64,000 nt of DNA from the NCBI RefSeq assembly GCF_030816505.1, contig NZ_JAUSYB010000001.1:806001-870000 (forward strand), in the 5' to 3' direction. The translations under genes and the position numbers were made by a program. The notes below the pieces were generated by a model that saw nothing but the letters and a program-made list of their open reading frames with translations, was not told the origin of the DNA and searched no databases. Positions 1 through 64,000 of the stretch are shown here, in pieces; positions within the stretch are counted from its first letter, which is position 1; every line of letters begins with the position of its first letter. The stretch comes from Microbacterium sp. W4I20. GTDB lineage: Bacteria; Actinomycetota; Actinomycetes; Actinomycetales; Microbacteriaceae.

Positions 1-357
1 CGCTGTCAACGAGACAGTCGCTCCGGGGCTCAGCCAGTCGGGAGCCGCTCCGGCGAGCCGATGGCCCACCAGCCACGTCCACCCTTCGGCGCCACGCTTG
101 ACGGGGATGTCGCTCCCGACCGCGAACCGGCCGTCGTCGCTCACCGCAGCCATGACGGCCTCGGTGACCTCGACCCGCTCCGCTCCGGCGGTCAGCTCGC
201 CGGAGTCGCCCGGCTGATCCGGCCACGTGTGGTCCACAGGATGGAACGGCGTCGCGTCGACCACGACCACCACTCCGTCCGGGCCCGTCTCGACACGACT
301 GACGGTGGCGTCGCCGTGGACGGAGCCGTCGGCGAAGGAGACGATCGTGGACGACAT
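1..357 (-). CDS. AlaX-like metal-dependent hydrolase / tRNA-editing-like protein, 3' end missing
   Basis: The frame is open from the ATG at 357 to the window edge (119 codons, no stop), so the C-terminal part is missing. The N-terminus MSSTIVSFADG followed by DATPFHP and QPGDSGEL resembles the start of AlaX-type alanyl-tRNA editing domains, which have a TPFYPxGGGQPxDxG pattern; here it reads TPFHPVDHTWPDQPGDSG, so the match is partial. The usual HxxxH zinc-binding motifs would lie in the missing part. An AGGAG lies 6 bases upstream of the ATG. The gene follows ispG on the same strand after a 41-base gap. The family assignment is inference; that the frame codes is well supported by codon use and the ribosome site. 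Confidence 0.6.
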   Translation of the reverse strand, partial: MSSTIVSFADGSVHGDATVSRVETGPDGVVVVVDATPFHPVDHTWPDQPGDSGELTAGAERVEVTEAVMAAVSDDGRFAVGSDIPVKRGAEGWTWLVGHRLAGAAPDWLSPGATVSLTA

Positions 358-398
358 GGAACTCCTGCTGTCAGGGGGAGGATCGCTGCGAGAGCGAA

Positions 399-1550
399 TC
401 AGACGGTGACGACCTGGGCGGTGCCGAGAGGCGCCGCGGGGCCCATCTCCGCGGCGATGCGGTTCGCCTCTTCGATCAGCGTGGCGACGATGTCCGCCTC
501 GGGCACCGTCTTGATGACCTCACCCTTCACGAAGATCTGGCCCCTGCCGTTGCCGGAAGCGACACCGAGGTCAGCCTCGCGCGCCTCGCCGGGACCGTTC
601 ACGACGCAGCCCATCACGGCCACTCGCAGCGGCACGGTCATGTCCTTGAGGCCCTCGGTCACGTCTTCCGCCAGCGTGTAGACGTCGACCTGCGCGCGCC
701 CGCAGGACGGGCACGACACGATCTCGAGCTTGCGCTCCCGCAGGTTCAGCGACTGCAGGATCTGATGGCCGACCTTGACCTCTTCGGCGGGCGGGGCGGA
801 CAGCGAGACACGGATGGTGTCTCCGATGCCCTCGCTGAGCAGAATGCCGAACGCCGTGGCGCTCTTGATCGTTCCCTGGAACGCGGGCCCGGCCTCGGTC
901 ACCCCGAGGTGCAGAGGCCAGTCCCCCATCTGCGCGAGCTGACGGTAGGCCTGCACCATGATCACCGGATCGTTGTGCTTGACCGAGATCTTGAAGTCAT
1001 GGAAATCGTGCTCCTCGAAGAGCGATGCCTCCCAGCGCGCGCTCTCGGCGAGCGCCTCGGGAGTCGCCTTGCCGTACTTCTGCAGCAGACGCGGGTCGAG
1101 CGATCCGGCGTTCACGCCGATGCGAAGGGAGACTTCGGCGTCTTTCGCGGCCTTGGCGATCGCGCCGACCTGATCGTCGAACTTGCGGATATTCCCCGGG
1201 TTGACGCGAACCGCAGCGCACCCGGCATCGATCGCCTGGAACACGTACTTCGGCTGGAAGTGGATGTCGGCGATCACCGGGATCTGGCTCTTCTTCGCGA
1301 TGATGTGCAGCACATCCGCGTCTTCCTGCGTCGGCACCGCCACGCGCACGATCTCGCAGCCCGATGCCGTGAGTTCGGCGATCTGCTGGAGGGTGCCGTT
1401 GATGTCGGTCGTCTTCGTGGTCGTCATCGACTGCACGCTGACGGGGGCATCTCCTCCCACCAGCACCTTGCCGACCTTGATCTGGCGGGACTTGCGGCGC
1501 GGGGCGAGGACGACGGGGACCTTCGGCATCCCAAGATTCACTGCTGGCAC
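399..1550 (-). CDS. ispG: 4-hydroxy-3-methylbut-2-en-1-yl diphosphate synthase (flavodoxin), IspG/GcpE
   Basis: Penultimate enzyme of the MEP isoprenoid pathway: reductive conversion of MEcPP to HMBPP in the cytosol with a [4Fe-4S] cluster. The 383-residue length is normal for the short bacterial form. An N-terminal TIM-barrel region ([26 protein letters not shown]) is followed by the cluster domain with SCPSCGR (Cys280, Cys283) and [10 protein letters not shown] (Cys315, Glu322), the three cysteines and glutamate that ligate the cluster. The GTG start at 1550 is favoured because TAGGCT lies exactly six bases upstream, as in several other starts here, which implies leaderless translation. rseP and dxr, usual partners in Actinobacteria, lie further along the same strand. 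Confidence 0.97.
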
Positions 1551-1556
1551 CCGTCC

Positions 1557-1562
1557 AGCCTA
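1557..1562 (-). promoter_or_regulatory. -10 element (TAGGCT) of ispG, leaderless spacing
   Basis: On the minus strand TAGGCT is followed by six bases and then the GTG of ispG. With the usual 6-7 base discriminator, transcription would begin at the start codon. No convincing -35 hexamer is visible. Confidence 0.5.
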
Positions 1563-1643
1563 CGCCGCCAGGATGCACGAGGGCTGGATACGGCCTCCAT
1601 CCGTCTTCGCGTCACGCGCCCGAGGCGCACACCGGCGGTGTGG

Positions 1644-1649
1644 TAGTTT
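1644..1649 (+). promoter_or_regulatory. -10 element (TAGTTT) for the trp leader transcript
   Basis: TAGTTT lies seven bases upstream of the leader-peptide ATG at 1657, so the predicted transcription start is at or within one base of that ATG. No Shine-Dalgarno sequence could then precede it. A -35 hexamer is not obvious. Confidence 0.5.
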
Positions 1650-1656
1650 TCACCCC

Positions 1657-1692
1657 ATGCTCGCGAACGTCACCTGGTGGCCCGCCTCCTAG
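1657..1692 (+). CDS. Trp-rich leader peptide of a transcription attenuator
   Basis: An 11-residue open frame, MLANVTWWPAS, ends in TAG and has tandem Trp codons at 1675-1680. It sits just before a set of alternative hairpins and a U-tract terminator, and upstream of a chorismate-amination enzyme. This is the classic layout of ribosome-mediated tryptophan attenuation: a ribosome stalled at TGG TGG for lack of charged Trp-tRNA would mask the first hairpin arm and allow the anti-terminator to form. The ATG sits directly at the predicted transcription start, so translation is probably leaderless. The symbol trpL would be by analogy only. Confidence 0.85.
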   Translation: MLANVTWWPAS

Positions 1693-1743
1693 GCGGTGTG
1701 TTCGCGTTCCCACGAATTCAGACCGCCTCCGGGGCGGTCTTTT
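1682..1743 (+). terminator. trp-type attenuator: pause hairpin, anti-terminator and terminator
   Basis: Segments 1 and 2 pair as CCGCC (1682-1686) with GGCGG (1692-1696) around the leader stop codon. Segments 3 and 4 pair as GACCGCC (1721-1727) with GGCGGTC (1733-1739) and are followed by TTTT (1740-1743), an intrinsic terminator. Segment 2, AGGCGGT (1691-1697), is exactly complementary to segment 3, ACCGCCT (1722-1728), which gives the 2:3 anti-terminator. Ribosome stalling at the two Trp codons (1675-1680) would cover segment 1 and favour 2:3. Confidence 0.85.
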
Positions 1744-1780
1744 CGTTGAGCCGAGCCGGAGCCCTGCACAGGAGACATCG

Positions 1781-3664
1781 ATGACCCTCTCACGACTCGC
1801 CGAGCTCAGCGCCGACCCGGCGGCATCCTTCGTGCTCATCGCACGCGACGGCGCCGACACCGTCGAGCTCCTCACGGGCGATGTGATCGATGTCGATCTG
1901 CTCGGCGACATCCCCCTCGACATCGACGGCGTGCCACGCGAGGTCTTCGCGCTGGTTCCGTATCGCCAGGTGCGAGAGCGCGGGTTCGTCGCCCAGGAGG
2001 ACGGCGCGCCGCTGCGATGCCTGATCGTGGACGAGCACGATCACCTCTCCACCTCCGAACTGATCGAGGCGCTCCCGTCCGCACCGGTACCGCTGCACGA
2101 CGACGGCTTCGACATCGCGGACGCGGATTACGCGACGATCGTCGAGAAGGTCATCGCCGAGGAGATCGGCCACGGCGAGGGCGCCAACTTCGTCATCCGA
2201 CGCGACTTCACGGCCCGCATCGACGCCGACGATCGGACGGCCGCACTCACCTGGTTCCGGGCTCTGCTGACGCATGAGCGCGGCGCCTACTGGACGTTCG
2301 CGGTGTTCACGCCGGGGCACATCGCCGTCGGGGCGAGCCCCGAGGCGCACGTGGTCGCCCGCGGCGGGGTCGTCACGATGAACCCGATCTCCGGCACCTT
2401 CCGCCACCCGGCCGGCGGCGCGACCCGGGACACCCTCGTCGAATTCCTGTCCTCGACGAAGGAGACCGAAGAGCTCTTCATGGTCGTCGACGAAGAGCTC
2501 AAGATGATGAGCGCGGTGTGTTCGGACGGTGGTCGGATCACCGGCCCTCATCTGAAGGAGATGTCGCGCCTCACCCACACCGAGTACATGCTCCGCGGGC
2601 GCAGCACGCTCGATCCCCGCGACATCCTTCGGGAGACGATGTTCGCACCGACGGTCACCGGATCGCCGATGCAGAACGCCTGCGCGGTCATCCGTCGCCA
2701 CGAGAGGAAGCCCCGTGGCTACTACTCCGGTGTCGCGGCCCTGTTCACCCCGAACGCGGAGGGCGGCCACGATCTCGATGCACCGATCCTGATCCGCACC
2801 GTCTATCTGAACGACGGCGCACTGAGCGTGCCCGTCGGGGCCACGCTGGTGCGGCACTCCGACCCGCTCGGCGAGGTGTCCGAGACCCACGGGAAGGCCG
2901 CCGGCGTGCTGGGCGCGATCGGTGCGATCGACCGCGATCGGGTGGCGGAGGCACGCAGCGATGCCGATGCCCCGGGCGACGAGCGCGCTCTCGCCGACGA
3001 CCCGACCATCGCCGACCTGCTCTCGTCGCGCAACGCCCGCCTCGCGGACTTCTGGCTCAATCCGCAGGGCGACGACCTCGACGGGCCGTTCGCCGGACGC
3101 ACCGCCGTGGTCGTCGACGCGGAGGACCGATTCACCACGATGCTGGCCCACCAGCTGCGCCACCTCGGCCTCTCCGTGACGATCGGCGCCTGGAGCGATG
3201 TCCAGGACGGCGACCTGGCCGCCGCCGATCTCGTGGTGGCGGGACCCGGTCCCGGCGATCCCCGCGATGCCGGAAGCCCTCGTATCGCCCGCATGCGGGA
3301 GGTCGTGGCCGGACGCCTCGACGCGGGCGCTCCGCTCCTCGCCGTGTGCCTGAGTCACCAGATCCTCGGCGACCGGCTCGGCATCGAGTTGATGCCCCTG
3401 GATGCTCCGCATCAGGGGCTGCAGAAGTCGGTTCCCGTGTTCGGCGAGGATGCCTCGATCGGCTTCTACAACACCTTCACCGCACGGGTGGCGCCGGGGA
3501 CGACGAACGTCGGCCCCGCCGAGGTGTCAGCGGATCCCGGCTCCGGAGACGTCTACGCACTCCGCGGCCCGCGCTTCGCATCCGTACAGGGGCACCTCGA
3601 GTCGATCCTGTCCCGCGACGGCATCCACACGCTCGAGCGACTCGTCCGCCACGCACTCGCCTGA
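1781..3664 (+). CDS. PhzE-like fused anthranilate / 2-amino-2-deoxyisochorismate synthase (synthase + glutamine amidotransferase)
   Basis: A single 627-residue chain joins a chorismate-binding synthase half (about residues 100-400) to a class I glutamine amidotransferase (about 440-627). The amidotransferase has VVAGPGPGDP, LLAVCLSHQ with nucleophile Cys523, and a late GHLES expected to hold the catalytic His/Glu. Length and order match phenazine PhzE, which makes ADIC from chorismate and glutamine; related actinobacterial proteins are annotated as anthranilate synthase family. No phz genes are nearby. The ATG at 1781 is chosen for the GGAG eight bases upstream and its place just after the Trp attenuator; the frame runs further upstream through the leader without support. 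Trp control argues for anthranilate rather than phenazine supply, but the product cannot be settled from sequence alone. Confidence 0.85.
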   Translation: MTLSRLAELSADPAASFVLIARDGADTVELLTGDVIDVDLLGDIPLDIDGVPREVFALVPYRQVRERGFVAQEDGAPLRCLIVDEHDHLSTSELIEALPSAPVPLHDDGFDIADADYATIVEKVIAEEIGHGEGANFVIRRDFTARIDADDRTAALTWFRALLTHERGAYWTFAVFTPGHIAVGASPEAHVVARGGVVTMNPISGTFRHPAGGATRDTLVEFLSSTKETEELFMVVDEELKMMSAVCSDGGRITGPHLKEMSRLTHTEYMLRGRSTLDPRDILRETMFAPTVTGSPMQNACAVIRRHERKPRGYYSGVAALFTPNAEGGHDLDAPILIRTVYLNDGALSVPVGATLVRHSDPLGEVSETHGKAAGVLGAIGAIDRDRVAEARSDADAPGDERALADDPTIADLLSSRNARLADFWLNPQGDDLDGPFAGRTAVVVDAEDRFTTMLAHQLRHLGLSVTIGAWSDVQDGDLAAADLVVAGPGPGDPRDAGSPRIARMREVVAGRLDAGAPLLAVCLSHQILGDRLGIELMPLDAPHQGLQKSVPVFGEDASIGFYNTFTARVAPGTTNVGPAEVSADPGSGDVYALRGPRFASVQGHLESILSRDGIHTLERLVRHALA

Positions 3665-3683
3665 GCCGAGGGCCGCTCCGCAG

Positions 3684-4997
3684 CTATTGCAGGATGCTGA
3701 TCGGGTTGAACAGGTCCGCCACGAGCAGCAGCGCGCCCATCCCGATGAGCAGCACCGCGACGACCACCGTCAGCGGCACGAGGCGCGTCGCGTCCACCGG
3801 AGCCGGCGGTGGGCGGCGGAAGAGCTTCGCCCACACTCGCTTGATGCCCTCCCACAGCGCGACCACGACATGACCGCCGTCGAGGGGCAGCAGCGGGACG
3901 AGGTTGAAGACGAAGAGGGCGACGTTCAGCGAACCGAGCAACCCGAGCAGCACGGCGAAGCGGTTCAGCACGGGCGCATCCGTCGCGGCGACCTCGCCGG
4001 CGAGACGCCCGACCCCGACCACGCTCAACGGCCCGTTCGGGTCGCGCTCGCCCCCGGTGACCAGCGACACGCCGATGTCCCACATCCGCACCGGAAGCGT
4101 CACGATCAGCGAGCCCACGCGGCTGACGGTGTCGGCCGTCATCTGCGGGCCGGCCGTCAGCGGCTGCTGCACGTAGCCCATCTGGGCGCCCATGCCCACG
4201 TACCCGACGGTCTTGACGACCGGGTCGCCTGCCTCGTCGAGGATCGGCTGACCACTGGCATCCGTGATCTTGCGTTCCGCCGCGATCGGAGTGATGCGGA
4301 GCGTCTTCTCGGCGCCGTCCCGACGGACGACCATCTCCAGGGTCCGGCCGGGAGCCTTCTGCACGATGGCCGTCGCTTCAGCGAAGGTCGACACCGGCTG
4401 CCCGTCGATCGACACGATCACGTCGCTCGGCTTGATCCCCGCCTCGGCAGCGGGTGACGCCGGTTCCTCGGCGGAGCATTCCGTGGTCTGCGATCCCGCC
4501 GGGACGACGCACTCCGTCACGGACGCGATCGTGGTCGTCCCCTGCTGCACGCCGATTCCGGAGACGAGGACCGTGAAGATGATCAGCGCCAGGATCAGGT
4601 TCATGAACGGCCCGCCGAGCATGACCACCACGCGCTGCCAGACAGGGAGCTTGTAGAAGACGCGGTCCTCTGCGCCCTCGGCGATCGTCTCGTCATTGGC
4701 GGATCGCGCGTCCTGGATGAGGGAGCGGAAGATCCCCCGCGCAGGCCCGGCGTTCTTCGAGGCCGGGTACATGCCCGACATCGAGATGAACCCACCGAGT
4801 GGCAGCATCTTGAATCCGTACTCGGTCTCGCCGATCCGCTTCGACCACAGACGAGGGCCGAATCCGATCATGTACTGACCGACGCGCACGCCGAAGAGCT
4901 TCGCGGGGACGAGATGGCCGACCTCGTGCAGACCGATCGACAGGCCGAGCCCGATCAGCATGAACAGGATGCCGCCCAGATAGAGCAGGATTTCCAC
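3684..4997 (-). CDS. Site-2 (M50) intramembrane zinc metalloprotease, RseP/Rip1 family
   Basis: Membrane-embedded protease that cleaves anti-sigma factors and other membrane substrates during envelope stress. The first membrane segment carries HEVGH (His24, Glu25, His28), the zinc site. A PDZ domain follows (about residues 180-250: AGIKPSDVIVSIDGQPV), and a C-terminal segment has NLVPLLPLDGGH, the third zinc ligand region. The 437 residues fit the actinobacterial Rip1 class. Its ATG is preceded by AGGTGGAA. The gene lies between ispG and dxr on the same strand, the order known for dxr-rip-ispG in Mycobacterium, but here plus-strand genes separate them. Confidence 0.93.
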   Translation of the reverse strand: MEILLYLGGILFMLIGLGLSIGLHEVGHLVPAKLFGVRVGQYMIGFGPRLWSKRIGETEYGFKMLPLGGFISMSGMYPASKNAGPARGIFRSLIQDARSANDETIAEGAEDRVFYKLPVWQRVVVMLGGPFMNLILALIIFTVLVSGIGVQQGTTTIASVTECVVPAGSQTTECSAEEPASPAAEAGIKPSDVIVSIDGQPVSTFAEATAIVQKAPGRTLEMVVRRDGAEKTLRITPIAAERKITDASGQPILDEAGDPVVKTVGYVGMGAQMGYVQQPLTAGPQMTADTVSRVGSLIVTLPVRMWDIGVSLVTGGERDPNGPLSVVGVGRLAGEVAATDAPVLNRFAVLLGLLGSLNVALFVFNLVPLLPLDGGHVVVALWEGIKRVWAKLFRRPPPAPVDATRLVPLTVVVAVLLIGMGALLLVADLFNPISILQ

Positions 4998-5050
4998 CTG
5001 CTCACGTTACTGCCCGCCGCCTAGGAATCCGCCCGGCCCGCCGATCCGGA

Positions 5051-5056
5051 TAGGCT
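5051..5056 (+). promoter_or_regulatory. -10 element (TAGGCT) six bases before a GTG start
   Basis: TAGGCT-N6-GTG places the predicted transcription start on the start codon of the following membrane-protein gene, so this transcript is probably leaderless. Confidence 0.5.
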
Positions 5057-5062
5057 GACCGG

Positions 5063-5647
5063 GTGACTTCCCGGCAGCTGCGACTGGTACGTGCTGCTGC
5101 CGTCTCCTCGGTCGCGACGCTGATCGCCGCCGTGTCGCACACGCTGGGCGGCGGAGCCGCTCCGCATCCGCTGCTGATCGTCGCGGTCATCGCCCTGCTG
5201 ATGCCGTTGAGCGCGGTGCTGATCGGCGTGCGCCAGTCGCCCGCGCGAGTGGCTGCGACGGTCCTCTTCTCGCAGGCCGCCTTCCACCTGCTGTTCCAGG
5301 CGCTCGGATCGCCCACCGGCACCGGGCTCGCGAGCACATCGGGGCACGCCCACCACGTCGACCTGCAGGTGCTCGGCTCCCTCGTGCCGAGCGCGGGCGT
5401 CGACCCCTCGATGCTCCTGGCCCACGTCGGCGCCGCGGCGCTGACCACACTCCTCGTCTGGCGCGGGGAGTCGGTGGTCCGCACCATCGCCCGCTGGGTC
5501 CGCGCACTGCTGCGCCGCGGCGCGCCCACCGCGCCCGCCGACCATCGACGTCCCGCGACACTCCGCTCCTTCGTCCTGCCGCCGTTCGACGCCGCGGTCT
5601 CCCCCGCCGTCTCGCGGCGAGGACCACCTGCGCTCCTCCGCGGCTGA
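5063..5647 (+). CDS. Small membrane protein upstream of ycnI (copper-associated context)
   Basis: A 194-residue protein with about four predicted hydrophobic stretches (near residues 10-30, 34-53, 60-75 and 110-130), a His-rich loop SGHAHHVDL between the third and fourth, and an Arg/Pro-rich C-terminal tail. I do not recognise a named domain. Its place 103 bases before a YcnI gene on the same strand suggests a role in copper handling; the His-rich extracytoplasmic loop fits but does not prove it. GTG start with a leaderless-type -10. The intervening 5648-5750 holds a weak CTGCG/CGCAG stem followed by six Ts (5680-5700), too small to call a terminator. Confidence 0.75.
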   Translation: MTSRQLRLVRAAAVSSVATLIAAVSHTLGGGAAPHPLLIVAVIALLMPLSAVLIGVRQSPARVAATVLFSQAAFHLLFQALGSPTGTGLASTSGHAHHVDLQVLGSLVPSAGVDPSMLLAHVGAAALTTLLVWRGESVVRTIARWVRALLRRGAPTAPADHRRPATLRSFVLPPFDAAVSPAVSRRGPPALLRG

Positions 5648-5750
5648 CCAGTCGCACAGTGATCCGCTGCGCTCACCGCAGTGTCTTTTTTCGCGGGTTC
5701 CCGCGCCATTCCGGCGCGCCCGCTTCCACGAGCACTCAGGAGACTCCCTC

Positions 5751-6440
5751 ATGACCAGCAACACCCGTACCACCTCCACTCGCACCCGCCGCGCGCTCCT
5801 CGCATCCGCGGCCGTCATCGGCGGCACCGCTCTCGCCCTGGCCGTTCCGACGATGGCCAGCGCGCACGTCGGCGTCAGCCCTGACGAACTCGTCGCCGGC
5901 GACCACGGCGTGCTCACGTTCTCGTTCTCGCACGGCTGCGAGGACTCCCCGACCACCGCACTGCGCATCACGATGCCGGACGGGCTCGCGTCGGTCGCTC
6001 CGACTCTGGACGGCGACTGGACCATCGACGTCGAGCGCGGCGACGACGGCCTGGTGAGCGCCGTCACCTACACGGCACTCGCGCCGGTGCCGAACGGCCT
6101 CCGCGGAGCCGTCAGCATGGGGGTCGGACTCGACGAGGACACTCCCGAGTCGCTGGCCTTCCCCGTCGTGCAGGAGTGCGTCGACGGGTCGACGGAGTGG
6201 ACCCAGCTCGCCGAGAACGGAGAGGACCCGCACAGCCTGGAGTCCCCGGCGCCCGTCGTGACGGTGACGGAGGCGACCGCCGACGGACACGGCTCGCACG
6301 ACGCGGCCGACACGGAGACGGATGCCGCCGCCGAGGGCGCCACTCCCGACCCGCTGCCCACGGTGCTCGGCGCCGGCGGACTCGTCGCGGGGATCGCGGC
6401 GCTCGTGGTCGCCGTCCTCGCCTACCGCCGCCGCGCCTGA
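5751..6440 (+). CDS. ycnI: YcnI family (DUF1775) secreted copper-binding protein, membrane-anchored
   Basis: Twin-Arg-like N-terminus (RTRRALLASAA), a hydrophobic signal core and a likely cleavage ASA|HVGVSP, leaving His as the first mature residue. In characterised YcnI that N-terminal His forms the mono-histidine brace that binds Cu(II), and it is conserved here. The DUF1775 domain fills about residues 40-165 (TFSFSHGCEDSPTTALRI, VPNGLRGAVSMGVGL). An acidic linker and a C-terminal membrane helix (LGAGGLVAGIAALVVAVLAY) followed by YRRRA anchor it to the outer face of the membrane. 229 residues. It probably works with the preceding membrane protein in copper acquisition or tolerance. Confidence 0.9.
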   Translation: MTSNTRTTSTRTRRALLASAAVIGGTALALAVPTMASAHVGVSPDELVAGDHGVLTFSFSHGCEDSPTTALRITMPDGLASVAPTLDGDWTIDVERGDDGLVSAVTYTALAPVPNGLRGAVSMGVGLDEDTPESLAFPVVQECVDGSTEWTQLAENGEDPHSLESPAPVVTVTEATADGHGSHDAADTETDAAAEGATPDPLPTVLGAGGLVAGIAALVVAVLAYRRRA

Positions 6441-6535
6441 TCGACCGTACGTCTGCTCCCGCGTCGCACGCCGGCGCGGGGGCGGACGTGCCGCGGACGG
6501 GGTTCCCCCTGCCTCCGTGAGATCATGGTCTCGAC

Positions 6536-8158
6536 ATGTCGATTGAACAACAACCGAGCCTGCCTCCCGTGCTCCGCCCCGCGAACCCGCCCCGGCGTGA
6601 GCTGTCCGAACTCGCCTCCCGATTCGCCCGCTCCGTGCGCGGCGATGTCGACGGCGTCGTGGTCTCCGGCATCACACTCGCCACCGCCGATCTCCGCGCC
6701 GGCGAGGCGTTCGTCGCGATCCAGGGCGTGAACCGCCATGGGGCCGACTTCGCCGCCGATGCCGCGACGAAGGGGGCCGTGGCCGTCATCACCGACGAAC
6801 CGGGCGCCGCGATCGCCGCCGATACGGGTCTCCCGATCATCGTGGTGGACGACCCCCGCGGCACGCTCGGAGACCTCAGCGCGTGGGTCTACGGCACCGG
6901 CGCCGAAGACCCGCTGCCCCTGCTGTTCGCGACGACCGGCACCAACGGCAAGACGAGCGTCTCGCATCTGCTCGAGGGCATCCTCGACCAGATGGAGGTC
7001 GTCACCGGGCTGTCGTCCACGGCAGAGCGGCACATCGCCGGCGAGGTCATCGTGTCGCGACTGACGACGCCGGAGGCATCCGAGATGCACGCGCTGCTCG
7101 CCCTCATGCGGGAGCGCGAGGTCGAGGCCGTCGCCGTCGAGGTCAGCGCTCAGGCGCTCTCGCGGCACCGCGTGGACGGCATCCGATTCGACGTCGCCGG
7201 GTTCACGAACCTCAGCCATGACCATCTCGACGACTACGCCGACATGGAGGAGTACTTCGAGGCGAAGCTGCCGCTGTTCCGCCCGGATCGCGCGATCCGC
7301 GGCGTCGTCTGCCTCGACTCCCCCTCCGGTGCGATCGTCGTCGAGCGCTCGGATATTCCGGTCGTCACGGTCGGCACGCCCACGATCGCCGCAGACCCCG
7401 ACGCTGCGGCTCTGGCCGACTGGGTCGTCGTCATCGACGATGAACGAGCAGCAGGAACCACCTTCACCATGACCGGCCCGGCCGGAGCGCTCACCACCAC
7501 GGTCCCCGTGATCGGCCCACACATGGCCGCCAACGCCGCGCTCGCGATCGTGATGCTGCTCGAGGGCGGCTACGCCTGGCAGCGGATCGTCGGGGCGCTC
7601 TCGCGGGACGGCGGCATCCGTGCTTACCTGCCCGGTCGCACTCAGCTGGTCTCGGGTGATCGCGGACCCGCGGTGTTCGTCGACTTCGGTCACTCCCCCG
7701 ACGCGTTCGAGAAGACCCTCGCCGCTGTCCGGCGCGTGACACCCGGTCGTGTGCTGATGCTGTTCGGCGCCGACGGCGACCGTGACGCGAGCAAGCGATT
7801 CGACATGGCGCGCACGGCGGTGCAGGGAAGCGACATCCTCGTCGTCACCGACCACCACCCTCGTTTCGAAGACCCGGCCTCGATCAGATCGACGCTCATC
7901 GAGGGTGCGCGGCGGGCGCGTCCGGATGCCGAGATCCACGAGTACTCGCCGCCGGAGAGCGCCATCATCGCGGCCGTCGGACTGGTGGGCGACGGCGACG
8001 CGATCCTCTGGGCCGGCCCCGGCCATCAGGACTACCGCGACATCCGCGGGGTCCGCACCCCGTATTCGGCCCGCGAGCTCGCCCGGCGCGCTCTGCGGGC
8101 GGCAGGCTGGCCGGTACCGGACTCGCGCTGGCCCGTCCCGTACGCCGACGAGGACTGA
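6536..8158 (+). CDS. MurE-like UDP-N-acetylmuramyl-peptide ligase paralog
   Basis: Mur ligase of 540 residues: N-terminal UDP-substrate domain (VSGITLATADLRAGEAFVAI), central ATPase with TGTNGKTS (about 134-141) and a lid-region lysine in YFEAKLPLF, and a C-terminal domain with DFGHSPDAFEKTL and GADGDRDASKR. The position that decides the third amino acid in MurE (DNPR for meso-DAP) reads DHHPRFEDP here (about 440). The gene is outside any dcw cluster, between ycnI and convergent dxr. Microbacteria use B-type peptidoglycan rather than DAP, so a changed specificity motif fits. It could be the second MurE-type ligase of this lineage rather than the principal one; the substrate is unknown. Confidence 0.85.
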   Translation: MSIEQQPSLPPVLRPANPPRRELSELASRFARSVRGDVDGVVVSGITLATADLRAGEAFVAIQGVNRHGADFAADAATKGAVAVITDEPGAAIAADTGLPIIVVDDPRGTLGDLSAWVYGTGAEDPLPLLFATTGTNGKTSVSHLLEGILDQMEVVTGLSSTAERHIAGEVIVSRLTTPEASEMHALLALMREREVEAVAVEVSAQALSRHRVDGIRFDVAGFTNLSHDHLDDYADMEEYFEAKLPLFRPDRAIRGVVCLDSPSGAIVVERSDIPVVTVGTPTIAADPDAAALADWVVVIDDERAAGTTFTMTGPAGALTTTVPVIGPHMAANAALAIVMLLEGGYAWQRIVGALSRDGGIRAYLPGRTQLVSGDRGPAVFVDFGHSPDAFEKTLAAVRRVTPGRVLMLFGADGDRDASKRFDMARTAVQGSDILVVTDHHPRFEDPASIRSTLIEGARRARPDAEIHEYSPPESAIIAAVGLVGDGDAILWAGPGHQDYRDIRGVRTPYSARELARRALRAAGWPVPDSRWPVPYADED

Positions 8159-8174
8159 CCCCGGCCCGACAGGT

Positions 8175-9257
8175 TCAGGCCGCGGCGATGAGCCGGTCTG
8201 CGGTGCGCCGTGCCCACGTCTCGGCATCCGCGAGCGACTCGACCGTGAGCGTGTCGGGGGGCTCGTGCGCGTCGACGACACGGGCAATCGTGTCGACGAT
8301 GCCGAGGAACGACAGCCGTCCCTCATGGAAGGCATGCACCGCCTGCTCGTTGGCCGCGTTGTACACGGCGGGGAACGTGGCGCCCGCGCGGCCGACGGCC
8401 TTCGCGAGGGCGACCGCCGGGAAGGCCTGGCTGTCCAACGGCTCGAAGGTCCATGACGACGCCACGGTCCAGTCCAGCGGCCGGCCCACTCCGCCGACGC
8501 GGTGCGGCCAATCGAGACCGAGCGAGATCGGCAGCCGCATGTCGGGTGGCGACGCCTGCGCGATCGTCGATCCGTCGATGAACTCGACCATGGAGTGGAC
8601 GATCGACTGCGGGTGGACGACGACGTCGATGTCGTCGTAGGCGATGTCGAACAGCAGGTGCGCCTCGATCACCTCGAGCCCTTTGTTCACGAGCGTCGCC
8701 GAGTTCGTCGTGACCATCCTCCCCATGTCCCAGGTCGGATGGGCGAGCGCCTCCGCGGGGGTCACCTGCGTCAGCTCCTCACGGCTCCGCCCGCGGAACG
8801 GACCGCCGGATGCCGTGACGACCAGCCGCCGCACCTCGGCGTGGGTGCCCGAGCGCAGCGCTTGAGCCAGCGCCGAATGCTCCGAGTCCACGGGGACGAT
8901 CTGGTCGGGTGCAGCGGCGGCCAGCACCAGCTCCCCGCCGACGATGAGGGACTCCTTGTTCGCCAGCGCCAGGGTGCTTCCCGCCTTCAGCGCCGCGAGG
9001 GTCGAACCGAGACCGATCGATCCGGTGATCGCGTTGAGCACCACATCGGCGTCGACGTCTCGGACGAGCTGCTCGGCCTCGTCCGCACCGAGAGCCGTGT
9101 CTTCGACCTGGAACTGCGCGGCCTGCTCAGCCAGCATCTCGGTGTTCGAGCCGGCGGCGAGACCGACCAGCTCGAACCGCCGGGGGTTCGCTCTGATCAC
9201 ATCCAGAGCCTGCGTTCCGATGGAGCCGGTGGAGCCGAGGACGATGATGCGACGCAT
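8175..9257 (-). CDS. dxr: 1-deoxy-D-xylulose 5-phosphate reductoisomerase
   Basis: First committed enzyme of the MEP pathway: NADPH-dependent conversion of DXP to MEP in the cytosol. The NADPH-binding [14 protein letters not shown] is at the N-terminus; [29 protein letters not shown] and the lid/C-terminal [14 protein letters not shown] motifs are all present. 360 residues is slightly short but has all core blocks. The ATG is preceded by TAGGCT-N6 on the minus strand, so it is probably leaderless. It works in the same pathway as ispG at the other end of this block. Confidence 0.97.
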
Positions 9258-9263
9258 GCCGCC

Positions 9264-9269
9264 AGCCTA
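9264..9269 (-). promoter_or_regulatory. -10 element (TAGGCT) of dxr, leaderless spacing
   Basis: TAGGCT-N6-ATG on the minus strand, identical in sequence and spacing to the ispG element; this suggests the two MEP genes are started in the same manner. Confidence 0.5.
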
Positions 9270-9293
9270 GGACACCGGTCTCAGACCCCTCGC

Positions 9294-10259
9294 CTACTTC
9301 TGCTGCTGCTGAACCGGCGTGGTCGCGAGGATGTCGACGACGAAGACCAGGCTCTCCTTCTGGAGTTCGCTGGTGGCGTCGCCGCCGTAGGCCTCGGACG
9401 GCGGCATCTTGACGACGACCTGCGAGCCGACCTTCTGGCCTTCGAGAGCCTTCTTGAAGCCCACCACGACGCCGGAGGTCTGGAACTGAGACGGTGCCGC
9501 ATCGCGGCTCCAGCTCGAGTCGAACTCCTCGCCGTCAGACCACTTGACGCCCTTGTACTGCACGACGACGAGATCGCCTGCTCCGACCGTCGGGCCGTCG
9601 CCCTGCTTGAGGACCGCGACCTCTGTCTCGGTCGGAGCGTCTTCGTCGGGGATCGTGATGGTGGGAGCGCCCTTGTCGTCGAGCTTCACGGTCGGCATCC
9701 CGGGGGTCGGGTCGACCGGTGTGCCGGTGGCGACCTCGGGGAGGTGCTCGACGGCCTCGGCGTACACGACCACGTTGCCCACGCCCTCACCGAGCATGCT
9801 GCCCGGGAGCGTGAGGACGATCCGCGAGCCGACGGGCTTGCACTCGAGCGCTGCGACGAAGAGCGATGACTGGTTGGTGTCGAGGAGCACGGGCAGCAGG
9901 CCGTCTTCGCCGCGTGCCGAGGAGTCCACCACTTCTCCGGACTTGGCATCGACGATCTGATACTGCACGGAGACGAGGTCGTTGACGCCGATCTCGTCGC
10001 CGTCGCCCTCGCTGATGACCGTGCGCTCGACCCCTGCGAAGGCCGCATCGGCGGGCACGGTCACCTTCGTGTCGGCGCCCTCTCCGTCGACGACGACCGA
10101 GTCGGAGGTCGCCCCGGACTTCGCGTCCAGTGCGCAGGAGCTCGCCGCCGTCGGCTCGGGCGTGCTGGAGCTCTCCGGCGCAGCGCCACCGGCGCAGCCC
10201 GCCAGCAGCAGAGTCGCCGCAGCGACGGTGGACAGGAAGATGAGCGGACGCTTGCGCAC
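9294..10259 (-). CDS. Lipoprotein with two FKBP-type peptidyl-prolyl isomerase-like domains
   Basis: Probable extracytoplasmic folding factor. The signal peptide ends in the lipobox LLAGC, so it is a membrane-anchored lipoprotein. Two FKBP-like repeats follow: a degenerate one (GDEIGVNDLVSVQYQIVDAKSG) and a better conserved C-terminal one (VGAGDLVVVQYKGVKW, FDSSW, VVGFKKALEGQKVGSQV, PSEAYG), ending VFVVDIL and a run of glutamines. The GTG at 10259 (VRKRPLIFL) is chosen because it puts Arg/Lys at the head of the signal peptide and has GAGG upstream; a further in-frame start at 10304 adds 15 residues that spoil the signal. Downstream of dxr, codirectional with it is the next gene but separated by only 37 bases. 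Confidence 0.88.
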   Translation of the reverse strand: MRKRPLIFLSTVAAATLLLAGCAGGAAPESSSTPEPTAASSCALDAKSGATSDSVVVDGEGADTKVTVPADAAFAGVERTVISEGDGDEIGVNDLVSVQYQIVDAKSGEVVDSSARGEDGLLPVLLDTNQSSLFVAALECKPVGSRIVLTLPGSMLGEGVGNVVVYAEAVEHLPEVATGTPVDPTPGMPTVKLDDKGAPTITIPDEDAPTETEVAVLKQGDGPTVGAGDLVVVQYKGVKWSDGEEFDSSWSRDAAPSQFQTSGVVVGFKKALEGQKVGSQVVVKMPPSEAYGGDATSELQKESLVFVVDILATTPVQQQQK

Positions 10260-10370
10260 AGTGGGACCTCTGGATCGCGGGCAGGACACCCCATCCTCCC
10301 CCATTCCCCTTTGCCCGCGCTGGGAGGCGCGTCGCGAGTCTTCATTCCCGCGATGGCATGGATCCGGGAG

Positions 10371-10376
10371 TAGCCT
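10371..10376 (+). promoter_or_regulatory. -10 element (TAGCCT) of the acyltransferase gene, leaderless spacing
   Basis: TAGCCT-N6-ATG places the predicted transcription start on the ATG at 10383. Confidence 0.45.
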
Positions 10377-10382
10377 GCTCTG

Positions 10383-11180
10383 ATGACCTCTGAGCAGTCC
10401 GTCGAGCCCGAATCCTCGTCAACGCCGACTGCCTCGGACGAAGAGAGCTCGAAGCCCCGGCACGCCGGGTTCGCCTATTCGCTCGGCCGCGGTCTGATCA
10501 GCCCGCTCGCTCGCCTGGTCTACCGCCCCCGTGTCGAGGGTCGGGAGAACGTCCCCCTGACCGGGGCCGTGATCTTCGCGAGCAATCATCTGTCGTTCAT
10601 CGATTCCATCGCCATCCCGGTGGCCGCTCCCCGCCCCGTGCACTTTCTCGCGAAGTCGACGTACTTCGAGGGCACCGGTTTCCGCGGGTGGCTCAGTCGC
10701 ACGTTCTTCCAGTCCATCGGTGCCATCCCGGTGCGCCGCGGAGCCGGTCAGGCGGCGCTGGATGCGCTCGACCTGCAGCGCCAGCTCCTCGACGAGGGTC
10801 TCGCCGTCGCGCTCTATCCCGAGGGCACCCGGTCAACGGACGGGCGTCTGTACAAGGGTCGTACCGGCGTGGCCTTCCTCGCACTGCAGACCGGCGCACC
10901 CGTCGTTCCGGTCGGCCTGATCGGCACGGACAAGGTGATGCCGGTGGGCGCGAAGGTCCCGAACCGCTCGGAGCGCATCACCGTGCGGTTCGGCGAACCG
11001 CTCGATCTCTCCCCGCACGGCCCTGCGACGAGCGGGCGGGCGCGGCGACTCGCGACCGACGACATCATGGCGGCGATCCATGCGCTCTCCGGGCAGGAGC
11101 TCGCCGGCGCCTACAACGAGGCTCCGGCGCAGGGCACGATCGAGAAGATCAAGCAGGCGCTGCCGCACGAGCGGCGCTGA
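10383..11180 (+). CDS. 1-acyl-sn-glycerol-3-phosphate acyltransferase (PlsC family)
   Basis: Transfers an acyl chain to lysophosphatidate in phospholipid synthesis at the inner face of the membrane. The catalytic motif NHLSFID gives the His-X4-Asp pair (about residues 63-68). The substrate block YPEGTRSTDG (about 141-150) and the later GAPVVPVGLIGT match PlsC blocks III and IV. An acidic, Ser-rich N-terminal extension of about 30 residues precedes the domain. 265 residues. Actinobacteria have several paralogs and the exact acceptor is unknown. Converges on the osmC-like gene. Confidence 0.9.
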   Translation: MTSEQSVEPESSSTPTASDEESSKPRHAGFAYSLGRGLISPLARLVYRPRVEGRENVPLTGAVIFASNHLSFIDSIAIPVAAPRPVHFLAKSTYFEGTGFRGWLSRTFFQSIGAIPVRRGAGQAALDALDLQRQLLDEGLAVALYPEGTRSTDGRLYKGRTGVAFLALQTGAPVVPVGLIGTDKVMPVGAKVPNRSERITVRFGEPLDLSPHGPATSGRARRLATDDIMAAIHALSGQELAGAYNEAPAQGTIEKIKQALPHERR

Positions 11181-11203
11181 CCCGCCTCGCCTCGCGTCGG
11201 CCG

Positions 11204-11702
11204 TCAGGCGAGTGCGGTGACGGTGGCCTGGTGACGCACCGGGAAGTTCATCGAGTTGGCGATGAAGCACCACTCGTTGGCCTGGGTGTGCGCCCGCTCC
11301 GCGGCGTCGATCATCGACTCGTCCGCGACGACGACCTCGGGGTGCAGCATCACCTCGACGAAGGATCCGCCGCCGGCTCCGTCCTCCCGCATCAGACCGC
11401 TCGCCCGATCGCTGTACGACACGACGACCACGCCGACGGTGACGCACGCGTGCAGGTACGACAGGAGATGGCACTCGGACAGCGACGCCAGCAGCAGGTC
11501 CTCGGGGGTTCCATCTCGACGGATCGCCGCGAAAAGGCTTGTCTGCCGACGCGAGGAGTTCCGACTTGCCGTCGACCGCGATGGTCACGTCGCGGCGGTA
11601 GTCCCGGTAGCCGCTCGTCCCACTGCCGGTGTTGCCGGTCCAGGTCGTGGAGAGCGCATAACGGTGCTCGCCGAGGGCGCGGGGGGTCTGGTGCTCTGCC
11701 AT
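11204..11702 (-). pseudogene. OsmC-family peroxide-resistance protein, apparent +1 frameshift
   Basis: Two overlapping minus-strand frames together make a complete OsmC protein. The first, from the ATG at 11702, runs MAEHQTPRALGEHRY ... FRGDPSRWNP. The second continues EDLLLASLSECHLLSYL ... NEWCFIANSMNFPVRH to the stop at 11204. The frames join at a run of five G (11504-11508, plus strand); with four G the gene reads through as WNPEDLLLASLSECH. Both peroxidatic cysteines (SECH, NEWCF) survive, in the second part. Proteins of this class reduce organic hydroperoxides. A single indel in a homopolymer with otherwise perfect family agreement points to a base-call error or a very recent mutation. 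The stretch before the ATG (CAGACT-N6-ATG) is shared divergently with the asparaginase promoter. Confidence 0.8.
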
Positions 11703-11721
11703 CCGACCAGTCTGCCAGGGA

Positions 11722-11727
11722 TACAAT
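11722..11727 (+). promoter_or_regulatory. -10 element (TACAAT) of the asparaginase gene, leaderless spacing
   Basis: TACAAT-N6-GTG is one of the closest matches to a consensus -10 in the window. It places the transcription start on the GTG at 11734. Confidence 0.55.
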
Positions 11728-11733
11728 CGACGG

Positions 11734-12729
11734 GTGCCGGAGACTCTCACTGTTCAGGATGCCGTCGAGCTCGCCGTCGTCGAGCGGAACGGGTTCGTGG
11801 AATCCCGGCACGCGGGGGCCGCGGTCGTGCTGTCCCCCGATGGAGACATCGTCGCCCGACACGGGAACGTCGATGCGCTGATCCTCCCGCGATCGAGCCT
11901 CAAGCCACTGCAGGCCGTGGCGTGCATCACGGCGGGAGCTGTGCTCGAAGGCGAGCAGCTGGCGCTGTCGACGGCGAGCCACACCGGAACGGACCGGCAT
12001 GCGTCCGTGGTGCGCGACATCCTCACCGAAGGCGGTCTGACCGAAGACGACCTGGGCTGCCCGCCCGCCTGGCCGAGCGACTCTGCGACCCGCGACGAAC
12101 TCGTGCGCGAGCACGGTCAGGTTGCCCGTGTGCGCATGAACTGCTCGGGCAAGCACGCCGCGATGCTTCGCGCGTGCGTCGCGACGGGGTGGCCGACCGA
12201 CGGATACCTCGACCCCGCGCATCCGTTGCAGTCGCACATCCGGGACGTCGTGGAGCGGCTCTCCGGCGAGAAGGTCGCGCATACAGCGATCGACGGTTGC
12301 GGCGCGCCCGTGCACGCCCTGACTCTCACCGGCCTGGCCCGCGCGATCCACCGCATCGGCACCGCCTCCGATCGTTCGCCGTTCGCTCTCCACCGCGTGG
12401 CCGGCTCGCTCGTCCGCGCCGTGCGCGAGCACCCGTGGACCATCGAGGGGCCCGGGCGTCCGGACACCGTCGCCATCGAGAAGCTCGGCGTCTTCACCAA
12501 GGGCGGGGCCGAGGGCGTCATGGTGATGGTCGCCCCGAACGGCACCACCGTGGCATTGAAGATGCTCGACGGCGCGCCGCGCGCTTCGACGATCGTCGCC
12601 GCCACCCTTCTCGCTCGCGCCGGCGGCCTGAACGACGCCGAGGTGCGCACGCTCGGCGATGCGCTCCCGCTCGAGGTCCTCGGCGGCGGGAAGAACGTGG
12701 GAGTGATCCGCCCCGGCGCGGGTATCTGA
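11734..12729 (+). CDS. L-asparaginase II family protein
   Basis: Asparaginase of the Rhizobium etli AnsA / PF06089 family, which hydrolyses asparagine to aspartate and ammonia and is unrelated to the E. coli enzymes. Motifs typical of the family are RSSLKPLQA (about residues 50-60), STASHTGTDRH, RMNCSGKHAAML and IDGCGAPVHALTL; the family uses Ser, Lys and Cys residues from these blocks. 331 residues, normal for the family. The GTG start is supported by the leaderless -10. Converges on the EccC-like gene. Confidence 0.88.
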   Translation: MPETLTVQDAVELAVVERNGFVESRHAGAAVVLSPDGDIVARHGNVDALILPRSSLKPLQAVACITAGAVLEGEQLALSTASHTGTDRHASVVRDILTEGGLTEDDLGCPPAWPSDSATRDELVREHGQVARVRMNCSGKHAAMLRACVATGWPTDGYLDPAHPLQSHIRDVVERLSGEKVAHTAIDGCGAPVHALTLTGLARAIHRIGTASDRSPFALHRVAGSLVRAVREHPWTIEGPGRPDTVAIEKLGVFTKGGAEGVMVMVAPNGTTVALKMLDGAPRASTIVAATLLARAGGLNDAEVRTLGDALPLEVLGGGKNVGVIRPGAGI

Positions 12730-12752
12730 CCTTGGGCGGGCGGCCTGTCCGC

Positions 12753-15581
12753 TCACCCTGAAGCGAGCGCCGGCAGCACCACACGGCGCGGTGGCTGCGC
12801 ATCACGCACTGACCACGCACGTCCGGCGTGCGGCCTCGCGTACGGCGGCAGCTCTTTCACACCGGCGAGCTGCCGGAGGTCTGCCGGCTGCTCGGCACGG
12901 ATGAGGATCTCCCCCTCGGCGCGAACCCGCTGCCAGACCGACCAGCTGCGCTGCCACGTCTCGGCGTCGGCCACCATGATGCGCCGGGCTGTCGGGTCAT
13001 GCGGCTCAGCACCCGCGAGGATCACCTCGCAGTCCGGATGGGCGGCGCGGAGCCGCTCGGCGACGACATTGGCCGCGGACGAGACGACGGCGGTGACCGC
13101 GGCTCCCGGAACCCAGGGATCTGGGACCAGCGCACCCTGCGCCCTGCTCGTGTCTTCCTCGACCCAGGCGAACTGAACCTCGCGCTCGCCGATCCGCGCC
13201 CGCCCTGGCTTCCGCTCCCTCACGAACCCGGATGGCTCTCCCCCGGCGGCCAGGTGCTCCACCCTGCTCGACATCCGCAGCAGTGCACGCCTCGGGAGCA
13301 TGTCGAACAGCCGCCCTGCCGGCCCGGCCGCGCGTGCCGAGGTCAGCACGAACGTGGTGCCCACCGCACCACGGACGATCTGCTCCCAGCGGTGTGCGAA
13401 CTGCTGGGCGTGCTCGACAGGCAGCGCGGCGATCAGGGCGTCCAGGCCGTCGCACAGCACGAGCTGCGGCGCAGCCTCGGTCTGCGCTGCCCACGCGGTG
13501 ACCCGATCCCACGCCGACTCCAGATCGTGCGGCACCCACACCGCATCAGGGCGCTGAGCGGCGATCACCCGTAGTACCGACGTGCGGCCGGACCCGGGCG
13601 CACCGAGCACGGCCAGACCACGGTCGACGCCGCAGCGGAGCACCTCCAACGGCTGCGCCTGATGGTCGGGATCGTCTGCGCGGCCGAGCACGACGTTGTC
13701 GGCCACCGCCGCGGCGGCGCGAGCCCGGCGCCCCGCAGGAACGACCGCAGGGCGCGTCTGCTCCGAGAGCTCGGCGAGCGCGAGACGCGTGGGCAGTGCA
13801 GGGAGCCACGGACTCTGCGGCGGATCCGATGCGGCCCAGCGCATACCGATGCGCCGCAGATCCGACGCGCCGGTGAGCGCGACGCGCACGGTGACGGGAC
13901 TGCGATCCTCCGGCCGCCGCACGAGGCCGAGGCCACGCGACGTCGCGCCCCCGGGAAGCTGCGCCGCGGCATCCGTCCCGATGACGAGCCTGCTGTCGGC
14001 AGCATCGGCGACCCGCAGGCTGATCCGCAGCGGGCAGTTGGCGGCGAGAGCGTCCCGCGCGACGCCCGAGGCTCGCTGCGTACCCAGGATGAGGTGCATC
14101 CCGAGCGCGCGCCCCCGCGCTGCCACGTCGGTGAACACCGCGCCCAGGTCGGGGTGCTCCTGCAACAGGGCGGCGAACTCGTCGACCACGATGATCAATC
14201 GGGGCATCGCCGCCTCCCGGACATCACGCGCACCCGCTGCCGCGAGCACTGCTTCGCGACGACGCAGCTCCGCGGTGAGACTCGAGACGCCGCGCCTGGC
14301 GCCGTCCTCGTCGAGGTCGGTGATCACGGCAGCCACCTGGCGGAGTTCCCGGAGCGGCTCGAAGGCCGTGCCGCCCTTGAAATCGGCCAGGATGAAGGAC
14401 ACCCGTTCCGGACCGTTGGCTGCGGCGATGGCCGTGACCCACGTCACGAGCAGCTCGCTCTTGCCGGTTCCCGTCGTGCCGGTGACGATGGCGTGCGGCC
14501 CGTCTTCCACGATGTCGACCACGACGTCCTCGCGTTCGCCGCGACCGATCACCGCGGGCAGTCCGCCGTCGGCGGCGGACTGCGACAACTCGTGCAGCGC
14601 CACCGACTCGGGCACGGCGTCGGAATCGTCGGATTGCAGCAGGCACGTCTGAGCAACGGCCGCTGCCTGCGCAGCAGACAGGCACTCCACCGCGACCTCG
14701 GAGATGCCCTGCGGTGTGCGCAACACGGCTGCGCGCGGTTCGACGACGTCGATGACGGTCGTGATGCCCTCCGGTACGTCTGCCCCGCTCTCGACCAGCC
14801 AGATCAGCGCGTCGGCATCGACACGACCGGTCGCGGCAGAGCCCACGCCCAGGCGGAGCCCGCCGCGTCGCAGCCGGGTGGCATGCGGCAGCGCTCCGAG
14901 TCCGATCCGTGCAAGCTCGGCGCCGACGAGCGAGAGCTGTGCCGCGCTGAAGCGCAGAGACAGCTGCACGACCAGGGCACGCGCTGTCGCATGGATCAGC
15001 GGTTCCGCGCCCCGGAGGCACACGCCGCCACCCAGAGGCACCGTGATCGGGGCATCCTGCAGAATTGCGGCACGCTCCCGGAAGGCGCGCCCGCGCTCGT
15101 CATCGCCGCCGCTGCACCGCACGCCGCTCGGCACGGTCCCGCTTCCGACGACGACCACCGTCGACGCATCGGGCCGGAGTGCACCGCGCAGGGGCGGCTG
15201 CGCGAGGCACGACGCGGCATCCGGTTCGAGCAGGCGCAGACGGCCGATCGCCTCCTCGTTCCGGCGCTGCAACTCCTCCTCCGCCGACGCCCACCCCGCC
15301 TCTGCGTCTTCCTTACTCCGCCGAAGGTCTCGGCGTCGACTCCGCGCGGCGTCGAGGAGCGATGCGACCAGCATGAGAGGCCCCAGCGCAGCGAAGCACA
15401 GGGCCATCAGCGATCCCGTGATCAGCCAGAGGACGACGCCTGCCGCAACGGGCATGATGGCTGCCATGAACGGCAGGGATGGCCGCCGTGCGAGAGCGGG
15501 CGCGGCGCGGGAAGCGAGATCGGAAGAGATTCCATGCCGTTCAGTGCACAGCATGATCCACCGGAGAGCGCACCTGTCCAC
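12753..15581 (-). CDS. FtsK/SpoIIIE-type ATPase, EccC/EssC-like (type VII secretion type)
   Basis: A membrane-anchored motor of 942 residues. Two hydrophobic helices (about 38-75) are followed by a variable region, then a full FtsK/SpoIIIE ATPase with GTTGTGKSELLV (about 365) and Walker B LIIVVDEFAALL (about 465). A second, degenerate ATPase has GAPGSGRTS (about 660, Lys replaced by Arg) and VLCDGLDAL. EccC/EssC proteins pump WXG100 effectors through ESX machines and usually have three ATPase domains; this has two. No WXG100, EccB/D/E or mycosin gene is in the window. It starts 15 bases after the PP2C gene ends and is probably cotranscribed with it. Role in secretion is inference. Confidence 0.82.
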   Translation of the reverse strand: MDRCALRWIMLCTERHGISSDLASRAAPALARRPSLPFMAAIMPVAAGVVLWLITGSLMALCFAALGPLMLVASLLDAARSRRRDLRRSKEDAEAGWASAEEELQRRNEEAIGRLRLLEPDAASCLAQPPLRGALRPDASTVVVVGSGTVPSGVRCSGGDDERGRAFRERAAILQDAPITVPLGGGVCLRGAEPLIHATARALVVQLSLRFSAAQLSLVGAELARIGLGALPHATRLRRGGLRLGVGSAATGRVDADALIWLVESGADVPEGITTVIDVVEPRAAVLRTPQGISEVAVECLSAAQAAAVAQTCLLQSDDSDAVPESVALHELSQSAADGGLPAVIGRGEREDVVVDIVEDGPHAIVTGTTGTGKSELLVTWVTAIAAANGPERVSFILADFKGGTAFEPLRELRQVAAVITDLDEDGARRGVSSLTAELRRREAVLAAAGARDVREAAMPRLIIVVDEFAALLQEHPDLGAVFTDVAARGRALGMHLILGTQRASGVARDALAANCPLRISLRVADAADSRLVIGTDAAAQLPGGATSRGLGLVRRPEDRSPVTVRVALTGASDLRRIGMRWAASDPPQSPWLPALPTRLALAELSEQTRPAVVPAGRRARAAAAVADNVVLGRADDPDHQAQPLEVLRCGVDRGLAVLGAPGSGRTSVLRVIAAQRPDAVWVPHDLESAWDRVTAWAAQTEAAPQLVLCDGLDALIAALPVEHAQQFAHRWEQIVRGAVGTTFVLTSARAAGPAGRLFDMLPRRALLRMSSRVEHLAAGGEPSGFVRERKPGRARIGEREVQFAWVEEDTSRAQGALVPDPWVPGAAVTAVVSSAANVVAERLRAAHPDCEVILAGAEPHDPTARRIMVADAETWQRSWSVWQRVRAEGEILIRAEQPADLRQLAGVKELPPYARPHAGRAWSVRDAQPPRRVVLPALASG

Positions 15582-15596
15582 AGGCGCGCTCGACTA

Positions 15597-16394
15597 CTAT
15601 TCGGATTCTTCGAGTGTGGAGGACTCTTCGGGCTCACCGTTCACCTGGACGATGACGAGGGTCACGTTGTCGCGGCCGCCGTTCTCCAGGGCGGCGGCGA
15701 GCATCGCGTCGACCGCGGGGCCGGGTTCGGCGTTCTCCCGCAGGAAATGCTGGATGCCGTAGTCGGTGAGCTCCTTGGTGAGCCCGTCCGAGCAGATCAC
15801 GAAACGGTCCCCCGCGCGCACATCGATCGTCACATAGTCGGGGGCGTTCAGCTCGCTCGCACCGACAGCGCGCGTGATCACGTTGCTGTACGGATGCCCC
15901 TCGGCCTCCTCGGGGCTGATCTTGCCCGCGGCGATCAACTCCTGCACCACCGAGTGATCGGTCGTGACCTGCACGAGCCGGTCGTCGCGCAGCAGATACA
16001 CGCGCGAGTCGCCGATGTTCAACGACACCCACTGCGGCTCGTCGCCGTCGACGTCGAGGAAGACGCCGGTGAGGGTCGTTCCTGTGCCCTCGTCGGTCGT
16101 CTCCGGGTGATCGGCGATGTCGCCGATCGCGAGTTCGAGCGCACTCTCGATCGCCGGTCTCGTGACCTCACCCGCATCGACCATCGCCTGAAGACGCGAG
16201 ACCGTGCTGCGGCTGGCGATCTCGCCGCCGGCGTGTCCGCCCATTCCGTCGGCGACGATGAACAGGGGGTACTCGGCGAGGAACGCGTCCTGATTGGTCT
16301 CGCGTCGCCGTCCCTGATCGGTGGCGCCTGCCCACGAGAGCTGCAGCGGACGCTGCGCAACCGTGACGCTGTGCGTCTTCGTCGTCTCAGACAC
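15597..16394 (-). CDS. PP2C-family Ser/Thr protein phosphatase (PstP/Stp type)
   Basis: Removes phosphate from Ser/Thr kinase targets in the cytosol. The 265-residue catalytic domain has the metal-binding motifs GRRRETNQDAF, VADGMGGHAGGE, NIGDSRVYL, TDHSVVQELI, ITRAVG, ICSDGLTKEL and GGRDNVTLV. No membrane helix is seen, unlike mycobacterial PstP. The GTG at 16394 is chosen because GGAGG lies six bases upstream; the open frame extends another 49 codons without domain support. The gene leads into the EccC-like ATPase on the same strand. Confidence 0.93.
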   Translation of the reverse strand: MSETTKTHSVTVAQRPLQLSWAGATDQGRRRETNQDAFLAEYPLFIVADGMGGHAGGEIASRSTVSRLQAMVDAGEVTRPAIESALELAIGDIADHPETTDEGTGTTLTGVFLDVDGDEPQWVSLNIGDSRVYLLRDDRLVQVTTDHSVVQELIAAGKISPEEAEGHPYSNVITRAVGASELNAPDYVTIDVRAGDRFVICSDGLTKELTDYGIQHFLRENAEPGPAVDAMLAAALENGGRDNVTLVIVQVNGEPEESSTLEESE

Positions 16395-16473
16395 GTACTG
16401 CCTCCGATGGACCTGCGGCCATTCGGGCGGTCGCAGGATACTCACACATCGTAGTAGAACTCCCCTGCTGCGA

Positions 16474-17457
16474 TCACACTCGCGCGCCCGGATCCTCGGG
16501 CAACGGGAAAAGGGAATCGATGAGCGCGAGCTCGGCGGCATCCGGACGCCAGGCTTCCCCGGCGGCGGCGTTGGCCTCGACCTGCGCGGAGGTCGTCGCG
16601 CCTGCGATCACGCTGGAGACCGCCTGCTGTGCGAGCAGCCAGCCGAAGGATGCCTGCAGCATCGTGATGCCGCGCTCATCGCAGAAGGCGCGGAAACCTT
16701 CGATCGCCTCCCACGGCGCCTGCTCCCACACGTGCCGTCGCGTTGACATGATGCGGCTCGACGCCGGTCCGCCCTCCCGGGTGAACTTGCCCGTCAGCAA
16801 CCCGTTGTGCAGGGGAAAGTACGGGAAGAAGCCGAGACCGTAGCGCTCGACCGCCGGCAGCACCTCACGCTCCGCCGCACGCGCGAGCAGCGAGTAGTGG
16901 TTCTGCGCCGAGATGAACCGTCCCGTGGAACGTTCCCGCGACGTGAACTCGGCTTCGGCGATCTGCCACCCCGTGAAGTTGGAGTGTCCGTAGTAGCGGA
17001 TCTTCCCCTCGCGAACCAGGTCGTCCAGGGCATCCGTCGTCTCCGCGATCGGAGTCCCCGGATCCGGCAGATGCAGCTGGTACAGGTCGATCCAGTCGGT
17101 GCGGAGCCGACGGAGCGACTCCTCCACGGCGCGTCGCACGTATCGGCGCGATGCGCGGGCGCCCGGGAACTCATATCCCATGTCCCGCTCCTGACCGAAC
17201 TTCGTCGCGAGGACGACCCGGTCGCGCCGGCCCTCCAGCGCCTCCCCCATCAGCTCCTCACTGCGGCCCGCGACGGCGCCGTACATGTCCGCGGTGTCGA
17301 GGAGTGTGATCCCGTTGGCGATCGCCGCATCGATCACCTCGCGCGTACCGGCGAGCGTCTCGGTCGCGGTGCCGCTGCGGCCGAAGTTGTTGCAGCCGAG
17401 GCCCGTGGGCGAGACGAGGAGACCGGAGGCGCCGACACGGCGCTGCGACATGACCAT
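16474..17457 (-). CDS. Aldo/keto reductase
   Basis: NADPH-dependent oxidoreductase of the AKR superfamily, TIM-barrel, cytosolic. The catalytic tetrad is visible: Asp in LLDTADMYG with Tyr four residues on, Lys in LATKFGQ, and His in YQLHLPD. The C-terminal cofactor region has SVIAGATTSAQVEANAAA. 327 residues. Two in-frame ATGs lie six bases apart (17457, 17451); GGAG sits four or ten bases upstream of them respectively, so the start is uncertain by two codons. Substrate unknown. Confidence 0.9.
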   Translation of the reverse strand: MVMSQRRVGASGLLVSPTGLGCNNFGRSGTATETLAGTREVIDAAIANGITLLDTADMYGAVAGRSEELMGEALEGRRDRVVLATKFGQERDMGYEFPGARASRRYVRRAVEESLRRLRTDWIDLYQLHLPDPGTPIAETTDALDDLVREGKIRYYGHSNFTGWQIAEAEFTSRERSTGRFISAQNHYSLLARAAEREVLPAVERYGLGFFPYFPLHNGLLTGKFTREGGPASSRIMSTRRHVWEQAPWEAIEGFRAFCDERGITMLQASFGWLLAQQAVSSVIAGATTSAQVEANAAAGEAWRPDAAELALIDSLFPLPEDPGARV

Positions 17458-17530
17458 GTTCTCCACGTTAGTCGCCGGGGGCATCCGGGCGGCGGCGCGC
17501 GACCGACGCGGGGCCCGACCGGGACGACAG

Positions 17531-17558
17531 AGGGCCCCCGACCGGAGTCGGAGGCCCT
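17531..17558 (-). terminator. Hairpin terminator after the DUF5684 membrane-protein gene
   Basis: AGGGCC pairs with GGCCCT at the outside, and CCGAC with GTCGG inside, around a CGGA loop. It lies 12 bases past the stop of the minus-strand gene. No U-tract, as is common in high-GC actinobacteria. Confidence 0.6.
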
Positions 17559-17569
17559 GAGTCAGATGA

Positions 17570-18379
17570 TCACGCCGGAGGCTGCGTCGGATCCGTCGGC
17601 GGTGCCGGCGGTGCGGCGGGCGGAGCAGCCGGAGGTGCCGGCGGAGTCGCGGGCGGCGCTGCCGGAGGAGCCGGCGGCGTCGAGGGCGGCGGAACCGGAG
17701 CTCCGGTCGCGGGCGCCGCGGGAACAGCCGGAGGCGCGTAACCGGGCTGCGCGGGAGGTGCGTAACCCTGCGGGGCAGGCGGAGCGTATCCCTGCGGGGC
17801 GGGCGGTGCGTATCCCTGGGGCGCGGCACCGTAGCCCTGCTGCTGCGGGGCTGCAGCGGACGGCTGGACGGGAACGCCGTCCCACACCGTGCGGTCGCCC
17901 ATGAAGCCGTTGCTCGCCCACGAGGCGGGCTGGATGTTCGGGTTCCAGCGCGACTGGTCGAACGCGTTGATGCCCAGCCAGACCGGCGGAAGGAAGAAGT
18001 ACAGCACGACCCAGACGGCGTCCTTCTGCAGCTTCAGACCGACGCGCCAGGCGGCGACGAGATCCAGGATGCGGGCGGCGATGCCGACCAGCGGAAGGAT
18101 GAGGAACCAGCCGAGGAACGGGATGATGGCTCCGAGGACACCGGCGCCCATGAGGTAGAGCAGCAGCCACGGGCTGAGATCGCCGAGCTTGTAGAAGATC
18201 ATCGAGTTGTAGACCGGCACCCAGGCACGCCACTTGCCCTGCACACCGGCCTTCTCGAAGATCTTCATGTAGAAGAATGCGTAGAGCGCATAAGCGATGA
18301 GCGGCACAATCGTGTACAGCAGGCCGAAGGCTGCGAGTGTGCCCCCGGTCAGACCGCCATAATCAGAGTAATCGTCCAC
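17570..18379 (-). CDS. DUF5684-type membrane protein with Pro/Ala-rich repeat tail
   Basis: About four membrane helices (residues about 15-38, 60-85, 88-110, 118-135) are followed by SRWNPNIQP and a cytoplasmic or external tail of about 100 residues dominated by Pro, Ala and Gly. The tail has three near-perfect copies of PQGYAPPAP and a long PPAPPAAPP stretch. Such repeats are slippage-prone and flexible. The GTG at 18379 is chosen because GGAGGGA ends three bases before it; the TTG four codons earlier would put the ribosome site inside the gene. Function unknown; proteins of this fold resemble the membrane part of signal peptidase-like integral proteins. Confidence 0.8.
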   Translation of the reverse strand: MDDYSDYGGLTGGTLAAFGLLYTIVPLIAYALYAFFYMKIFEKAGVQGKWRAWVPVYNSMIFYKLGDLSPWLLLYLMGAGVLGAIIPFLGWFLILPLVGIAARILDLVAAWRVGLKLQKDAVWVVLYFFLPPVWLGINAFDQSRWNPNIQPASWASNGFMGDRTVWDGVPVQPSAAAPQQQGYGAAPQGYAPPAPQGYAPPAPQGYAPPAQPGYAPPAVPAAPATGAPVPPPSTPPAPPAAPPATPPAPPAAPPAAPPAPPTDPTQPPA

Positions 18380-18493
18380 GGTTCCCTCCAACGGATTTCG
18401 TGATGCGGGGTCGTATTGCGTTGATCACACTAGCGTGTCAGCGGTGCACACGCATTCACCGCCGCGCAGTGGCGGGCTCTGTGACATGCCACG

Positions 18494-19240
18494 TCATTCC
18501 GTGACGACGAGCTCCAGGATGCCGGGGCCATCGCCCTCGCGCAACACGATATCCCGTCTGGCAGCCCAGGCACGGAACGTCCGCTCCGACGAAAGCCTCG
18601 GACGGTCCTCGGCCAGCGCTCGCACCAGGAGCCCTTTGGACTTCTTGTTGAAATGATTGAGCGCTCGACCGTGCTCGGTGACCACGCGGATGTACGCGGA
18701 CGGGACGGAGGGCGGCACAGGACCGAGAGCGACATAGGCCTCGCTGCGGAGGTCGAGGACGAACGACGGCTCGGCCTCGGCGATTGCGGCCGTCGTCGCG
18801 TCGGCCCAGTGCCGGCGCAGCGCCGGCAATCCGGGTATCGAGGTGCCCGCCGACAGTCGATACGACGGCAGCGGGTCCAGCGCCCCGATCGGTCCCAGCG
18901 GCGCGCTGTGGATCCACACATGCTCGCCGAGCCATCGTCGCGATGACTTCGGCAGCGTGGCGGCGTCGAGCGCATCGAAGAGCACCCCGGTGTAGCGGTC
19001 GATCGCCGCCATCGTGGGCGCCGTGCGCAGCATCCGATTGTGTTCGATGTCGCCGATCTGACGCGCACTGAGCTTCAGGACGCGGCGTGCCGCCTCCTCA
19101 TCGGCGGCCAGCTCGATCAACGCGTCGAGCGTCGTCGACCGGTGCGCGTGAAGACCGGGAAGGGGCAGCGTCTCGACGGCGAGCGGTGCGCCGTCACCAC
19201 CGGCGCGCTTCGTCTCGGACGGTGGGAGCAGGATCTTCAT
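18494..19240 (-). CDS. yaaA: YaaA family peroxide stress protein (DUF328)
   Basis: Begins MKILLPPSETKR, the family signature, and carries SARQIGDIEHN, AIDRYTGVLFDAL and LNHFNKKSKG, all typical of YaaA. In E. coli YaaA limits free iron during peroxide stress and binds DNA through a helix-hairpin-helix-like fold. 248 residues, normal. The gene follows the atp operon on the same strand beyond a strong terminator-like hairpin, so it is likely expressed separately. Confidence 0.92.
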   Translation of the reverse strand: MKILLPPSETKRAGGDGAPLAVETLPLPGLHAHRSTTLDALIELAADEEAARRVLKLSARQIGDIEHNRMLRTAPTMAAIDRYTGVLFDALDAATLPKSSRRWLGEHVWIHSAPLGPIGALDPLPSYRLSAGTSIPGLPALRRHWADATTAAIAEAEPSFVLDLRSEAYVALGPVPPSVPSAYIRVVTEHGRALNHFNKKSKGLLVRALAEDRPRLSSERTFRAWAARRDIVLREGDGPGILELVVTE

Positions 19241-19259
19241 GGGACCTCGGGAACAGACA

Positions 19260-19318
19260 CGTCCGCCCCGGAAACTCCGGCACGCTCAACGAGTGAACGG
19301 CGGAGTCCGGGGCGGACG
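19260..19318 (-). terminator. Strong inverted repeat ending the atp operon
   Basis: A perfect 13-base arm, CGTCCGCCCCGGA (19260-19272), pairs with TCCGGGGCGGACG (19306-19318); the stem continues with ACTCCG/CGGAGT after a small bulge. It lies 14 bases beyond the atpC stop and 20 bases before the yaaA start. There is no T-run. Confidence 0.7.
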
Positions 19319-19331
19319 GGTAACAGGACTG

Positions 19332-19592
19332 CTAGGCGATGAGGGCCGCGTTGCCGGCGACGATCGTCAGGGTGTTGCCCTCCATGGAGAGGAACCCGTC
19401 CTGCGCGTTGGCCAGCACCTTGGTGCCATCCGTCTGGGTGATGCGGACCTGACCCTCAGCGAGGATGGCCAGCACCGGCTCGTGGCCGGTCATGAAGCCG
19501 ATCTCACCCTCGACGGTCTTGGCGACCACGAGGCTCGCCTCTCCCGTCCAGACCTCCGCGTCCGCGGAGACGAGGCTCACGTTGAGCGCCAT
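19332..19592 (-). CDS. atpC: F0F1 ATP synthase epsilon subunit
   Basis: 86-residue epsilon subunit of the F1 central stalk, comprising only the N-terminal beta-sandwich (LNVSLVSADAEVWTGEA, GEIGFMTGHEPVLAIL, DGFLSMEGNTLTIVA). The C-terminal helical hairpin that inhibits ATP hydrolysis in longer homologs is absent, a shortening seen in many actinobacteria. The ATG at 19592 is chosen; 11 extra codons upstream would run into atpD. Last gene of the atp operon. Confidence 0.95.
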   Translation of the reverse strand: MALNVSLVSADAEVWTGEASLVVAKTVEGEIGFMTGHEPVLAILAEGQVRITQTDGTKVLANAQDGFLSMEGNTLTIVAGNAALIA

Positions 19593-19594
19593 GG

Positions 19595-21070
<1,476 letters not shown>

Positions 21071-21970
21071 CTATTTGCTCGACGAGAGGGCGTCGGCGCC
21101 GCCGACGATCTCTGCGATCTGCTGCGTGATCTCCGCCTGACGCGCGTTGTTGCGCAGACGGGTGTAATCGGTGATGAGCTTGTCGGCGTTGTCGCTGGCG
21201 GACTTCATCGCCTTCTGCGTCGCGGCCTGCTTGGCGGCCGACGACTGCAGGAGTGCGTTGAAGACGCGGCTCTGGATGTACACCGGCAGGATCGCGTCCA
21301 GCACGGTCTCGGCATCCGGCTCGAACTCGTAGAGCGGGTAGACGGTGTTGCCCGCCTCCGACTCATCGGCCTCCGAGATCTCCAGCGGAAGCAGGCGCAC
21401 GGACTCCGGCGACTGCGTCATCATGCTGACGAAGCGGTTGTACACGAGGTGGATCTCGTCGACGCCGCCCTCGTCCGCGCCGCGGTTGAAGTCCTCGAGC
21501 AGCTGCTGCGAGATCTCCTCCGCGGTGTGGAACGACGGGGTGTCGGTGTCGCCGGTCCACTCCGCAGCCGCCGCGATGCGACGGAACTGGAAGTAGCCGA
21601 CAGCCTTGCGGCCGACGAGGTAGAACACCGGCTCCTTGCCCTGCCCGCGCAGGAGCTCCGCCACCTCGAGACCCTCACGGAGGATCTGCGAGTTGAAGGC
21701 TCCGGCGAGACCGCGGTCCGACGAGAAGATCACGACCGCGGAGCGGCGGATCGTCTCGGGCTCGCGGGTGAGCGGGTGGTCGACGTTCGAGTGCGTCGCG
21801 ACGGCGGAGACGGCCCTCGTCACGGCACGCGCGAAGGGGCTGGACGCTTTGACGCGTGCCATGGCCTTCTGGATGCGCGAAGCCGCGATGAGTTCCATCG
21901 CCTTCGTGATCTTCTTGGTCGTCTGAGCAGAAGAGATCTTCTGCTTGTAGACCCTGAGTTGAGCGCCCAT
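21071..21970 (-). CDS. atpG: F0F1 ATP synthase gamma subunit
   Basis: Rotating central-stalk subunit. The N-terminal helix [32 protein letters not shown] and the C-terminal helix [30 protein letters not shown] form the coiled coil; the Rossmann-like middle has [13 protein letters not shown]. 299 residues. It lies 20 bases after atpA and 21 before atpD. Confidence 0.98.
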
Positions 21971-21990
21971 GAATTCAGTACCTCGCGCGG

Positions 21991-23631
21991 TTACGCGCGA
22001 CGACCCTTGACGATCTTCTCCTGGTTGACGTCCTCCGCCTCGGCAGCCTCGTGCTCTTCGTGGCCGGGAGCGCCGATGGCGTGTCCCTTGCCACCCTGGA
22101 ACTCCAGGACGAAGGCATCGGTGTGCTTCTCGAGCTCTGCGACCGTGTCGTCATCGAGGACGTTGGTCTCGCGCAGGGTCTCGAGGACCTTGGTGTTGCG
22201 ACGCAGGTAGTCCAGAAGTTCGCGCTCGAAGCGGAGCACGTCGGAGACCTCGAGCGTGTCGAGCTTTCCCTTCGTTCCGGCCCAGATCGAGACGACCTGC
22301 TCCTCGACGGGGTACGGAGAGTACTGCGGCTGCTTCAGCAGCTCGGTCAGACGCGCACCACGCGACAGCTGACGACGCGACGCCTGGTCGAGGTCGGACG
22401 CGAACATCGCGAAGGCCTCGAGCGAGCGGTACTGCGCAAGCTCCAGCTTCAACGTTCCGGAGACCTTCTTGATCGACTTGACCTGAGCATCACCACCGAC
22501 TCGCGACACCGAGATACCCACGTCGACCGCCGGACGCTGGTTGGCGTTGAAGAGGTCGGACTGGAGGAAGATCTGGCCGTCGGTGATCGAGATCACGTTG
22601 GTCGGGATGTACGCCGAGACGTCGTTCGCCTTGGTCTCGATGATCGGGAGACCCGTCATCGATCCGGCACCGAGCTCGTCGGACAGCTTCGCGCAACGCT
22701 CCAGCAGACGGGAGTGCAGGTAGAAGACGTCACCCGGGTAGGCCTCACGGCCCGGCGGACGGCGCAGGAGGAGGGAGACGGCACGGTAGGCCTCGGCCTG
22801 CTTCGACAGGTCGTCGAAGATGATGAGGACGTGCTTGCCGCCGTACATCCAGTGCTGGCCGATCGCGGAACCCGTGTAGGGAGCGAGGTACTTGAAGCCG
22901 GCGGGGTCGGATGCCGGAGCTGCCACGATCGTGGTGTACTCCAGGGCGCCGGCCTCTTCGAGCGCGCCCTTCACCGAAGCGATGGTCGAGCCCTTCTGGC
23001 CGATCGCGACGTAGATGCAGCGGACCTGCTTGTTGACGTCGCCGGACTCCCAGTTGGCCTTCTGGTTGATGATCGTGTCGATCGCGATGGCCGTCTTGCC
23101 GGTCTGGCGGTCGCCGATGATCAGCTGACGCTGACCGCGGCCGACGGGGATCATCGCGTCGATGGCCTTGATGCCGGTCTGCATCGGCTCGTGGACCGAC
23201 TTGCGCTGCATGACGCCGGGCGCCTGCAGCTCGAGCTCGCGGACCGCCTCGGTGGCGATCGAGCCGAGGCCGTCGATCGGGTTGCCGAGCGGGTCGACGA
23301 CGCGGCCGAGGTAGCCGTCGCCGACGGGGACCGAGAGGACCTCACCCGTGCGGGTGACCTTCTGGCCGGCCTCGACGCCGGTGAACTCGCCGAGGACGAC
23401 GACACCGATCTGGTGCTCGTCGAGGTTCAGGGCGAGACCCTTGGTGCCGTCTGCGAAGGTCACGAGCTCGTTGGCCATGACGCCAGGCAGGCCCTCGACG
23501 TGCGCGATTCCATCCGCGGCGTCGATGACGGTGCCGACCTCGGTCGCCCCGGCCCCGGTGGGCTCGTAGGCGGCGGCGAAGTCCTTCAGCGCGTCACGGA
23601 TGACGTCGGGGCTGATCGATAGTTCTGCCAT
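21991..23631 (-). CDS. atpA: F0F1 ATP synthase alpha subunit
   Basis: Non-catalytic nucleotide-binding subunit of F1. P-loop [32 protein letters not shown], arginine-finger region and [22 protein letters not shown] are all present. 546 residues, with an acidic/His-rich C-terminal tail ([21 protein letters not shown]) of the kind seen in actinobacteria, where the alpha C-terminus can restrain ATP hydrolysis. Only 47 bases separate it from atpH. Confidence 0.99.
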
Positions 23632-23678
23632 TGTCTTCCCTTTGTATCTGGGTGCGCGGTTCCCCGCGCGAAGTCGTG

Positions 23679-24469
23679 TTAGCCCGCGAGCTTCTGGCGA
23701 AGGTCTGCGAGTCGAGCGGAGATGCTGCCGTCGATGACGTCATCGGCGATCTGCACGCGCAGGCCTCCGACGACGGCAGGGTCGATGACGACGTTGAGCG
23801 AGACCTTGCCGTCGTAGCGCTGCGAGAGAGCGTCGCTCAGACGGGCGCGCTGCGTCTCGTTGAGCTCCGACGCGGTGTGGACCGTTGCCACGACCCGCCC
23901 GTGCTGGCTCGAGACGATGCGCGTGGCGCGGCTGAGCAGCTGGCGCACTCGACGCCCGCGCGGCTGGCGCACGAGCGAGGAGACGATCAGCGTGACCGGA
24001 GCGCTCGAGCCGCCATCGGCGAGCAGACGCTCGACGAGTGCGACCTTGGCGTCTTCTCCCCCGAGGCGGCTGCCCAGGGCGAGCTCCAGCTCGGCGTTCG
24101 CGGCGATGACACGGGAGAAGCTGAAGAGCTCCGCCTCGATGTCGGCGCCGGGTTCCGCGATCGCGGCGGCGCGGATCGCGAGTTCCTCGATGCCGTCGAC
24201 CAGCTGGTCGGCGTTCGACCAGCGCTCGGCGACGACGGTCTTCAGAACGCTCTGTGCGTCTGCAGAGAACCCGCCGAACACCGCGGTCACGACGTTCTGT
24301 CGCGCTTCGGCCGGAGCCGAAGCGTCGGCGAGCGCGCCGCTCAGCTGGGACGAGTCGCTCACGGCCTGCCCGGCAGCGAAGAGCTCCCGTGCGGTGTCGA
24401 GAGTGACGTCCTTCGCTGCGGCAAGCGTCTGGATGGATGCCGCGAGTGCCTGAGTGGTCGCGCTGCCCA

Positions 24470-24470
<1 letters not shown>
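23679..24470 (-). CDS. atpH: F0F1 ATP synthase delta subunit
   Basis: Peripheral-stalk subunit linking F1 to b. 263 residues, longer than the about 180 of E. coli, as usual in actinobacteria, but not fused to a b-like domain as in mycobacteria. The C-terminal block [32 protein letters not shown] is the family signature. The ATG overlaps the atpF stop by one base (TAATG), implying translational coupling. Confidence 0.96.
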
Positions 24471-25350
<880 letters not shown>

Positions 25351-26157
25351 TCAGTGCTCTTCTGCGACCGCGAGCTGGATGTAGACCGCGGTGAGGACGG
25401 TGAAGACGTAGGCCTGGAGAACGGCGACCAGGATCTCGAAGATCGTGAAGGCGCCGCCGAAGGCGAGGGTTCCGACGCCGAGGGCGGCCCAGCCGCCGCC
25501 GACGGTGAAGAAGAAGAACTGGGTCGCTGCGAAGCAGAGGACCAGGATCATGTGCCCGACGACCATGTTCATCAGCAGTCGCAGGGTGAGGGTCACCGGG
25601 CGGATGATGAAGGTCGAGAGGAGCTCGATCGGGGTGACGATGATGTACACGGGCCACGGCACACCGGAGGGGAACAGCGCGTTCTTGAAGAAGTTCTTCG
25701 GGCTCTTCTTGATACCGGCGTAGATGAAGGTGGCGTAGCTGACGAGCGCGAGGACCAGCGGCACCGCGATGATGCTGGTTCCGGCGATGTTCAGGAACGG
25801 GATGATGCCCGTGATGTTCATGAACAGCACCATGAAGAAGATCGTGGTGAGGATCGGCAGGAAGCGGTCGCCGTCCTTGCGCCCCAGGAGGTCGTGCGCG
25901 ATGTTGCCGCGGACGAGGCCGAGACCCATCTCGACGAGGCTCTGGAAACGGCCGGGCACGACCGTCATGCGACGGGTGCCGAGCCAGAGGATGAGGACCA
26001 CGGCGATCACCGAGAGCAGCTGCACCAGGTGGATGCGGTGCACTGGGATGCCCGCGATGTTGAAGAGGATCTCCGGGAAGAACTCATCGATCGACGGGCC
26101 GTGGAACTCGCCGTCAGTGGCGAGTCGAGGGATCAGGGTCGCAGCAAGATTGAACAG
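25351..26157 (-). CDS. atpB: F0F1 ATP synthase a subunit (start codon unusual or lost)
   Basis: Membrane stator half-channel: the essential Arg lies in LRLLMNMVVGHMIL, and helices with FAATQFFFF and AYVFTVLTAVYIQLAVAEEH complete the C-terminus. The first AUG-class codon in frame is GTG 26043, giving 230 residues, but the frame stays coding upstream of it (DGEFHGPSIDEFFPEILF, high GC3), matching the extracytoplasmic N-terminus of actinobacterial a subunits. Between that region and the in-frame TGA at 26215-26217 there is no ATG, GTG or TTG. A CTG at 26157 has GGAG six bases upstream and is used here as the tentative start. An indel joining it to the frame starting further upstream is the alternative. 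Confidence 0.85.
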   Translation of the reverse strand: MFNLAATLIPRLATDGEFHGPSIDEFFPEILFNIAGIPVHRIHLVQLLSVIAVVLILWLGTRRMTVVPGRFQSLVEMGLGLVRGNIAHDLLGRKDGDRFLPILTTIFFMVLFMNITGIIPFLNIAGTSIIAVPLVLALVSYATFIYAGIKKSPKNFFKNALFPSGVPWPVYIIVTPIELLSTFIIRPVTLTLRLLMNMVVGHMILVLCFAATQFFFFTVGGGWAALGVGTLAFGGAFTIFEILVAVLQAYVFTVLTAVYIQLAVAEEH

Positions 26158-26257
26158 CGCGGGCTCCAGCTTCGGGGCACCGGTCAGAACCGGGGCGACG
26201 ATGGTCGGTGTGCTTCAAGCGCAAGCGCTCGCGGGCGAGCGGCGGGCACACCTCAAC

Positions 26258-26263
26258 ACTATC
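26258..26263 (-). promoter_or_regulatory. Possible -10 (GATAGT) of the atpB-C transcript in an AT-rich patch
   Basis: The stretch 26252-26275 is unusually AT-rich for this chromosome and reads TATTCTGATAGTGTTGAGG on the minus strand. It lies between atpI and atpB, where a promoter for the structural genes would be expected. No clear -35. Confidence 0.3.
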
Positions 26264-26279
26264 AGAATATGAGGATGTC

Positions 26280-26798
26280 CTAAGACCGCGGACCGCCCTC
26301 GGAGGCCCCTGCGTCCGGTATATCACGGGCACCCGGCGCAACGTCCTCCGGCACCTCGGTCGGCAGCGTCACGTCGCTGACGTTCGGGAGGCGCATGCGG
26401 GTGAGCACGATCACATCGATCACGAGCGACATGATCACGCCGGCGATGATCGAGAGGAAGAAGACCATCGGGTGCAGCCACGGCTGGCCGGCGAGCAGGA
26501 TCATCACCACGACGAAGACGCCGAGCTTGAGCAGCCAGCCGCCGAGCACGATGGCGAAGAAGAGCTGCACGTAGAGCGGATCGCCGTACCAGCGATTGGC
26601 GATGAGGATGCTGGCGCCCGTGATCGCCAGGAACAGCGCGGAGAGGAGCACGCCGAGGAGACCGCTCACGAGCCCCTCCCCCTGCGCCACGAGGAATCCG
26701 ACCCCGCCGGCGACGATCGCCAGTGCCGCAGCAGCCACCGCCGACCAGATCAGCGTGCGTCGGAGGATCGGTGTGCTGGAAACGGGGCTGGGGCTCAT
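26280..26798 (-). CDS. AtpI-like membrane protein ahead of the ATP synthase operon
   Basis: 172 residues with four predicted membrane helices (about 12-32, 38-58, 72-95, 100-122) and an acidic C-terminal tail. Position directly upstream of atpB and downstream of wecA is that of the actinobacterial AtpI homolog, proposed to help c-ring assembly. Its ATG overlaps the wecA stop by four bases (ATGA). Sequence similarity in AtpI is low, so the name rests mostly on topology and place. Confidence 0.75.
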   Translation of the reverse strand: MSPSPVSSTPILRRTLIWSAVAAAALAIVAGGVGFLVAQGEGLVSGLLGVLLSALFLAITGASILIANRWYGDPLYVQLFFAIVLGGWLLKLGVFVVVMILLAGQPWLHPMVFFLSIIAGVIMSLVIDVIVLTRMRLPNVSDVTLPTEVPEDVAPGARDIPDAGASEGGPRS

Positions 26799-27967
26799 CA
26801 GGACTCCACGGGTGTCGGATCGGGTGCAGCGCCCGCGGCGCGCTTTCTGCGGCGGGAAGGACTCAGGGTGATGACGAGGCAGGCGGCGATGCCCACGATG
26901 CCGAAGCCGACGCCGAGGAGGTACTGGCCCGGCCAGTCCTCTCGTGCACCGACGTACATCAGCAGCACGGCGAGTGAGATCACGGCCGTCCACGCGTAGA
27001 AGATGAGCACGGCGTCGCGATCGCGGTGGCCGAGGTCCAGCATCCGGTGGTGGAGATGCTTGCGGTCCGGCGAGAACGGCGACTTGCCGGCGTTCATACG
27101 GCGGAGCACCGCGAGCCCGAAGTCCAGCAGCGGCAGGAGCACGACCAGAAGCGGCAGCAGGATCGGGATGAACGCACCGAGCAGCTGCGAGCGGCCGAGG
27201 CGCTCGGGATCCAGCGCGGACGGGTCCATCTGGCCGGTGAGCGCGATGGCGGAGGTGGACATGAGCAGTCCGATGACCAGCGCACCGGAATCGCCCATGA
27301 ACAGCTTCGCGGGACTCCAGTTCAGCGGCAGGAACCCCAGGCAGGCGCCGATCAGGACCGCGGCGATGAACGTCGAGAGGTTGAAGTAGCTCGACGCCCC
27401 GGAGTCTCTCGTGAAGATGTAGGAGTACGCGAAGAACACGCCGTTCGAGATGAGGCACACCCCGGCGACGAGCCCGTCGAGTCCGTCGATGAAGTTGACC
27501 GCGTTCATGACGATCACGATCGCGAACATCGTGATCGTGATGCTCACCCAGCTCGAGAAGACGATCAGGTCGCCGAACGGCAGGGACAGGATCTGCAGGC
27601 CGCCGCCGACGGTGATGATGCCGGCGGCGAGGAACTGGGCGCCGAGCTTGATCATCCAGTCCAAATCCCAGAGGTCGTCGATGACCCCGATCACGGCGAT
27701 CAGGAACGAGGCGCCGAGGATCGACCACATCGTGGTCGGCGGGAACCAGATGCTCTGGAAGAAGGGATTCGCCGCCGAGACGATACTGCCGACGGCGATG
27801 CCCAGGAAGATCGCGACGCCGCCGAGTCGCGGGGTGGGGGTGGTGTGCACATCCCGATCGCGGATGCCGGGGTAGAGCTTGAAACGGAGGCTGAGGCGCC
27901 ACACCGCCCACGTCAACCCGAAGGTGATGACGGCGGTGAGGATGATCGTGAAGAGATACTGCTTCAC
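26798..27967 (-). CDS. wecA: Undecaprenyl-phosphate N-acetylglucosaminyl 1-phosphate transferase (WecA/MraY family)
   Basis: Membrane enzyme that puts GlcNAc-1-P on undecaprenyl/decaprenyl phosphate, the first step of arabinogalactan-like or other wall-glycan synthesis. About eleven membrane helices. Family motifs: TPTPRLGGVAIFLG, catalytic VIDDLWDLDW, NAVNFIDGLDGLVAG, FMGDSGAL, and DRKHLHHRMLDLGH in a cytoplasmic loop. 389 residues. GTG start at 27967 overlaps the tsaC stop by four bases (GTGA). The open frame extends far upstream across tsaC but that part is a shadow. Confidence 0.93.
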   Translation of the reverse strand: MKQYLFTIILTAVITFGLTWAVWRLSLRFKLYPGIRDRDVHTTPTPRLGGVAIFLGIAVGSIVSAANPFFQSIWFPPTTMWSILGASFLIAVIGVIDDLWDLDWMIKLGAQFLAAGIITVGGGLQILSLPFGDLIVFSSWVSITITMFAIVIVMNAVNFIDGLDGLVAGVCLISNGVFFAYSYIFTRDSGASSYFNLSTFIAAVLIGACLGFLPLNWSPAKLFMGDSGALVIGLLMSTSAIALTGQMDPSALDPERLGRSQLLGAFIPILLPLLVVLLPLLDFGLAVLRRMNAGKSPFSPDRKHLHHRMLDLGHRDRDAVLIFYAWTAVISLAVLLMYVGAREDWPGQYLLGVGFGIVGIAACLVITLSPSRRRKRAAGAAPDPTPVES

Positions 27968-28668
27968 GAATCCCCGTCCTGGTGCTCGTGCTCCTCCTCG
28001 GGCTCGAGCAGATCGCCGAGCACCTCGTGGAGCTGTTCGCGCGTCACCACCCCGTGCCGCAGGATGCGCACGACGCCAGGCTCCTCGTCGCCGTGGCGGA
28101 CGAGCGAGGTCGCGTCGACGATCGTCGAGGCGATGCCGTCCTTGCTCATCCCGTCGGCGAGGTACACCGCGACGCTCTCGCCCAGCATCTGCTCCGCGTC
28201 GTGCGCCGAGATGGCGGCGTCCTGGCCGGTGAGGTTCGCGCTCGACACCGCGAGCGGCCCGGTCTCGGCGAGGAGCTCGAGCGCGACGTGACCTTCCGGC
28301 ATCCGCACGGCCACGGTTCCGAGGGTCTCCCCCAGGTCCCACACCAGAGACGGCTGCGCCGGGAGCACGATCGTCAGGCCGCCGGGCCAGAAGGCGTCGA
28401 CGAGGCGCTGCACGGGCTCCGGGACGGATTCCGCCAGTGCGGCGAGGGTCTCCTTCGTGCCGATCAGCACGGGCGGCGGCTGATCGCGGCCGCGGCCCTT
28501 CGCATCGAGCAGCCGCTGCACCGCGGCCGGCGAGAAGGCGTCTGCGGCCACGCCGTAGACGGTGTCGGTGGGCATGACGATGAGTTCGCCGCGGCCGATC
28601 GCCTGGCGCGCGTGGCGCATTCCGGCGAGCAGCTGGGCCTCGTCGCGGCAGTCGAAGATGGTTGACAT
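27964..28668 (-). CDS. tsaC: L-threonylcarbamoyladenylate synthase (TsaC/Sua5/YwlC)
   Basis: Makes threonylcarbamoyl-AMP from Thr, bicarbonate and ATP for the t6A37 modification of ANN-decoding tRNAs. The N-terminal PTDTVYGVAADAF, LIGTKETL, FWPGGLTIVLP, VAVRMPEG and PLAVSSANLTGQ blocks cover the YrdC fold. 234 residues, so short TsaC type without the Sua5 domain, with a His/Glu-rich tail. Start codon lies nine bases after TAGAAT, giving a near-leaderless transcript. Confidence 0.95.
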   Translation of the reverse strand: MSTIFDCRDEAQLLAGMRHARQAIGRGELIVMPTDTVYGVAADAFSPAAVQRLLDAKGRGRDQPPPVLIGTKETLAALAESVPEPVQRLVDAFWPGGLTIVLPAQPSLVWDLGETLGTVAVRMPEGHVALELLAETGPLAVSSANLTGQDAAISAHDAEQMLGESVAVYLADGMSKDGIASTIVDATSLVRHGDEEPGVVRILRHGVVTREQLHEVLGDLLEPEEEHEHQDGDS

Positions 28669-28718
28669 GACGGTTCGATTCTATCCGGGGTGAGCGTGTG
28701 CGATGCTGGGCGACCGCG

Positions 28719-29579
28719 TCAGGGCCGCAGTGCTGTCGTGGTGCGGTCTCGCAGCGTGAGATCTCGGTGCGTGGCCGTCGCGCGCCACCCGTCGGCCGAG
28801 AGGAGTTCGCGGATCGACGCGCCCTGCAGTTCACCGTGCTCGATCACGAGCAGGCCACCAGGACGCAGTAGGCTCAACGCCCGCGTGCTGAGCACCCGCA
28901 CGACGTCGAGTCCGTCCTCTCCCCCGTAGAGCGCCAGCGCGGGGTCGAACAGCCGTACCTCCGGATCGCGGGGGACGGCGGCATCCGGCACGTACGGAGG
29001 ATTGGAGATGACGACGGATGCCGTGCCGTCGAGCTCCGGGAAGGCGTCACCGAGATCCGACAGCACGAGTGTGAGGTTCTCGACTCCGGCCGTATTGCGA
29101 CCGGCCCAGGCGTGCGCGTCCGGGGAGAGCTCGGCCGCGAAGATCCGCGCGTGCGGAACCTCGGTGGCCATGGCCAATGCGATCGCCCCGCTTCCGGTGC
29201 CCAGGTCGACGCCGATCGGCGCAGGCTCCGGAGAGTTCAGCAGTGCATCGATCGCGTACTGCACGACGGTTTCAGTCTCGGGGCGCGGCACGAAGACCCC
29301 CGGTCCGACAGCCAGTTCGAGGTGGCGGAACGGAGCGGTGCCGGTGATGTGCTGCAGAGGCTCCCGCGCCGTGCGCCGGTTCACCAGCGCCTCGAGCCGC
29401 TCGGCGTCATCCGCCGTGAGCGCGTCACCGCGGATGATCGCCGCCTGCACCTCGCCGCGCCGTCTTCCGAGCACGTGACCGACGAGCAGCTCGGCGTCGA
29501 CGAGGGGATCCGGCACCCCGGCATCGGCGAGACGCTGGGCCGCGGCGCGCACGAGGGCGGCGAGCGAGTTCTCAGGCAT
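28719..29579 (-). CDS. prmC: Peptide chain release factor N(5)-glutamine methyltransferase
   Basis: Methylates the GGQ glutamine of release factors 1 and 2, so it acts on the prfA product encoded 3 kb away. SAM site GVDLGTGSGAIALAMA, then catalytic VVISNPPYVPD, and an N-terminal helical domain that recognises the release factor (LLVGHVLGRRRGEVQ). 286 residues from the ATG at 29579; the 20 codons upstream in frame lack support. prmC-tsaC is a conserved pair. Confidence 0.95.
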   Translation of the reverse strand: MPENSLAALVRAAAQRLADAGVPDPLVDAELLVGHVLGRRRGEVQAAIIRGDALTADDAERLEALVNRRTAREPLQHITGTAPFRHLELAVGPGVFVPRPETETVVQYAIDALLNSPEPAPIGVDLGTGSGAIALAMATEVPHARIFAAELSPDAHAWAGRNTAGVENLTLVLSDLGDAFPELDGTASVVISNPPYVPDAAVPRDPEVRLFDPALALYGGEDGLDVVRVLSTRALSLLRPGGLLVIEHGELQGASIRELLSADGWRATATHRDLTLRDRTTTALRP

Positions 29580-29638
29580 GGCTTCCAGCGTAGAGTGCGA
29601 GCGACTGTCACATTGGCTGTGCACCACGATGCCTCGCA

Positions 29639-29644
29639 TAGGCT
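29639..29644 (+). promoter_or_regulatory. -10 element (TAGGCT) for cysK-cysE
   Basis: TAGGCT lies about 34 bases before the cysK ATG; TTGGCT at 29613-29618 is a possible -35 but the spacing of 20 is long. This gene has a normal 5' leader with a ribosome site, unlike many neighbours. Confidence 0.4.
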
Positions 29645-29677
29645 GGTGCCGCAGCGACCCGCACAGGAAGGCTCCTC

Positions 29678-30616
29678 ATGCCCGGCATCCACGCAGACAT
29701 CACAACAGCGTTCGGCAACACCCCGCTCGTCCGCCTCAACAGAGTGGCCGAGGGCGTCGGCGCGACGGTGCTCGCCAAGCTCGAGTTCTACAACCCCGCA
29801 TCCAGCGTGAAGGACCGTCTCGGCATCGCCATCGTGGACGCCGCCGAGGCATCCGGAGAGCTGAAGCCGGGCGGCACGATCGTCGAGGCGACCAGCGGCA
29901 ACACGGGCATCGCCCTCGCCATGGTCGGCGCGGCCCGCGGGTACAAGGTCATCCTCACGATGCCGGCATCGATGTCGAAGGAGCGGCGGATGCTGCTCAA
30001 GGCGTTCGGCGCCGAACTGGTGCTGACCGACCCGACGAAGGGTATGACCAACGCGATCGCCGAGGCGGAGGAGATCGCCGCGAAGACTCCCGGCGCCGTC
30101 CTGGCGAAGCAGTTCGCGAACGAGGCCAACCCGGCCATCCACCGCAAGACCACGGCCGAGGAGATCCTCCGCGACACGGACGGCAAGGTCGACTACTTCG
30201 TCGCCGGCATCGGAACCGGCGGAACCATCACGGGCGTCGGCCAGGTGCTGAAGGAGCGCATCCCCGGCGTGAAGATCGTCGCCGTCGAGCCGAAGGACTC
30301 CCCCATCCTCACCGAGGGGCACCCCGGTCCGCACAAGATCCAGGGCATCGGGCCGAACTTCGTGCCGCCGATCCTCGACCGCGACGTGATCGACGAGGTC
30401 ATCGACGTGACGTTCGACGACGCCATCCGTCTGGCTCGCGACACCGCGGCCAAGGACGGCATCCTGGTCGGCATGTCGAGCGGAGCTGCGATCTGGGCGG
30501 CGCTCGAGATCGCCCGGCGTCCCGAGGCCGCGGGCAAGAACATCGTCGTGATCATCCCCTCGTTCGGTGAGCGCTACCTGTCGACGGCTCTGTACGAGCA
30601 CCTTCGCGACGAGTGA
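29678..30616 (+). CDS. cysK: Cysteine synthase A (O-acetylserine sulfhydrylase)
   Basis: PLP enzyme that makes cysteine from O-acetylserine and sulfide. The PLP lysine lies in [11 protein letters not shown], the substrate loop is [10 protein letters not shown], and the phosphate-binding [10 protein letters not shown] follows. 312 residues, standard. Preceded by AGGAAGG. Followed by cysE with a four-base overlap, so the two enzymes of cysteine synthesis, which form the cysteine synthase complex, are coupled. The C-terminal YEHLRDE differs from the chain end of some homologs. Confidence 0.97.
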
Positions 30617-31188
30617 GTGCATCGATCAGGGCCCGCGTGCGCGAGGACATCGCTGCCGCGCGTCTGAGGGACCCCGCCGCCCGCAGTTCCCTCGAGGTGG
30701 CGCTGCTGTATCCGGGGCTGCACGCCATCTGGGCGCATCGGGTATCGCACGCGCTGTGGCGGCGCCGGCTGCGTCTGCTCGCCCGCGCCTCCTCGCAGCT
30801 GTCGCGGTGGCTGACCGGCATCGAGATCCATCCCGGTGCGCGCATCGGCCGTCGGTTCTTCATCGACCACGGCATGGGCGTGGTGATCGGCGAGACGGCC
30901 GAGATCGGCGACGACGTGATGCTCTATCACGGGGTCACGCTCGGCGGTCGCACGCGCGACTCCGGGAAGCGGCATCCGACGCTCGGTGACGGTGTCGCGG
31001 TCGGCGCCGGCGCCAAGATCCTCGGCCCGGTGACGATCGGCGCAGGCTCCGTGGTCGGCGCGAACGCCGTGGTCACCCGCGACGCCCCGGCGGACAGCAT
31101 CCTGGTGGGGGTCCCGGCGAAGCCGCGCCATCGCAGTGTCGGTGAGGACACGCGGGCGCTGCTCACCGCGCCCGACTATTCGATCTGA
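30613..31188 (+). CDS. cysE: Serine O-acetyltransferase
   Basis: Acetylates serine to O-acetylserine, substrate for the adjacent CysK. Left-handed beta-helix of hexapeptide repeats ([55 protein letters not shown]). 191 residues, the short EpsC-like form. It ends PDYSI; a terminal Ile is what inserts into CysK to form the cysteine synthase complex. GTG start overlaps the cysK stop (GTGA). Confidence 0.96.
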
Positions 31189-31195
31189 ACCGAGG

Positions 31196-31591
31196 TCACT
31201 CCTTCTCGGACTTCTTCCGCTTGAGGAAGACGAGCGGAAGCAGCACGCTGCCGAGTGCGGTGATCAGCCAGACGATGACCGCGCCGAGGAGCCAGCCCGT
31301 GGCGTCGACGATGCGGAGTCCGCCGATCGGCAGCAGCACCACGATGACGAGGGCGATGAGCGCCGAGATGATCCCGATGCCGCCCATCAGCACCGGGGCG
31401 TAGCGATCGGCGAGCCTGCCCACCAGCGGGGCGAGCACGCTCTGCACGATCGCGAAGATCAGGATGCAGATGACGAAGCCCCACCACTTGTCCCACTGGA
31501 TCTGGAAGCCCGGGAGGACGGCATCGGCGACGATGAGCCCGATGCCGGCCGAGACGACGTAGGTCAGCGCCCGGATGAGAAGTGTGATCAC
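31196..31591 (-). CDS. Phage-holin-family-like small membrane protein
   Basis: 131 residues, four predicted membrane helices (about 5-27, 38-58, 68-88, 96-122) and a basic C-terminal tail (FLKRKKSEKE). This matches the topology of the chromosomal proteins named phage holin family / YvlD-like in actinobacteria; no phage genes are nearby, so a lytic role is unlikely. GTG start with TAGGCT-N6 upstream, probably leaderless. Converges on cysE with seven bases between stops. Confidence 0.75.
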   Translation of the reverse strand: MITLLIRALTYVVSAGIGLIVADAVLPGFQIQWDKWWGFVICILIFAIVQSVLAPLVGRLADRYAPVLMGGIGIISALIALVIVVLLPIGGLRIVDATGWLLGAVIVWLITALGSVLLPLVFLKRKKSEKE

Positions 31592-31597
31592 GCGCCG

Positions 31598-31603
31598 AGC
31601 CTA
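31598..31603 (-). promoter_or_regulatory. -10 element (TAGGCT) of the small membrane protein gene, leaderless spacing
   Basis: TAGGCT-N6-GTG on the minus strand, same architecture as ispG and dxr. Confidence 0.45.
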
Positions 31604-31623
31604 GCGCTCGAGGCGTACCGTCG

Positions 31624-32703
31624 TCAGGAGTCGTTGCCGACGGCGGCGAGCTGGGCTTCCTCGTCGGCGGCGATCGCGCTCGTGATGATCGGATCGAGTG
31701 CGCCGTCCATCACCTGGTCGAGGTTGTAGGCCTTGAAGCCGGTGCGGTGATCCGCGATGCGGTTCTCCGGGAAGTTGTAGGTGCGGATGCGCTCCGAGCG
31801 GTCCATGCCGCGGATCTGCGACCTGCGCACATCGGAGGCAGCGGCGGCCAGCTCTTCCTGCTGCCGTGCGAGCAGGCGGGCGCGCAGCACGCGCATTCCG
31901 GCCTCGCGGTTCTGCAGCTGCGACTTCTCGTTCTGCATCGAGACGACGATGCCGGTCGGCACGTGGGTGATGCGCACGGCGGAGTCGGTGGTGTTGACGG
32001 ATTGACCGCCCGGGCCTGACGACCTGAACACGTCGATCTTGAGATCGTTCTGGTCGATCTGGATCTCTTCGGGCTCATCGACCTCGGGGAACACCAGCAC
32101 GCCGGTGGTCGAGGTGTGGATGCGTCCCTGCGACTCGGTCGCGGGAACCCGCTGCACACGGTGCACGCCACCCTCGTACTTGAGGTGGGCCCAGACTCCC
32201 TGAGCAGGATCGGTGGACGAGCCCTTGATCGCGACCTGGACGTCCTTGTAGCCGCCGAGGTCGGACTCGTTGCGCTCCAGCAGTTCGGTCTTCCAGCCCT
32301 TGGACGCCGCGTACTGCACGTACATGCGCAGCAGGTCGGCGGCGAACAGCGCCGATTCGGCGCCGCCCTCCCCTGCCTTGATCTCCATGATCACGTCACG
32401 GGCGTCGTCAGGATCGCGCGGGATCAGCAGACGGCGCAGTCGCTCCTGCGTTGTCTGCAGCTCCTCTTCCATCGCGGGGATCTCGGCCGCGATCGACTCG
32501 TCCTCGCGCGCGAACTCGCGTGCGGTGTCCAGATCGTCGGATGCCGCCACCCATGCGTCGTACGCGGCGACGATCCTCGACAGCTCGGCGTAGCGACGGT
32601 TGACGCGCTTCGCTCGGGCGGCGTCGGCGTGCACCGCCGGGTCGGAGAGCTCCTCCTGCACCCGGCGATGCTCGTCGATCAGAGTCTGGACGGACTCGAA
32701 CAC
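31624..32703 (-). CDS. prfA: Peptide chain release factor 1
   Basis: Reads UAA and UAG stop codons and triggers peptide release. It has the RF1-specific PAT tripeptide ([14 protein letters not shown]) that recognises the stop codon, and the catalytic GGQ in [20 protein letters not shown], the substrate of PrmC. 359 residues from the GTG at 32703; the open frame extends upstream into rho as a shadow. Only 10 bases separate it from rho, so it is probably cotranscribed. Confidence 0.97.
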
Positions 32704-32713
32704 GTCAGGCCGC

Positions 32714-34786
32714 TCAGCGGATGTTGTTGTCGTGACCGTGCCCACCCGAGGGGAGCGTCGGGATCGACTTCTGCATCTGCACGAGGAACTCGACGTTCGA
32801 GTGCGTCTCCTTGAGCTTGCCGAGGACGACCTCGAGCGCCTGCTGCTGGTCGAGGCCGGCGAGGGCACGACGCAGCTTCCAGGTGATCTTGACCTCGTCG
32901 GCCGAGAGCAGCATCTCTTCGCGGCGGGTGCTCGACGCGTTCACGTCGACAGCCGGGAAGATGCGCTTGTCGGCGAGAGCGCGCGACAGGCGCAGCTCGC
33001 TGTTGCCGGTGCCCTTGAACTCCTCGAAGATGACCTCGTCCATCTTGGAACCGGTCTCGACGAGCGCCGTCGCGAGGATCGTGAGCGATCCACCGTTCTC
33101 GATGTTGCGCGCCGCGCCGAAGAACCGCTTGGGCGGGTACAGGGCGGACGCGTCGACGCCGCCGCTCAGGACGCGACCGGATGCCGGTGCGGCCAGGTTG
33201 TACGCGCGGCCGAGGCGGGTGATCGAGTCGAGCAGCACGACCACGTCGCGGCCCAGCTCGACCAGACGCTTGGCGCGCTCGATGGCGAGCTCGGCGACCG
33301 TGGTGTGGTCTTCGGCGGGGCGGTCGAACGTCGAGGCGATGACCTCGCCCTTGACTGTGCGCTCCATGTCGGTGACCTCTTCGGGGCGCTCGTCGACGAG
33401 CACGACCATGAGGTGGACCTCGGGGTTGTTCTGTGCGATCGCGTTGGCGATCTGCTGCAGCACGATGGTCTTACCGGCCTTGGGCGGCGCGACGATGAGG
33501 CCGCGCTGGCCCTTGCCGATCGGCGCCACCAGGTCGATGATGCGCTGGGTCAGCTTCTCCGGCACCGTCTCCAGGCGCAGACGCTCCTGGGGGTACAGCG
33601 GGGTGAGCTTGCCGAACTCGACGCGGGTCGCGGCGTCGTCGATGGACAGACCGTTGATCGAGTCGACCTTGACCAGGGCGTTGTACTTCTGGCGCCCCTG
33701 CTGCTCGCCCTCACGGGGCTGCTTGATCGAACCGACGACCGCGTCGCCCTTGCGCAGGTTGTACTTCTTGACCTGACCGAGAGAGACGTAGACGTCGCTC
33801 GGGCCGGCCAGGTAGCCCGTGGTGCGGACGAAGGCGTAGTTGTCGAGCACGTCGAGGATGCCGGCGATCGGGATCAGGACGTCGTCCTCGCCGATCTCGG
33901 TGTCGAACTCGTCGGTCGGCTCCGCGCCGCGACGCTTGTTGCGCTGACGGTTGCGGTTGTTGCCATTGGCCTGGTCGTCAGCGGCGGCCTGCGGCTGCTG
34001 CTGCTCCTGGGCGGTGCCGTTCTGGCCCCGACCGCGGTTGCGGCTGCGGTTGCGGTTGCGGTTGCGACCGCCCTGCTCCTCGCCGTCGCCGGAATCGCCG
34101 GAGTCGTCCGACTGCGCGTTGTCCGACTGCCCGTTGCTGTCCTTCTGGGCGTTGTCGTTGCGCGCGTTGTCGTTGCGACCGTTCTCGTTGCGGCCGTTCT
34201 CGTTACGTGCACCGGAGTTGCGGCCGTTGCGACCGTTGCCGCTGCGAGCGTTGTCGCTCTGCTGTCCGTCGTTCTCGTTGCTCTCAGCGCGCGAGTCATC
34301 GCTCTGCGAGTCGGAGGTCGCGGTGTCGCTGTTCGACTCCGCGGCCTGGCCGTCGGCGTCGGCGGCGGGCTTCTGCGCGCCGCGGCGGCCGCGCCCGGTG
34401 GTCTTCGGTGCGGCCTCGGCCGCCGCCTCGGCGGTCTCGGCTGCTGCCGCGGCCGGTGCGGCGTCGGCGGCCGGAGCCTCGGCATCCGCCTTCTTGGCAC
34501 GGCTGCGACGCGGTGCCTTCGCCTTGGGGGCGGCTTCCGCCTTCTCGGCGCCGTCGCCGGCGGGAGCTGCCTGGGGCTCGGTCGCCGCGGGGGCGGCATC
34601 CGTCTTCTCAGCGGCCTTCTCGGCAGCCTTCTCCGCCTTGGCGGCGGCGGTCGCGCTGGTGGCACGACGCGGCGCGCGCTTGCGCGGCGCCGTGGCTTCA
34701 GCGGTCGAATCGGTGCTGGGTGCCGACGCGGGGGCGTCGACTGCCGCAGACGTCTGATCGTTCTGGGTCTCGGAGAGGTTCTCCAC
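32714..34786 (-). CDS. rho: Transcription termination factor Rho with long disordered N-terminal insertion
   Basis: RNA-dependent helicase that ends transcription. The C-terminal 390 residues are canonical: RNA-binding domain ([18 protein letters not shown]), P-loop [26 protein letters not shown], and [12 protein letters not shown] (Q- and R-loop region). The first about 300 residues are low complexity: an Ala/Lys/Glu part (about 30-150), then Asn/Asp/Arg/Gln-rich repeats such as [16 protein letters not shown] (about 190-290). Actinobacterial Rho proteins carry such arms and terminate structured GC-rich RNA well. The GTG at 34786 has AAGGGAG five bases upstream; an ATG at 34807 would put that site inside the gene. 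690 residues. Confidence 0.95.
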
Positions 34787-34966
34787 GAGTACTCCCTTAT
34801 ATGTCATGGGGAATGAGCGTTCCACGCGCACAACGGGTGCTGCGCACGATCGCACGGGCTGACGCTCGGCGCCAGCCGGCCTCGGCACGAAGCTCTGGAG
34901 AGAGCAGTGCCACAGGGGTTTGCGTGCGGGTCTTGCAAGATTTGCAATGGGGCCAGATTCACGAAA
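34787..34966 (-). other. 5' region of rho / end of thrB operon
   Basis: 180 bases with no gene. Two TTGCAA hexamers in direct repeat lie at 34933-34948 (plus strand) and could be part of a promoter reading into rho, but I see no convincing -10 at proper spacing. Rho genes are often autoregulated through their leader; nothing here proves it. Confidence 0.4.
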
Positions 34967-35914
34967 CTACGTGGAGCCCTCCGCTCGATTCCCCACTGTA
35001 CCACCACGGACGTCGACCGCGAGCAGAAGCGCCTCCCACGGGGTGTCGGTGATCCGGTCGGCCAGCTCGACGGCATCCTGACGGCTGCCGGGCCCGTCCG
35101 CGAGCACGAGCACGCTGGGGCCGGCACCCGAGACCACCGCCGCGAAGCCCGCGGCCCGCAGCGCCTGCACGAGGCGCTGCGTCTCCGGCATCGCTCCGGC
35201 GCGGTAGTCCTGGTGCAGCCGGTCGGCCGTCGCATCGAGCAGCAGTTCGGGGCTTTGCATGAGCGCGGCAATGAGCAGGGCCGACCGCGAGACGTTGAAG
35301 ATCGCGTCCGCCGTGGAGACCTGCGGCGGCTGCAGCGAGCGTGCCTGTGAGGTCGACATCGTGTAGGCGGGCACGAGCACGAGCGGCGAGACGCCGCGAT
35401 GCACCAGCAGCTTCTTGTGCTGCGGTCCGCGCTCTCCCACCCAGGCGATCGTCAGGCCGCCGAAGAGCGCCGGGGCGACGTTGTCGGGGTGCCCTTCGAG
35501 CTCGGTGGCGAGCCGGAGGAGATCGGCATCGCTGATCTCGACGTCACCTTCGAGCAGTCCCTTCGCCGCGAGCACGCCGGCCACGACGGCGGCACCGGAG
35601 GATCCGAGGCCACGACCGTGCGGCACGCCGTTCTCTGCGATGATCCGCAGACCCGGAACGGGACGACCGGCATCGGTGAAGACGTGCGCGATCGTGCGCA
35701 CGATCAGGTTCGAGTCATCACGCGGGATGTCGGCGGCGCCGGTGCCCGACACCTCGATCTCGAGCTCCCCTTCGGGAAGCGCCGTGACCTGCAGGGTGTC
35801 GTAGATGCTGAGCGCCAGGCCCAGCGTGTCGAACCCCGGGCCGAGGTTCGCGCTCGTGGCGGGGACGCGCACCTCCACGGTGCGCCCCTCGCCGGAGGCG
35901 GGCGCCGCGTCCAT
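34967..35914 (-). CDS. thrB: Homoserine kinase
   Basis: GHMP kinase that phosphorylates homoserine in threonine synthesis. Motifs: VRVPATSANLGPGFDTLGLAL, the ATP-binding VPHGRGLGSSGAAVVAG, and GFAAVVSGAGPSVLVLAD near the end. 315 residues. The ATG at 35914 is preferred over the overlapping GTG at 35920 because GGAAGG lies nine bases upstream of the former and only three of the latter. Follows hom directly; thrC, usually between them, is absent here. Confidence 0.95.
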   Translation of the reverse strand: MDAAPASGEGRTVEVRVPATSANLGPGFDTLGLALSIYDTLQVTALPEGELEIEVSGTGAADIPRDDSNLIVRTIAHVFTDAGRPVPGLRIIAENGVPHGRGLGSSGAAVVAGVLAAKGLLEGDVEISDADLLRLATELEGHPDNVAPALFGGLTIAWVGERGPQHKKLLVHRGVSPLVLVPAYTMSTSQARSLQPPQVSTADAIFNVSRSALLIAALMQSPELLLDATADRLHQDYRAGAMPETQRLVQALRAAGFAAVVSGAGPSVLVLADGPGSRQDAVELADRITDTPWEALLLAVDVRGGTVGNRAEGST

Positions 35915-35916
35915 CG

Positions 35917-37221
35917 TCACTCGCCTTCCACGCGGAGCACCGAGACGACCCGCTCGACGACGGAGCTGTCGGCGAGGGCGTCGACGGTCGCGCTGAGCGC
36001 CTGCTCGCTCGCGCGGTGCGTGCCGATGACGAGACGCGCGGTGGGCTCGTCCTCGCCCTCCACGGTCTGCACGACCGTCGCGACGGAGACTCCCCCGTCG
36101 CTCAGCGTGCCGGCCACCGTGGCGAGCACACCCGGCGCATCCGCGACTTCGAGCGTGATCTGGTAGCGCGTCGTGACATGTCCGATCGGGACGACCGGGA
36201 GGTTCGCCCTGGTGGACTCGCCCACCCCGACCCCGCCAGCGATGTGGCGACGGGCCGCCGAGACGACGTCGCCCAGCACGGCGGATGCGGTCTGCACGCC
36301 GCCCGCACCGGCACCGTAGAACATCAACGACCCCGCGGCCTCCGCCTCGACGAACACGGCATTGTTCGCGCCGTGCACGGTGGCGAGCGGGTGAGAGGTC
36401 GGGACCAGCGCGGGGTACACGCGCACCGAGATCGACTCGACGCCATCGGCCTCGATGCGCTCGCACACTGCGAGCAGCTTGATCACGAAGCCGGCGGCGC
36501 GCGCCTCCTCGATCATCGAGGCCGTGACAGAGGAGATGCCCTCGCGGTACACGGCTTCCAGCGGAACGGCCGTGTGGAACGCGAGGCTCGCGAGGATCGC
36601 CGCCTTCTGTGCGGCGTCATAGCCCTCGACGTCGGCGGTCGGATCCGCTTCGGCGTAGCCCAGCCGCTGCGCGTCGGCGAGGACGTCGGCGAAGTCGGCT
36701 CCCTCGGTCTCCATGCGGTCGAGGATGTAGTTGGTGGTCCCGTTGACGATGCCCATGATGCGCACGACCCGGTCGCCGGCGAGCGAATCGCGCAGCGGGC
36801 GGATGATCGGGATCGCGCCCGCTGCCGCCGCCTCGTAGTAGACCGAGGCCCCGACGCGATCGGCGGCTTCGAACAGTTCCGGACCGTGAGTGGCCAGCAG
36901 CGCCTTGTTCGCGGTCACGACATCGGCGCCGGAGCCGATCGCCTGCAGGATGCTGGTGCGCGCCGGCTCGATGCCGCCGATGAGCTCGATCACGATGTCC
37001 GAGCCGAGGATGAGCGACTCGGCATCCGTGGTGAAGAGCTCCTTCGGCAGGTCGACGTCGCGCGGTGCGTCGACGTCGCGGACGGCGATGCCTGCGAGCT
37101 CCAGCTGCGCACCGGCGCGGTCGGCGAGCTCATCGCCATGGCGCAGCAGCAGAGCTGCGACCTGAGAGCCGACCGCTCCCGCGCCCAGCAATGCGACGCG
37201 AAGTCGTCGGTAGTCAGTCAT
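35917..37221 (-). CDS. hom: Homoserine dehydrogenase
   Basis: NAD(P)H-dependent reduction of aspartate semialdehyde to homoserine, the branch point to Thr and Met. N-terminal VALLGAGAVGSQVA nucleotide site, catalytic TNYILDRMETEGADFADVLADAQRLGYAEADPTADVEGYDAAQK, and a C-terminal ACT domain (about 350-434: YQITLEVADAPGVLATVAGTLSDGGVSVATVVQ) that gives threonine feedback control. 434 residues. ATG overlaps the lysA stop by four bases (ATGA), with GAAGGAG upstream. Confidence 0.97.
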   Translation of the reverse strand: MTDYRRLRVALLGAGAVGSQVAALLLRHGDELADRAGAQLELAGIAVRDVDAPRDVDLPKELFTTDAESLILGSDIVIELIGGIEPARTSILQAIGSGADVVTANKALLATHGPELFEAADRVGASVYYEAAAAGAIPIIRPLRDSLAGDRVVRIMGIVNGTTNYILDRMETEGADFADVLADAQRLGYAEADPTADVEGYDAAQKAAILASLAFHTAVPLEAVYREGISSVTASMIEEARAAGFVIKLLAVCERIEADGVESISVRVYPALVPTSHPLATVHGANNAVFVEAEAAGSLMFYGAGAGGVQTASAVLGDVVSAARRHIAGGVGVGESTRANLPVVPIGHVTTRYQITLEVADAPGVLATVAGTLSDGGVSVATVVQTVEGEDEPTARLVIGTHRASEQALSATVDALADSSVVERVVSVLRVEGE

Positions 37222-38662
37222 CGTTGCTCCTTCGGAGGGGTTCGTTCAGGTTCGTCGCGGGATCGGGTCCCGTCGATGCCCGCGTCCCTGGCCAGCAGGT
37301 CGTCGATGGTCTCGCCGCGGACGATGACCGACGAACGGCCGTTCCGGACGGCGACCACCGGAGGACGCGGAACGTGGTTGTAGTTGCTCGACAACGCGGC
37401 GCAGTATGCGCCGGTCGCGGGCACGGCGAGCAGATCGCCCGGGACGAGGTCCGCGGGAAGGTACTCGTGATCGACGACGACGTCGCCGGACTCGCAGTGC
37501 TTGCCGACGACGCGGCTGAGCTGCGGTTCGCCGTCGCCGACGCGCGAGGCGATCCGGGCGGAGAACTGGGCGCCGTAGAGGGCGGTGCGGGCGTTGTCGC
37601 TCATCCCGCCGTCGACGCTGATATACCGGCGCACGGCGCCCGATTCGATCGTCACATCCTTCGTGGTGCCGACCTCGTAGAAGGTGACTCCGGCCGTGCC
37701 GATGATCGCGCGCCCGGGCTCGAAGGACAGCGCCGGGACCGGGATGCCGCGTGCGGCGCAGCCCTCGGCGACCGCGGCCACGATCTCGCCGGCCAGCACC
37801 TCGATGGGCGTCGGGTCGTCGCTGCGCGTGTACGCGATTCCGAAACCTCCGCCGAGGTTCAGCTGGGGCACGGGCCCGCCGTCGAGGAGCGCGGCGTGCA
37901 ACTCCAGCACCCGCGACGCCGACTCGCGGAAACCCGCGACGCCGAAGATCTGCGAGCCGATGTGACAGTGCAGGCCGGCGAAGTCCAGCCCCGGGATCTC
38001 CCGGATGCGCGCGACCGCCGCCTCCACCTCCGCGAGCGGGAAGCCGAACTTCTGGTCTTCGTGCGCGGTCGCGAGGAACTCGTGGGTCTCGGCGTGGACG
38101 CCGCTGATCACCCGGACGAGCACGCGCTGCACGGCACCCGTCTGGGCGGTGATCGCGGCCAGACGCTCGATCTCGATCGCACTGTCCACGATGATCGTCC
38201 CGACGCCGGACCGGACGGCGCGCTCCAGCTCGGCCGTCGATTTGTTGTTGCCGTGGAATCCGAGCGACGCGGGTGAGACGCCGGCGGCGAGCGCCACCTC
38301 GAGCTCTCCTCCGGTGCACACATCGACGCGCAGCCCCTCATCGACGACCCAGCGCGCGACGGTCGTGCTCAGGAACGCCTTGCCCGCGTAGTAGACCTGC
38401 GCGGTGGTGCCATGCTCCCCCGCAGCCCGATCGAAAGCCAGGCGGAACGCTCTGGCGCGCCCGCGCACCTCGTCCTCGTCGAGCACGAGAACCGGCGTTC
38501 CGTAGGTGCGGGGGCGAGGTCGGCGGCGCTCACGCCGGCGATGCTCAGGACTCCGTCGGGATCACGGACAGCCGACTCCGGCCAGACCCCGCTGGCGAGG
38601 TCGTTCGCGTCCTCGGGTACGACGAGCCATTCCGGAGCAAGCGAATCGGCAGGGAGAAGCAC
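37218..38662 (-). pseudogene. lysA: Diaminopimelate decarboxylase with apparent -1 frameshift near the N-terminus
   Basis: PLP enzyme making lysine from meso-DAP. The main frame (from 38486) holds the catalytic lysine in VYYAGKAFLS, GFHGNNKS, HCHIGSQI, NLGGGFGIAYT, EPGRAIIG, CESGDVV and YNHVPRP, so the barrel and C-terminal domain are complete. The N-terminal arm (LAPEWLVVPEDANDLASGVWPESAV ... IAGVSAADLA) is in another frame from the GTG at 38662. The join is at five G in a row (38510-38514, plus strand); six would give DLAPRTYGTPVLVLDEDEVR, a normal LysA. The gene should be needed for lysine, so a base-call error is more likely than decay. Four-base overlap with hom. Confidence 0.85.
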
Positions 38663-38797
38663 GGAGCACCAATCGTCGGGAGGATCTCGGGCTGAACGCC
38701 CGCAGCGAGATTCCCCCGATTCTATGGCACCGCCTGCGGGCGCTTCGTCATGGTGACACCCGGCGTCAAGCCCCTGCGGCTGTTCTACGGCGCCTCA

Positions 38798-38803
38798 TAG
38801 GGT
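38798..38803 (+). promoter_or_regulatory. -10 element (TAGGGT) of the YihY gene, leaderless spacing
   Basis: TAGGGT-N6-GTG favours the GTG at 38810 over the ATG one codon later as the start. Confidence 0.45.
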
Positions 38804-38809
38804 GGGGCT

Positions 38810-39859
38810 GTGATGAACTCCGAATCGTCCTCCGAGACTCCGAAGCGGCCGGGACTCGTCCCCCGCGTGAGCCAGGCCGTCATCGCGTGGGCTCTGCGCC
38901 GGCGCCTCGTCCGCGCCGCGCTGCTGTATTCGGAGCGCCGAGGACCCATGCTCGCCGACAGCGTCACGTACCGCGCGCTCTTCAGCGTCTTCGCCGGAGT
39001 ACTGCTCGGGTTCTCGATCGCGGCGCTGTGGCTCTCGGGGAACCCCGAGGCGTGGCGGGCGATCATCGATGCCGTGCAGTCCGTGGTGCCCGGGCTCATC
39101 GGCGAGGACGGCGTGATCAAGACAACCGATCTCGAACAGCCGGCATCCTTCTCGATCGCCGGCATCATCTCCCTCGTCGCCCTCGTGGGTGCAGCCCTGG
39201 GGGCGATCGGATCGCTGCGCACGGCGGTGCGGGTGATCTCCGGCACCACGCACGACGACATCCTCTGGATCTGGGTGATCGTGCGCAACCTGCTGCTGGC
39301 GCTCGGCATCGGCGTCTCGTTCGTGGCCGCTGCAGCCGTGACCTTCGTCGGACAGCTCGGTGTCACGTGGGTCAGCGGACTGCTCGGGCTGTCGCCCGAC
39401 TCCCCGCTGGTGAGCTGGACGGTCCCCGTGATCTCCCTCGTGGTCGTCTTCGCCCTCGACACGATCCTTCTGATCGGCGTCTTCCGTCTGCTCTCGGGTG
39501 TACGCCCCGCCGGACGGTCGCTGTGGAGCGGTGCCCTGCTCGGCGCGTTCGGGCTCGTCGTGCTCCAGCAGCTGTCCAGTCTGTTCGTCGGCGGCGCCAC
39601 CAGCAACCCGCTCCTCGCCTCCTTCGCCTCGCTCCTGGCGCTTCTGATCTGGCTCAACCTGTCGACCCAGGTCATGCTGCTCGCCTGCGCCTTCATCGTG
39701 ACGGCCGAGGAGGAACGAACCGACCGGGTGCACCAGAAGTTCGGTGCCACGACGTTCCCGCAGCGTCGGCTCCAGCGTGCCGAGGTCGACGTGCAGATCG
39801 CGACCGCCGAGCTCCGGGCCGCGCAGAAGGCAGCGGCAGGCGAGGACGGCAAGTCCTGA
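38810..39859 (+). CDS. YihY/virulence factor BrkB family membrane protein
   Basis: About six membrane helices starting with MLADSVTYRALFSVFAGVLLGFSIAALWL and including the family blocks LGAIGSLRTAVRVI and SFASLLALLIWLNLSTQVMLLACAFIVTAEEE. The family was once called RNase BN by mistake; its function is unsettled, with envelope or transport roles proposed. The 349-residue chain has a charged cytoplasmic C-terminal helix. Divergent from lysA. Confidence 0.88.
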   Translation: MMNSESSSETPKRPGLVPRVSQAVIAWALRRRLVRAALLYSERRGPMLADSVTYRALFSVFAGVLLGFSIAALWLSGNPEAWRAIIDAVQSVVPGLIGEDGVIKTTDLEQPASFSIAGIISLVALVGAALGAIGSLRTAVRVISGTTHDDILWIWVIVRNLLLALGIGVSFVAAAAVTFVGQLGVTWVSGLLGLSPDSPLVSWTVPVISLVVVFALDTILLIGVFRLLSGVRPAGRSLWSGALLGAFGLVVLQQLSSLFVGGATSNPLLASFASLLALLIWLNLSTQVMLLACAFIVTAEEERTDRVHQKFGATTFPQRRLQRAEVDVQIATAELRAAQKAAAGEDGKS

Positions 39860-39875
39860 GTCGCACGCCTCGTCG

Positions 39876-40718
39876 TCAGCGCGGGCAGACGCCCTTCTCG
39901 AGCAGCGACTCGTCGGTGGCGATCGCTCCGTCGACGTCGATGTCGATCACGGCTTCGCTGCCGACGATCTCGAGCCCGGTGAGCGTGAGTCCCGCCGGGA
40001 GCTGATCCGCGATGCACACGCGCTGCGGCTTGGTCAGGTCTTCGCCCACCGAGCCCAGCATCCCGCCGACGCCGTCGAAATCGACGTCCAGCCCGCCGAT
40101 GCTCAGCGACACCGGTGTGAGCTCGAGGTCACCCTCGACGGCGCCGGGCGTGAGCGTCAGGGAGATCGGGACGGAGGCGCCGAACACGGTGAACGACCCG
40201 CCGAGCGTGGCGTTCGGCGGTTCGAAGGCAACGCTCTCGACGGGCAGGTCGGTGCCGGCGAGCAGGGTCGTGAACTCGGCCTGGTCGACGCGGATCGTCC
40301 CGGACGCCCCGCCGAGGTCGCCGCCGCGCAATGGGATCCCCGTCGCCGTGACGTCGGCTGCACCGGTCACGCCCTCGAGGGTCACGGCATCCGTGGACAG
40401 ATGCAGCGTGTCGAGCCGGCCGCCGATGAGCTGCGGAAGCAGGATGCCTTCCGCCTCCACGTCGAGCTGCTGGTCGGCCGGAAGATCGAGCTGGTCGATG
40501 ACGAGCGAGCGCACCGTGCCGGGGAGGATCGAACGCGCGATGAACTCGGCGGCCACCACGAGCGCGGCCAGCAGGATCACCAGGATGAGCAGCACCCACG
40601 GCCAGCGGCGTCGACGGCGCCTCGGCTGCGCGGCATCCGCTCCCCCACCGGGGATGACGAGCGTCGGATGCTCGGCAGAGGCCTCCGGATACGGCAGGGT
40701 GTGGTTGTCGTCGCTCAT
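39876..40718 (-). CDS. DUF2993 (LmeA-like) phospholipid-binding membrane-anchored protein
   Basis: An N-terminal cytoplasmic segment rich in Pro, an arginine stretch RRRRRR, one membrane helix (WPWVLLILVILLAALVVAAEFIA) and an extracytoplasmic DUF2993 domain of about 220 residues with repeated beta-strand patterns ending SEAVIDIDVDGAIATDESLLEKGVCPR. LmeA of mycobacteria binds phosphatidylinositol and affects lipomannan length. The ATG at 40718 follows AGG repeats; another in-frame start six codons earlier is possible. 280 residues. Converges on the YihY gene. Confidence 0.82.
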   Translation of the reverse strand: MSDDNHTLPYPEASAEHPTLVIPGGGADAAQPRRRRRRWPWVLLILVILLAALVVAAEFIARSILPGTVRSLVIDQLDLPADQQLDVEAEGILLPQLIGGRLDTLHLSTDAVTLEGVTGAADVTATGIPLRGGDLGGASGTIRVDQAEFTTLLAGTDLPVESVAFEPPNATLGGSFTVFGASVPISLTLTPGAVEGDLELTPVSLSIGGLDVDFDGVGGMLGSVGEDLTKPQRVCIADQLPAGLTLTGLEIVGSEAVIDIDVDGAIATDESLLEKGVCPR

Positions 40719-40769
40719 CCTGCCATCCTGCCTCACGGTTCGGCGGCCCTGAAGTCCAGCGGCCTCGGG

Positions 40770-42434
40770 CTACTTGCGTTCCGGGGCCGAGACGCCGAGC
40801 AGATCGAGACCGTTGCGGAGCACCTGGCCCGTCGCGTCGTTCAACCACAGACGGGTGCGGTGCACGCTCTCAACGGGGCCATCGCCCAGCGGGATCACGC
40901 GGCACTTGGCATACCAGCCGTGGTACAGACCGGCGAGCTCCTCGAGGTAGCGCGCGACGCGATGCGGTTCACGGACCTCGGCGGCGTAGGCGACGATGCG
41001 CGGGAACTCCTGCAGCACGCCGAGCAGCGCGGCCTCGGTCTCGTGCGTCAGGAGCTCGGGAGCGAACTCAGAGCGGTCCACGCCGGAGTCGGCGGCGTTG
41101 CGGGCGACGTTGTGCGTGCGGGCGTGCGCGTACTGCACGTAGTGCACGGGGTTGTCGTTGTCGCTCTTCTGGAGCAGCTCGGGATCGAGGTCGAGCGGCG
41201 AGTCCGCGGGCGAGCGCTCCAGCGAGTAACGCAGCGCGTCGGTGCCGAGCCAGTCGAGCAGGTCATCCATCTCGATGATGTTGCCGGCGCGCTTGCTGAG
41301 GCGTGCACCGTTGATCGACACGATCTGTCCGATCAGCACCTGAACGTTCTTCTCCGGGTCCTCCCCCGCCGCGCCGGCGATCGCCTTCAGGCGGTGCACG
41401 TAGCCGTGGTGGTCGGCGCCGAGCAGGTAGATCTTGTTCTGGAAACCGCGGTCGCCCTTGTTCAGGTAATACGCGGCGTCGGCGGCGAAATAGGTGTACT
41501 CGCCGTTCGAGCGGCGGATCACGCGGTCCTTATCGTCGCCGAAGTCGGTCGTGCGCACCCACACAGCGCCGTCCTCGTCGAAGACGTGGCCCTGCTCGCG
41601 CAGACGGTCGACGGCCTGGTCGATGAGACTCGTGCCGTCGGCATCCTTCGCGTGCAGCGTGCGCTCGGAGAACCAGTTGTCGAAAGGCACGTTGAAGCGG
41701 TCGAGCGAGTGCTTGATCTCGGCGAGCTGGTACTCGTAGGCGAGGTCGAGTGCGACGGAGTGCTGCTCGTGCTCGGGCAGCGCGAGCAGATCGGGCCGCG
41801 CCTCGAGCACGCGCCCGGCGAGCACGGCGATGTACTCGCCCGGGTATCCGCCCTCGGGCGTGGGCTCGCCCTTCGCCGCTGCGAGCACCGACAGGGCGAA
41901 GCGGTCCATCTGCGCACCGGCGTCGTTGATGTAGTACTCGCGCACGGCGCGCGCGCCGCTCGCGGTGAGCAGGCGGACGATCGAGTCCCCGAGGGCAGCC
42001 CAGCGCGTGTGGGCGATGTGCAGCGGGCCGGTGGGGTTCGCCGAGACGAACTCGACGTTGACGCTCACACCTGCCTGCGAGGTGTTCGTCCCGTACCCGG
42101 GGCCGGCGTCGACGATGATCTTCGCGAGCGCACCCGCGGCGGCGGCATCCAGACGAATGTTGATGAACCCGGGTCCGGCGACCTCGGCGCTCGCCACTCC
42201 GTCGACACCGGCGAGTCCGTCGGCGATCTGCTGTGCCAGTTCCCGCGGATTCGTGGCGAACGTCTTCGCCAGACGCATCGCGACATTGGATGACCAGTCA
42301 CCATGGTCCCGGTTGCGCGGGCGCTCGAAGACGATGTCGGATGCAGCGAGCCCGAGCGGCTCGCCGGGACGTCGTTCCTCGGCGATCGGAGCGAGGACGG
42401 CGAGGAGGGCTTCGGCGAGCTTTTCAGGGTTCAT
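40770..42434 (-). CDS. argS: Arginyl-tRNA synthetase
   Basis: Class Ia synthetase charging tRNA-Arg. HIGH-type motif in [20 protein letters not shown] (HIAH), KMSKS-type motif [10 protein letters not shown], and the C-terminal DALR anticodon domain with [14 protein letters not shown]. An N-terminal Add1 domain (about residues 1-85) reads the D-loop. 554 residues. The ATG lies nine bases after TAAACT, giving a very short or absent 5' leader. It is upstream of lysA, a conserved argS-lysA neighbourhood interrupted by two genes. Confidence 0.97.
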
Positions 42435-42515
42435 AGCCGTCCCAGTTTACGGGCCGCGATCACCCCGACCGACGACCGGACGGCGCGTGGAATTCGTATT
42501 TGGTTTCCGATGATC

Positions 42516-42521
42516 TACTCT
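42516..42521 (+). promoter_or_regulatory. -10 element (TACTCT) of the SGNH hydrolase gene, leaderless spacing
   Basis: TACTCT-N6-ATG fits the ATG at 42528; an upstream ATG at 42510 overlaps the promoter itself and is thus unlikely. Confidence 0.45.
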
Positions 42522-42527
42522 CATGCA

Positions 42528-43343
42528 ATGCACGCCTCCGCCGCCCGACGCCGACTGCGCACCGCGGGAATCGCCCTCGCCCTGCTCCTCGCCGTCGCGG
42601 CAGGCGTTCTCGGCGTGTGGCGACCGTGGACTCCGCTGCCCGCGACAGCCCCCGTCGGGGCCTCTGCGGAAGGCCAGGCCGGTGCACCCGCCGCGATCGC
42701 GCCGGCACCCCTGACGCTGCCCGAGAATCCGACCGTGCTGGTGTTCGGAGACTCCTGGACGTACGGGTCCGCGGCGAATGTGCCCACGCTCGGATACGCG
42801 TACGTCCTCGCGGATCTGCTGCACGGCAAGACGATCGTGAACGGCGTCCGCGGCAGCGGCTACCTCAAGCCGGGCATCGACGGCCCCACGTTCGGCGAGC
42901 GCATCACTCTCCTCAACCCGGCGCTCGACCCGGACCTCATCGTCATCCAGGGGTCCATCAACGACCGGGCACAGGGCGTGGCCGGATACCGCGAGGCGGT
43001 GACCGCCGCGTGGGATGCCCTGGCGGCGAAGTACCCCGAGGCCGTGATCGTCGTGCTCGGACCCGCTCCGCACGAGCTGCCCGTGGGAACGGAGACCGCT
43101 CGCATCGACACCGACCTCTCCGAGCTCGCCGCTGCGCGCGGCTGGTGGTACATCTCCCCCATCGCCCTCGACTGGATCACCGACCAGAACTACCTCGCGG
43201 TCATCGACGTGGACCTCGGGCGCAAGCATCCGTCCACCGAGGGCCACCGTTACCTCGCCGAGAAGCTCGTCAGCGCCCTCGACGAGTTGCGCGGCGCTCC
43301 GGTCACCGAGGCCGGCGGGTCGGAGACCACCCCCGACGAGTGA
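42528..43343 (+). CDS. Secreted or membrane-anchored SGNH/GDSL hydrolase
   Basis: A signal/anchor helix (RRLRTAGIALALLLAVAAGVLGVW), then a SGNH domain with VFGDSWTYGSA (nucleophile Ser), a Gly block VRGSGYLKPG, Asn in QGSINDRA, and the Asp-His pair in IDVDLGRKHPSTEGH. This class includes acyl esterases of wall polysaccharides and lipids; the substrate is unknown. 271 residues. The start is chosen by the leaderless -10; the longer open frame upstream to 42303 lies opposite argS. Confidence 0.88.
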   Translation: MHASAARRRLRTAGIALALLLAVAAGVLGVWRPWTPLPATAPVGASAEGQAGAPAAIAPAPLTLPENPTVLVFGDSWTYGSAANVPTLGYAYVLADLLHGKTIVNGVRGSGYLKPGIDGPTFGERITLLNPALDPDLIVIQGSINDRAQGVAGYREAVTAAWDALAAKYPEAVIVVLGPAPHELPVGTETARIDTDLSELAAARGWWYISPIALDWITDQNYLAVIDVDLGRKHPSTEGHRYLAEKLVSALDELRGAPVTEAGGSETTPDE

Positions 43344-43359
43344 TATCGTCGTTCGGTAC

Positions 43360-43432
43360 GCCTCCGTAGCTCAGTGGATAGAGCGCCGGTTTCCGGTACC
43401 GTAGGTCGCAGGTTCGACTCCTGTCGGGGGCA
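43360..43432 (+). tRNA. tRNA-Arg (anticodon CCG)
   Basis: A 73-base cloverleaf: acceptor GCCTCCG/CGGGGGC, D-arm GCTC/GAGC with A20, anticodon loop TTCCGGT giving CCG (reads CGG), T-arm GCAGG-TTCGACT-CCTGT, discriminator A. The anticodon stem has a C-U mismatch at its base (27-43). CCA is not encoded. Confidence 0.95.
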
Positions 43433-43433
43433 C

Positions 43434-43479
43434 GTATGCGAAAAGGGATCGCCCGCCAGGGCGGTCCCTTTTCGCATAC
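43434..43479 (+). terminator. 20-bp hairpin directly after tRNA-Arg
   Basis: The arm starting at 43434 (20 bases) pairs with the arm ending at 43479 with a single G-U, enclosing a six-base loop CGCCAG. The T-run inside the 3' arm (CCCTTTT) could serve termination. It shares its core, GGGA(C/T)CG.CCGCC, with two other hairpins at 43605 and 45530. Confidence 0.75.
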
Positions 43480-43512
43480 TAGGTAACCCTCTACTGAGGG
43501 GCCCCATTTGCC
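43479..43512. repeat. Direct repeat copy 1 after hairpin
   Basis: CTAGGTAACCCTCTACTGAG and the following GGGCCCCATTTGCC recur 175 bases later with few changes. Each copy begins at the end of a long hairpin. Confidence 0.7.
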
Positions 43513-43604
43513 CGAGGCTCCGCGCGCCGCCCATCTCTCCAGAACGCGACGACGCCCACCGGACAAGGCGGCGTGCGGAGTGGCAAATGGGGACGCGGGG
43601 GCAC

Positions 43605-43654
43605 GAAATCGCAGAAGGGGACCGTCCGCCAGGACGGTCCCCTTCTGTGATTTC
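43605..43654 (+). terminator. 23-bp hairpin, second of a related family
   Basis: The arm 43605-43627 pairs with 43632-43654 over 23 bases with one G-U and a four-base GCCA loop. The core GGGGACCGTCC/GGACGGTCCCC resembles the hairpins at 43434 and 45530. It lies between tRNA-Arg and the end of the TetR gene, so it could be a two-way terminator for that gene. Confidence 0.7.
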
Positions 43655-43686
43655 TAGGTAACCCCGTACTGAGGGGCCTATTTGCC
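43654..43686. repeat. Direct repeat copy 2 after hairpin
   Basis: CTAGGTAACCCCGTACTGAG plus GGGCCTATTTGCC, near-identical to 43479-43512. The hairpin-plus-tail unit is therefore duplicated. Confidence 0.7.
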
Positions 43687-43714
43687 GGAATGACTCCGCG
43701 AGATGGGCGTGATC

Positions 43715-44278
43715 TCACTCGTTGATCCAGCCCTGTATGTCGTTCCATACCGTCGTCAGAGACTCCTCGAGTGAGTGATCGGAAGGACCTTCCAGCCATC
43801 TGTCCATCGCGAGGTCGAAACAGGTCACTGCGAGGGCTGCCAGTGTGTGAGCCTGCTCAGAGTCGATGCCGCGCTGGTCCAATGACTGCGCGATGGCGCG
43901 CGCGAGGTAATGACTGCGGAGAAGATCACGCTCGTGCAGCGCCGGTTCACTGTGAACGATGCTGCGTCGACGCGCGATCTCTTCTCGCCAGCCTTGGATG
44001 CCTCGGCATGCGGCTGCGAGACCCGCGCGCACAGTGGCGGTTCCGCCGCTTTCCGCGGGGACCGAGGCCATGAAGTCGCTCACCGCCTGAGGAAACTCGC
44101 GATCTCGGAGAAACAGCACATCGCGTTTGTCGGAGAAGTGGCGAAAGAACGTCCGCGTGGTCAGGCCAGCCGCCTCGGCGATCTGGGGAACGGTCGTCCC
44201 CGCGTACCCCTGTGCGGCGAACAGGGCCATCGCCGCAGCTTCGAGCCGCAGTGCGGCATCAGGTGACCATCGAGGCAT
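43715..44278 (-). CDS. TetR-family transcriptional regulator
   Basis: 187 residues. N-terminal helix-turn-helix AAAMALFAAQGYAGTTVPQIAEAAGLTTRTFFRHFSDKRDVLF, followed by a ligand-binding helical domain with no family I recognise. It is divergent from a zinc-free MDR dehydrogenase gene, and two palindromes lie in the shared promoter, so it most likely represses both. The ATG at 44278 is chosen; 17 codons further upstream would cover the operators. Confidence 0.9.
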   Translation of the reverse strand: MPRWSPDAALRLEAAAMALFAAQGYAGTTVPQIAEAAGLTTRTFFRHFSDKRDVLFLRDREFPQAVSDFMASVPAESGGTATVRAGLAAACRGIQGWREEIARRRSIVHSEPALHERDLLRSHYLARAIAQSLDQRGIDSEQAHTLAALAVTCFDLAMDRWLEGPSDHSLEESLTTVWNDIQGWINE

Positions 44279-44289
44279 GAACTCATGAT

Positions 44290-44332
44290 GACACGAACTG
44301 TCGTAGGCTGACCATTGACGACACGACATGTC
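44290..44332. promoter_or_regulatory. Two TetR-type operators flanking a -10 (TAGGCT)
   Basis: Two 13-base sites of the form GACA-N5-TGTC, GACACGAACTGTC (44290-44302) and GACACGACATGTC (44320-44332), have centres 30 bp apart. TAGGCT (44304-44309), the plausible -10 of the dehydrogenase gene, lies between them, so repressor bound at either site would block the polymerase. The regulator gene starts 12 bases from the first site. Confidence 0.7.
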
Positions 44333-44355
44333 ATCGGGATCGGGGATGGGACGAG

Positions 44356-45492
44356 ATGAGCGAAAACAGCGCGGCGTGGATGGATTCGCCCTACGCGGAT
44401 CTGGGGGTTCGAGGAGCCCCGATGCCGAAGGCAGGGAAGGGACAGTTGCTCATCGAGGTACGCGCCGTGGCAGTGAACCCGCTCGACGCGATCATCCAGT
44501 CCAACGGCACCGTCATGTACGGCTGGTTGCAGTACCCGGTGATCCTCGGGGAAGACGTCGCGGGCATCGTCGTGGAGACCGGTACCGGCGTGAAGGACTT
44601 TGCCGTCGGAGATCGGGTCGTGGCGTACGCGATGGGCCTCGAGAAGGGGCGGGACGAGGCTTCCGAAAGCGGCTTCCAGGCTTACGCCGCCGTCGACGCG
44701 GCCCTGGCCGCCCCCCTTCCCTCCACCATCGCCTTCGAAGACGGGGTAGTCCTGCCATTGGCAATCTCGACTGCGGCGGCAGGCCTGTTCGAGGAAGGCC
44801 AACTCGGACTGGACTACTCGCATCTCGGAAACGTGGCCCCGCGCGAAGAGATCGTCGTGGTCTGGGGCGGCGCGACGGCCGTCGGAGGCAACGCGATCCA
44901 GCTCGCCCGAGCAGCCGGCTATCGGGTCGTCGCGACAGCCTCCCCCAAGAATCACGATCAGATGAGGCGGCTGGGAGCGGAAGCCGTCTACGACTATCGT
45001 GACCCCGAAGCTGCGGACCACATCATCGAAGAGGTCCGCAGCTCCGTCGTTGCGGGCATTCTCGCCGTCGCGGTCGGGTCTGCCGAGCCCTCGCTCAGGA
45101 TCGCGCGCGCGACCAGGGCCACGAAGATCGCGATGGCGAGCCCTCCGGTCTCGTTCTACGAACAGCCTCGCCGTCGTGGTCTCTCCCTCGCCCGCACCCG
45201 CCTCTTCCTGAGGCTCGGAACGCGAACTGCACTCCTGCAGGTGCGCAGTCGCGCCCACGGGATCAGAGCATCGTTCATCTGGGGAAGCGCCATCGCCACG
45301 TCCCCTGTGGGCCCGGCCATCTGGGGCGAATATCTCCCTGCCGCTCTCGCCTCCGGCAGCCACCACCTCTACCCGGAAGCCCGAATCGAGGGCGATGGCC
45401 TTCCGGCGATCCAAGCAGCCATCGACACCCTCCGCCGCGGTGTATCTGCACAGAAGCTCGTCGTAACCCTCGACCCAGCAGTAAGGACATGA
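44356..45492 (+). CDS. Zinc-binding-type dehydrogenase / quinone reductase-like MDR protein
   Basis: Medium-chain dehydrogenase/reductase fold of 378 residues. GroES-like N-terminal domain (LLIEVRAVAVNPLDAIIQ, PVILGEDVAGIVVETG, VGDRVVAYAMG) and Rossmann domain (VVVWGGATAVGGNAIQLARAAGYRVVATASPKNH, LGAEAVYDYRDP). The catalytic and structural zinc cysteines are missing, as in the QOR/enoyl-reductase (ToxD-like) branch. Target of the divergent TetR regulator. Substrate unknown. Confidence 0.87.
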   Translation: MSENSAAWMDSPYADLGVRGAPMPKAGKGQLLIEVRAVAVNPLDAIIQSNGTVMYGWLQYPVILGEDVAGIVVETGTGVKDFAVGDRVVAYAMGLEKGRDEASESGFQAYAAVDAALAAPLPSTIAFEDGVVLPLAISTAAAGLFEEGQLGLDYSHLGNVAPREEIVVVWGGATAVGGNAIQLARAAGYRVVATASPKNHDQMRRLGAEAVYDYRDPEAADHIIEEVRSSVVAGILAVAVGSAEPSLRIARATRATKIAMASPPVSFYEQPRRRGLSLARTRLFLRLGTRTALLQVRSRAHGIRASFIWGSAIATSPVGPAIWGEYLPAALASGSHHLYPEARIEGDGLPAIQAAIDTLRRGVSAQKLVVTLDPAVRT

Positions 45493-45529
45493 AGTCACTC
45501 CACGAACCGTCGGGCGGAGACGGCGTGTT

Positions 45530-45569
45530 CACCGAAGGGGACCGTCCGCGAGGACGGCCCCCTTCGGTG
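45530..45569. terminator. 18-bp hairpin, third of the related family
   Basis: CACCGAAGGGGACCGTCC (45530-45547) pairs with GGACGGCCCCCTTCGGTG (45552-45569) with one mismatch and a GCGA loop. It sits between the convergent dehydrogenase (stop 45492) and cyclodeaminase-like (stop 45585) genes and may end both. Confidence 0.7.
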
Positions 45570-45584
45570 TACTCCCCTTCGCGT

Positions 45585-46205
45585 CTAATCGTCGAACGCC
45601 GCAGACAGCTTCCGCGCAACCCCACCCGCCGCCTCCTGCACCACGCGGAACCGCTCGACCGCTGCGACCAGCGACGGATGGTCACCCTTCCGCGCCCCAT
45701 GCCGCGACGCCGTCTGCAGGTTCGCTCGCAGGTTGGTGGATACGCCGCGGATGCCAGTCGCGAGAGCATCCGCCGCGATGCACAGGTCCGCAGCGAGGCT
45801 CGGATTGCCCACTTCGGCAAGCAGGCACAGTTCGGGAAGCAACCGCTCGCCCGCTTCGCCTATCGCGGCGGAAGACACGGCCGCGTGCACGGCAGCCTCA
45901 CGGACGCGCTCGTCGCGCTCTGGATCCGACGAGTTCAGCGCGAGCGCCGCCCCGAACTCTGCGGATCGCACCTCGTCCGCCTCGGCGGCGGTCAAGACAT
46001 CTTCGCGCCACCGCGTGAGCCGAGCGGCAGACTCGGCCGCCTGCCCATCATCGGTGTACTCCGCGACCATTCTGAGCAGCGCCGCGGAGATGCCGAGAAT
46101 CACCCCGCACGCCGCGCCACCACCCGGTGCGCCGGTGGGCTGGGCAAGTTCGCTCAGCCAGTCGGAGAGCGGTACGGACGTCGGAACGGGAACGGTCTCA
46201 TCCAT
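45585..46205 (-). CDS. Cyclodeaminase/cyclohydrolase family protein (FTCD C-terminal-like)
   Basis: 206 residues of the helical FTCD_C/FchA fold: LSELAQPTGAPGGGAACGVILGISAALLRMV, the glycine-rich PGGGA block that binds folate in this family, and LLPELCLLAEVGNPSLAADLCIAADAL. Members act as formiminotetrahydrofolate cyclodeaminase or methenyl-THF cyclohydrolase. No folate or histidine-degradation gene is adjacent. Start chosen at the ATG at 46205; a GTG three codons earlier is possible. Confidence 0.82.
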   Translation of the reverse strand: MDETVPVPTSVPLSDWLSELAQPTGAPGGGAACGVILGISAALLRMVAEYTDDGQAAESAARLTRWREDVLTAAEADEVRSAEFGAALALNSSDPERDERVREAAVHAAVSSAAIGEAGERLLPELCLLAEVGNPSLAADLCIAADALATGIRGVSTNLRANLQTASRHGARKGDHPSLVAAVERFRVVQEAAGGVARKLSAAFDD

Positions 46206-46241
46206 CCGCGCCACAATAGCCGGTCGTGATTAGGTTGTGCA

Positions 46242-46252
46242 CAATTGAATTG
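46242..46252. promoter_or_regulatory. OhrR box
   Basis: CAATTGAATTG is a perfect CAATT-N-AATTG palindrome 17 bases before the ohrR start. It matches the core of known OhrR operators. It lies in the divergent region, so it would autoregulate ohrR-ohr. Confidence 0.7.
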
Positions 46253-46269
46253 CGTGACATGGTTGAGGT

Positions 46270-46731
46270 ATGGCCGTGACCGATGAGATGGTGTGCTTCT
46301 CGCTCTACTCCGCTGCGCGCGCCACCACCCAGGCGTACCGCGCCCTGCTCGCACCGTGGGGACTGACGTATCCGCAGTACCTCGTGCTCGCGATCCTCTG
46401 GCACGAGGGCGACCAGACCATCGGCTCGCTCGGCGAAGCCATGCAGCTCGACTCCGGGACTCTCTCCCCTCTCGTCCGACGTCTTGAACAGGCCGGCCAC
46501 GTCGCCCGCGCGCGCCGGAGTGACGATGAGCGGGTGGTCACGGTCGCGCTCACGCTGGCCGGACACGCGCTCCGACACGACCTCGCGTCGATACCCGCTC
46601 AGGTGGCGCGTTTCTCCGGCATCCACGACGATGCCCACCGCCGCCGACTGATCGCCGAGCTGCAGGAGCTCACCGCTCTCCTCCAGGACGCCACGACCGA
46701 CGCCGCCGCGCACGCGCGCAGCGGCGCATGA
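46270..46731 (+). CDS. ohrR: MarR-family organic-hydroperoxide sensor OhrR
   Basis: 153 residues, winged-helix MarR fold. The N-terminal peroxide-sensing cysteine is in MVCFSLYSAARA (Cys9), matching LCFALYxAS of OhrR; PQYLVLAILWHEGD, LDSGTLSPLVRRLEQAGHV and RSDDERVVTVALT are the DNA-binding helices and wing. No second cysteine is seen, so it is likely the one-Cys type, regenerated by mixed disulfide with a small thiol. Directly upstream of ohr, with GAGGT before the ATG. Confidence 0.93.
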   Translation: MAVTDEMVCFSLYSAARATTQAYRALLAPWGLTYPQYLVLAILWHEGDQTIGSLGEAMQLDSGTLSPLVRRLEQAGHVARARRSDDERVVTVALTLAGHALRHDLASIPAQVARFSGIHDDAHRRRLIAELQELTALLQDATTDAAAHARSGA

Positions 46732-46760
46732 CCACCACGACAGAAGGAAGAACCGCACCC

Positions 46761-47183
46761 ATGGAAGCTCTCTACACCGCAGAAGCCCTCGCCACCGGGG
46801 CAGGCCGAGACGGACACGTCGCCACGAGCGATCGCCGCGTCGAGTTCGATCTGGCGATCCCGAAGGAGATGGGCGGCAGCGGTGACGGCGCAAACCCTGA
46901 GCAGCTGTTCGCGGCCGGTTACGCGGCCTGCTTCCACTCCGCCCTGCAGAGCGTCGCCCGCACGCAGAAAGTGCGCATCGCCGACACCTCGGTCGGCGCG
47001 CGCGTGCAGATCGGATCGAACGGCCAGGGCGGCTTCGGTCTCGCCGTCGAGCTCGAGGTCGTGATCCCGGAACTCCCGCACGACCAGGCGCAGGCACTCG
47101 CGGATGCCGCGCACCAGGTGTGCCCGTATTCGAACGCGACCCGCGGCAACATCGACGTCACGATCACGGTCTCCGACGACTGA
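46761..47183 (+). CDS. ohr: Organic hydroperoxide resistance protein Ohr
   Basis: Thiol peroxidase reducing organic hydroperoxides. 140 residues starting MEALYTAEALATGAGRDG, with the two catalytic cysteines in YAACFHSAL and VCPYSNATRGNI. The ATG at 46761 is preferred over the ATGA overlap at 46728 because the shorter protein matches the family start and GAAGGAAG lies upstream. Under OhrR control. Confidence 0.95.
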   Translation: MEALYTAEALATGAGRDGHVATSDRRVEFDLAIPKEMGGSGDGANPEQLFAAGYAACFHSALQSVARTQKVRIADTSVGARVQIGSNGQGGFGLAVELEVVIPELPHDQAQALADAAHQVCPYSNATRGNIDVTITVSDD

Positions 47184-47202
47184 CCCGAAAGGCACTCACA
47201 TC

Positions 47203-48180
47203 ATGCGCGCACTCATCCATCCCACGTTCGGCGCCCCCGAAGACGTCCTGACCGTCGAGGACCGCCCGGTCCCCGAGCCCGGTCCCGGACAGGTGCGCCT
47301 GCGCATCGTCCTCTCCCCCATCCACAACCACGACCTGTGGACGGTGCGCGGCACCTACGGCTTCAAGCCTGAGCTGCCCGCGGCGTCCGGCACCGAGGCG
47401 CTCGGCGTCGTCGATGCTCTCGGCGACGGTGTCGACACGCTCGCCGTCGGTCAGCGCGTCGCCACGGGAGGAACCTTCGGCGCCTGGGCGGAGTACATCG
47501 TCGCGAACGCCGCCGGGCTCATCCCGGTGCCCGACTCCCTGCCCGACGAGAGCGCCGCGCAGCTCGTCTCGATGCCCTTCAGCACCATGACGCTGCTGCA
47601 GTTCCTCGACGTGGAGGAAGGCGACTGGATCGTGCAGAACGCCGCCAACGGCGCGGTCGGACGGATGCTGGCGCAGCTCGGTGCCGCGCGAGGGATCAAC
47701 GTGCTGGGCCTCGTCCGCCGCTCCGCCGGCGTCGAAGAACTCCGGGCACAGGGCATCGAGAACGTCATCGCCACCGACCAGGACGACTGGCGGGAGCAAG
47801 CCGAGGCACTCACCGGCGGAGCAGCCATCGTCGCCGGAGTCGATTCCGTCGGCGGTGCCGCTGCCGGCCAGGTGCTGTCCCTCATCGCCGAAGGGGGCAC
47901 GCTGGTCGCCTTCGGCGCGATGGACTCCCCCACGATGGAGATCGCCTCCTCCGACGTGATCTTCAAGCAGGCCACGGTGAAGGGCTTCTGGGGCAGCAAG
48001 GTGATCCCCGCCCTCGATCCCGCTGAGCGGAGCGCCCTGTTCGGCGAGCTGTTCCAGCGCGTCGGTGACGGCACGCTCACGCTGCCGGTCTCCGGAGTCT
48101 TCGACGCCGCCGACATCGCCGACGCCGTGCGCGCGAGCGGAACCCCCGGTCGCGTGGGCAAGGTGCTGCTGCGCTTCTGA
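47203..48180 (+). CDS. Zinc-binding alcohol dehydrogenase / quinone reductase-like MDR protein
   Basis: 325-residue MDR protein: PVPEPGPGQVRLRIVLSPIHNHDLWTVRG, SGTEALGVVDALG, VGQRVATGG, then Rossmann VQNAANGAVGRMLAQLGAARGINVLGLVRR. No zinc-ligand cysteines, so QOR-like (trans-2-enoyl or quinone reductase). It follows ohr by 19 bases and may be in the same peroxide-induced unit, consistent with detoxifying enals or quinones; that is inference. Confidence 0.87.
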   Translation: MRALIHPTFGAPEDVLTVEDRPVPEPGPGQVRLRIVLSPIHNHDLWTVRGTYGFKPELPAASGTEALGVVDALGDGVDTLAVGQRVATGGTFGAWAEYIVANAAGLIPVPDSLPDESAAQLVSMPFSTMTLLQFLDVEEGDWIVQNAANGAVGRMLAQLGAARGINVLGLVRRSAGVEELRAQGIENVIATDQDDWREQAEALTGGAAIVAGVDSVGGAAAGQVLSLIAEGGTLVAFGAMDSPTMEIASSDVIFKQATVKGFWGSKVIPALDPAERSALFGELFQRVGDGTLTLPVSGVFDAADIADAVRASGTPGRVGKVLLRF

Positions 48181-48187
48181 GGGCGCC

Positions 48188-49683
48188 TCACGCCGGGATC
48201 GGGGTTCCGTCCCCGGTCTCGGCGTCTCCGATCGCGGCATCCCCGATCTCCGCAGCCCCGATCTCCGCGAGCGCGGCGAGCGGTATCCGGACCCACGTCG
48301 GCCGGTTGCGCTTCTCATAGACGGCCTCGTACACGGCCTTGTCGGCAACGTACGCATCGAGCAGCCGACGGTGGGCCTGGTCGAGAAGAGGCGCGCCGAT
48401 CGCTTCCGAGTACGCCTCGAGGAAGTGCTCGCGTGCGCGACGCGACCATTCCTCGCCACGAATCGTGCGCAGTCGCTCCTCGTCCTCCGCCGCATCCCCG
48501 GCGAATGTCCGCGACAGCTGCACCACTCCGGGCGCGTAGTCGAACGACCGAAGCATCCCTGCCACATCCCGCCAGGGAGAATCGGGCAGTGACCGTTCGG
48601 CGAAGGGCCTGCCGGGCTCGCCCTCGAAGTCGACGATCCGCCAACCGTGCGACGTGCGCAGCGTCTGCCCGAGGTGGAGGTCGCCGTGCACGCGTTGCAC
48701 GTCGATGCCGTCGAGCGCCGCGACCGCTTCGTACGCCGCGCGCACACGATCGGCATGCGCCGCCAGCTCGGGAACCACACCGAGCGCATGATCCAGTCGC
48801 TCGTTCATCGCACGGGCGAGATCCGCCGTCGCGTCCGGTCCCCGGCGCTCGGAGGGGAATCGGTCCCGCAGCATCTCGTGCACCTGGGCGAGCGCCTCGC
48901 CCAGTCTGGTCGCCTCGCCGGCGAAGTCCCCACCCGAGTCGGCGACGGCCTGCGCCGGATCGGCCAGCAGCGTGCGCACGCTTCCGGTGGCGAGTTCGAA
49001 CCCGTCCGAGGCGGTGCGCAGGAACTCCTGGAGCATCGCCAGCTGCACGACCTCGCCGTCGACCTCGATCTCGACCCAGCCGTAGAGGGCGGCGATGCTC
49101 TCCGCCGCGCCGCGCGTCAACTCCTCGTGGATCTCGATGTCGGGGTTCACACCCGGACTCACCTTGCGGAAGATCTTCATGATCGCGGTGTCGTCGAAAC
49201 GAACCGAGGAGTTCGACTGCTCGCCCGACAGCGGAGACGCCCGGAGAGCCGGATCGAGCGCTTCTCCCCCGGGTACGCGCCGGAAGACCAGAGCGCCGAT
49301 GCGGACGTCGCCGTCGGCCTCCGCGTCGACGAACGCGCCCAGCCAAAGTGCCATGGCCTTCCGGTCGTGCACGGCGTCGAACACATACCGCTGGCCGCCC
49401 TCGTGCTCGACGGCGCCGACGAACGCATGCCCGATCTGCTCGACGTACTCTTCATAGCTCGCCAGAGGGACCTGATAGATCTCGCTCCCGCCCTCCGGGT
49501 CGGAATACTCGATCGTGAGGAGGAAGATCTCGACCGACGGCTCGGAGGCATCTGCGATGTCCGAGGCGGGTGCGGCGAGCGCGGCGATCGACCGCATCCG
49601 CGTGGCGCGGAAGGGCCGCCCCTTGCCGGCGAACCACCGCGTGCGGACGAGGTAGTCCTCGAGGACTGCGGGTTCGATGTGGA

Positions 49684-49687
<4 letters not shown>
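48188..49687 (-). CDS. Maltokinase (Mak, Pep2)
   Basis: Phosphorylates maltose to maltose-1-phosphate for GlgE, the alpha-glucan route from trehalose. Aminoglycoside-phosphotransferase fold: N-terminal cap with RWFAGKGR, nucleotide region [19 protein letters not shown], catalytic [10 protein letters not shown] and DFEGEPGRP. The C-terminus ends in an imperfect repeat ([20 protein letters not shown]) not expected in the family. GTG start overlaps the treS stop by four bases (GTGA). 499 residues. glgE itself is not in the window. Confidence 0.9.
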
Positions 49688-51453
<1,766 letters not shown>

Positions 51454-51597
51454 AGGGACCTCCTGACGCGGAACATGTCTTCAGGTTGCCTGATCACCCG
51501 CCCCAGCGGAGGCCCCTTGCGGTGATGCTGCCGCACGGTGTACCGGCCTGCCGGCGATCCGCCGGTCGATGTCGGAGGCCCGCGGCAGAGTGTCGTC

Positions 51598-51999
51598 ATG
51601 GAGATCACACTCGCTCAGCCCGCGGGCCTCGTCGTCAGCCCCGCATTCAGTCATGTCGCCGTGGTGCCTCCGGGGGCGACCACGATCTACGTCGGCGGCC
51701 AGAACGGCGTCGACTCATCCGGGGCGGTCGTCTCGGCGGATGCCGGCGAGCAGTCGGTCCGTGCCGTCGAGAACGCCCGGACAGCTCTGGAATCCGCCGG
51801 GGCCGGCCTCGACGACGTGATCAGCTGGACCGTGCTGATCCATCAGGATGCCGACCTCAGGGCGGCCTACGGAGCGGTCGCGTCGAAGCTCGCTCGAGAC
51901 GGCGCCCCTCCCCTCGTCACAGCGGCGATCGTCCACGGGCTCGGCGTTCCCGGCGCGTTGATCGAGGTCAGCGCCGTCGCCGCCGTCATCCGCGACTGA
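51598..51999 (+). CDS. RidA family protein
   Basis: 133-residue RidA/YjgF fold. RidA deaminates reactive imines from PLP enzymes. It has YVGGQNGVDSSG, the VRAVENARTALESAGAGLDDVISWTVLIHQ block, and a late GVPGALIEVSAVAAV; the arginine that binds the substrate carboxylate in true RidA is replaced in the last motif, so it may be a different subfamily. Start set at 51598 (CAGAGT-N6-ATG). Confidence 0.85.
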   Translation: MEITLAQPAGLVVSPAFSHVAVVPPGATTIYVGGQNGVDSSGAVVSADAGEQSVRAVENARTALESAGAGLDDVISWTVLIHQDADLRAAYGAVASKLARDGAPPLVTAAIVHGLGVPGALIEVSAVAAVIRD

Positions 52000-52022
52000 C
52001 GATCGCGACCGCCGGATCCGCG

Positions 52023-53099
52023 TCAGATGCGCCCGCGGACGGGCGTCCGCTCCACCGTGTCGCCTTCCTCCGGCATCGCCATCTCGGCGCGCACCCCGAG
52101 CAGGCGCACCTCACGCTCCGGATCGAGCGTCGCCGCGAGAGCGACCGCGGCCTCGATGACCTCGACGCGCTGCATCGACGGCACCGCGAGCTTGCGACCG
52201 AACGTCTTCGTCTCGAACGGCGCATATCGCACCTTCAGGTGCACGCGCACGACGGGTCGACCCTCGGCAGCACAATCGTCGAAGGCGTGCCCGGCGAGCT
52301 CGCGGACCGCGCCCTCGACCTCGACGGTGGTCGTGAGGTTCTGCTGATACGTGGTCTCCCGGCTGTGGCTGCGTGCGACCCACGGAGTGTCGTCGACGAC
52401 TCGCGGGCCCCGTCCCGATCCGAGCCCGTGGTACCAGACGCCCATCTTCGGACCGAACTCCCCCACGAGCTCCTGTTCGTCCGCATCGGCGAGTTCTCGC
52501 ACGGTCGCGATGCCGTGCTCCGCGAGGCGCTTCTGCACCTTGGGTCCGACGCCCCAGAGGTCGCGCGTCGGCTTTTTCCCCATGACCTCGAACCAGTTCT
52601 CCTCGGTGAGCCGGAACATTCCCCGCGGCTTCCCGAACTCGGTCGCGATCTTGGCGCGCACCTTGTTGTCGCCGATGCCGACCGAGCAGTGCAGCTGCGT
52701 CGCCGCCAGCACCGCGGCCTGCGCGTCGCGCGCTGTCTGCTCCGGATCGTCGGTCGTCACTCCGAGGAAGCACTCATCCCAGCCGACGATCTCCAGCGTC
52801 ACGCCCGGCAGCGCCCTCAGGGCGGCCATCACCTCGGCCGACGCCGATTCGTAGGCCTCGTGATCGACGGGGAGGAAGATCGCGTCCTCCGGCGCCTTGC
52901 GCGCGGCGATCTTGAGCGGCATCCCGGATCCGATACCGAACGCCCTCGCCTCGTAAGACGCCGTCGACACGACCGCCCGCTCCGTCGGATCGCCGCGGCC
53001 TCCGACGATGACCGGACGCCCGGCGAGCTCGGGTCGGCGCAGCACCTCCACCGCGGCGATGAACTGATCCATGTCCACGTGCAGCACCCAGTCGGCCAT
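52023..53099 (-). CDS. Y-family DNA polymerase (DNA polymerase IV / DinB-like)
   Basis: Low-fidelity translesion polymerase. Palm motifs: DMDQFIAAVE for the first metal Asp pair, and IVGWDECFLGV for the second acidic pair (Asp-Glu), where SIDEAYL-like sequences are usual. GIGDNKVRAKIATEFGKPRG, DLWGVGPKVQKRLAEHGI (HhH thumb) and a little-finger domain with HSRETTYQQNL follow. 358 residues; no beta-clamp motif is obvious at the C-terminus. Probably the actinobacterial DinB2/3-like branch. Confidence 0.88.
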   Translation of the reverse strand: MADWVLHVDMDQFIAAVEVLRRPELAGRPVIVGGRGDPTERAVVSTASYEARAFGIGSGMPLKIAARKAPEDAIFLPVDHEAYESASAEVMAALRALPGVTLEIVGWDECFLGVTTDDPEQTARDAQAAVLAATQLHCSVGIGDNKVRAKIATEFGKPRGMFRLTEENWFEVMGKKPTRDLWGVGPKVQKRLAEHGIATVRELADADEQELVGEFGPKMGVWYHGLGSGRGPRVVDDTPWVARSHSRETTYQQNLTTTVEVEGAVRELAGHAFDDCAAEGRPVVRVHLKVRYAPFETKTFGRKLAVPSMQRVEVIEAAVALAATLDPEREVRLLGVRAEMAMPEEGDTVERTPVRGRI

Positions 53100-53139
53100 G
53101 CAACGAGTGTGGCCGCTCGCGCAGCCGATGTCACGCCCG

Positions 53140-53532
53140 TCAGGCGATGGCGACGCCGATCGCGGTGGCGATGACAGCCAGCAGCGGCAGCGTCCCCTGC
53201 ATCACCGCGGCGCGAGTCTTGGAACGATCCGACAGCACGAGCACGAGCGCGGCCGCCAGCATCATGCCGGTGCCGGCGAACACGAGCGTCAGACCCACGG
53301 TCGCCGCGCCCATGATCACCAGGCCGATGCCGAGAAGCGCGGTCAGCGCGAGGAACAGGTTGTAGAACCCCTGGTTGAAGGCGAGCTGCTTCATCGTGAC
53401 CGCATCCGCCTCGCTGGCGACGCCGAAGATCTTCCTCGTCTCGGGCTCGGTCCACTTCAGCGACTCGAGCGCGAAGATGAAGACGTGGAAGGCCGCAGCA
53501 GCTGCGGCGAGGACGAGACCGACGATGAGCAT
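53140..53532 (-). CDS. DUF1304 family membrane protein
   Basis: 130 residues with four membrane helices (about 2-20, 50-70, 75-98, 108-128). The conserved FIFALESLKWTEPETRKIF after helix 1 and FNQGFYNLFLA in helix 2 are the DUF1304 signature. Function unknown. Confidence 0.88.
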   Translation of the reverse strand: MLIVGLVLAAAAAAFHVFIFALESLKWTEPETRKIFGVASEADAVTMKQLAFNQGFYNLFLALTALLGIGLVIMGAATVGLTLVFAGTGMMLAAALVLVLSDRSKTRAAVMQGTLPLLAVIATAIGVAIA

Positions 53533-53558
53533 GGGCTGATTCTCGCAGAAGAGTGAAC

Positions 53559-54449
53559 TCAGACGAGGAAGATCGGCAGCAGCCCCGGATTGTGCGCGTG
53601 CACGAGCACGGCGAACACCACGGCGTCGAAGAGCAGATGCACGGTGACGACGTACGCGAGCGAGTGGGTGCGGAGGAAGATGAACCCCTGCAGCAGCGCG
53701 AACGGGATGGTGAGAAGGGGGCCCCATTCGCGGTAGCCGAGCTCCCAGAGGAACGAGACGAACACGATCGCCTGCAGCAGATTCGCGACGACGTCGGGGA
53801 AGTGACGACGGAGCAGCGCGAAGACCGTGCAGATGAAGAACAGCTCGTCCCAGATGCCGACCGCGCCGACGCCGACGAACAACCGGGCGATCAGTTCCGG
53901 CGTGTCCACGACGGGCCAGTTCTGGTAGACGCCGCTCGTGATGAAGTAGAACGGCAGGATCAGCCAGCCGAGCACCAGCACGGCGACGAGCCAACCCCAC
54001 TGGAGCCGCCCCCACCGGCGGTGAGTGCGCCACGGGAAGCTGATCGCACGGTCCCGGTAGACGAATCGCGAGATCACGTACGGCACGGCGACCGCGCCGC
54101 CGAGCGCCAGCGTGAACCGCAGCATGGCCAGATTGTCGAGTTCGGCCGCCAGCGGGATGATGCTGACGATCAGCATGCCGATCGCGATCAGGGAGAGATC
54201 TCTGGTCAGAGAGGGAGGCCGATGGGTGCCGATCACCCGCGCTGTCTCGCGGCGCGCGCCCATGCTGACGACGGAGTCCGGTGCCATGCGACCGCGCTCG
54301 ACAAGCCATGCGACGCCGACGCCGAGCGCCAACAGCGCCCATCCCAGCCACGGGATCTCCAGGACGAAGAACGCGGGAGCCGCGGCGCACACCAGGAGCG
54401 CGGGCGCGATGCCGGCGCGGAGCGAAGTGCCCTGCGCAGCCGAGGTCAC
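53559..54449 (-). CDS. CPBP-family intramembrane metalloprotease-like protein
   Basis: 296 residues, about eight membrane helices. The CPBP/Abi motif 1 is WDELFFICTVFALLRRHF (usual EExxxR; here DELFFI, so the first Glu is Asp), and the second motif HLLFDAVVFAVLVHAHN supplies His and Asn. Such proteins process prenylated or membrane peptides in a few cases. GTG start overlaps the trmB stop by four bases (GTGA), so it is translated with trmB. Confidence 0.8.
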   Translation of the reverse strand: MTSAAQGTSLRAGIAPALLVCAAAPAFFVLEIPWLGWALLALGVGVAWLVERGRMAPDSVVSMGARRETARVIGTHRPPSLTRDLSLIAIGMLIVSIIPLAAELDNLAMLRFTLALGGAVAVPYVISRFVYRDRAISFPWRTHRRWGRLQWGWLVAVLVLGWLILPFYFITSGVYQNWPVVDTPELIARLFVGVGAVGIWDELFFICTVFALLRRHFPDVVANLLQAIVFVSFLWELGYREWGPLLTIPFALLQGFIFLRTHSLAYVVTVHLLFDAVVFAVLVHAHNPGLLPIFLV

Positions 54450-55172
54450 GCGCGCGCCTTGCGGCGGTAGACGAGGTCCCGGATGTCGCGGCCCTTCGCG
54501 ATGCCCTTGCGCTCGAACGCCGTCATCACGCGCCCGTCGAAGCGCTCTGCCCACTCCCCCTCGAACGCGCGCTCGAACAGCGGCTCGGCGTCGAGCACCT
54601 CGCGCATCTGGAGGGCGTAGTCCTCCCAGTCCGTGGCGAGCCGCAGCAGGCCGCCGTCACGCAGAGCGCGCGCCGCGGTGTCGCCGAAGCCCGCCCGCAC
54701 CAGACGCCGCTTGGTGTGCTTCTTCTTGTGCCACGGGTCGGGGAAGAAGATCCACACCTCGCGCGCTGCGCCCTCCGGCAGGTACGACGACAGGACCTCC
54801 GGCGCGTTCGCCTCGACGACACGGAGGTTGCGGGCGCCCTCCCGGTCGGCGTCGAGCATCGTCCGCGCGAGGCCGGCGCGGAACACCTCGACGGCGAGGA
54901 AGTCGTCGTCCGGGCGGGCGGATGCCGCGGCGACGATCGCATGCCCCTGACCGGAGCCGATCTCGACGTAGAGGTCGGCGTCGCGGCCGTACTCCACCGC
55001 CGGATCCAGACGGCGCCTCCGGGTGCACCGAGGTCCACGCGACGTCTCGTGGCACGTCGAGGAGGTAGTGCGGGGCCAGGTCGATGAAGGCGCGGTCCTG
55101 CGCCTCGGACATCCGTCCACTCCGGCGCACGAAGGACACCGGTTCGTCGCGGAAGGTGCGGGGTTCGGGCAT
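54446..55172 (-). pseudogene. trmB: tRNA (guanine-N7)-methyltransferase with apparent frameshift
   Basis: Makes m7G46 in tRNA. The N-terminal part (MPEPRTFRDEPVSFVRRSGR ... HYLLDVPRDVAWTSVHPEA, from the ATG at 55172) and the catalytic part (RLDPAVEYGRDADLYVEIGSGQGHAIV, FFPDPWHKKKHTKRRLV, LATDWEDYALQM) lie in different frames. They join near 55011-55017; removing one base gives HPEARLDPAVEYGR. Every TrmB motif is intact across the two pieces. The ATG has TACCCT-N6 upstream. Recent mutation or base-call error. Confidence 0.82.
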
Positions 55173-55178
55173 GTTTCC

Positions 55179-55184
55179 AGGGTA
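55179..55184 (-). promoter_or_regulatory. -10 element (TACCCT) of trmB, leaderless spacing
   Basis: TACCCT-N6-ATG on the minus strand. Confidence 0.4.
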
Positions 55185-55210
55185 GTCGCCGGGGCTCACA
55201 GCTCCCGCGC

Positions 55211-56050
55211 TCAGTGGGCGGGCTCCGTCACGAAGTCGATGAGCTCCTCGACACGGCCGAGCAGCGCGGGCTCCAGGTCGCGGTAGGTCGTGACCTTGGA
55301 GAGGATGTGCTGCCAGGCGCGCCCGGTGTCCCCCTGCGTCTCGTACGGCCAGCCGAACGCCCGGCAGATTCCGGTCTTCCAGTCGGTGCCCCGCGGGATC
55401 TCCGGCCACTTCGCAATTCCCAAGGCCCGCGGCGTGACGCACTGCCAGACGTCGACGAACGGGTGTCCGACGATGCGGAGGTGGCGGCCGTGCGGACCGC
55501 GAGCGATGGCATCCGCGATCCGCGTCTCCTTGGATCCCGGCACGAGATGGTCGACGAGCACGCCGTAGCGGCGGGTCGCGCTGGGCGGCTCCGCGGCGAG
55601 AAGATCGTCCAGCAGATCGATGCCCTGCAAGAACTCGACGACGACGCCCTCCACGCGGAGGTCGGCGCCCCACACCTTCTCGACCAGCTCGGCATCGTGC
55701 TTGCCCTCGACGAGGATACGGCTGGGCAGTGCGACCCTGGCCCGCTGATCAGCCGCGACGAACGAGCCGGATGCCGTGCGCCGCGGCCCCTGCTCCTTCG
55801 CAGCCGGGGCGACCAGCCGAACAGGCGCCCCATCGATCAGGAAGCCGCCGCCGAGCGGGAAGAGGCGCTTGCGGCCGAGGCGATCCTCGAGCTCGACGTT
55901 GCCGCCCTGCACGCGGGTCACCGCGCCGCAGTAGCCGTCGTCCGCGACCTCCACCACGAGGTCGGTCTCGGCCGGTACCTGGGGCACCTTCTTCGCACCG
56001 CGCTCGCGCCAGCCCTTGGCCAGCACGTCCGCTCCGTACCTGTCATCCAT
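55211..56050 (-). CDS. DUF3097 domain protein, Toprim-like
   Basis: 279-residue protein with ILVEGKHDAELVEKVWG (about 110-126), which resembles the Glu-containing motif of Toprim domains, and VLVDHLVPGSKETRIADA and GHPFVDVWQCVTP as further family blocks. DUF3097 is widespread in actinobacteria; function unknown, probably nucleic-acid related. Converges toward trmB on the same strand, 38 bases apart. Confidence 0.85.
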   Translation of the reverse strand: MDDRYGADVLAKGWRERGAKKVPQVPAETDLVVEVADDGYCGAVTRVQGGNVELEDRLGRKRLFPLGGGFLIDGAPVRLVAPAAKEQGPRRTASGSFVAADQRARVALPSRILVEGKHDAELVEKVWGADLRVEGVVVEFLQGIDLLDDLLAAEPPSATRRYGVLVDHLVPGSKETRIADAIARGPHGRHLRIVGHPFVDVWQCVTPRALGIAKWPEIPRGTDWKTGICRAFGWPYETQGDTGRAWQHILSKVTTYRDLEPALLGRVEELIDFVTEPAH

Positions 56051-56128
56051 GCCATCCAGCGTATGTGTCTCCGCTGACGGCGAACGGAGATCGGGTGCCG
56101 GATGCTGTCGCGTGTCGGCCTCTGTGCA

Positions 56129-56134
56129 TAGACT
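56129..56134 (+). promoter_or_regulatory. -10 element (TAGACT) upstream of a small open frame and the TPM gene
   Basis: TAGACT-N6-ATG puts the transcription start on the ATG at 56141, the first codon of an 11-residue frame. Confidence 0.45.
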
Positions 56135-56140
56135 CGACGC

Positions 56141-56176
56141 ATGGGGCTCGGCTGCCGGTCGGAGGGAACAGCATGA
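56141..56176 (+). CDS. Possible 11-codon leaderless upstream open frame
   Basis: MGLGCRSEGTA runs from the predicted transcription start to a TGA that overlaps the ATG of the TPM gene (ATGA, 56173-56176). If translated, it would couple the two. The GGAGGGAAC inside it is the ribosome site of the TPM gene. It may equally be a plain 32-base leader. Confidence 0.35.
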   Translation: MGLGCRSEGTA

Positions 56177-58230
56177 CGAAACGGTGGCTCACGCTCGCCG
56201 CGGTGACAGCAGCTGCCGTGGCCGGAGCGCTCTCCGCTTCCGCCGCCTCCGCGACAGATCCGCTCGACCTCGACACCGGGTACGTCACCGATGAGGCCGG
56301 GGTGCTGAGCAGCGGCCAGGAGGCCGACCTCGAAGCCCGACTGACCGAGCTGAGCGAGAACTCCAACGCCGATCTCTTCGTCGTCCTCGTCGATGACTTC
56401 AGCTCGCCGTCTGACAGCGCCGATTGGGCGGACGACGTCGCAGAGAACAACGGACTCGGCTCCGACCAGTATCTTCTCGCGATCGCCACCGAAGGGCGCA
56501 CGTACTACATCTCCGCCGCCCCCGACGGTCCGCTGAGCGACAGCAAGCTCGACGACATAGAAGACAAGATGGTGCCGCTCGCCTCCCAGGAGGACTGGAC
56601 GGGCGCGATCACCCTCGCAGCCGACGAGATCCAGGGCGACGGCGGGGCCGGAGCCCTGCGCACCGCGCTGATCGTCGGCGCGGTGATCGCCGCAGGACTC
56701 GTCATCTGGCTGATCGTCGCCCTCATCCGGCGCTCCCGACGGAACGCCGAGGTCCGCAGGCGCGGCGCCATGCCGGAGAAGGCCGACCCGAACGACCCGT
56801 TCTCCACCCTCACCGACGAGCAGGTCGAGACGCACGCCGGAGTCGCACTGGTCCAGGCCGACGACGCCATCACCTCCAGCAAGGAAGAGCTCGGATTCGC
56901 TGTCGCGCAGTTCGGCGAGGGCGCGACGGCGGAGTTCACCCAGGCCGTCGACGCGGCGAAGGCCAAGATGTCGGAGGCCTTCGACCTCAAGCAGAAGCTC
57001 GATGACGAGATCGAGGACACGATCCACGATCGCCGTGCCTGGCACATCCGCATCATCCAGCTCGCCGACGAGATCGACGATGTGCTCGATGACAACACCG
57101 AAGCGTTCGATGCTCTGCGCAAGCTCGAGCAGAACGCGCCGCAGGAGCTGGAGCGGGTGCGCGGAGAGCGGGCGGCGCTCGAGCCGGTCCTCGCCGCCGC
57201 CGGTCCCGCACTGGCCACTCTCTCGGGGGTGTACGACGCGACGGCGCTCAGCACGGTGGCGGACAACCCCGCGCAGGCCCAGGAGCGCGCCGCACTCGCG
57301 GATCGCTCGTTCGAGGCGGCCGCCCAGGCGATCGCGGCCGGTCGATCCGGAGAAGCGGCGTTCGCCATCCGCACCGCCGAGCAGGCCGTCGGTCAGGCGG
57401 CACAGCTCGCCCAGGCGATCACCTCGCTCAGCACCGAGCTGCAGGAGATGGAAGCCCAGGCGCAGGCGCTGATCGCGGAACTCCAGACCGACTTGGCCGC
57501 CGCACAGCAGCTCCCGGATGCCGACGGTTCCATCGCCGCCGCGGTCTCCGCCACCAACCAGCAGATCCAGATCGCCCAGACGAGTCTCGCCACTGCTCCG
57601 CGCAGTCCGCAGCGTGCTGTCGAGGCTCTGACCGCCGCCAACGCCCAGATCGACGCCGCGATCGCGCAGGGACGCGAGACCGTGGATCGAGCGCGGCGCG
57701 CCCGGCAGATGCTCGGACAGTCACTGGCGCAGGCGAGCTCGGAGATCCGCGCCACCCGCGAGTTCATCGAGACCCGTCGCGGCACCGTGGGCTCGACGGC
57801 CCGCACGAGGCTCGCCGCAGCCGAGACGAGCCTGACGCAGGCTCTCGCACTGCAGGCCACCGACACCAATGCGGCGCTGACCGAGGCGAACCGGGCGATC
57901 GAGCTCGTGCGGCAGGCGACGTACTCGGCGCAGTCCGACGTGCAGTCGTACAACAGCCAGAACAGCTACCAGGACGACAACTGGGGCGGTCTCTTCGGCG
58001 GTTCGAGCTCGCGATCGAGCGGGTCGGGAATCGGCGGCGACATCCTCGGCGGCATCATCGGCGGGCTTCTCTCCGGCGGCGGAGGCGGAGGGAGCTCCTC
58101 GCGCAGCAGCGGAGGCTACCGCAGCTCCGGCTTCGGCGGTGGTTCTCGCAGCAGCTCACGCAGCAGTTCGCGCAGCAGCTCTCGGAGCAGCAGCGGACGC
58201 AGCGGACGATCCGGAGGTAGACGCTTCTGA
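56173..58230 (+). CDS. TPM-domain secreted/membrane protein with coiled coil and Ser/Gly-rich tail
   Basis: Signal peptide (MTKRWLTLAAVTAAAVAGALSASAASA), then a TPM domain (about 35-155: GYVTDEAGVLSSGQEADLEARLTELSENSNADLFVVLVDDF), one membrane helix (IVGAVIAAGLVIWLIVALI), a long helical, probably coiled-coil region (about 230-590), and a Gly/Ser tail ending in repeats of SSRSS. 685 residues. TPM proteins have been tied to photosystem and envelope repair. The next gene is pspA, so an envelope-stress role is likely. GGAGGGAAC lies close upstream. Confidence 0.86.
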   Translation: MTKRWLTLAAVTAAAVAGALSASAASATDPLDLDTGYVTDEAGVLSSGQEADLEARLTELSENSNADLFVVLVDDFSSPSDSADWADDVAENNGLGSDQYLLAIATEGRTYYISAAPDGPLSDSKLDDIEDKMVPLASQEDWTGAITLAADEIQGDGGAGALRTALIVGAVIAAGLVIWLIVALIRRSRRNAEVRRRGAMPEKADPNDPFSTLTDEQVETHAGVALVQADDAITSSKEELGFAVAQFGEGATAEFTQAVDAAKAKMSEAFDLKQKLDDEIEDTIHDRRAWHIRIIQLADEIDDVLDDNTEAFDALRKLEQNAPQELERVRGERAALEPVLAAAGPALATLSGVYDATALSTVADNPAQAQERAALADRSFEAAAQAIAAGRSGEAAFAIRTAEQAVGQAAQLAQAITSLSTELQEMEAQAQALIAELQTDLAAAQQLPDADGSIAAAVSATNQQIQIAQTSLATAPRSPQRAVEALTAANAQIDAAIAQGRETVDRARRARQMLGQSLAQASSEIRATREFIETRRGTVGSTARTRLAAAETSLTQALALQATDTNAALTEANRAIELVRQATYSAQSDVQSYNSQNSYQDDNWGGLFGGSSSRSSGSGIGGDILGGIIGGLLSGGGGGGSSSRSSGGYRSSGFGGGSRSSSRSSSRSSSRSSSGRSGRSGGRRF

Positions 58231-58288
58231 ACCGCTCATCCACACAGACGCACAGCTCTCGACTTCGCCCCTCTGAAAGGAATCACGC

Positions 58289-59032
58289 ATGACCAAGCAG
58301 TCCATCTTCGGACGTATCTCGACCCTTCTCCGAGCGAACATCAACTCGCTCCTGGACTCTGCGGAAGACCCGCAGAAGATGATCGACCAGCTCGTCCGCG
58401 ACTACACCAACAGCATCGCCGACGCCGAGTCCGCCATCGCCGAGACCATCGGCAACCTGCGCCTCCTCGAGCGCGACCACGAGGAAGACGTGCAGGCGGC
58501 AACCGAGTGGGGCAACAAGGCACTCGCTGCCAGCCGCAAGGCCGACGAGATGCGCACGACCGGCAATGCGGCGGATGCCGACAAGTTCGACAACCTCGCC
58601 AAGATAGCCCTGCAGCGCCAGATCAGCGCCGAGCGCGAGGCGACCGGCGCCGAACCGCAGATCGCGTCGCAGACCGAGATCGTCGACAAGCTCAAGAGCG
58701 GCCTCAACGGCATGAAGGACAAGCTCGGCGAGCTGAAGAACAAGCGCAGCGAGCTTCTCGCCCGCGCCAAGGTCGCCGAGGCGCAGACCAAGGTGCAGGA
58801 CGCGGTCGGATCGATCAACGTGCTCGACCCCACCAGCGAGCTGGGCCGGTTCGAAGACAAGGTCCGCCGCCAGGAGGCTCTCGCCCAGGGCAAGATGGAG
58901 CTCGCCGCGTCGAGCCTCGACGCCCAGTTCGAGAGCCTGGAAGACCTCGGTGAGCTGACCGAGGTCGAGGCCCGCCTCGCGGAGCTCAAGGCCGGCGGCA
59001 CCGCGCCGCGTCAGGCCATCGAAGGCTCCTGA
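58289..59032 (+). CDS. PspA/IM30 family membrane-stress protein
   Basis: 247-residue all-helical protein: MTKQSIFGRISTLLRANINSLLDSAEDPQKMIDQLVRDY, then coiled coils with NKALAASRKADEM and ALAQGKMELAASSLDAQFESLEDL. ESCRT-III-like PspA proteins form rods on damaged membranes. Has AAAGGAATC upstream. Pairs with the preceding TPM gene, 58 bases apart. Confidence 0.93.
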   Translation: MTKQSIFGRISTLLRANINSLLDSAEDPQKMIDQLVRDYTNSIADAESAIAETIGNLRLLERDHEEDVQAATEWGNKALAASRKADEMRTTGNAADADKFDNLAKIALQRQISAEREATGAEPQIASQTEIVDKLKSGLNGMKDKLGELKNKRSELLARAKVAEAQTKVQDAVGSINVLDPTSELGRFEDKVRRQEALAQGKMELAASSLDAQFESLEDLGELTEVEARLAELKAGGTAPRQAIEGS

Positions 59033-59039
59033 CACCCTG

Positions 59040-59075
59040 CCGATGCCCCGGACCATCGCGTGTCCGGGGCATCGG
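59040..59075 (+). terminator. 14-bp perfect hairpin after pspA
   Basis: CCGATGCCCCGGAC (59040-59053) pairs with GTCCGGGGCATCGG (59062-59075) around an eight-base loop, 8 bases after the pspA stop. It is followed by CGATTTCTCC rather than a clean U-tract. Confidence 0.7.
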
Positions 59076-59098
59076 CGATTTCTCCCCCGGAGGTGACC

Positions 59099-59902
59099 AT
59101 GGTGCGATTCCTCGTCGTTCCACAGTGGCAGGGTTCGCCCGCCCCGCGCGCGATGCTTCTCGTCGACGGCGCGTCCGCCATCGCCGGCGACCTGCCGAGG
59201 GCAGCGACGACGGTGCTCGATGTGCCGGTCGAAGCGGGTGAATCCTTGGGCACCGGCGTCCGCCGCCTGAGTGCACTGCTGCGCACGCGCGAACTCCTCA
59301 GCGATCAGCTCGGAGCAGACACGGTCGTGATCGGCGGAGACTGCAGCGTGACCGTCGCCGCGCTCGCTGCGCTCCCCGGCGGCACCGACGACCTCGCGGT
59401 CGTCTGGTGCGACGCTCACGCCGACATGCACACGCCGGAGAGCTCGCCCTCCGGCGCGTTCTCCGGGATGGCGCTGCGGGCCGTGCTCGGTGAGGGCGAG
59501 GAGCAGCTCGTCCTCTCCCCCGGTATCCCGCGGGATCGCATCGTCGCGGTCGGGATGCGCGATCTCGACGATGCCGAGGTCGACCTCATCGATCCGCTCT
59601 CGCAGGTCTCCGTCGACGACCTCGAACGAACCGACGCTCTCGTCGAGGCGGTGCGCGCCACCGGAGCATCCCGTGTCTGGGTGCACATCGACGTCGATGT
59701 GCTCGATCCGTCGGACTTCGCCGGTGTGTCCTCCGCCGCGCCGTTCGGCGTCTCGCCAGCGAAGCTGAGCGCCGCCATCCGCCGGCTGCGCGATGAGATC
59801 CCGCTGGCCGGTGCGACCATCTCGGGCTTCGCGCCTCGTTCGCCCGCCGATGCCGTGGACGATCTCGGCGCTCTTCTGCGCCTGGTCGGAGCGGTCGCAT
59901 GA
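59099..59902 (+). CDS. Arginase/agmatinase family protein
   Basis: Ureohydrolase fold, 267 residues. Mn-binding motifs GGDCSVTVA, WCDAHADMHTPE and HIDVDVLDPS are intact, so both metals can be held. The GAFSGMALRAVLG block shows the usual His of GGHxxx is replaced, so the substrate may not be arginine; formimidoylglutamase or another amidine is possible. ATG preceded by GGAGGTGACC. Overlaps the next gene by four bases. Confidence 0.86.
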   Translation: MVRFLVVPQWQGSPAPRAMLLVDGASAIAGDLPRAATTVLDVPVEAGESLGTGVRRLSALLRTRELLSDQLGADTVVIGGDCSVTVAALAALPGGTDDLAVVWCDAHADMHTPESSPSGAFSGMALRAVLGEGEEQLVLSPGIPRDRIVAVGMRDLDDAEVDLIDPLSQVSVDDLERTDALVEAVRATGASRVWVHIDVDVLDPSDFAGVSSAAPFGVSPAKLSAAIRRLRDEIPLAGATISGFAPRSPADAVDDLGALLRLVGAVA

Positions 59903-60336
59903 CGGCCGACTGGCGTCCCGCTGCCGACGAGGCGCTCGCCCGCGGTCGCCGCTTCGATCGCCGCATCCCCGCGTTCCTGTTGCGTTCACCGATCAGCATG
60001 GTCGGCTATTGGTGGGGCACCGCGGTCGGGTGGCTGTGGGGCTCCCTCTGGAGCACCGGGCCGGTGGAGCGGCGTGCCGGACTGTGGGTGTTCCAGGGCA
60101 TGCCGCAGTGGACCTTCAACCGCGGCGGCGTGTGCGTGGGCGGCTGCTTCCTGACGGGCGATTCCCGTCCGACGGATGCCGTGCTCCGCCACGAGGCCGT
60201 GCACAAGCAGCAGTGGCTGCGCTACGGCATCCTGCTGCCGGTGCTGTATTTCTTCGCCGGACGCGATCCGCTGCACAACCGCTTCGAGATCGAGGCGGGC
60301 CTGGAGGACGGCAACTACGTGCGTCGCTCCCGCTGA
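59899..60336 (+). CDS. Small HExxH protein, uncharacterised
   Basis: 145 residues. A hydrophobic patch (SPISMVGYWWGTAVGWLWGSLW) and a later RHEAVHKQQWLRYG with an HExxH-like HEAVH (about 98-102), then a second hydrophobic patch (GILLPVLYFF) and RFEIEAGLEDGNYV, which could supply a third ligand Glu. Actinobacterial relatives are often mislabelled Fe-S oxidoreductase. Starts in the ATGA overlap with the arginase-like gene. Function unknown; a membrane-bound metalloprotease is possible. Confidence 0.7.
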   Translation: MTADWRPAADEALARGRRFDRRIPAFLLRSPISMVGYWWGTAVGWLWGSLWSTGPVERRAGLWVFQGMPQWTFNRGGVCVGGCFLTGDSRPTDAVLRHEAVHKQQWLRYGILLPVLYFFAGRDPLHNRFEIEAGLEDGNYVRRSR

Positions 60337-60367
60337 GCCTCAGCGCGAGCGGAACCGTCTGTGACGG

Positions 60368-60838
60368 TCAGCGATCGGCGGGCAGCAGACCGAAGCGCTC
60401 GGGAGCGTGGATCTGCGCCGCGTCGATGTCGAGCGCGTTCGTCAGGTGGTCGACGATGTCGGCGGTGCCGAGGTAGCCCCCCAGGAGCGTGACGTGCGTC
60501 TCGATCTCCTCGTCGCACATCATCTCGTCGGCCCACGCGCACGTCGCGCGCGCCAGCGCCTGGCCGGGAGTGCACGAGCGGCCGGTTCCGGGGGTGCCGG
60601 AGCGCTGCCCGCGGGCCAGCCAGGTGACGGTCATGCGCCCGGGGGCATCGATGATGCCGATGTCGGAAGCGTCGGGCACCTCGATGAAGATGCGGCCCGA
60701 GGCGCACAGCGGCAGCGTGGCCAGGAAGATCTCGAGGTCGGCGAGCGAGTGCTCGTCAGCCGTCACCAGGTGGTGCGCACGTCGACGCGCAGCACGGCGC
60801 TCAGCGCGCGTTCCGCGGATCTCGAGGGAGGTGTTCAT
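60368..60838 (-). CDS. Siderophore-interacting protein C-terminal (SIP) domain protein
   Basis: 156 residues: HHLVTADEHSLADLEIFLATLPLCASGRIFIEVPDASDIG, then WLARGQRSGTPGTG and ADEMMCDEEIETHVTLLGGYLGTADIVDHLTNAL. This is the NADH-binding half of SIP proteins that reduce ferric siderophores, without the FAD domain. An iron-box-like site lies upstream. TAGCAT nine bases before the ATG is a fair -10. Confidence 0.82.
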   Translation of the reverse strand: MNTSLEIRGTRAERRAARRRAHHLVTADEHSLADLEIFLATLPLCASGRIFIEVPDASDIGIIDAPGRMTVTWLARGQRSGTPGTGRSCTPGQALARATCAWADEMMCDEEIETHVTLLGGYLGTADIVDHLTNALDIDAAQIHAPERFGLLPADR

Positions 60839-60854
60839 GGTGACTCCATGCTAC

Positions 60855-60875
60855 ACCAAGTGAAGGCTTGCCTAA
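60855..60875 (-). promoter_or_regulatory. DtxR/IdeR-like iron box
   Basis: On the minus strand TTAGGCAAGCCTTCACTTGG resembles the consensus TTAGGTTAGCCTAACCTAA at about 12-13 of 19 positions. It overlaps the promoter of the SIP-domain gene, so iron repression is likely. Confidence 0.65.
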
Positions 60876-61582
60876 CCTTCCTCGACGAGTGCGGTCTTCA
60901 GCGCCGCGAGCTCCTCCTCGGTCATCCCCTGCGCGCGGAGGTATCCGGCCGCCGATCCCCAGCGCTCGTCGACCTGCTCCAGTAGACGTCGCATCACCGG
61001 TGCCGGCGACTGCGTCGCGAGGGCGACGGCATGGACGGCCTCCGGATGCTGCGCGCGCAGGTACGCCGCGATCCGCTGCGACCGCTGCGCCGGCAGCTGC
61101 GACTCCGTGAGCGCGTAGTCGGCGATCACCGCCTCCCGGTCGGCGCCGACCGCGGAAAGCGCGAGAGCGACGGTCACGCCGGTGCGGTCCTTGCCGACGC
61201 TGCAGTGCACCAGGGTCGGGGCACCCGCGGCGATGATCCGGATGGCCTCGACAAGCCGCTCCCCGCTCTCCTCGAGCAGGTGCAGGTAGAGGTCGTCGAG
61301 GCTCGTGTCGGCCTCGAAGAAGGACCGCACCGAGCCGAGGAACAGCGGAAGGTGCGTGGTGTCCGGGCCCTCGATCTCGGTGGGCTCGGCAGCGACCTCC
61401 TCACCGTCGCGCAGGTCGACGATGTGCTGCACGCTCGTGCGGAGCGCCGTGACGCCGGCGGTCGTGGCGCCGGAGAGCTGGCCCGAGCGCAGCAGCACCC
61501 CCGATCGGATGCGACCGCCCTCCGCGGGCATGCCGCCGACATCGCGGACGTTGTTGACGCCGTCGATGTCGAGGACCGTCAT
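60872..61582 (-). CDS. Tyrosine-protein phosphatase (PtpB-like, CX5R)
   Basis: 236 residues. Catalytic LVHCSVGKDRTGVTVALAL (Cys-X5-Arg), NNVRDVGGM at the start, and HIVDLRDGEE. The family includes mycobacterial PtpB, a triple-specificity phosphatase. ATG overlaps the preceding AhpD-like gene by four bases (ATGA). Substrate unknown. Confidence 0.9.
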   Translation of the reverse strand: MTVLDIDGVNNVRDVGGMPAEGGRIRSGVLLRSGQLSGATTAGVTALRTSVQHIVDLRDGEEVAAEPTEIEGPDTTHLPLFLGSVRSFFEADTSLDDLYLHLLEESGERLVEAIRIIAAGAPTLVHCSVGKDRTGVTVALALSAVGADREAVIADYALTESQLPAQRSQRIAAYLRAQHPEAVHAVALATQSPAPVMRRLLEQVDERWGSAAGYLRAQGMTEEELAALKTALVEEG

Positions 61583-62055
61583 GCCGGAGCCTGAGCGGTG
61601 CGCGGCGACACCGGGTACCGACCGGCGATGACGATGCGGTTGAAGGCGTTGATCGACACGCATGCCCAGCTCAGGGCCGCGTACTCCTTCTCGGTGAACA
61701 CGCTCCCGACCAGGTCGTACACCTCGTCGGAGACGCCGTCCTCGGAGATGAAGGTGAACGACTCGGCCAGTTCCAGCGCCGCGCGCTCGCGTTCGGTGAA
61801 CACGCCGCTCTCGCGCCAGACGGGGATCTGCGTGATCGTGTCGGCGTCGATGCCGGCCTTGACCGCACGGTCGACGTGAATCCGCACGCAGTAGCTGCAT
61901 CCGTTGAGCTGAGAGCAGTGGATCATCACGATCTCTTTGAGGCGATCGTCGATCCCGTTCGCGGTGCAGATGTCACCGATCGTCCGCGCGAAGGCGTCCA
62001 GAGCCTGATAGGCGGTCGGCTCGGTCTTGGACAGGTGCACACGCGTCTCGCTCAT
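61579..62055 (-). CDS. Carboxymuconolactone decarboxylase / AhpD-like protein
   Basis: 158 residues. Redox motif LNGCSYCVRIHVDRAVKAG (CxxC with a following His) is that of AhpD-type peroxidases; RLKEIVMIHCSQ precedes it, and ALSWACVSINAFNRIVIAG ends the domain. ATG preceded by TATCAT-N6, probably leaderless. Four-base overlap with the downstream phosphatase gene. Confidence 0.9.
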   Translation of the reverse strand: MSETRVHLSKTEPTAYQALDAFARTIGDICTANGIDDRLKEIVMIHCSQLNGCSYCVRIHVDRAVKAGIDADTITQIPVWRESGVFTERERAALELAESFTFISEDGVSDEVYDLVGSVFTEKEYAALSWACVSINAFNRIVIAGRYPVSPRTAQAPA

Positions 62056-62061
62056 GACTCC

Positions 62062-62067
62062 ATGATA
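62062..62067 (-). promoter_or_regulatory. -10 element (TATCAT) of the AhpD-like gene, leaderless spacing
   Basis: TATCAT-N6-ATG on the minus strand. Confidence 0.45.
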
Positions 62068-62141
62068 TTCGGCGGTGCGCTGAAGAGTCCGTGATCCTCG
62101 ATGACAACCTGAGATGCGCATTGCGAATCACACTCTCCTCG

Positions 62142-62180
62142 CACTAAGCAATTAGTGAAGCATTGGCGCCTTAATGCTTC
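62142..62180. promoter_or_regulatory. Two adjoining dyads in an AT-rich divergent region
   Basis: CACTAAGCAATTAGTG (62142-62157) is a 6-bp dyad around GCAA. It shares its last base with a second dyad, GAAGCATT (62157-62164) and AATGCTTC (62173-62180), around an eight-base spacer with GGCGCC. TTGCGA (62121-62126) and TAAGCA (62145-62150), 18 bp apart, could be the promoter of the hydrolase gene, so the first dyad would overlap its -10. Likely operator(s), but the regulator is unknown. Confidence 0.5.
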
Positions 62181-62227
62181 CCCTTCTGGTCCCGCATTTC
62201 CCGCAACCCGCACGCCGGGAGCAGAAT

Positions 62228-63169
62228 ATGGGGGTGGCGATCGACAACTCCGAGTTCAGCTATCTTTCCGCGCAGTCCGACGCTCTGTCGGTGCCCCTCC
62301 CTCCGGTGGAGCGTCTCACTCTGGCTCTGCCCGACGGTCGCACCCTCAGCGCCCTGCGCTTCGGCACGGAAGCGCCGCGGGTCACTCTCCTGCACGGCGC
62401 CGGCCTGAACGCGCACACCTGGGACACCACGTCGCTCGCACTCCGTCAGCCCCTGCTGGCGATCGACCTCGCCGGGCATGGCGACTCGTCCTGGCGCGCA
62501 GACGCCGATTACACCCCGCAGACGCTCGCGCCCGATGTCGCAGCGGCCCTGGACGCGTGGACCTCGCAGCCGCAGGTGGTCGTCGGCCAGTCGCTCGGCG
62601 GACTGACGGGCGCGGCTCTGGCGGCGCTGCGCCCCGACCTGGTCGCGGAGCTCTTCGTGGTCGACATCACCCCGGGCATCGATGTCAGCGCGGGCCCCGC
62701 GGCGCTTCGCGCCTTCTACGAGGGTCCCACCGACTTCGCCACGCGTGACGAACTCGTCACCAAGGCCATGTCGCTCGGCTTCGGCGGCACCCGGCCCGAG
62801 ACCGAACGCGGCGTGTTCCTCAACACCCGGGTGCGCGCGGATGGTCGCGTCGAATGGAAGCATCACTTCGCCCACCTCGCCGCGCAGGCCCTTGCGGCAC
62901 ACGACCCCGGATCCGCAGCCACGCCGTCAGCGATGCACGAGACGGGCTGGGATGACCTGGCAGCGGTTCGGGCACCCCTCACGCTGGTGCGGGCAGAGCG
63001 CGGCTTCGTCAGCGCGGAGGATGCCGCCGAGCTGCAGCGCCGCATCCCCGCCGCCCGCGTCGTGGTCCTCGATGCGACCCACAACGTGCAGGAGACCGCT
63101 CCCGCCGCCCTGGCAGAACTCGTCGCCTCACGCGTCGACGCCGCGGCATCCGTCCACACCGATATATGA
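62228..63169 (+). CDS. Alpha/beta hydrolase
   Basis: 313 residues. HGAGLNAHTWDTTSL oxyanion region, nucleophile elbow VVGQSLGGLTG (Ser), AIDLAGHGDS, and the catalytic His in THNVQETAP near the end; the acid is probably in TLVRAERGFVSAEDAAE. Substrate unknown. GGGAG lies seven bases before the ATG. Confidence 0.9.
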   Translation: MGVAIDNSEFSYLSAQSDALSVPLPPVERLTLALPDGRTLSALRFGTEAPRVTLLHGAGLNAHTWDTTSLALRQPLLAIDLAGHGDSSWRADADYTPQTLAPDVAAALDAWTSQPQVVVGQSLGGLTGAALAALRPDLVAELFVVDITPGIDVSAGPAALRAFYEGPTDFATRDELVTKAMSLGFGGTRPETERGVFLNTRVRADGRVEWKHHFAHLAAQALAAHDPGSAATPSAMHETGWDDLAAVRAPLTLVRAERGFVSAEDAAELQRRIPAARVVVLDATHNVQETAPAALAELVASRVDAAASVHTDI

Positions 63170-63210
63170 CGTTCCGTTCCGCATCGGTCCCACCACCCCT
63201 CACCCATCTC

Positions 63211-63216
63211 TAGGCT
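63211..63216 (+). promoter_or_regulatory. -10 element (TAGGCT) of the peptide-binding lipoprotein gene
   Basis: TAGGCT lies about 46 bases before the ATG at 63263, giving an ordinary leader of about 40 bases with AGAGGAATC as ribosome site. Confidence 0.4.
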
Positions 63217-63262
63217 CGACACAACGGCACACAGCAACTGCCGCACCGAGAGGAATCACCCC

Positions 63263-64000
63263 ATGCTCCGACGTACCCGACGTCTCGCACTGATCTCCGC
63301 ACTCGCGGCCGCCGCGGTGGTCCTGAGCGCCTGCTCCGGCACCCCCGACCAGGCGCCGTCGACCTCCCCCGGCAAACCCGACCCTGACGCGACCCTGCAC
63401 GTCGGCCTCGTGCTCGAGCCGAGCAACCTCGACATCCGGCACACCAGCGGCGCCGCGATCGAGCAGATCCTCATCGACAACATCTACGAGGGTCTCGTCA
63501 CCCGCACGCAGGAGAACGAGATCGAAGGTCGGCTCGCCTCCGACTACGAGGTCTCCGAGGACGGACTCACCTATACGTTCACGCTCAACGACGGCATCCT
63601 GTTCCACGACGGCACGGCGCTGACGTCGGCCGACGTCGTCGCGTCCTACGAGACGGTCCGCACCGACGCCACGGTGCAGGGCAACGCGGAGTTCGCCGCG
63701 GTGGAATCCGTCACGGCACCCGATGCGACCACCGTCGAGATCACGCTCTCCGAGCCGAATCAGAACTTCCTCTTCGCGCTGACCGGTCCCGCGGGACTCG
63801 TCTTCAAGAAGGGCGACAAGACCGACCTGAAGACCGCCGAGAACGGGACCGGCCCGTTCACGCTGACGCGCTGGAACAAAGGCAGCACCATCACGTTCGC
63901 GCGCAACGACGACTACTGGGGCGAGAAAGCGGGCGTCGCCGAGGTCGAGTTCCAGTACATCCCCGACTTCACCGCCGGGGTGAACGCGGCCATCGCGGGC
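63263..64000 (+). CDS. Peptide/oligopeptide ABC transporter substrate-binding lipoprotein, 3' end missing
   Basis: Lipoprotein signal MLRRTRRLALISALAAAAVVLSAC with lipobox, then the SBP_bac_5 fold: LHVGLVLEPSNLDIRHTSG, YEGLVTRT, YTFTLNDGILFHDGTALTSADVVASYE (family signature), ATTVEITLSEPNQNFLFAL, NGTGPFTLTRWNKGSTITFARNDDYWG. 246 codons are present of the about 500 expected. Probably the first gene of an opp/dpp operon running out of the window. Confidence 0.93.
   Translation, partial: MLRRTRRLALISALAAAAVVLSACSGTPDQAPSTSPGKPDPDATLHVGLVLEPSNLDIRHTSGAAIEQILIDNIYEGLVTRTQENEIEGRLASDYEVSEDGLTYTFTLNDGILFHDGTALTSADVVASYETVRTDATVQGNAEFAAVESVTAPDATTVEITLSEPNQNFLFALTGPAGLVFKKGDKTDLKTAENGTGPFTLTRWNKGSTITFARNDDYWGEKAGVAEVEFQYIPDFTAGVNAAIAG

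Follow-up and report, generated by a model that had tools for sequence, protein, structure and literature searches.

The locus raises two questions: whether a short open reading frame with tandem Trp codons, lying upstream of a gene for a fused chorismate-binding and amidotransferase protein, governs that gene by tryptophan attenuation; and whether the encoded enzyme supplies anthranilate for tryptophan or ADIC for secondary metabolism. From the sequence of the window (the whole 64,000-nucleotide stretch of Microbacterium sp. W4I20 that was analyzed) and its comparison with relatives, it is highly likely that the element is a classical ribosome-mediated Trp attenuator on a leaderless transcript, controlling a single-gene unit for the sole recognizable anthranilate synthase. 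The element is a Microbacterium member of the Streptomyces-type trpE attenuators, real but largely ordinary.

Architecture of the leader region

A first-pass annotation of this DNA described an 11-codon peptide with tandem Trp codons, a set of 1:2, 2:3, and 3:4 hairpins, a T-run, and a 627-residue fused gene, all of which are borne out by direct reading of the sequence (Table 1). By their pairing, the three hairpins would exclude one another. The fold of positions 1657–1750 has a z of −3.0, with 1 of 200 dinucleotide shuffles equally good. Between 1400 and 2000, where 0.4 terminator-like matches are expected, there are two, and the 3:4 hairpin accounts for one of them. Two WW mini-ORFs of 6–14 codons occur in the window, and only trpL is accompanied by a −10 element and a terminator; among the 17 WW mini-ORFs in 20 first-order random sequences of 64 kb, a −10 element at the trpL spacing is never seen. 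With two mismatches allowed, the WW-stem pattern has a single occurrence in the window, and 100 shuffles gave none. Immediately 5′ of the −10 element, at 1628–1642, lies an inverted repeat, CACACCGGCGGTGTG, which by eye is not kept in relatives.

Table 1. Features of the trpL–fused synthase locus (window coordinates)
Feature	Position	Strand	Basis and remarks
ispG	399..1550	−	Divergent from the fused gene, with the leader in between
−10 element TAGTTT	1644..1649	+	Read from the sequence; ends 7 nt 5′ of the leader ATG at 1657; TAnnnT spacing kept in relatives
Leader peptide trpL, MLANVTWWPAS + stop TAG	1657..1692	+	Predicted leaderless; ATG CTC GCG AAC GTC ACC TGG TGG CCC GCC TCC TAG (11 codons + stop); Trp codons 1675–1680, stop 1690–1692
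1:2 pause/protector structure	1662..1706	+	Outer stem 1662–1668/1700–1706 and inner hairpin 1682–1686/1692–1696; minimum-energy fold, pair counts in 61 leaders
Region 1, CCGCC	1682..1686		Enclosed by the outer stem 1662–1668/1700–1706
Region 2, GGCGGT	1692..1697		Sequence reading
Region 3, GACCGCC	1721..1727		Sequence reading
Region 4, GGCGGTC	1733..1739		Sequence reading
2:3 antiterminator	1691..1728	+	AGGCGGT 1691–1697 with ACCGCCT 1722–1728, plus a small inner helix; fold
3:4 intrinsic terminator, AGACCGCC / GGCGGTCT + T-run	1720..1743	+	Sequence, fold, terminator scan, covariation; T-run 1740–1743
Shine–Dalgarno AGGAG of the structural gene	1770..1774	+	Sequence
Fused anthranilate synthase, putative TrpE(G) of Streptomyces type, 627 aa	1781..3664	+	Pfam PF00425 + PF00117; similarity to PhzE 3r74; relation to Streptomyces copies

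Conservation of the leader

Leaders were surveyed by seeking WW mini-ORFs up to 450 nt upstream of each fused gene. The WW codons were the search criterion, so their invariance within the alignment is by selection, and the evidence lies in the fraction of loci that have them. The 11-codon WW leader is present at 45 of the 46 loci in Microbacterium; the exception, L008, has 100 nt of upstream contig and shows the 3′ part of the element. Residues 2–6 of the peptide vary across these loci while the 11-codon WW ORF is kept; of the 45 leaders, 43 begin with ATG and 2 with GTG. Other genera of the Microbacteriaceae carry a leader at 17 of 18 loci. No WW leader was found upstream of L072, in a 1.4-Mb genome (G104), though its fused gene is the apparent sole synthase; regulation may have been lost there. 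The WW frames of two loci, L050 and L054, were judged spurious, leaving both without a credible leader.

A set of 75 leaders from Microbacteriaceae and more distant genomes (omitting L050, L054, and L055, the last from G061 and bearing a WW leader) was examined for promoter and ribosome-binding signals. With spacings of 5–9 nt tried, all 75 have a TAnnnT hexamer at 6 (n = 39) or 7 (n = 36) nt before the start codon, and only 4 have an SD-like tetramer. Given this spacing, trpL is probably leaderless. The consensus promoter scan gave no sigma-70 match, so the −10 call is based on conservation; the earlier statement that a ribosome site would not fit is valid on condition that the transcript begins at the ATG or right beside it, as −10 conservation suggests. 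With its fixed −10 spacing and only 11 codons, the conserved leader would be a convenient small system in which to study attenuation that dispenses with a ribosome-binding site.

RNA structure and proposed mechanism

In a structural alignment of 61 leaders (45 from Microbacterium and 16 others, with 1 duplicate dropped), 98.4% of cells in the 3:4 terminator helix are paired and 3 pairs covary; 20 cells are changed on both sides, as against 6.1 in shuffles, and the covariation score exceeds that of all 500 shuffles. The 2:3 antiterminator is paired in 95.1% of cells, nearly invariant, and shows no covariation in the 61 leaders; 15 of 96 cells of this helix are unpaired in the leaders from other genera. 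The 1:2 structure is 81.4% paired; its covariation score is higher than in any shuffle, but 216 of the 500 shuffles have at least as many covarying pairs. Its outer stem is kept in Microbacterium and mostly gone in other genera (40 of 106 cells).

Folded alone, positions 1691–1730, which would be free with a ribosome stalled at the Trp codons, form the 2:3 hairpin (−17.3 kcal/mol), and positions 1704–1743, corresponding to a ribosome at the stop codon, form the terminator (−16.1 kcal/mol). The full free RNA, including region 4, prefers the terminator over the antiterminator; the antiterminator must therefore win by timing, as in classical attenuators.

From these computed parts and their conservation we infer the transcription start, the stalling, and the response to Trp. 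RNA polymerase would start at the leader ATG or right beside it, and a ribosome would load straight onto the 5′ end, without a Shine–Dalgarno sequence, and read the 11 codons. With plentiful Trp-tRNA it would reach the stop codon and mask region 2, whereupon the 3:4 hairpin would form and transcription would terminate at the T-run. With scarce Trp-tRNA it would stall on TGG TGG, masking region 1 and leaving region 2 free; the 2:3 hairpin would then form and prevent the terminator, the synthase would be made, and anthranilate, the presumed product, would pass to TrpD. Stall and footprint positions of the ribosome follow the textbook.

An intrinsic terminator is plainly there, and it might merely end spurious upstream transcription, the WW mini-ORF being no regulator. 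This seems very improbable: ispG is divergent, so that there is no upstream gene in need of terminating; 45 of 46 Microbacterium loci keep the WW ORF despite the varying residues; the distance from −10 to start codon is fixed; and a like element precedes a trpS-like gene (see below). Control mainly by translational coupling or by a trans-acting peptide has a precedent in peTrpL, the S. meliloti leader peptide reported to act in trans, but we find it scarcely credible here, where a complete set of alternative hairpins with a T-run is present and the structural gene has its own Shine–Dalgarno sequence outside the hairpins. Classical attenuation remains the preferred reading.

Covariance model and Rfam searches

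A covariance model built from the 61 leaders was searched in 58 genomes, and in the genome of origin its single match at E ≤ 0.001 is the trpL site. The 35 Microbacterium genomes that were searched all give a match at the leader, as they must, since they belong to the training set (the match in G023 is partial, at a contig end). Among the 23 genomes from other genera, 4 match, two of them weakly. The other two, G061 and G059, were not in the training set; the match in G061 (44.8 bits) lies upstream of its fused gene, and that in G059 (36.9 bits) covers a leader, MLTTRRSMQWWPA*, upstream of a trpS-like gene, which we take to encode tryptophanyl-tRNA synthetase. This leader and gene (locus L127, in a genome of the same order) are on the minus strand, with the gene at 889–1851. 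Weak second matches occur in several relatives (G007, G010, G015, G017, G020, G026, G050, G069); a second match in G009 (C12) was rejected as a terminator-like hairpin next to a tRNA-like 3′ end, with no leader.

A search against 4227 Rfam families gave Trp_leader (RF00513; 29.2 bits, E 0.00035) as the best match to the leader, over the full length of the model (positions 1–100). The score is below the gathering score of 41, and no family matches the leader at the gathering threshold. The only Rfam match above threshold in the window is a tRNA gene at 43360–43432.

Comparison with known attenuators

Passages of PMC8079986 describe a leaderless Trp leader in S. lividans, TrpL1 (MFAHSTRNWWWTAHPAAH), with hairpins and a U-rich stretch before the monocistronic trpE SLIV_27120, and portions of PMC1262725 cover trp attenuators in Streptomyces reported since 1998–2005. 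The novelty implied by the first-pass annotation is lower in light of these precedents. The Microbacterium element resembles the Streptomyces attenuators in having a Trp leader, predicted to be leaderless, with hairpins ahead of a homologous fused gene, and differs in its 11 codons and two Trp residues, as against 18 codons and three Trp in S. lividans TrpL1. A DNA search for the exact TrpL1 peptide recovered 24 loci, and every one of their titles names Streptomyces. In 22 of them the window protein has a homologue encoded 3′ of TrpL1, in some cases only in part because the stretch ends, and the other two stretches end within 400 nt. We infer that SLIV_27120 is the fused gene. Full-length matches between the window protein and its Streptomyces homologues are about 44–50% identical. 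The loci of one large-genome family have leaders of the type MFAxSxxxWWWTAxPAA, a close match to S. lividans TrpL1. Unlike the Streptomyces comparison system, Microbacterium shows no other TrpE.

Lin et al. (1998) reportedly described a trpE attenuator of S. venezuelae, and Ashenafi et al. (2015) are said to have described a fused anthranilate synthase of the same species: a one-chain enzyme in a genus with attenuated relatives, whose sequence link to the window protein is presumptive. Our literature search found no paper joining Microbacterium, leader peptide, tryptophan, and attenuation; Korolev et al. (2015), reportedly on actinobacterial Trp attenuators, may include Microbacterium. Searches did not find SCO2117 and anthranilate synthase together, and for Microbacterium, phzE, and anthranilate they returned a single paper, on Pseudomonas. 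Overall, the first-pass proposal of Trp attenuation with a leaderless leader is well supported by comparison, through the 45 of 46 loci, the terminator covariation, the model matches, Streptomyces TrpL1, and the −10 spacing.

Identity of the fused synthase

The fused protein has a chorismate-binding domain (PF00425) followed by a class-I glutamine amidotransferase domain (PF00117), the order also found in the phenazine ADIC synthase PhzE (3r74), which is its closest solved structure (534 bits, residues 27–626). It falls under the cut-off for all 25 NCBIfam models shown of 38, TrpE-clade3 (TIGR01815) included; proteins of that rhizobial type are also synthase–amidotransferase fusions, and a leaderless trpL is known in S. 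meliloti, but the window protein, at 144 bits against a cut-off of 739, is not a member. Among 120 relatives listed, 13 are named phzE, and the rest are called chorismate-binding protein or anthranilate synthase, with many nameless.

The genome of origin (G000, 99.99% complete) contains three chorismate-binding genes: the fused gene, an isochorismate synthase, and a PabB-like gene with a PIKGT motif that scores 310 bits against the pabB cut-off of 328 and may, as far as its sequence goes, have a dual role. The genome has trpD and yields no PhzD match at E ≤ 1e-5; the fused gene is flanked by ispG and an RseP-like protease gene, with no adjacent PhzD or phz genes. The fused gene is the only recognizable anthranilate synthase in this genome, and the presence of trpD together with the absence of another TrpE points to anthranilate as its product. 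These data favor the earlier suggestion of anthranilate supply for tryptophan. Its alternative, an uncharacterized use of ADIC, finds no support in this genome, and ADIC use by the fused enzyme appears unlikely.

The pattern extends across the genus. The fused gene is present in 117 of 119 Microbacterium genomes; the 2 in which it was not found are drafts, 88% and 90% complete. TrpE was detected at E ≤ 1e-95 in a single genome (G655, 489 bits), in which the fused gene is also present. The fused gene thus seems to serve almost all of Microbacterium as the sole anthranilate synthase.

Relationship to PhzE

In a draw of 396 genomes from across the phylum, 20 have the fused gene. Leaders with WW or WWW precede the gene at 13 of the 20 loci outside the Microbacteriaceae; a PhzD-like gene lies just upstream at 5 of the 7 loci that lack one and, within the flank examined, at none of the 13. 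Six plasmid loci with PhzD-like matches (unannotated in the Rhodococcus locus) likewise have no WW leader. Within Microbacterium, PhzD matches were obtained in 31 genomes; 29 of these have only weak ones (≤51 bits), which were taken as other isochorismatase-family proteins, and matches above 200 bits occur in 2 of 119. One of the two, G662, has at L151 (C1:1314706–1315329 onward) a second fused copy (42% identity) right after PhzD, with no WW leader, alongside the attenuated gene, and its two copies offer an internal control for the distinction between PhzE and TrpE(G). Together with the 5 phylum-draw loci and the 6 plasmid loci, this makes 0 of 12 PhzD-linked copies with a WW leader, unlike the window gene. 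The division between leader and PhzD neighbor is not clean: several copies have neither trait, and G007 is an exception, having a PhzD-like gene (L152, C1:961363–961962; 205 bits, 51% identity) with no fused gene alongside and a sole fused gene that bears the leader.

A tree of 60 proteins, including 14 of the 46 Microbacterium loci and leaving out L071 and two partial proteins, places the leader-bearing (43) and PhzD-linked (11) rows on opposite sides of one branch with support of 95/95, a count that omits six rows with neither trait (L050, L053 with only 22 nt upstream, L054, L072, L094, L096) in a tree with long branches (L096, L097, L102, L094, and others). All 43 leader-bearing copies have Pro335 and none of the 11 PhzD-linked ones does, a difference that may reflect descent alone. 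The His of the HTEY motif aligns with a His in the lyase region of TrpE, presumably His398 in Salmonella. In the alignment, the catalytic motifs do not separate leader-bearing from PhzD-linked copies, and passages of PMC5958127 state that protein sequences do not reveal why PhzE stops at ADIC.

That silence of the sequences leaves room for a true PhzE, a secondary-metabolism ADIC synthase that happens to be under Trp control, a reading favored also by the closest solved structure and the 13 phzE names, and by G007, in which the attenuated enzyme might feed the PhzD-like protein. We consider it improbable, on the basis of the neighborhood, the PhzD search, and the tree rather than active-site residues: the genome of origin has no PhzD match at E ≤ 1e-5 and the genus few strong ones, none of the 12 PhzD-linked copies carries the WW leader, and without the fused gene no clear anthranilate synthase would be left, although trpD is present. 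The first-pass annotation had set the locus against PhzE-like enzymes of secondary metabolism, and this contrast is mistaken, its label "PhzE-type" being misleading. The fused protein resembles PhzE because PhzE is closely related to the fused TrpE of Streptomyces type, and the tree parts leader-bearing from PhzD-linked copies.

The gene called in databases "chorismate-binding protein," or sometimes "phenazine biosynthesis protein PhzE," is therefore, as judged from sequence comparison, most likely the Trp-pathway anthranilate synthase of the genus Microbacterium. Such a reassignment would amend reconstructions of the pathway and false predictions of phenazine synthesis, and a WW leader as opposed to a PhzD neighbor would serve as a simple genomic marker of TrpE(G) versus PhzE. 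A midpoint root suggests that PhzE is nested in the leader-bearing group. When outgroups are used, a very long branch leads to the root and the base is poorly supported, support for the PhzD-linked group drops to 83/49, and a single clade of leader-bearing genes is compatible with the data (p-AU 0.575). The tree neither shows nor excludes an origin of PhzE from an attenuator-controlled Trp enzyme, whereby a duplicate lost the trp leader, gained a PhzD neighbor, and came to stop at ADIC; we offer this scenario tentatively, as a possibility on the doubtful side. If it is true, setting the two groups side by side, for instance at Pro335, could reveal what determines whether anthranilate or ADIC is made.

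Anthranilate synthases elsewhere in the family

In a draw of 150 genomes from the family, the fused gene occurs in 20, and 12 of these also carry a canonical TrpE; sole-synthase status is thus not general outside Microbacterium. The other 8 have only PabB-level matches to the TrpE model (G000, G034, G104, G122, G125, G127, G192, G196), with paralogues checked individually in G104, G122, G125, and G127. A TrpE-model match better than 1e-95 is absent in 15 of the 150 genomes. That such genomes are simply without a synthase was considered and rejected: 8 of the 15 have the fused gene, and 4 more (G097, G177, G150, and G212, the last with an interrupted frame) have another fused TrpE(G)-like gene, rhizobial-type in look. 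The remaining TrpE-less genomes are G092, without trpD; G138, 75% complete; and G200, in 290 contigs.

For the four rhizobial-type frames, no WW leader was found in the 250 nt preceding the frame or in its first 200 nt. Two of these genes, both from one genus, were scored against TIGR01815, at 877 and 867 bits. At L134, L140, L141, and L143, a rhizobial-type fused TrpE(G)-like gene replaces TrpE in two genera of Microbacteriaceae, a third solution within the family.
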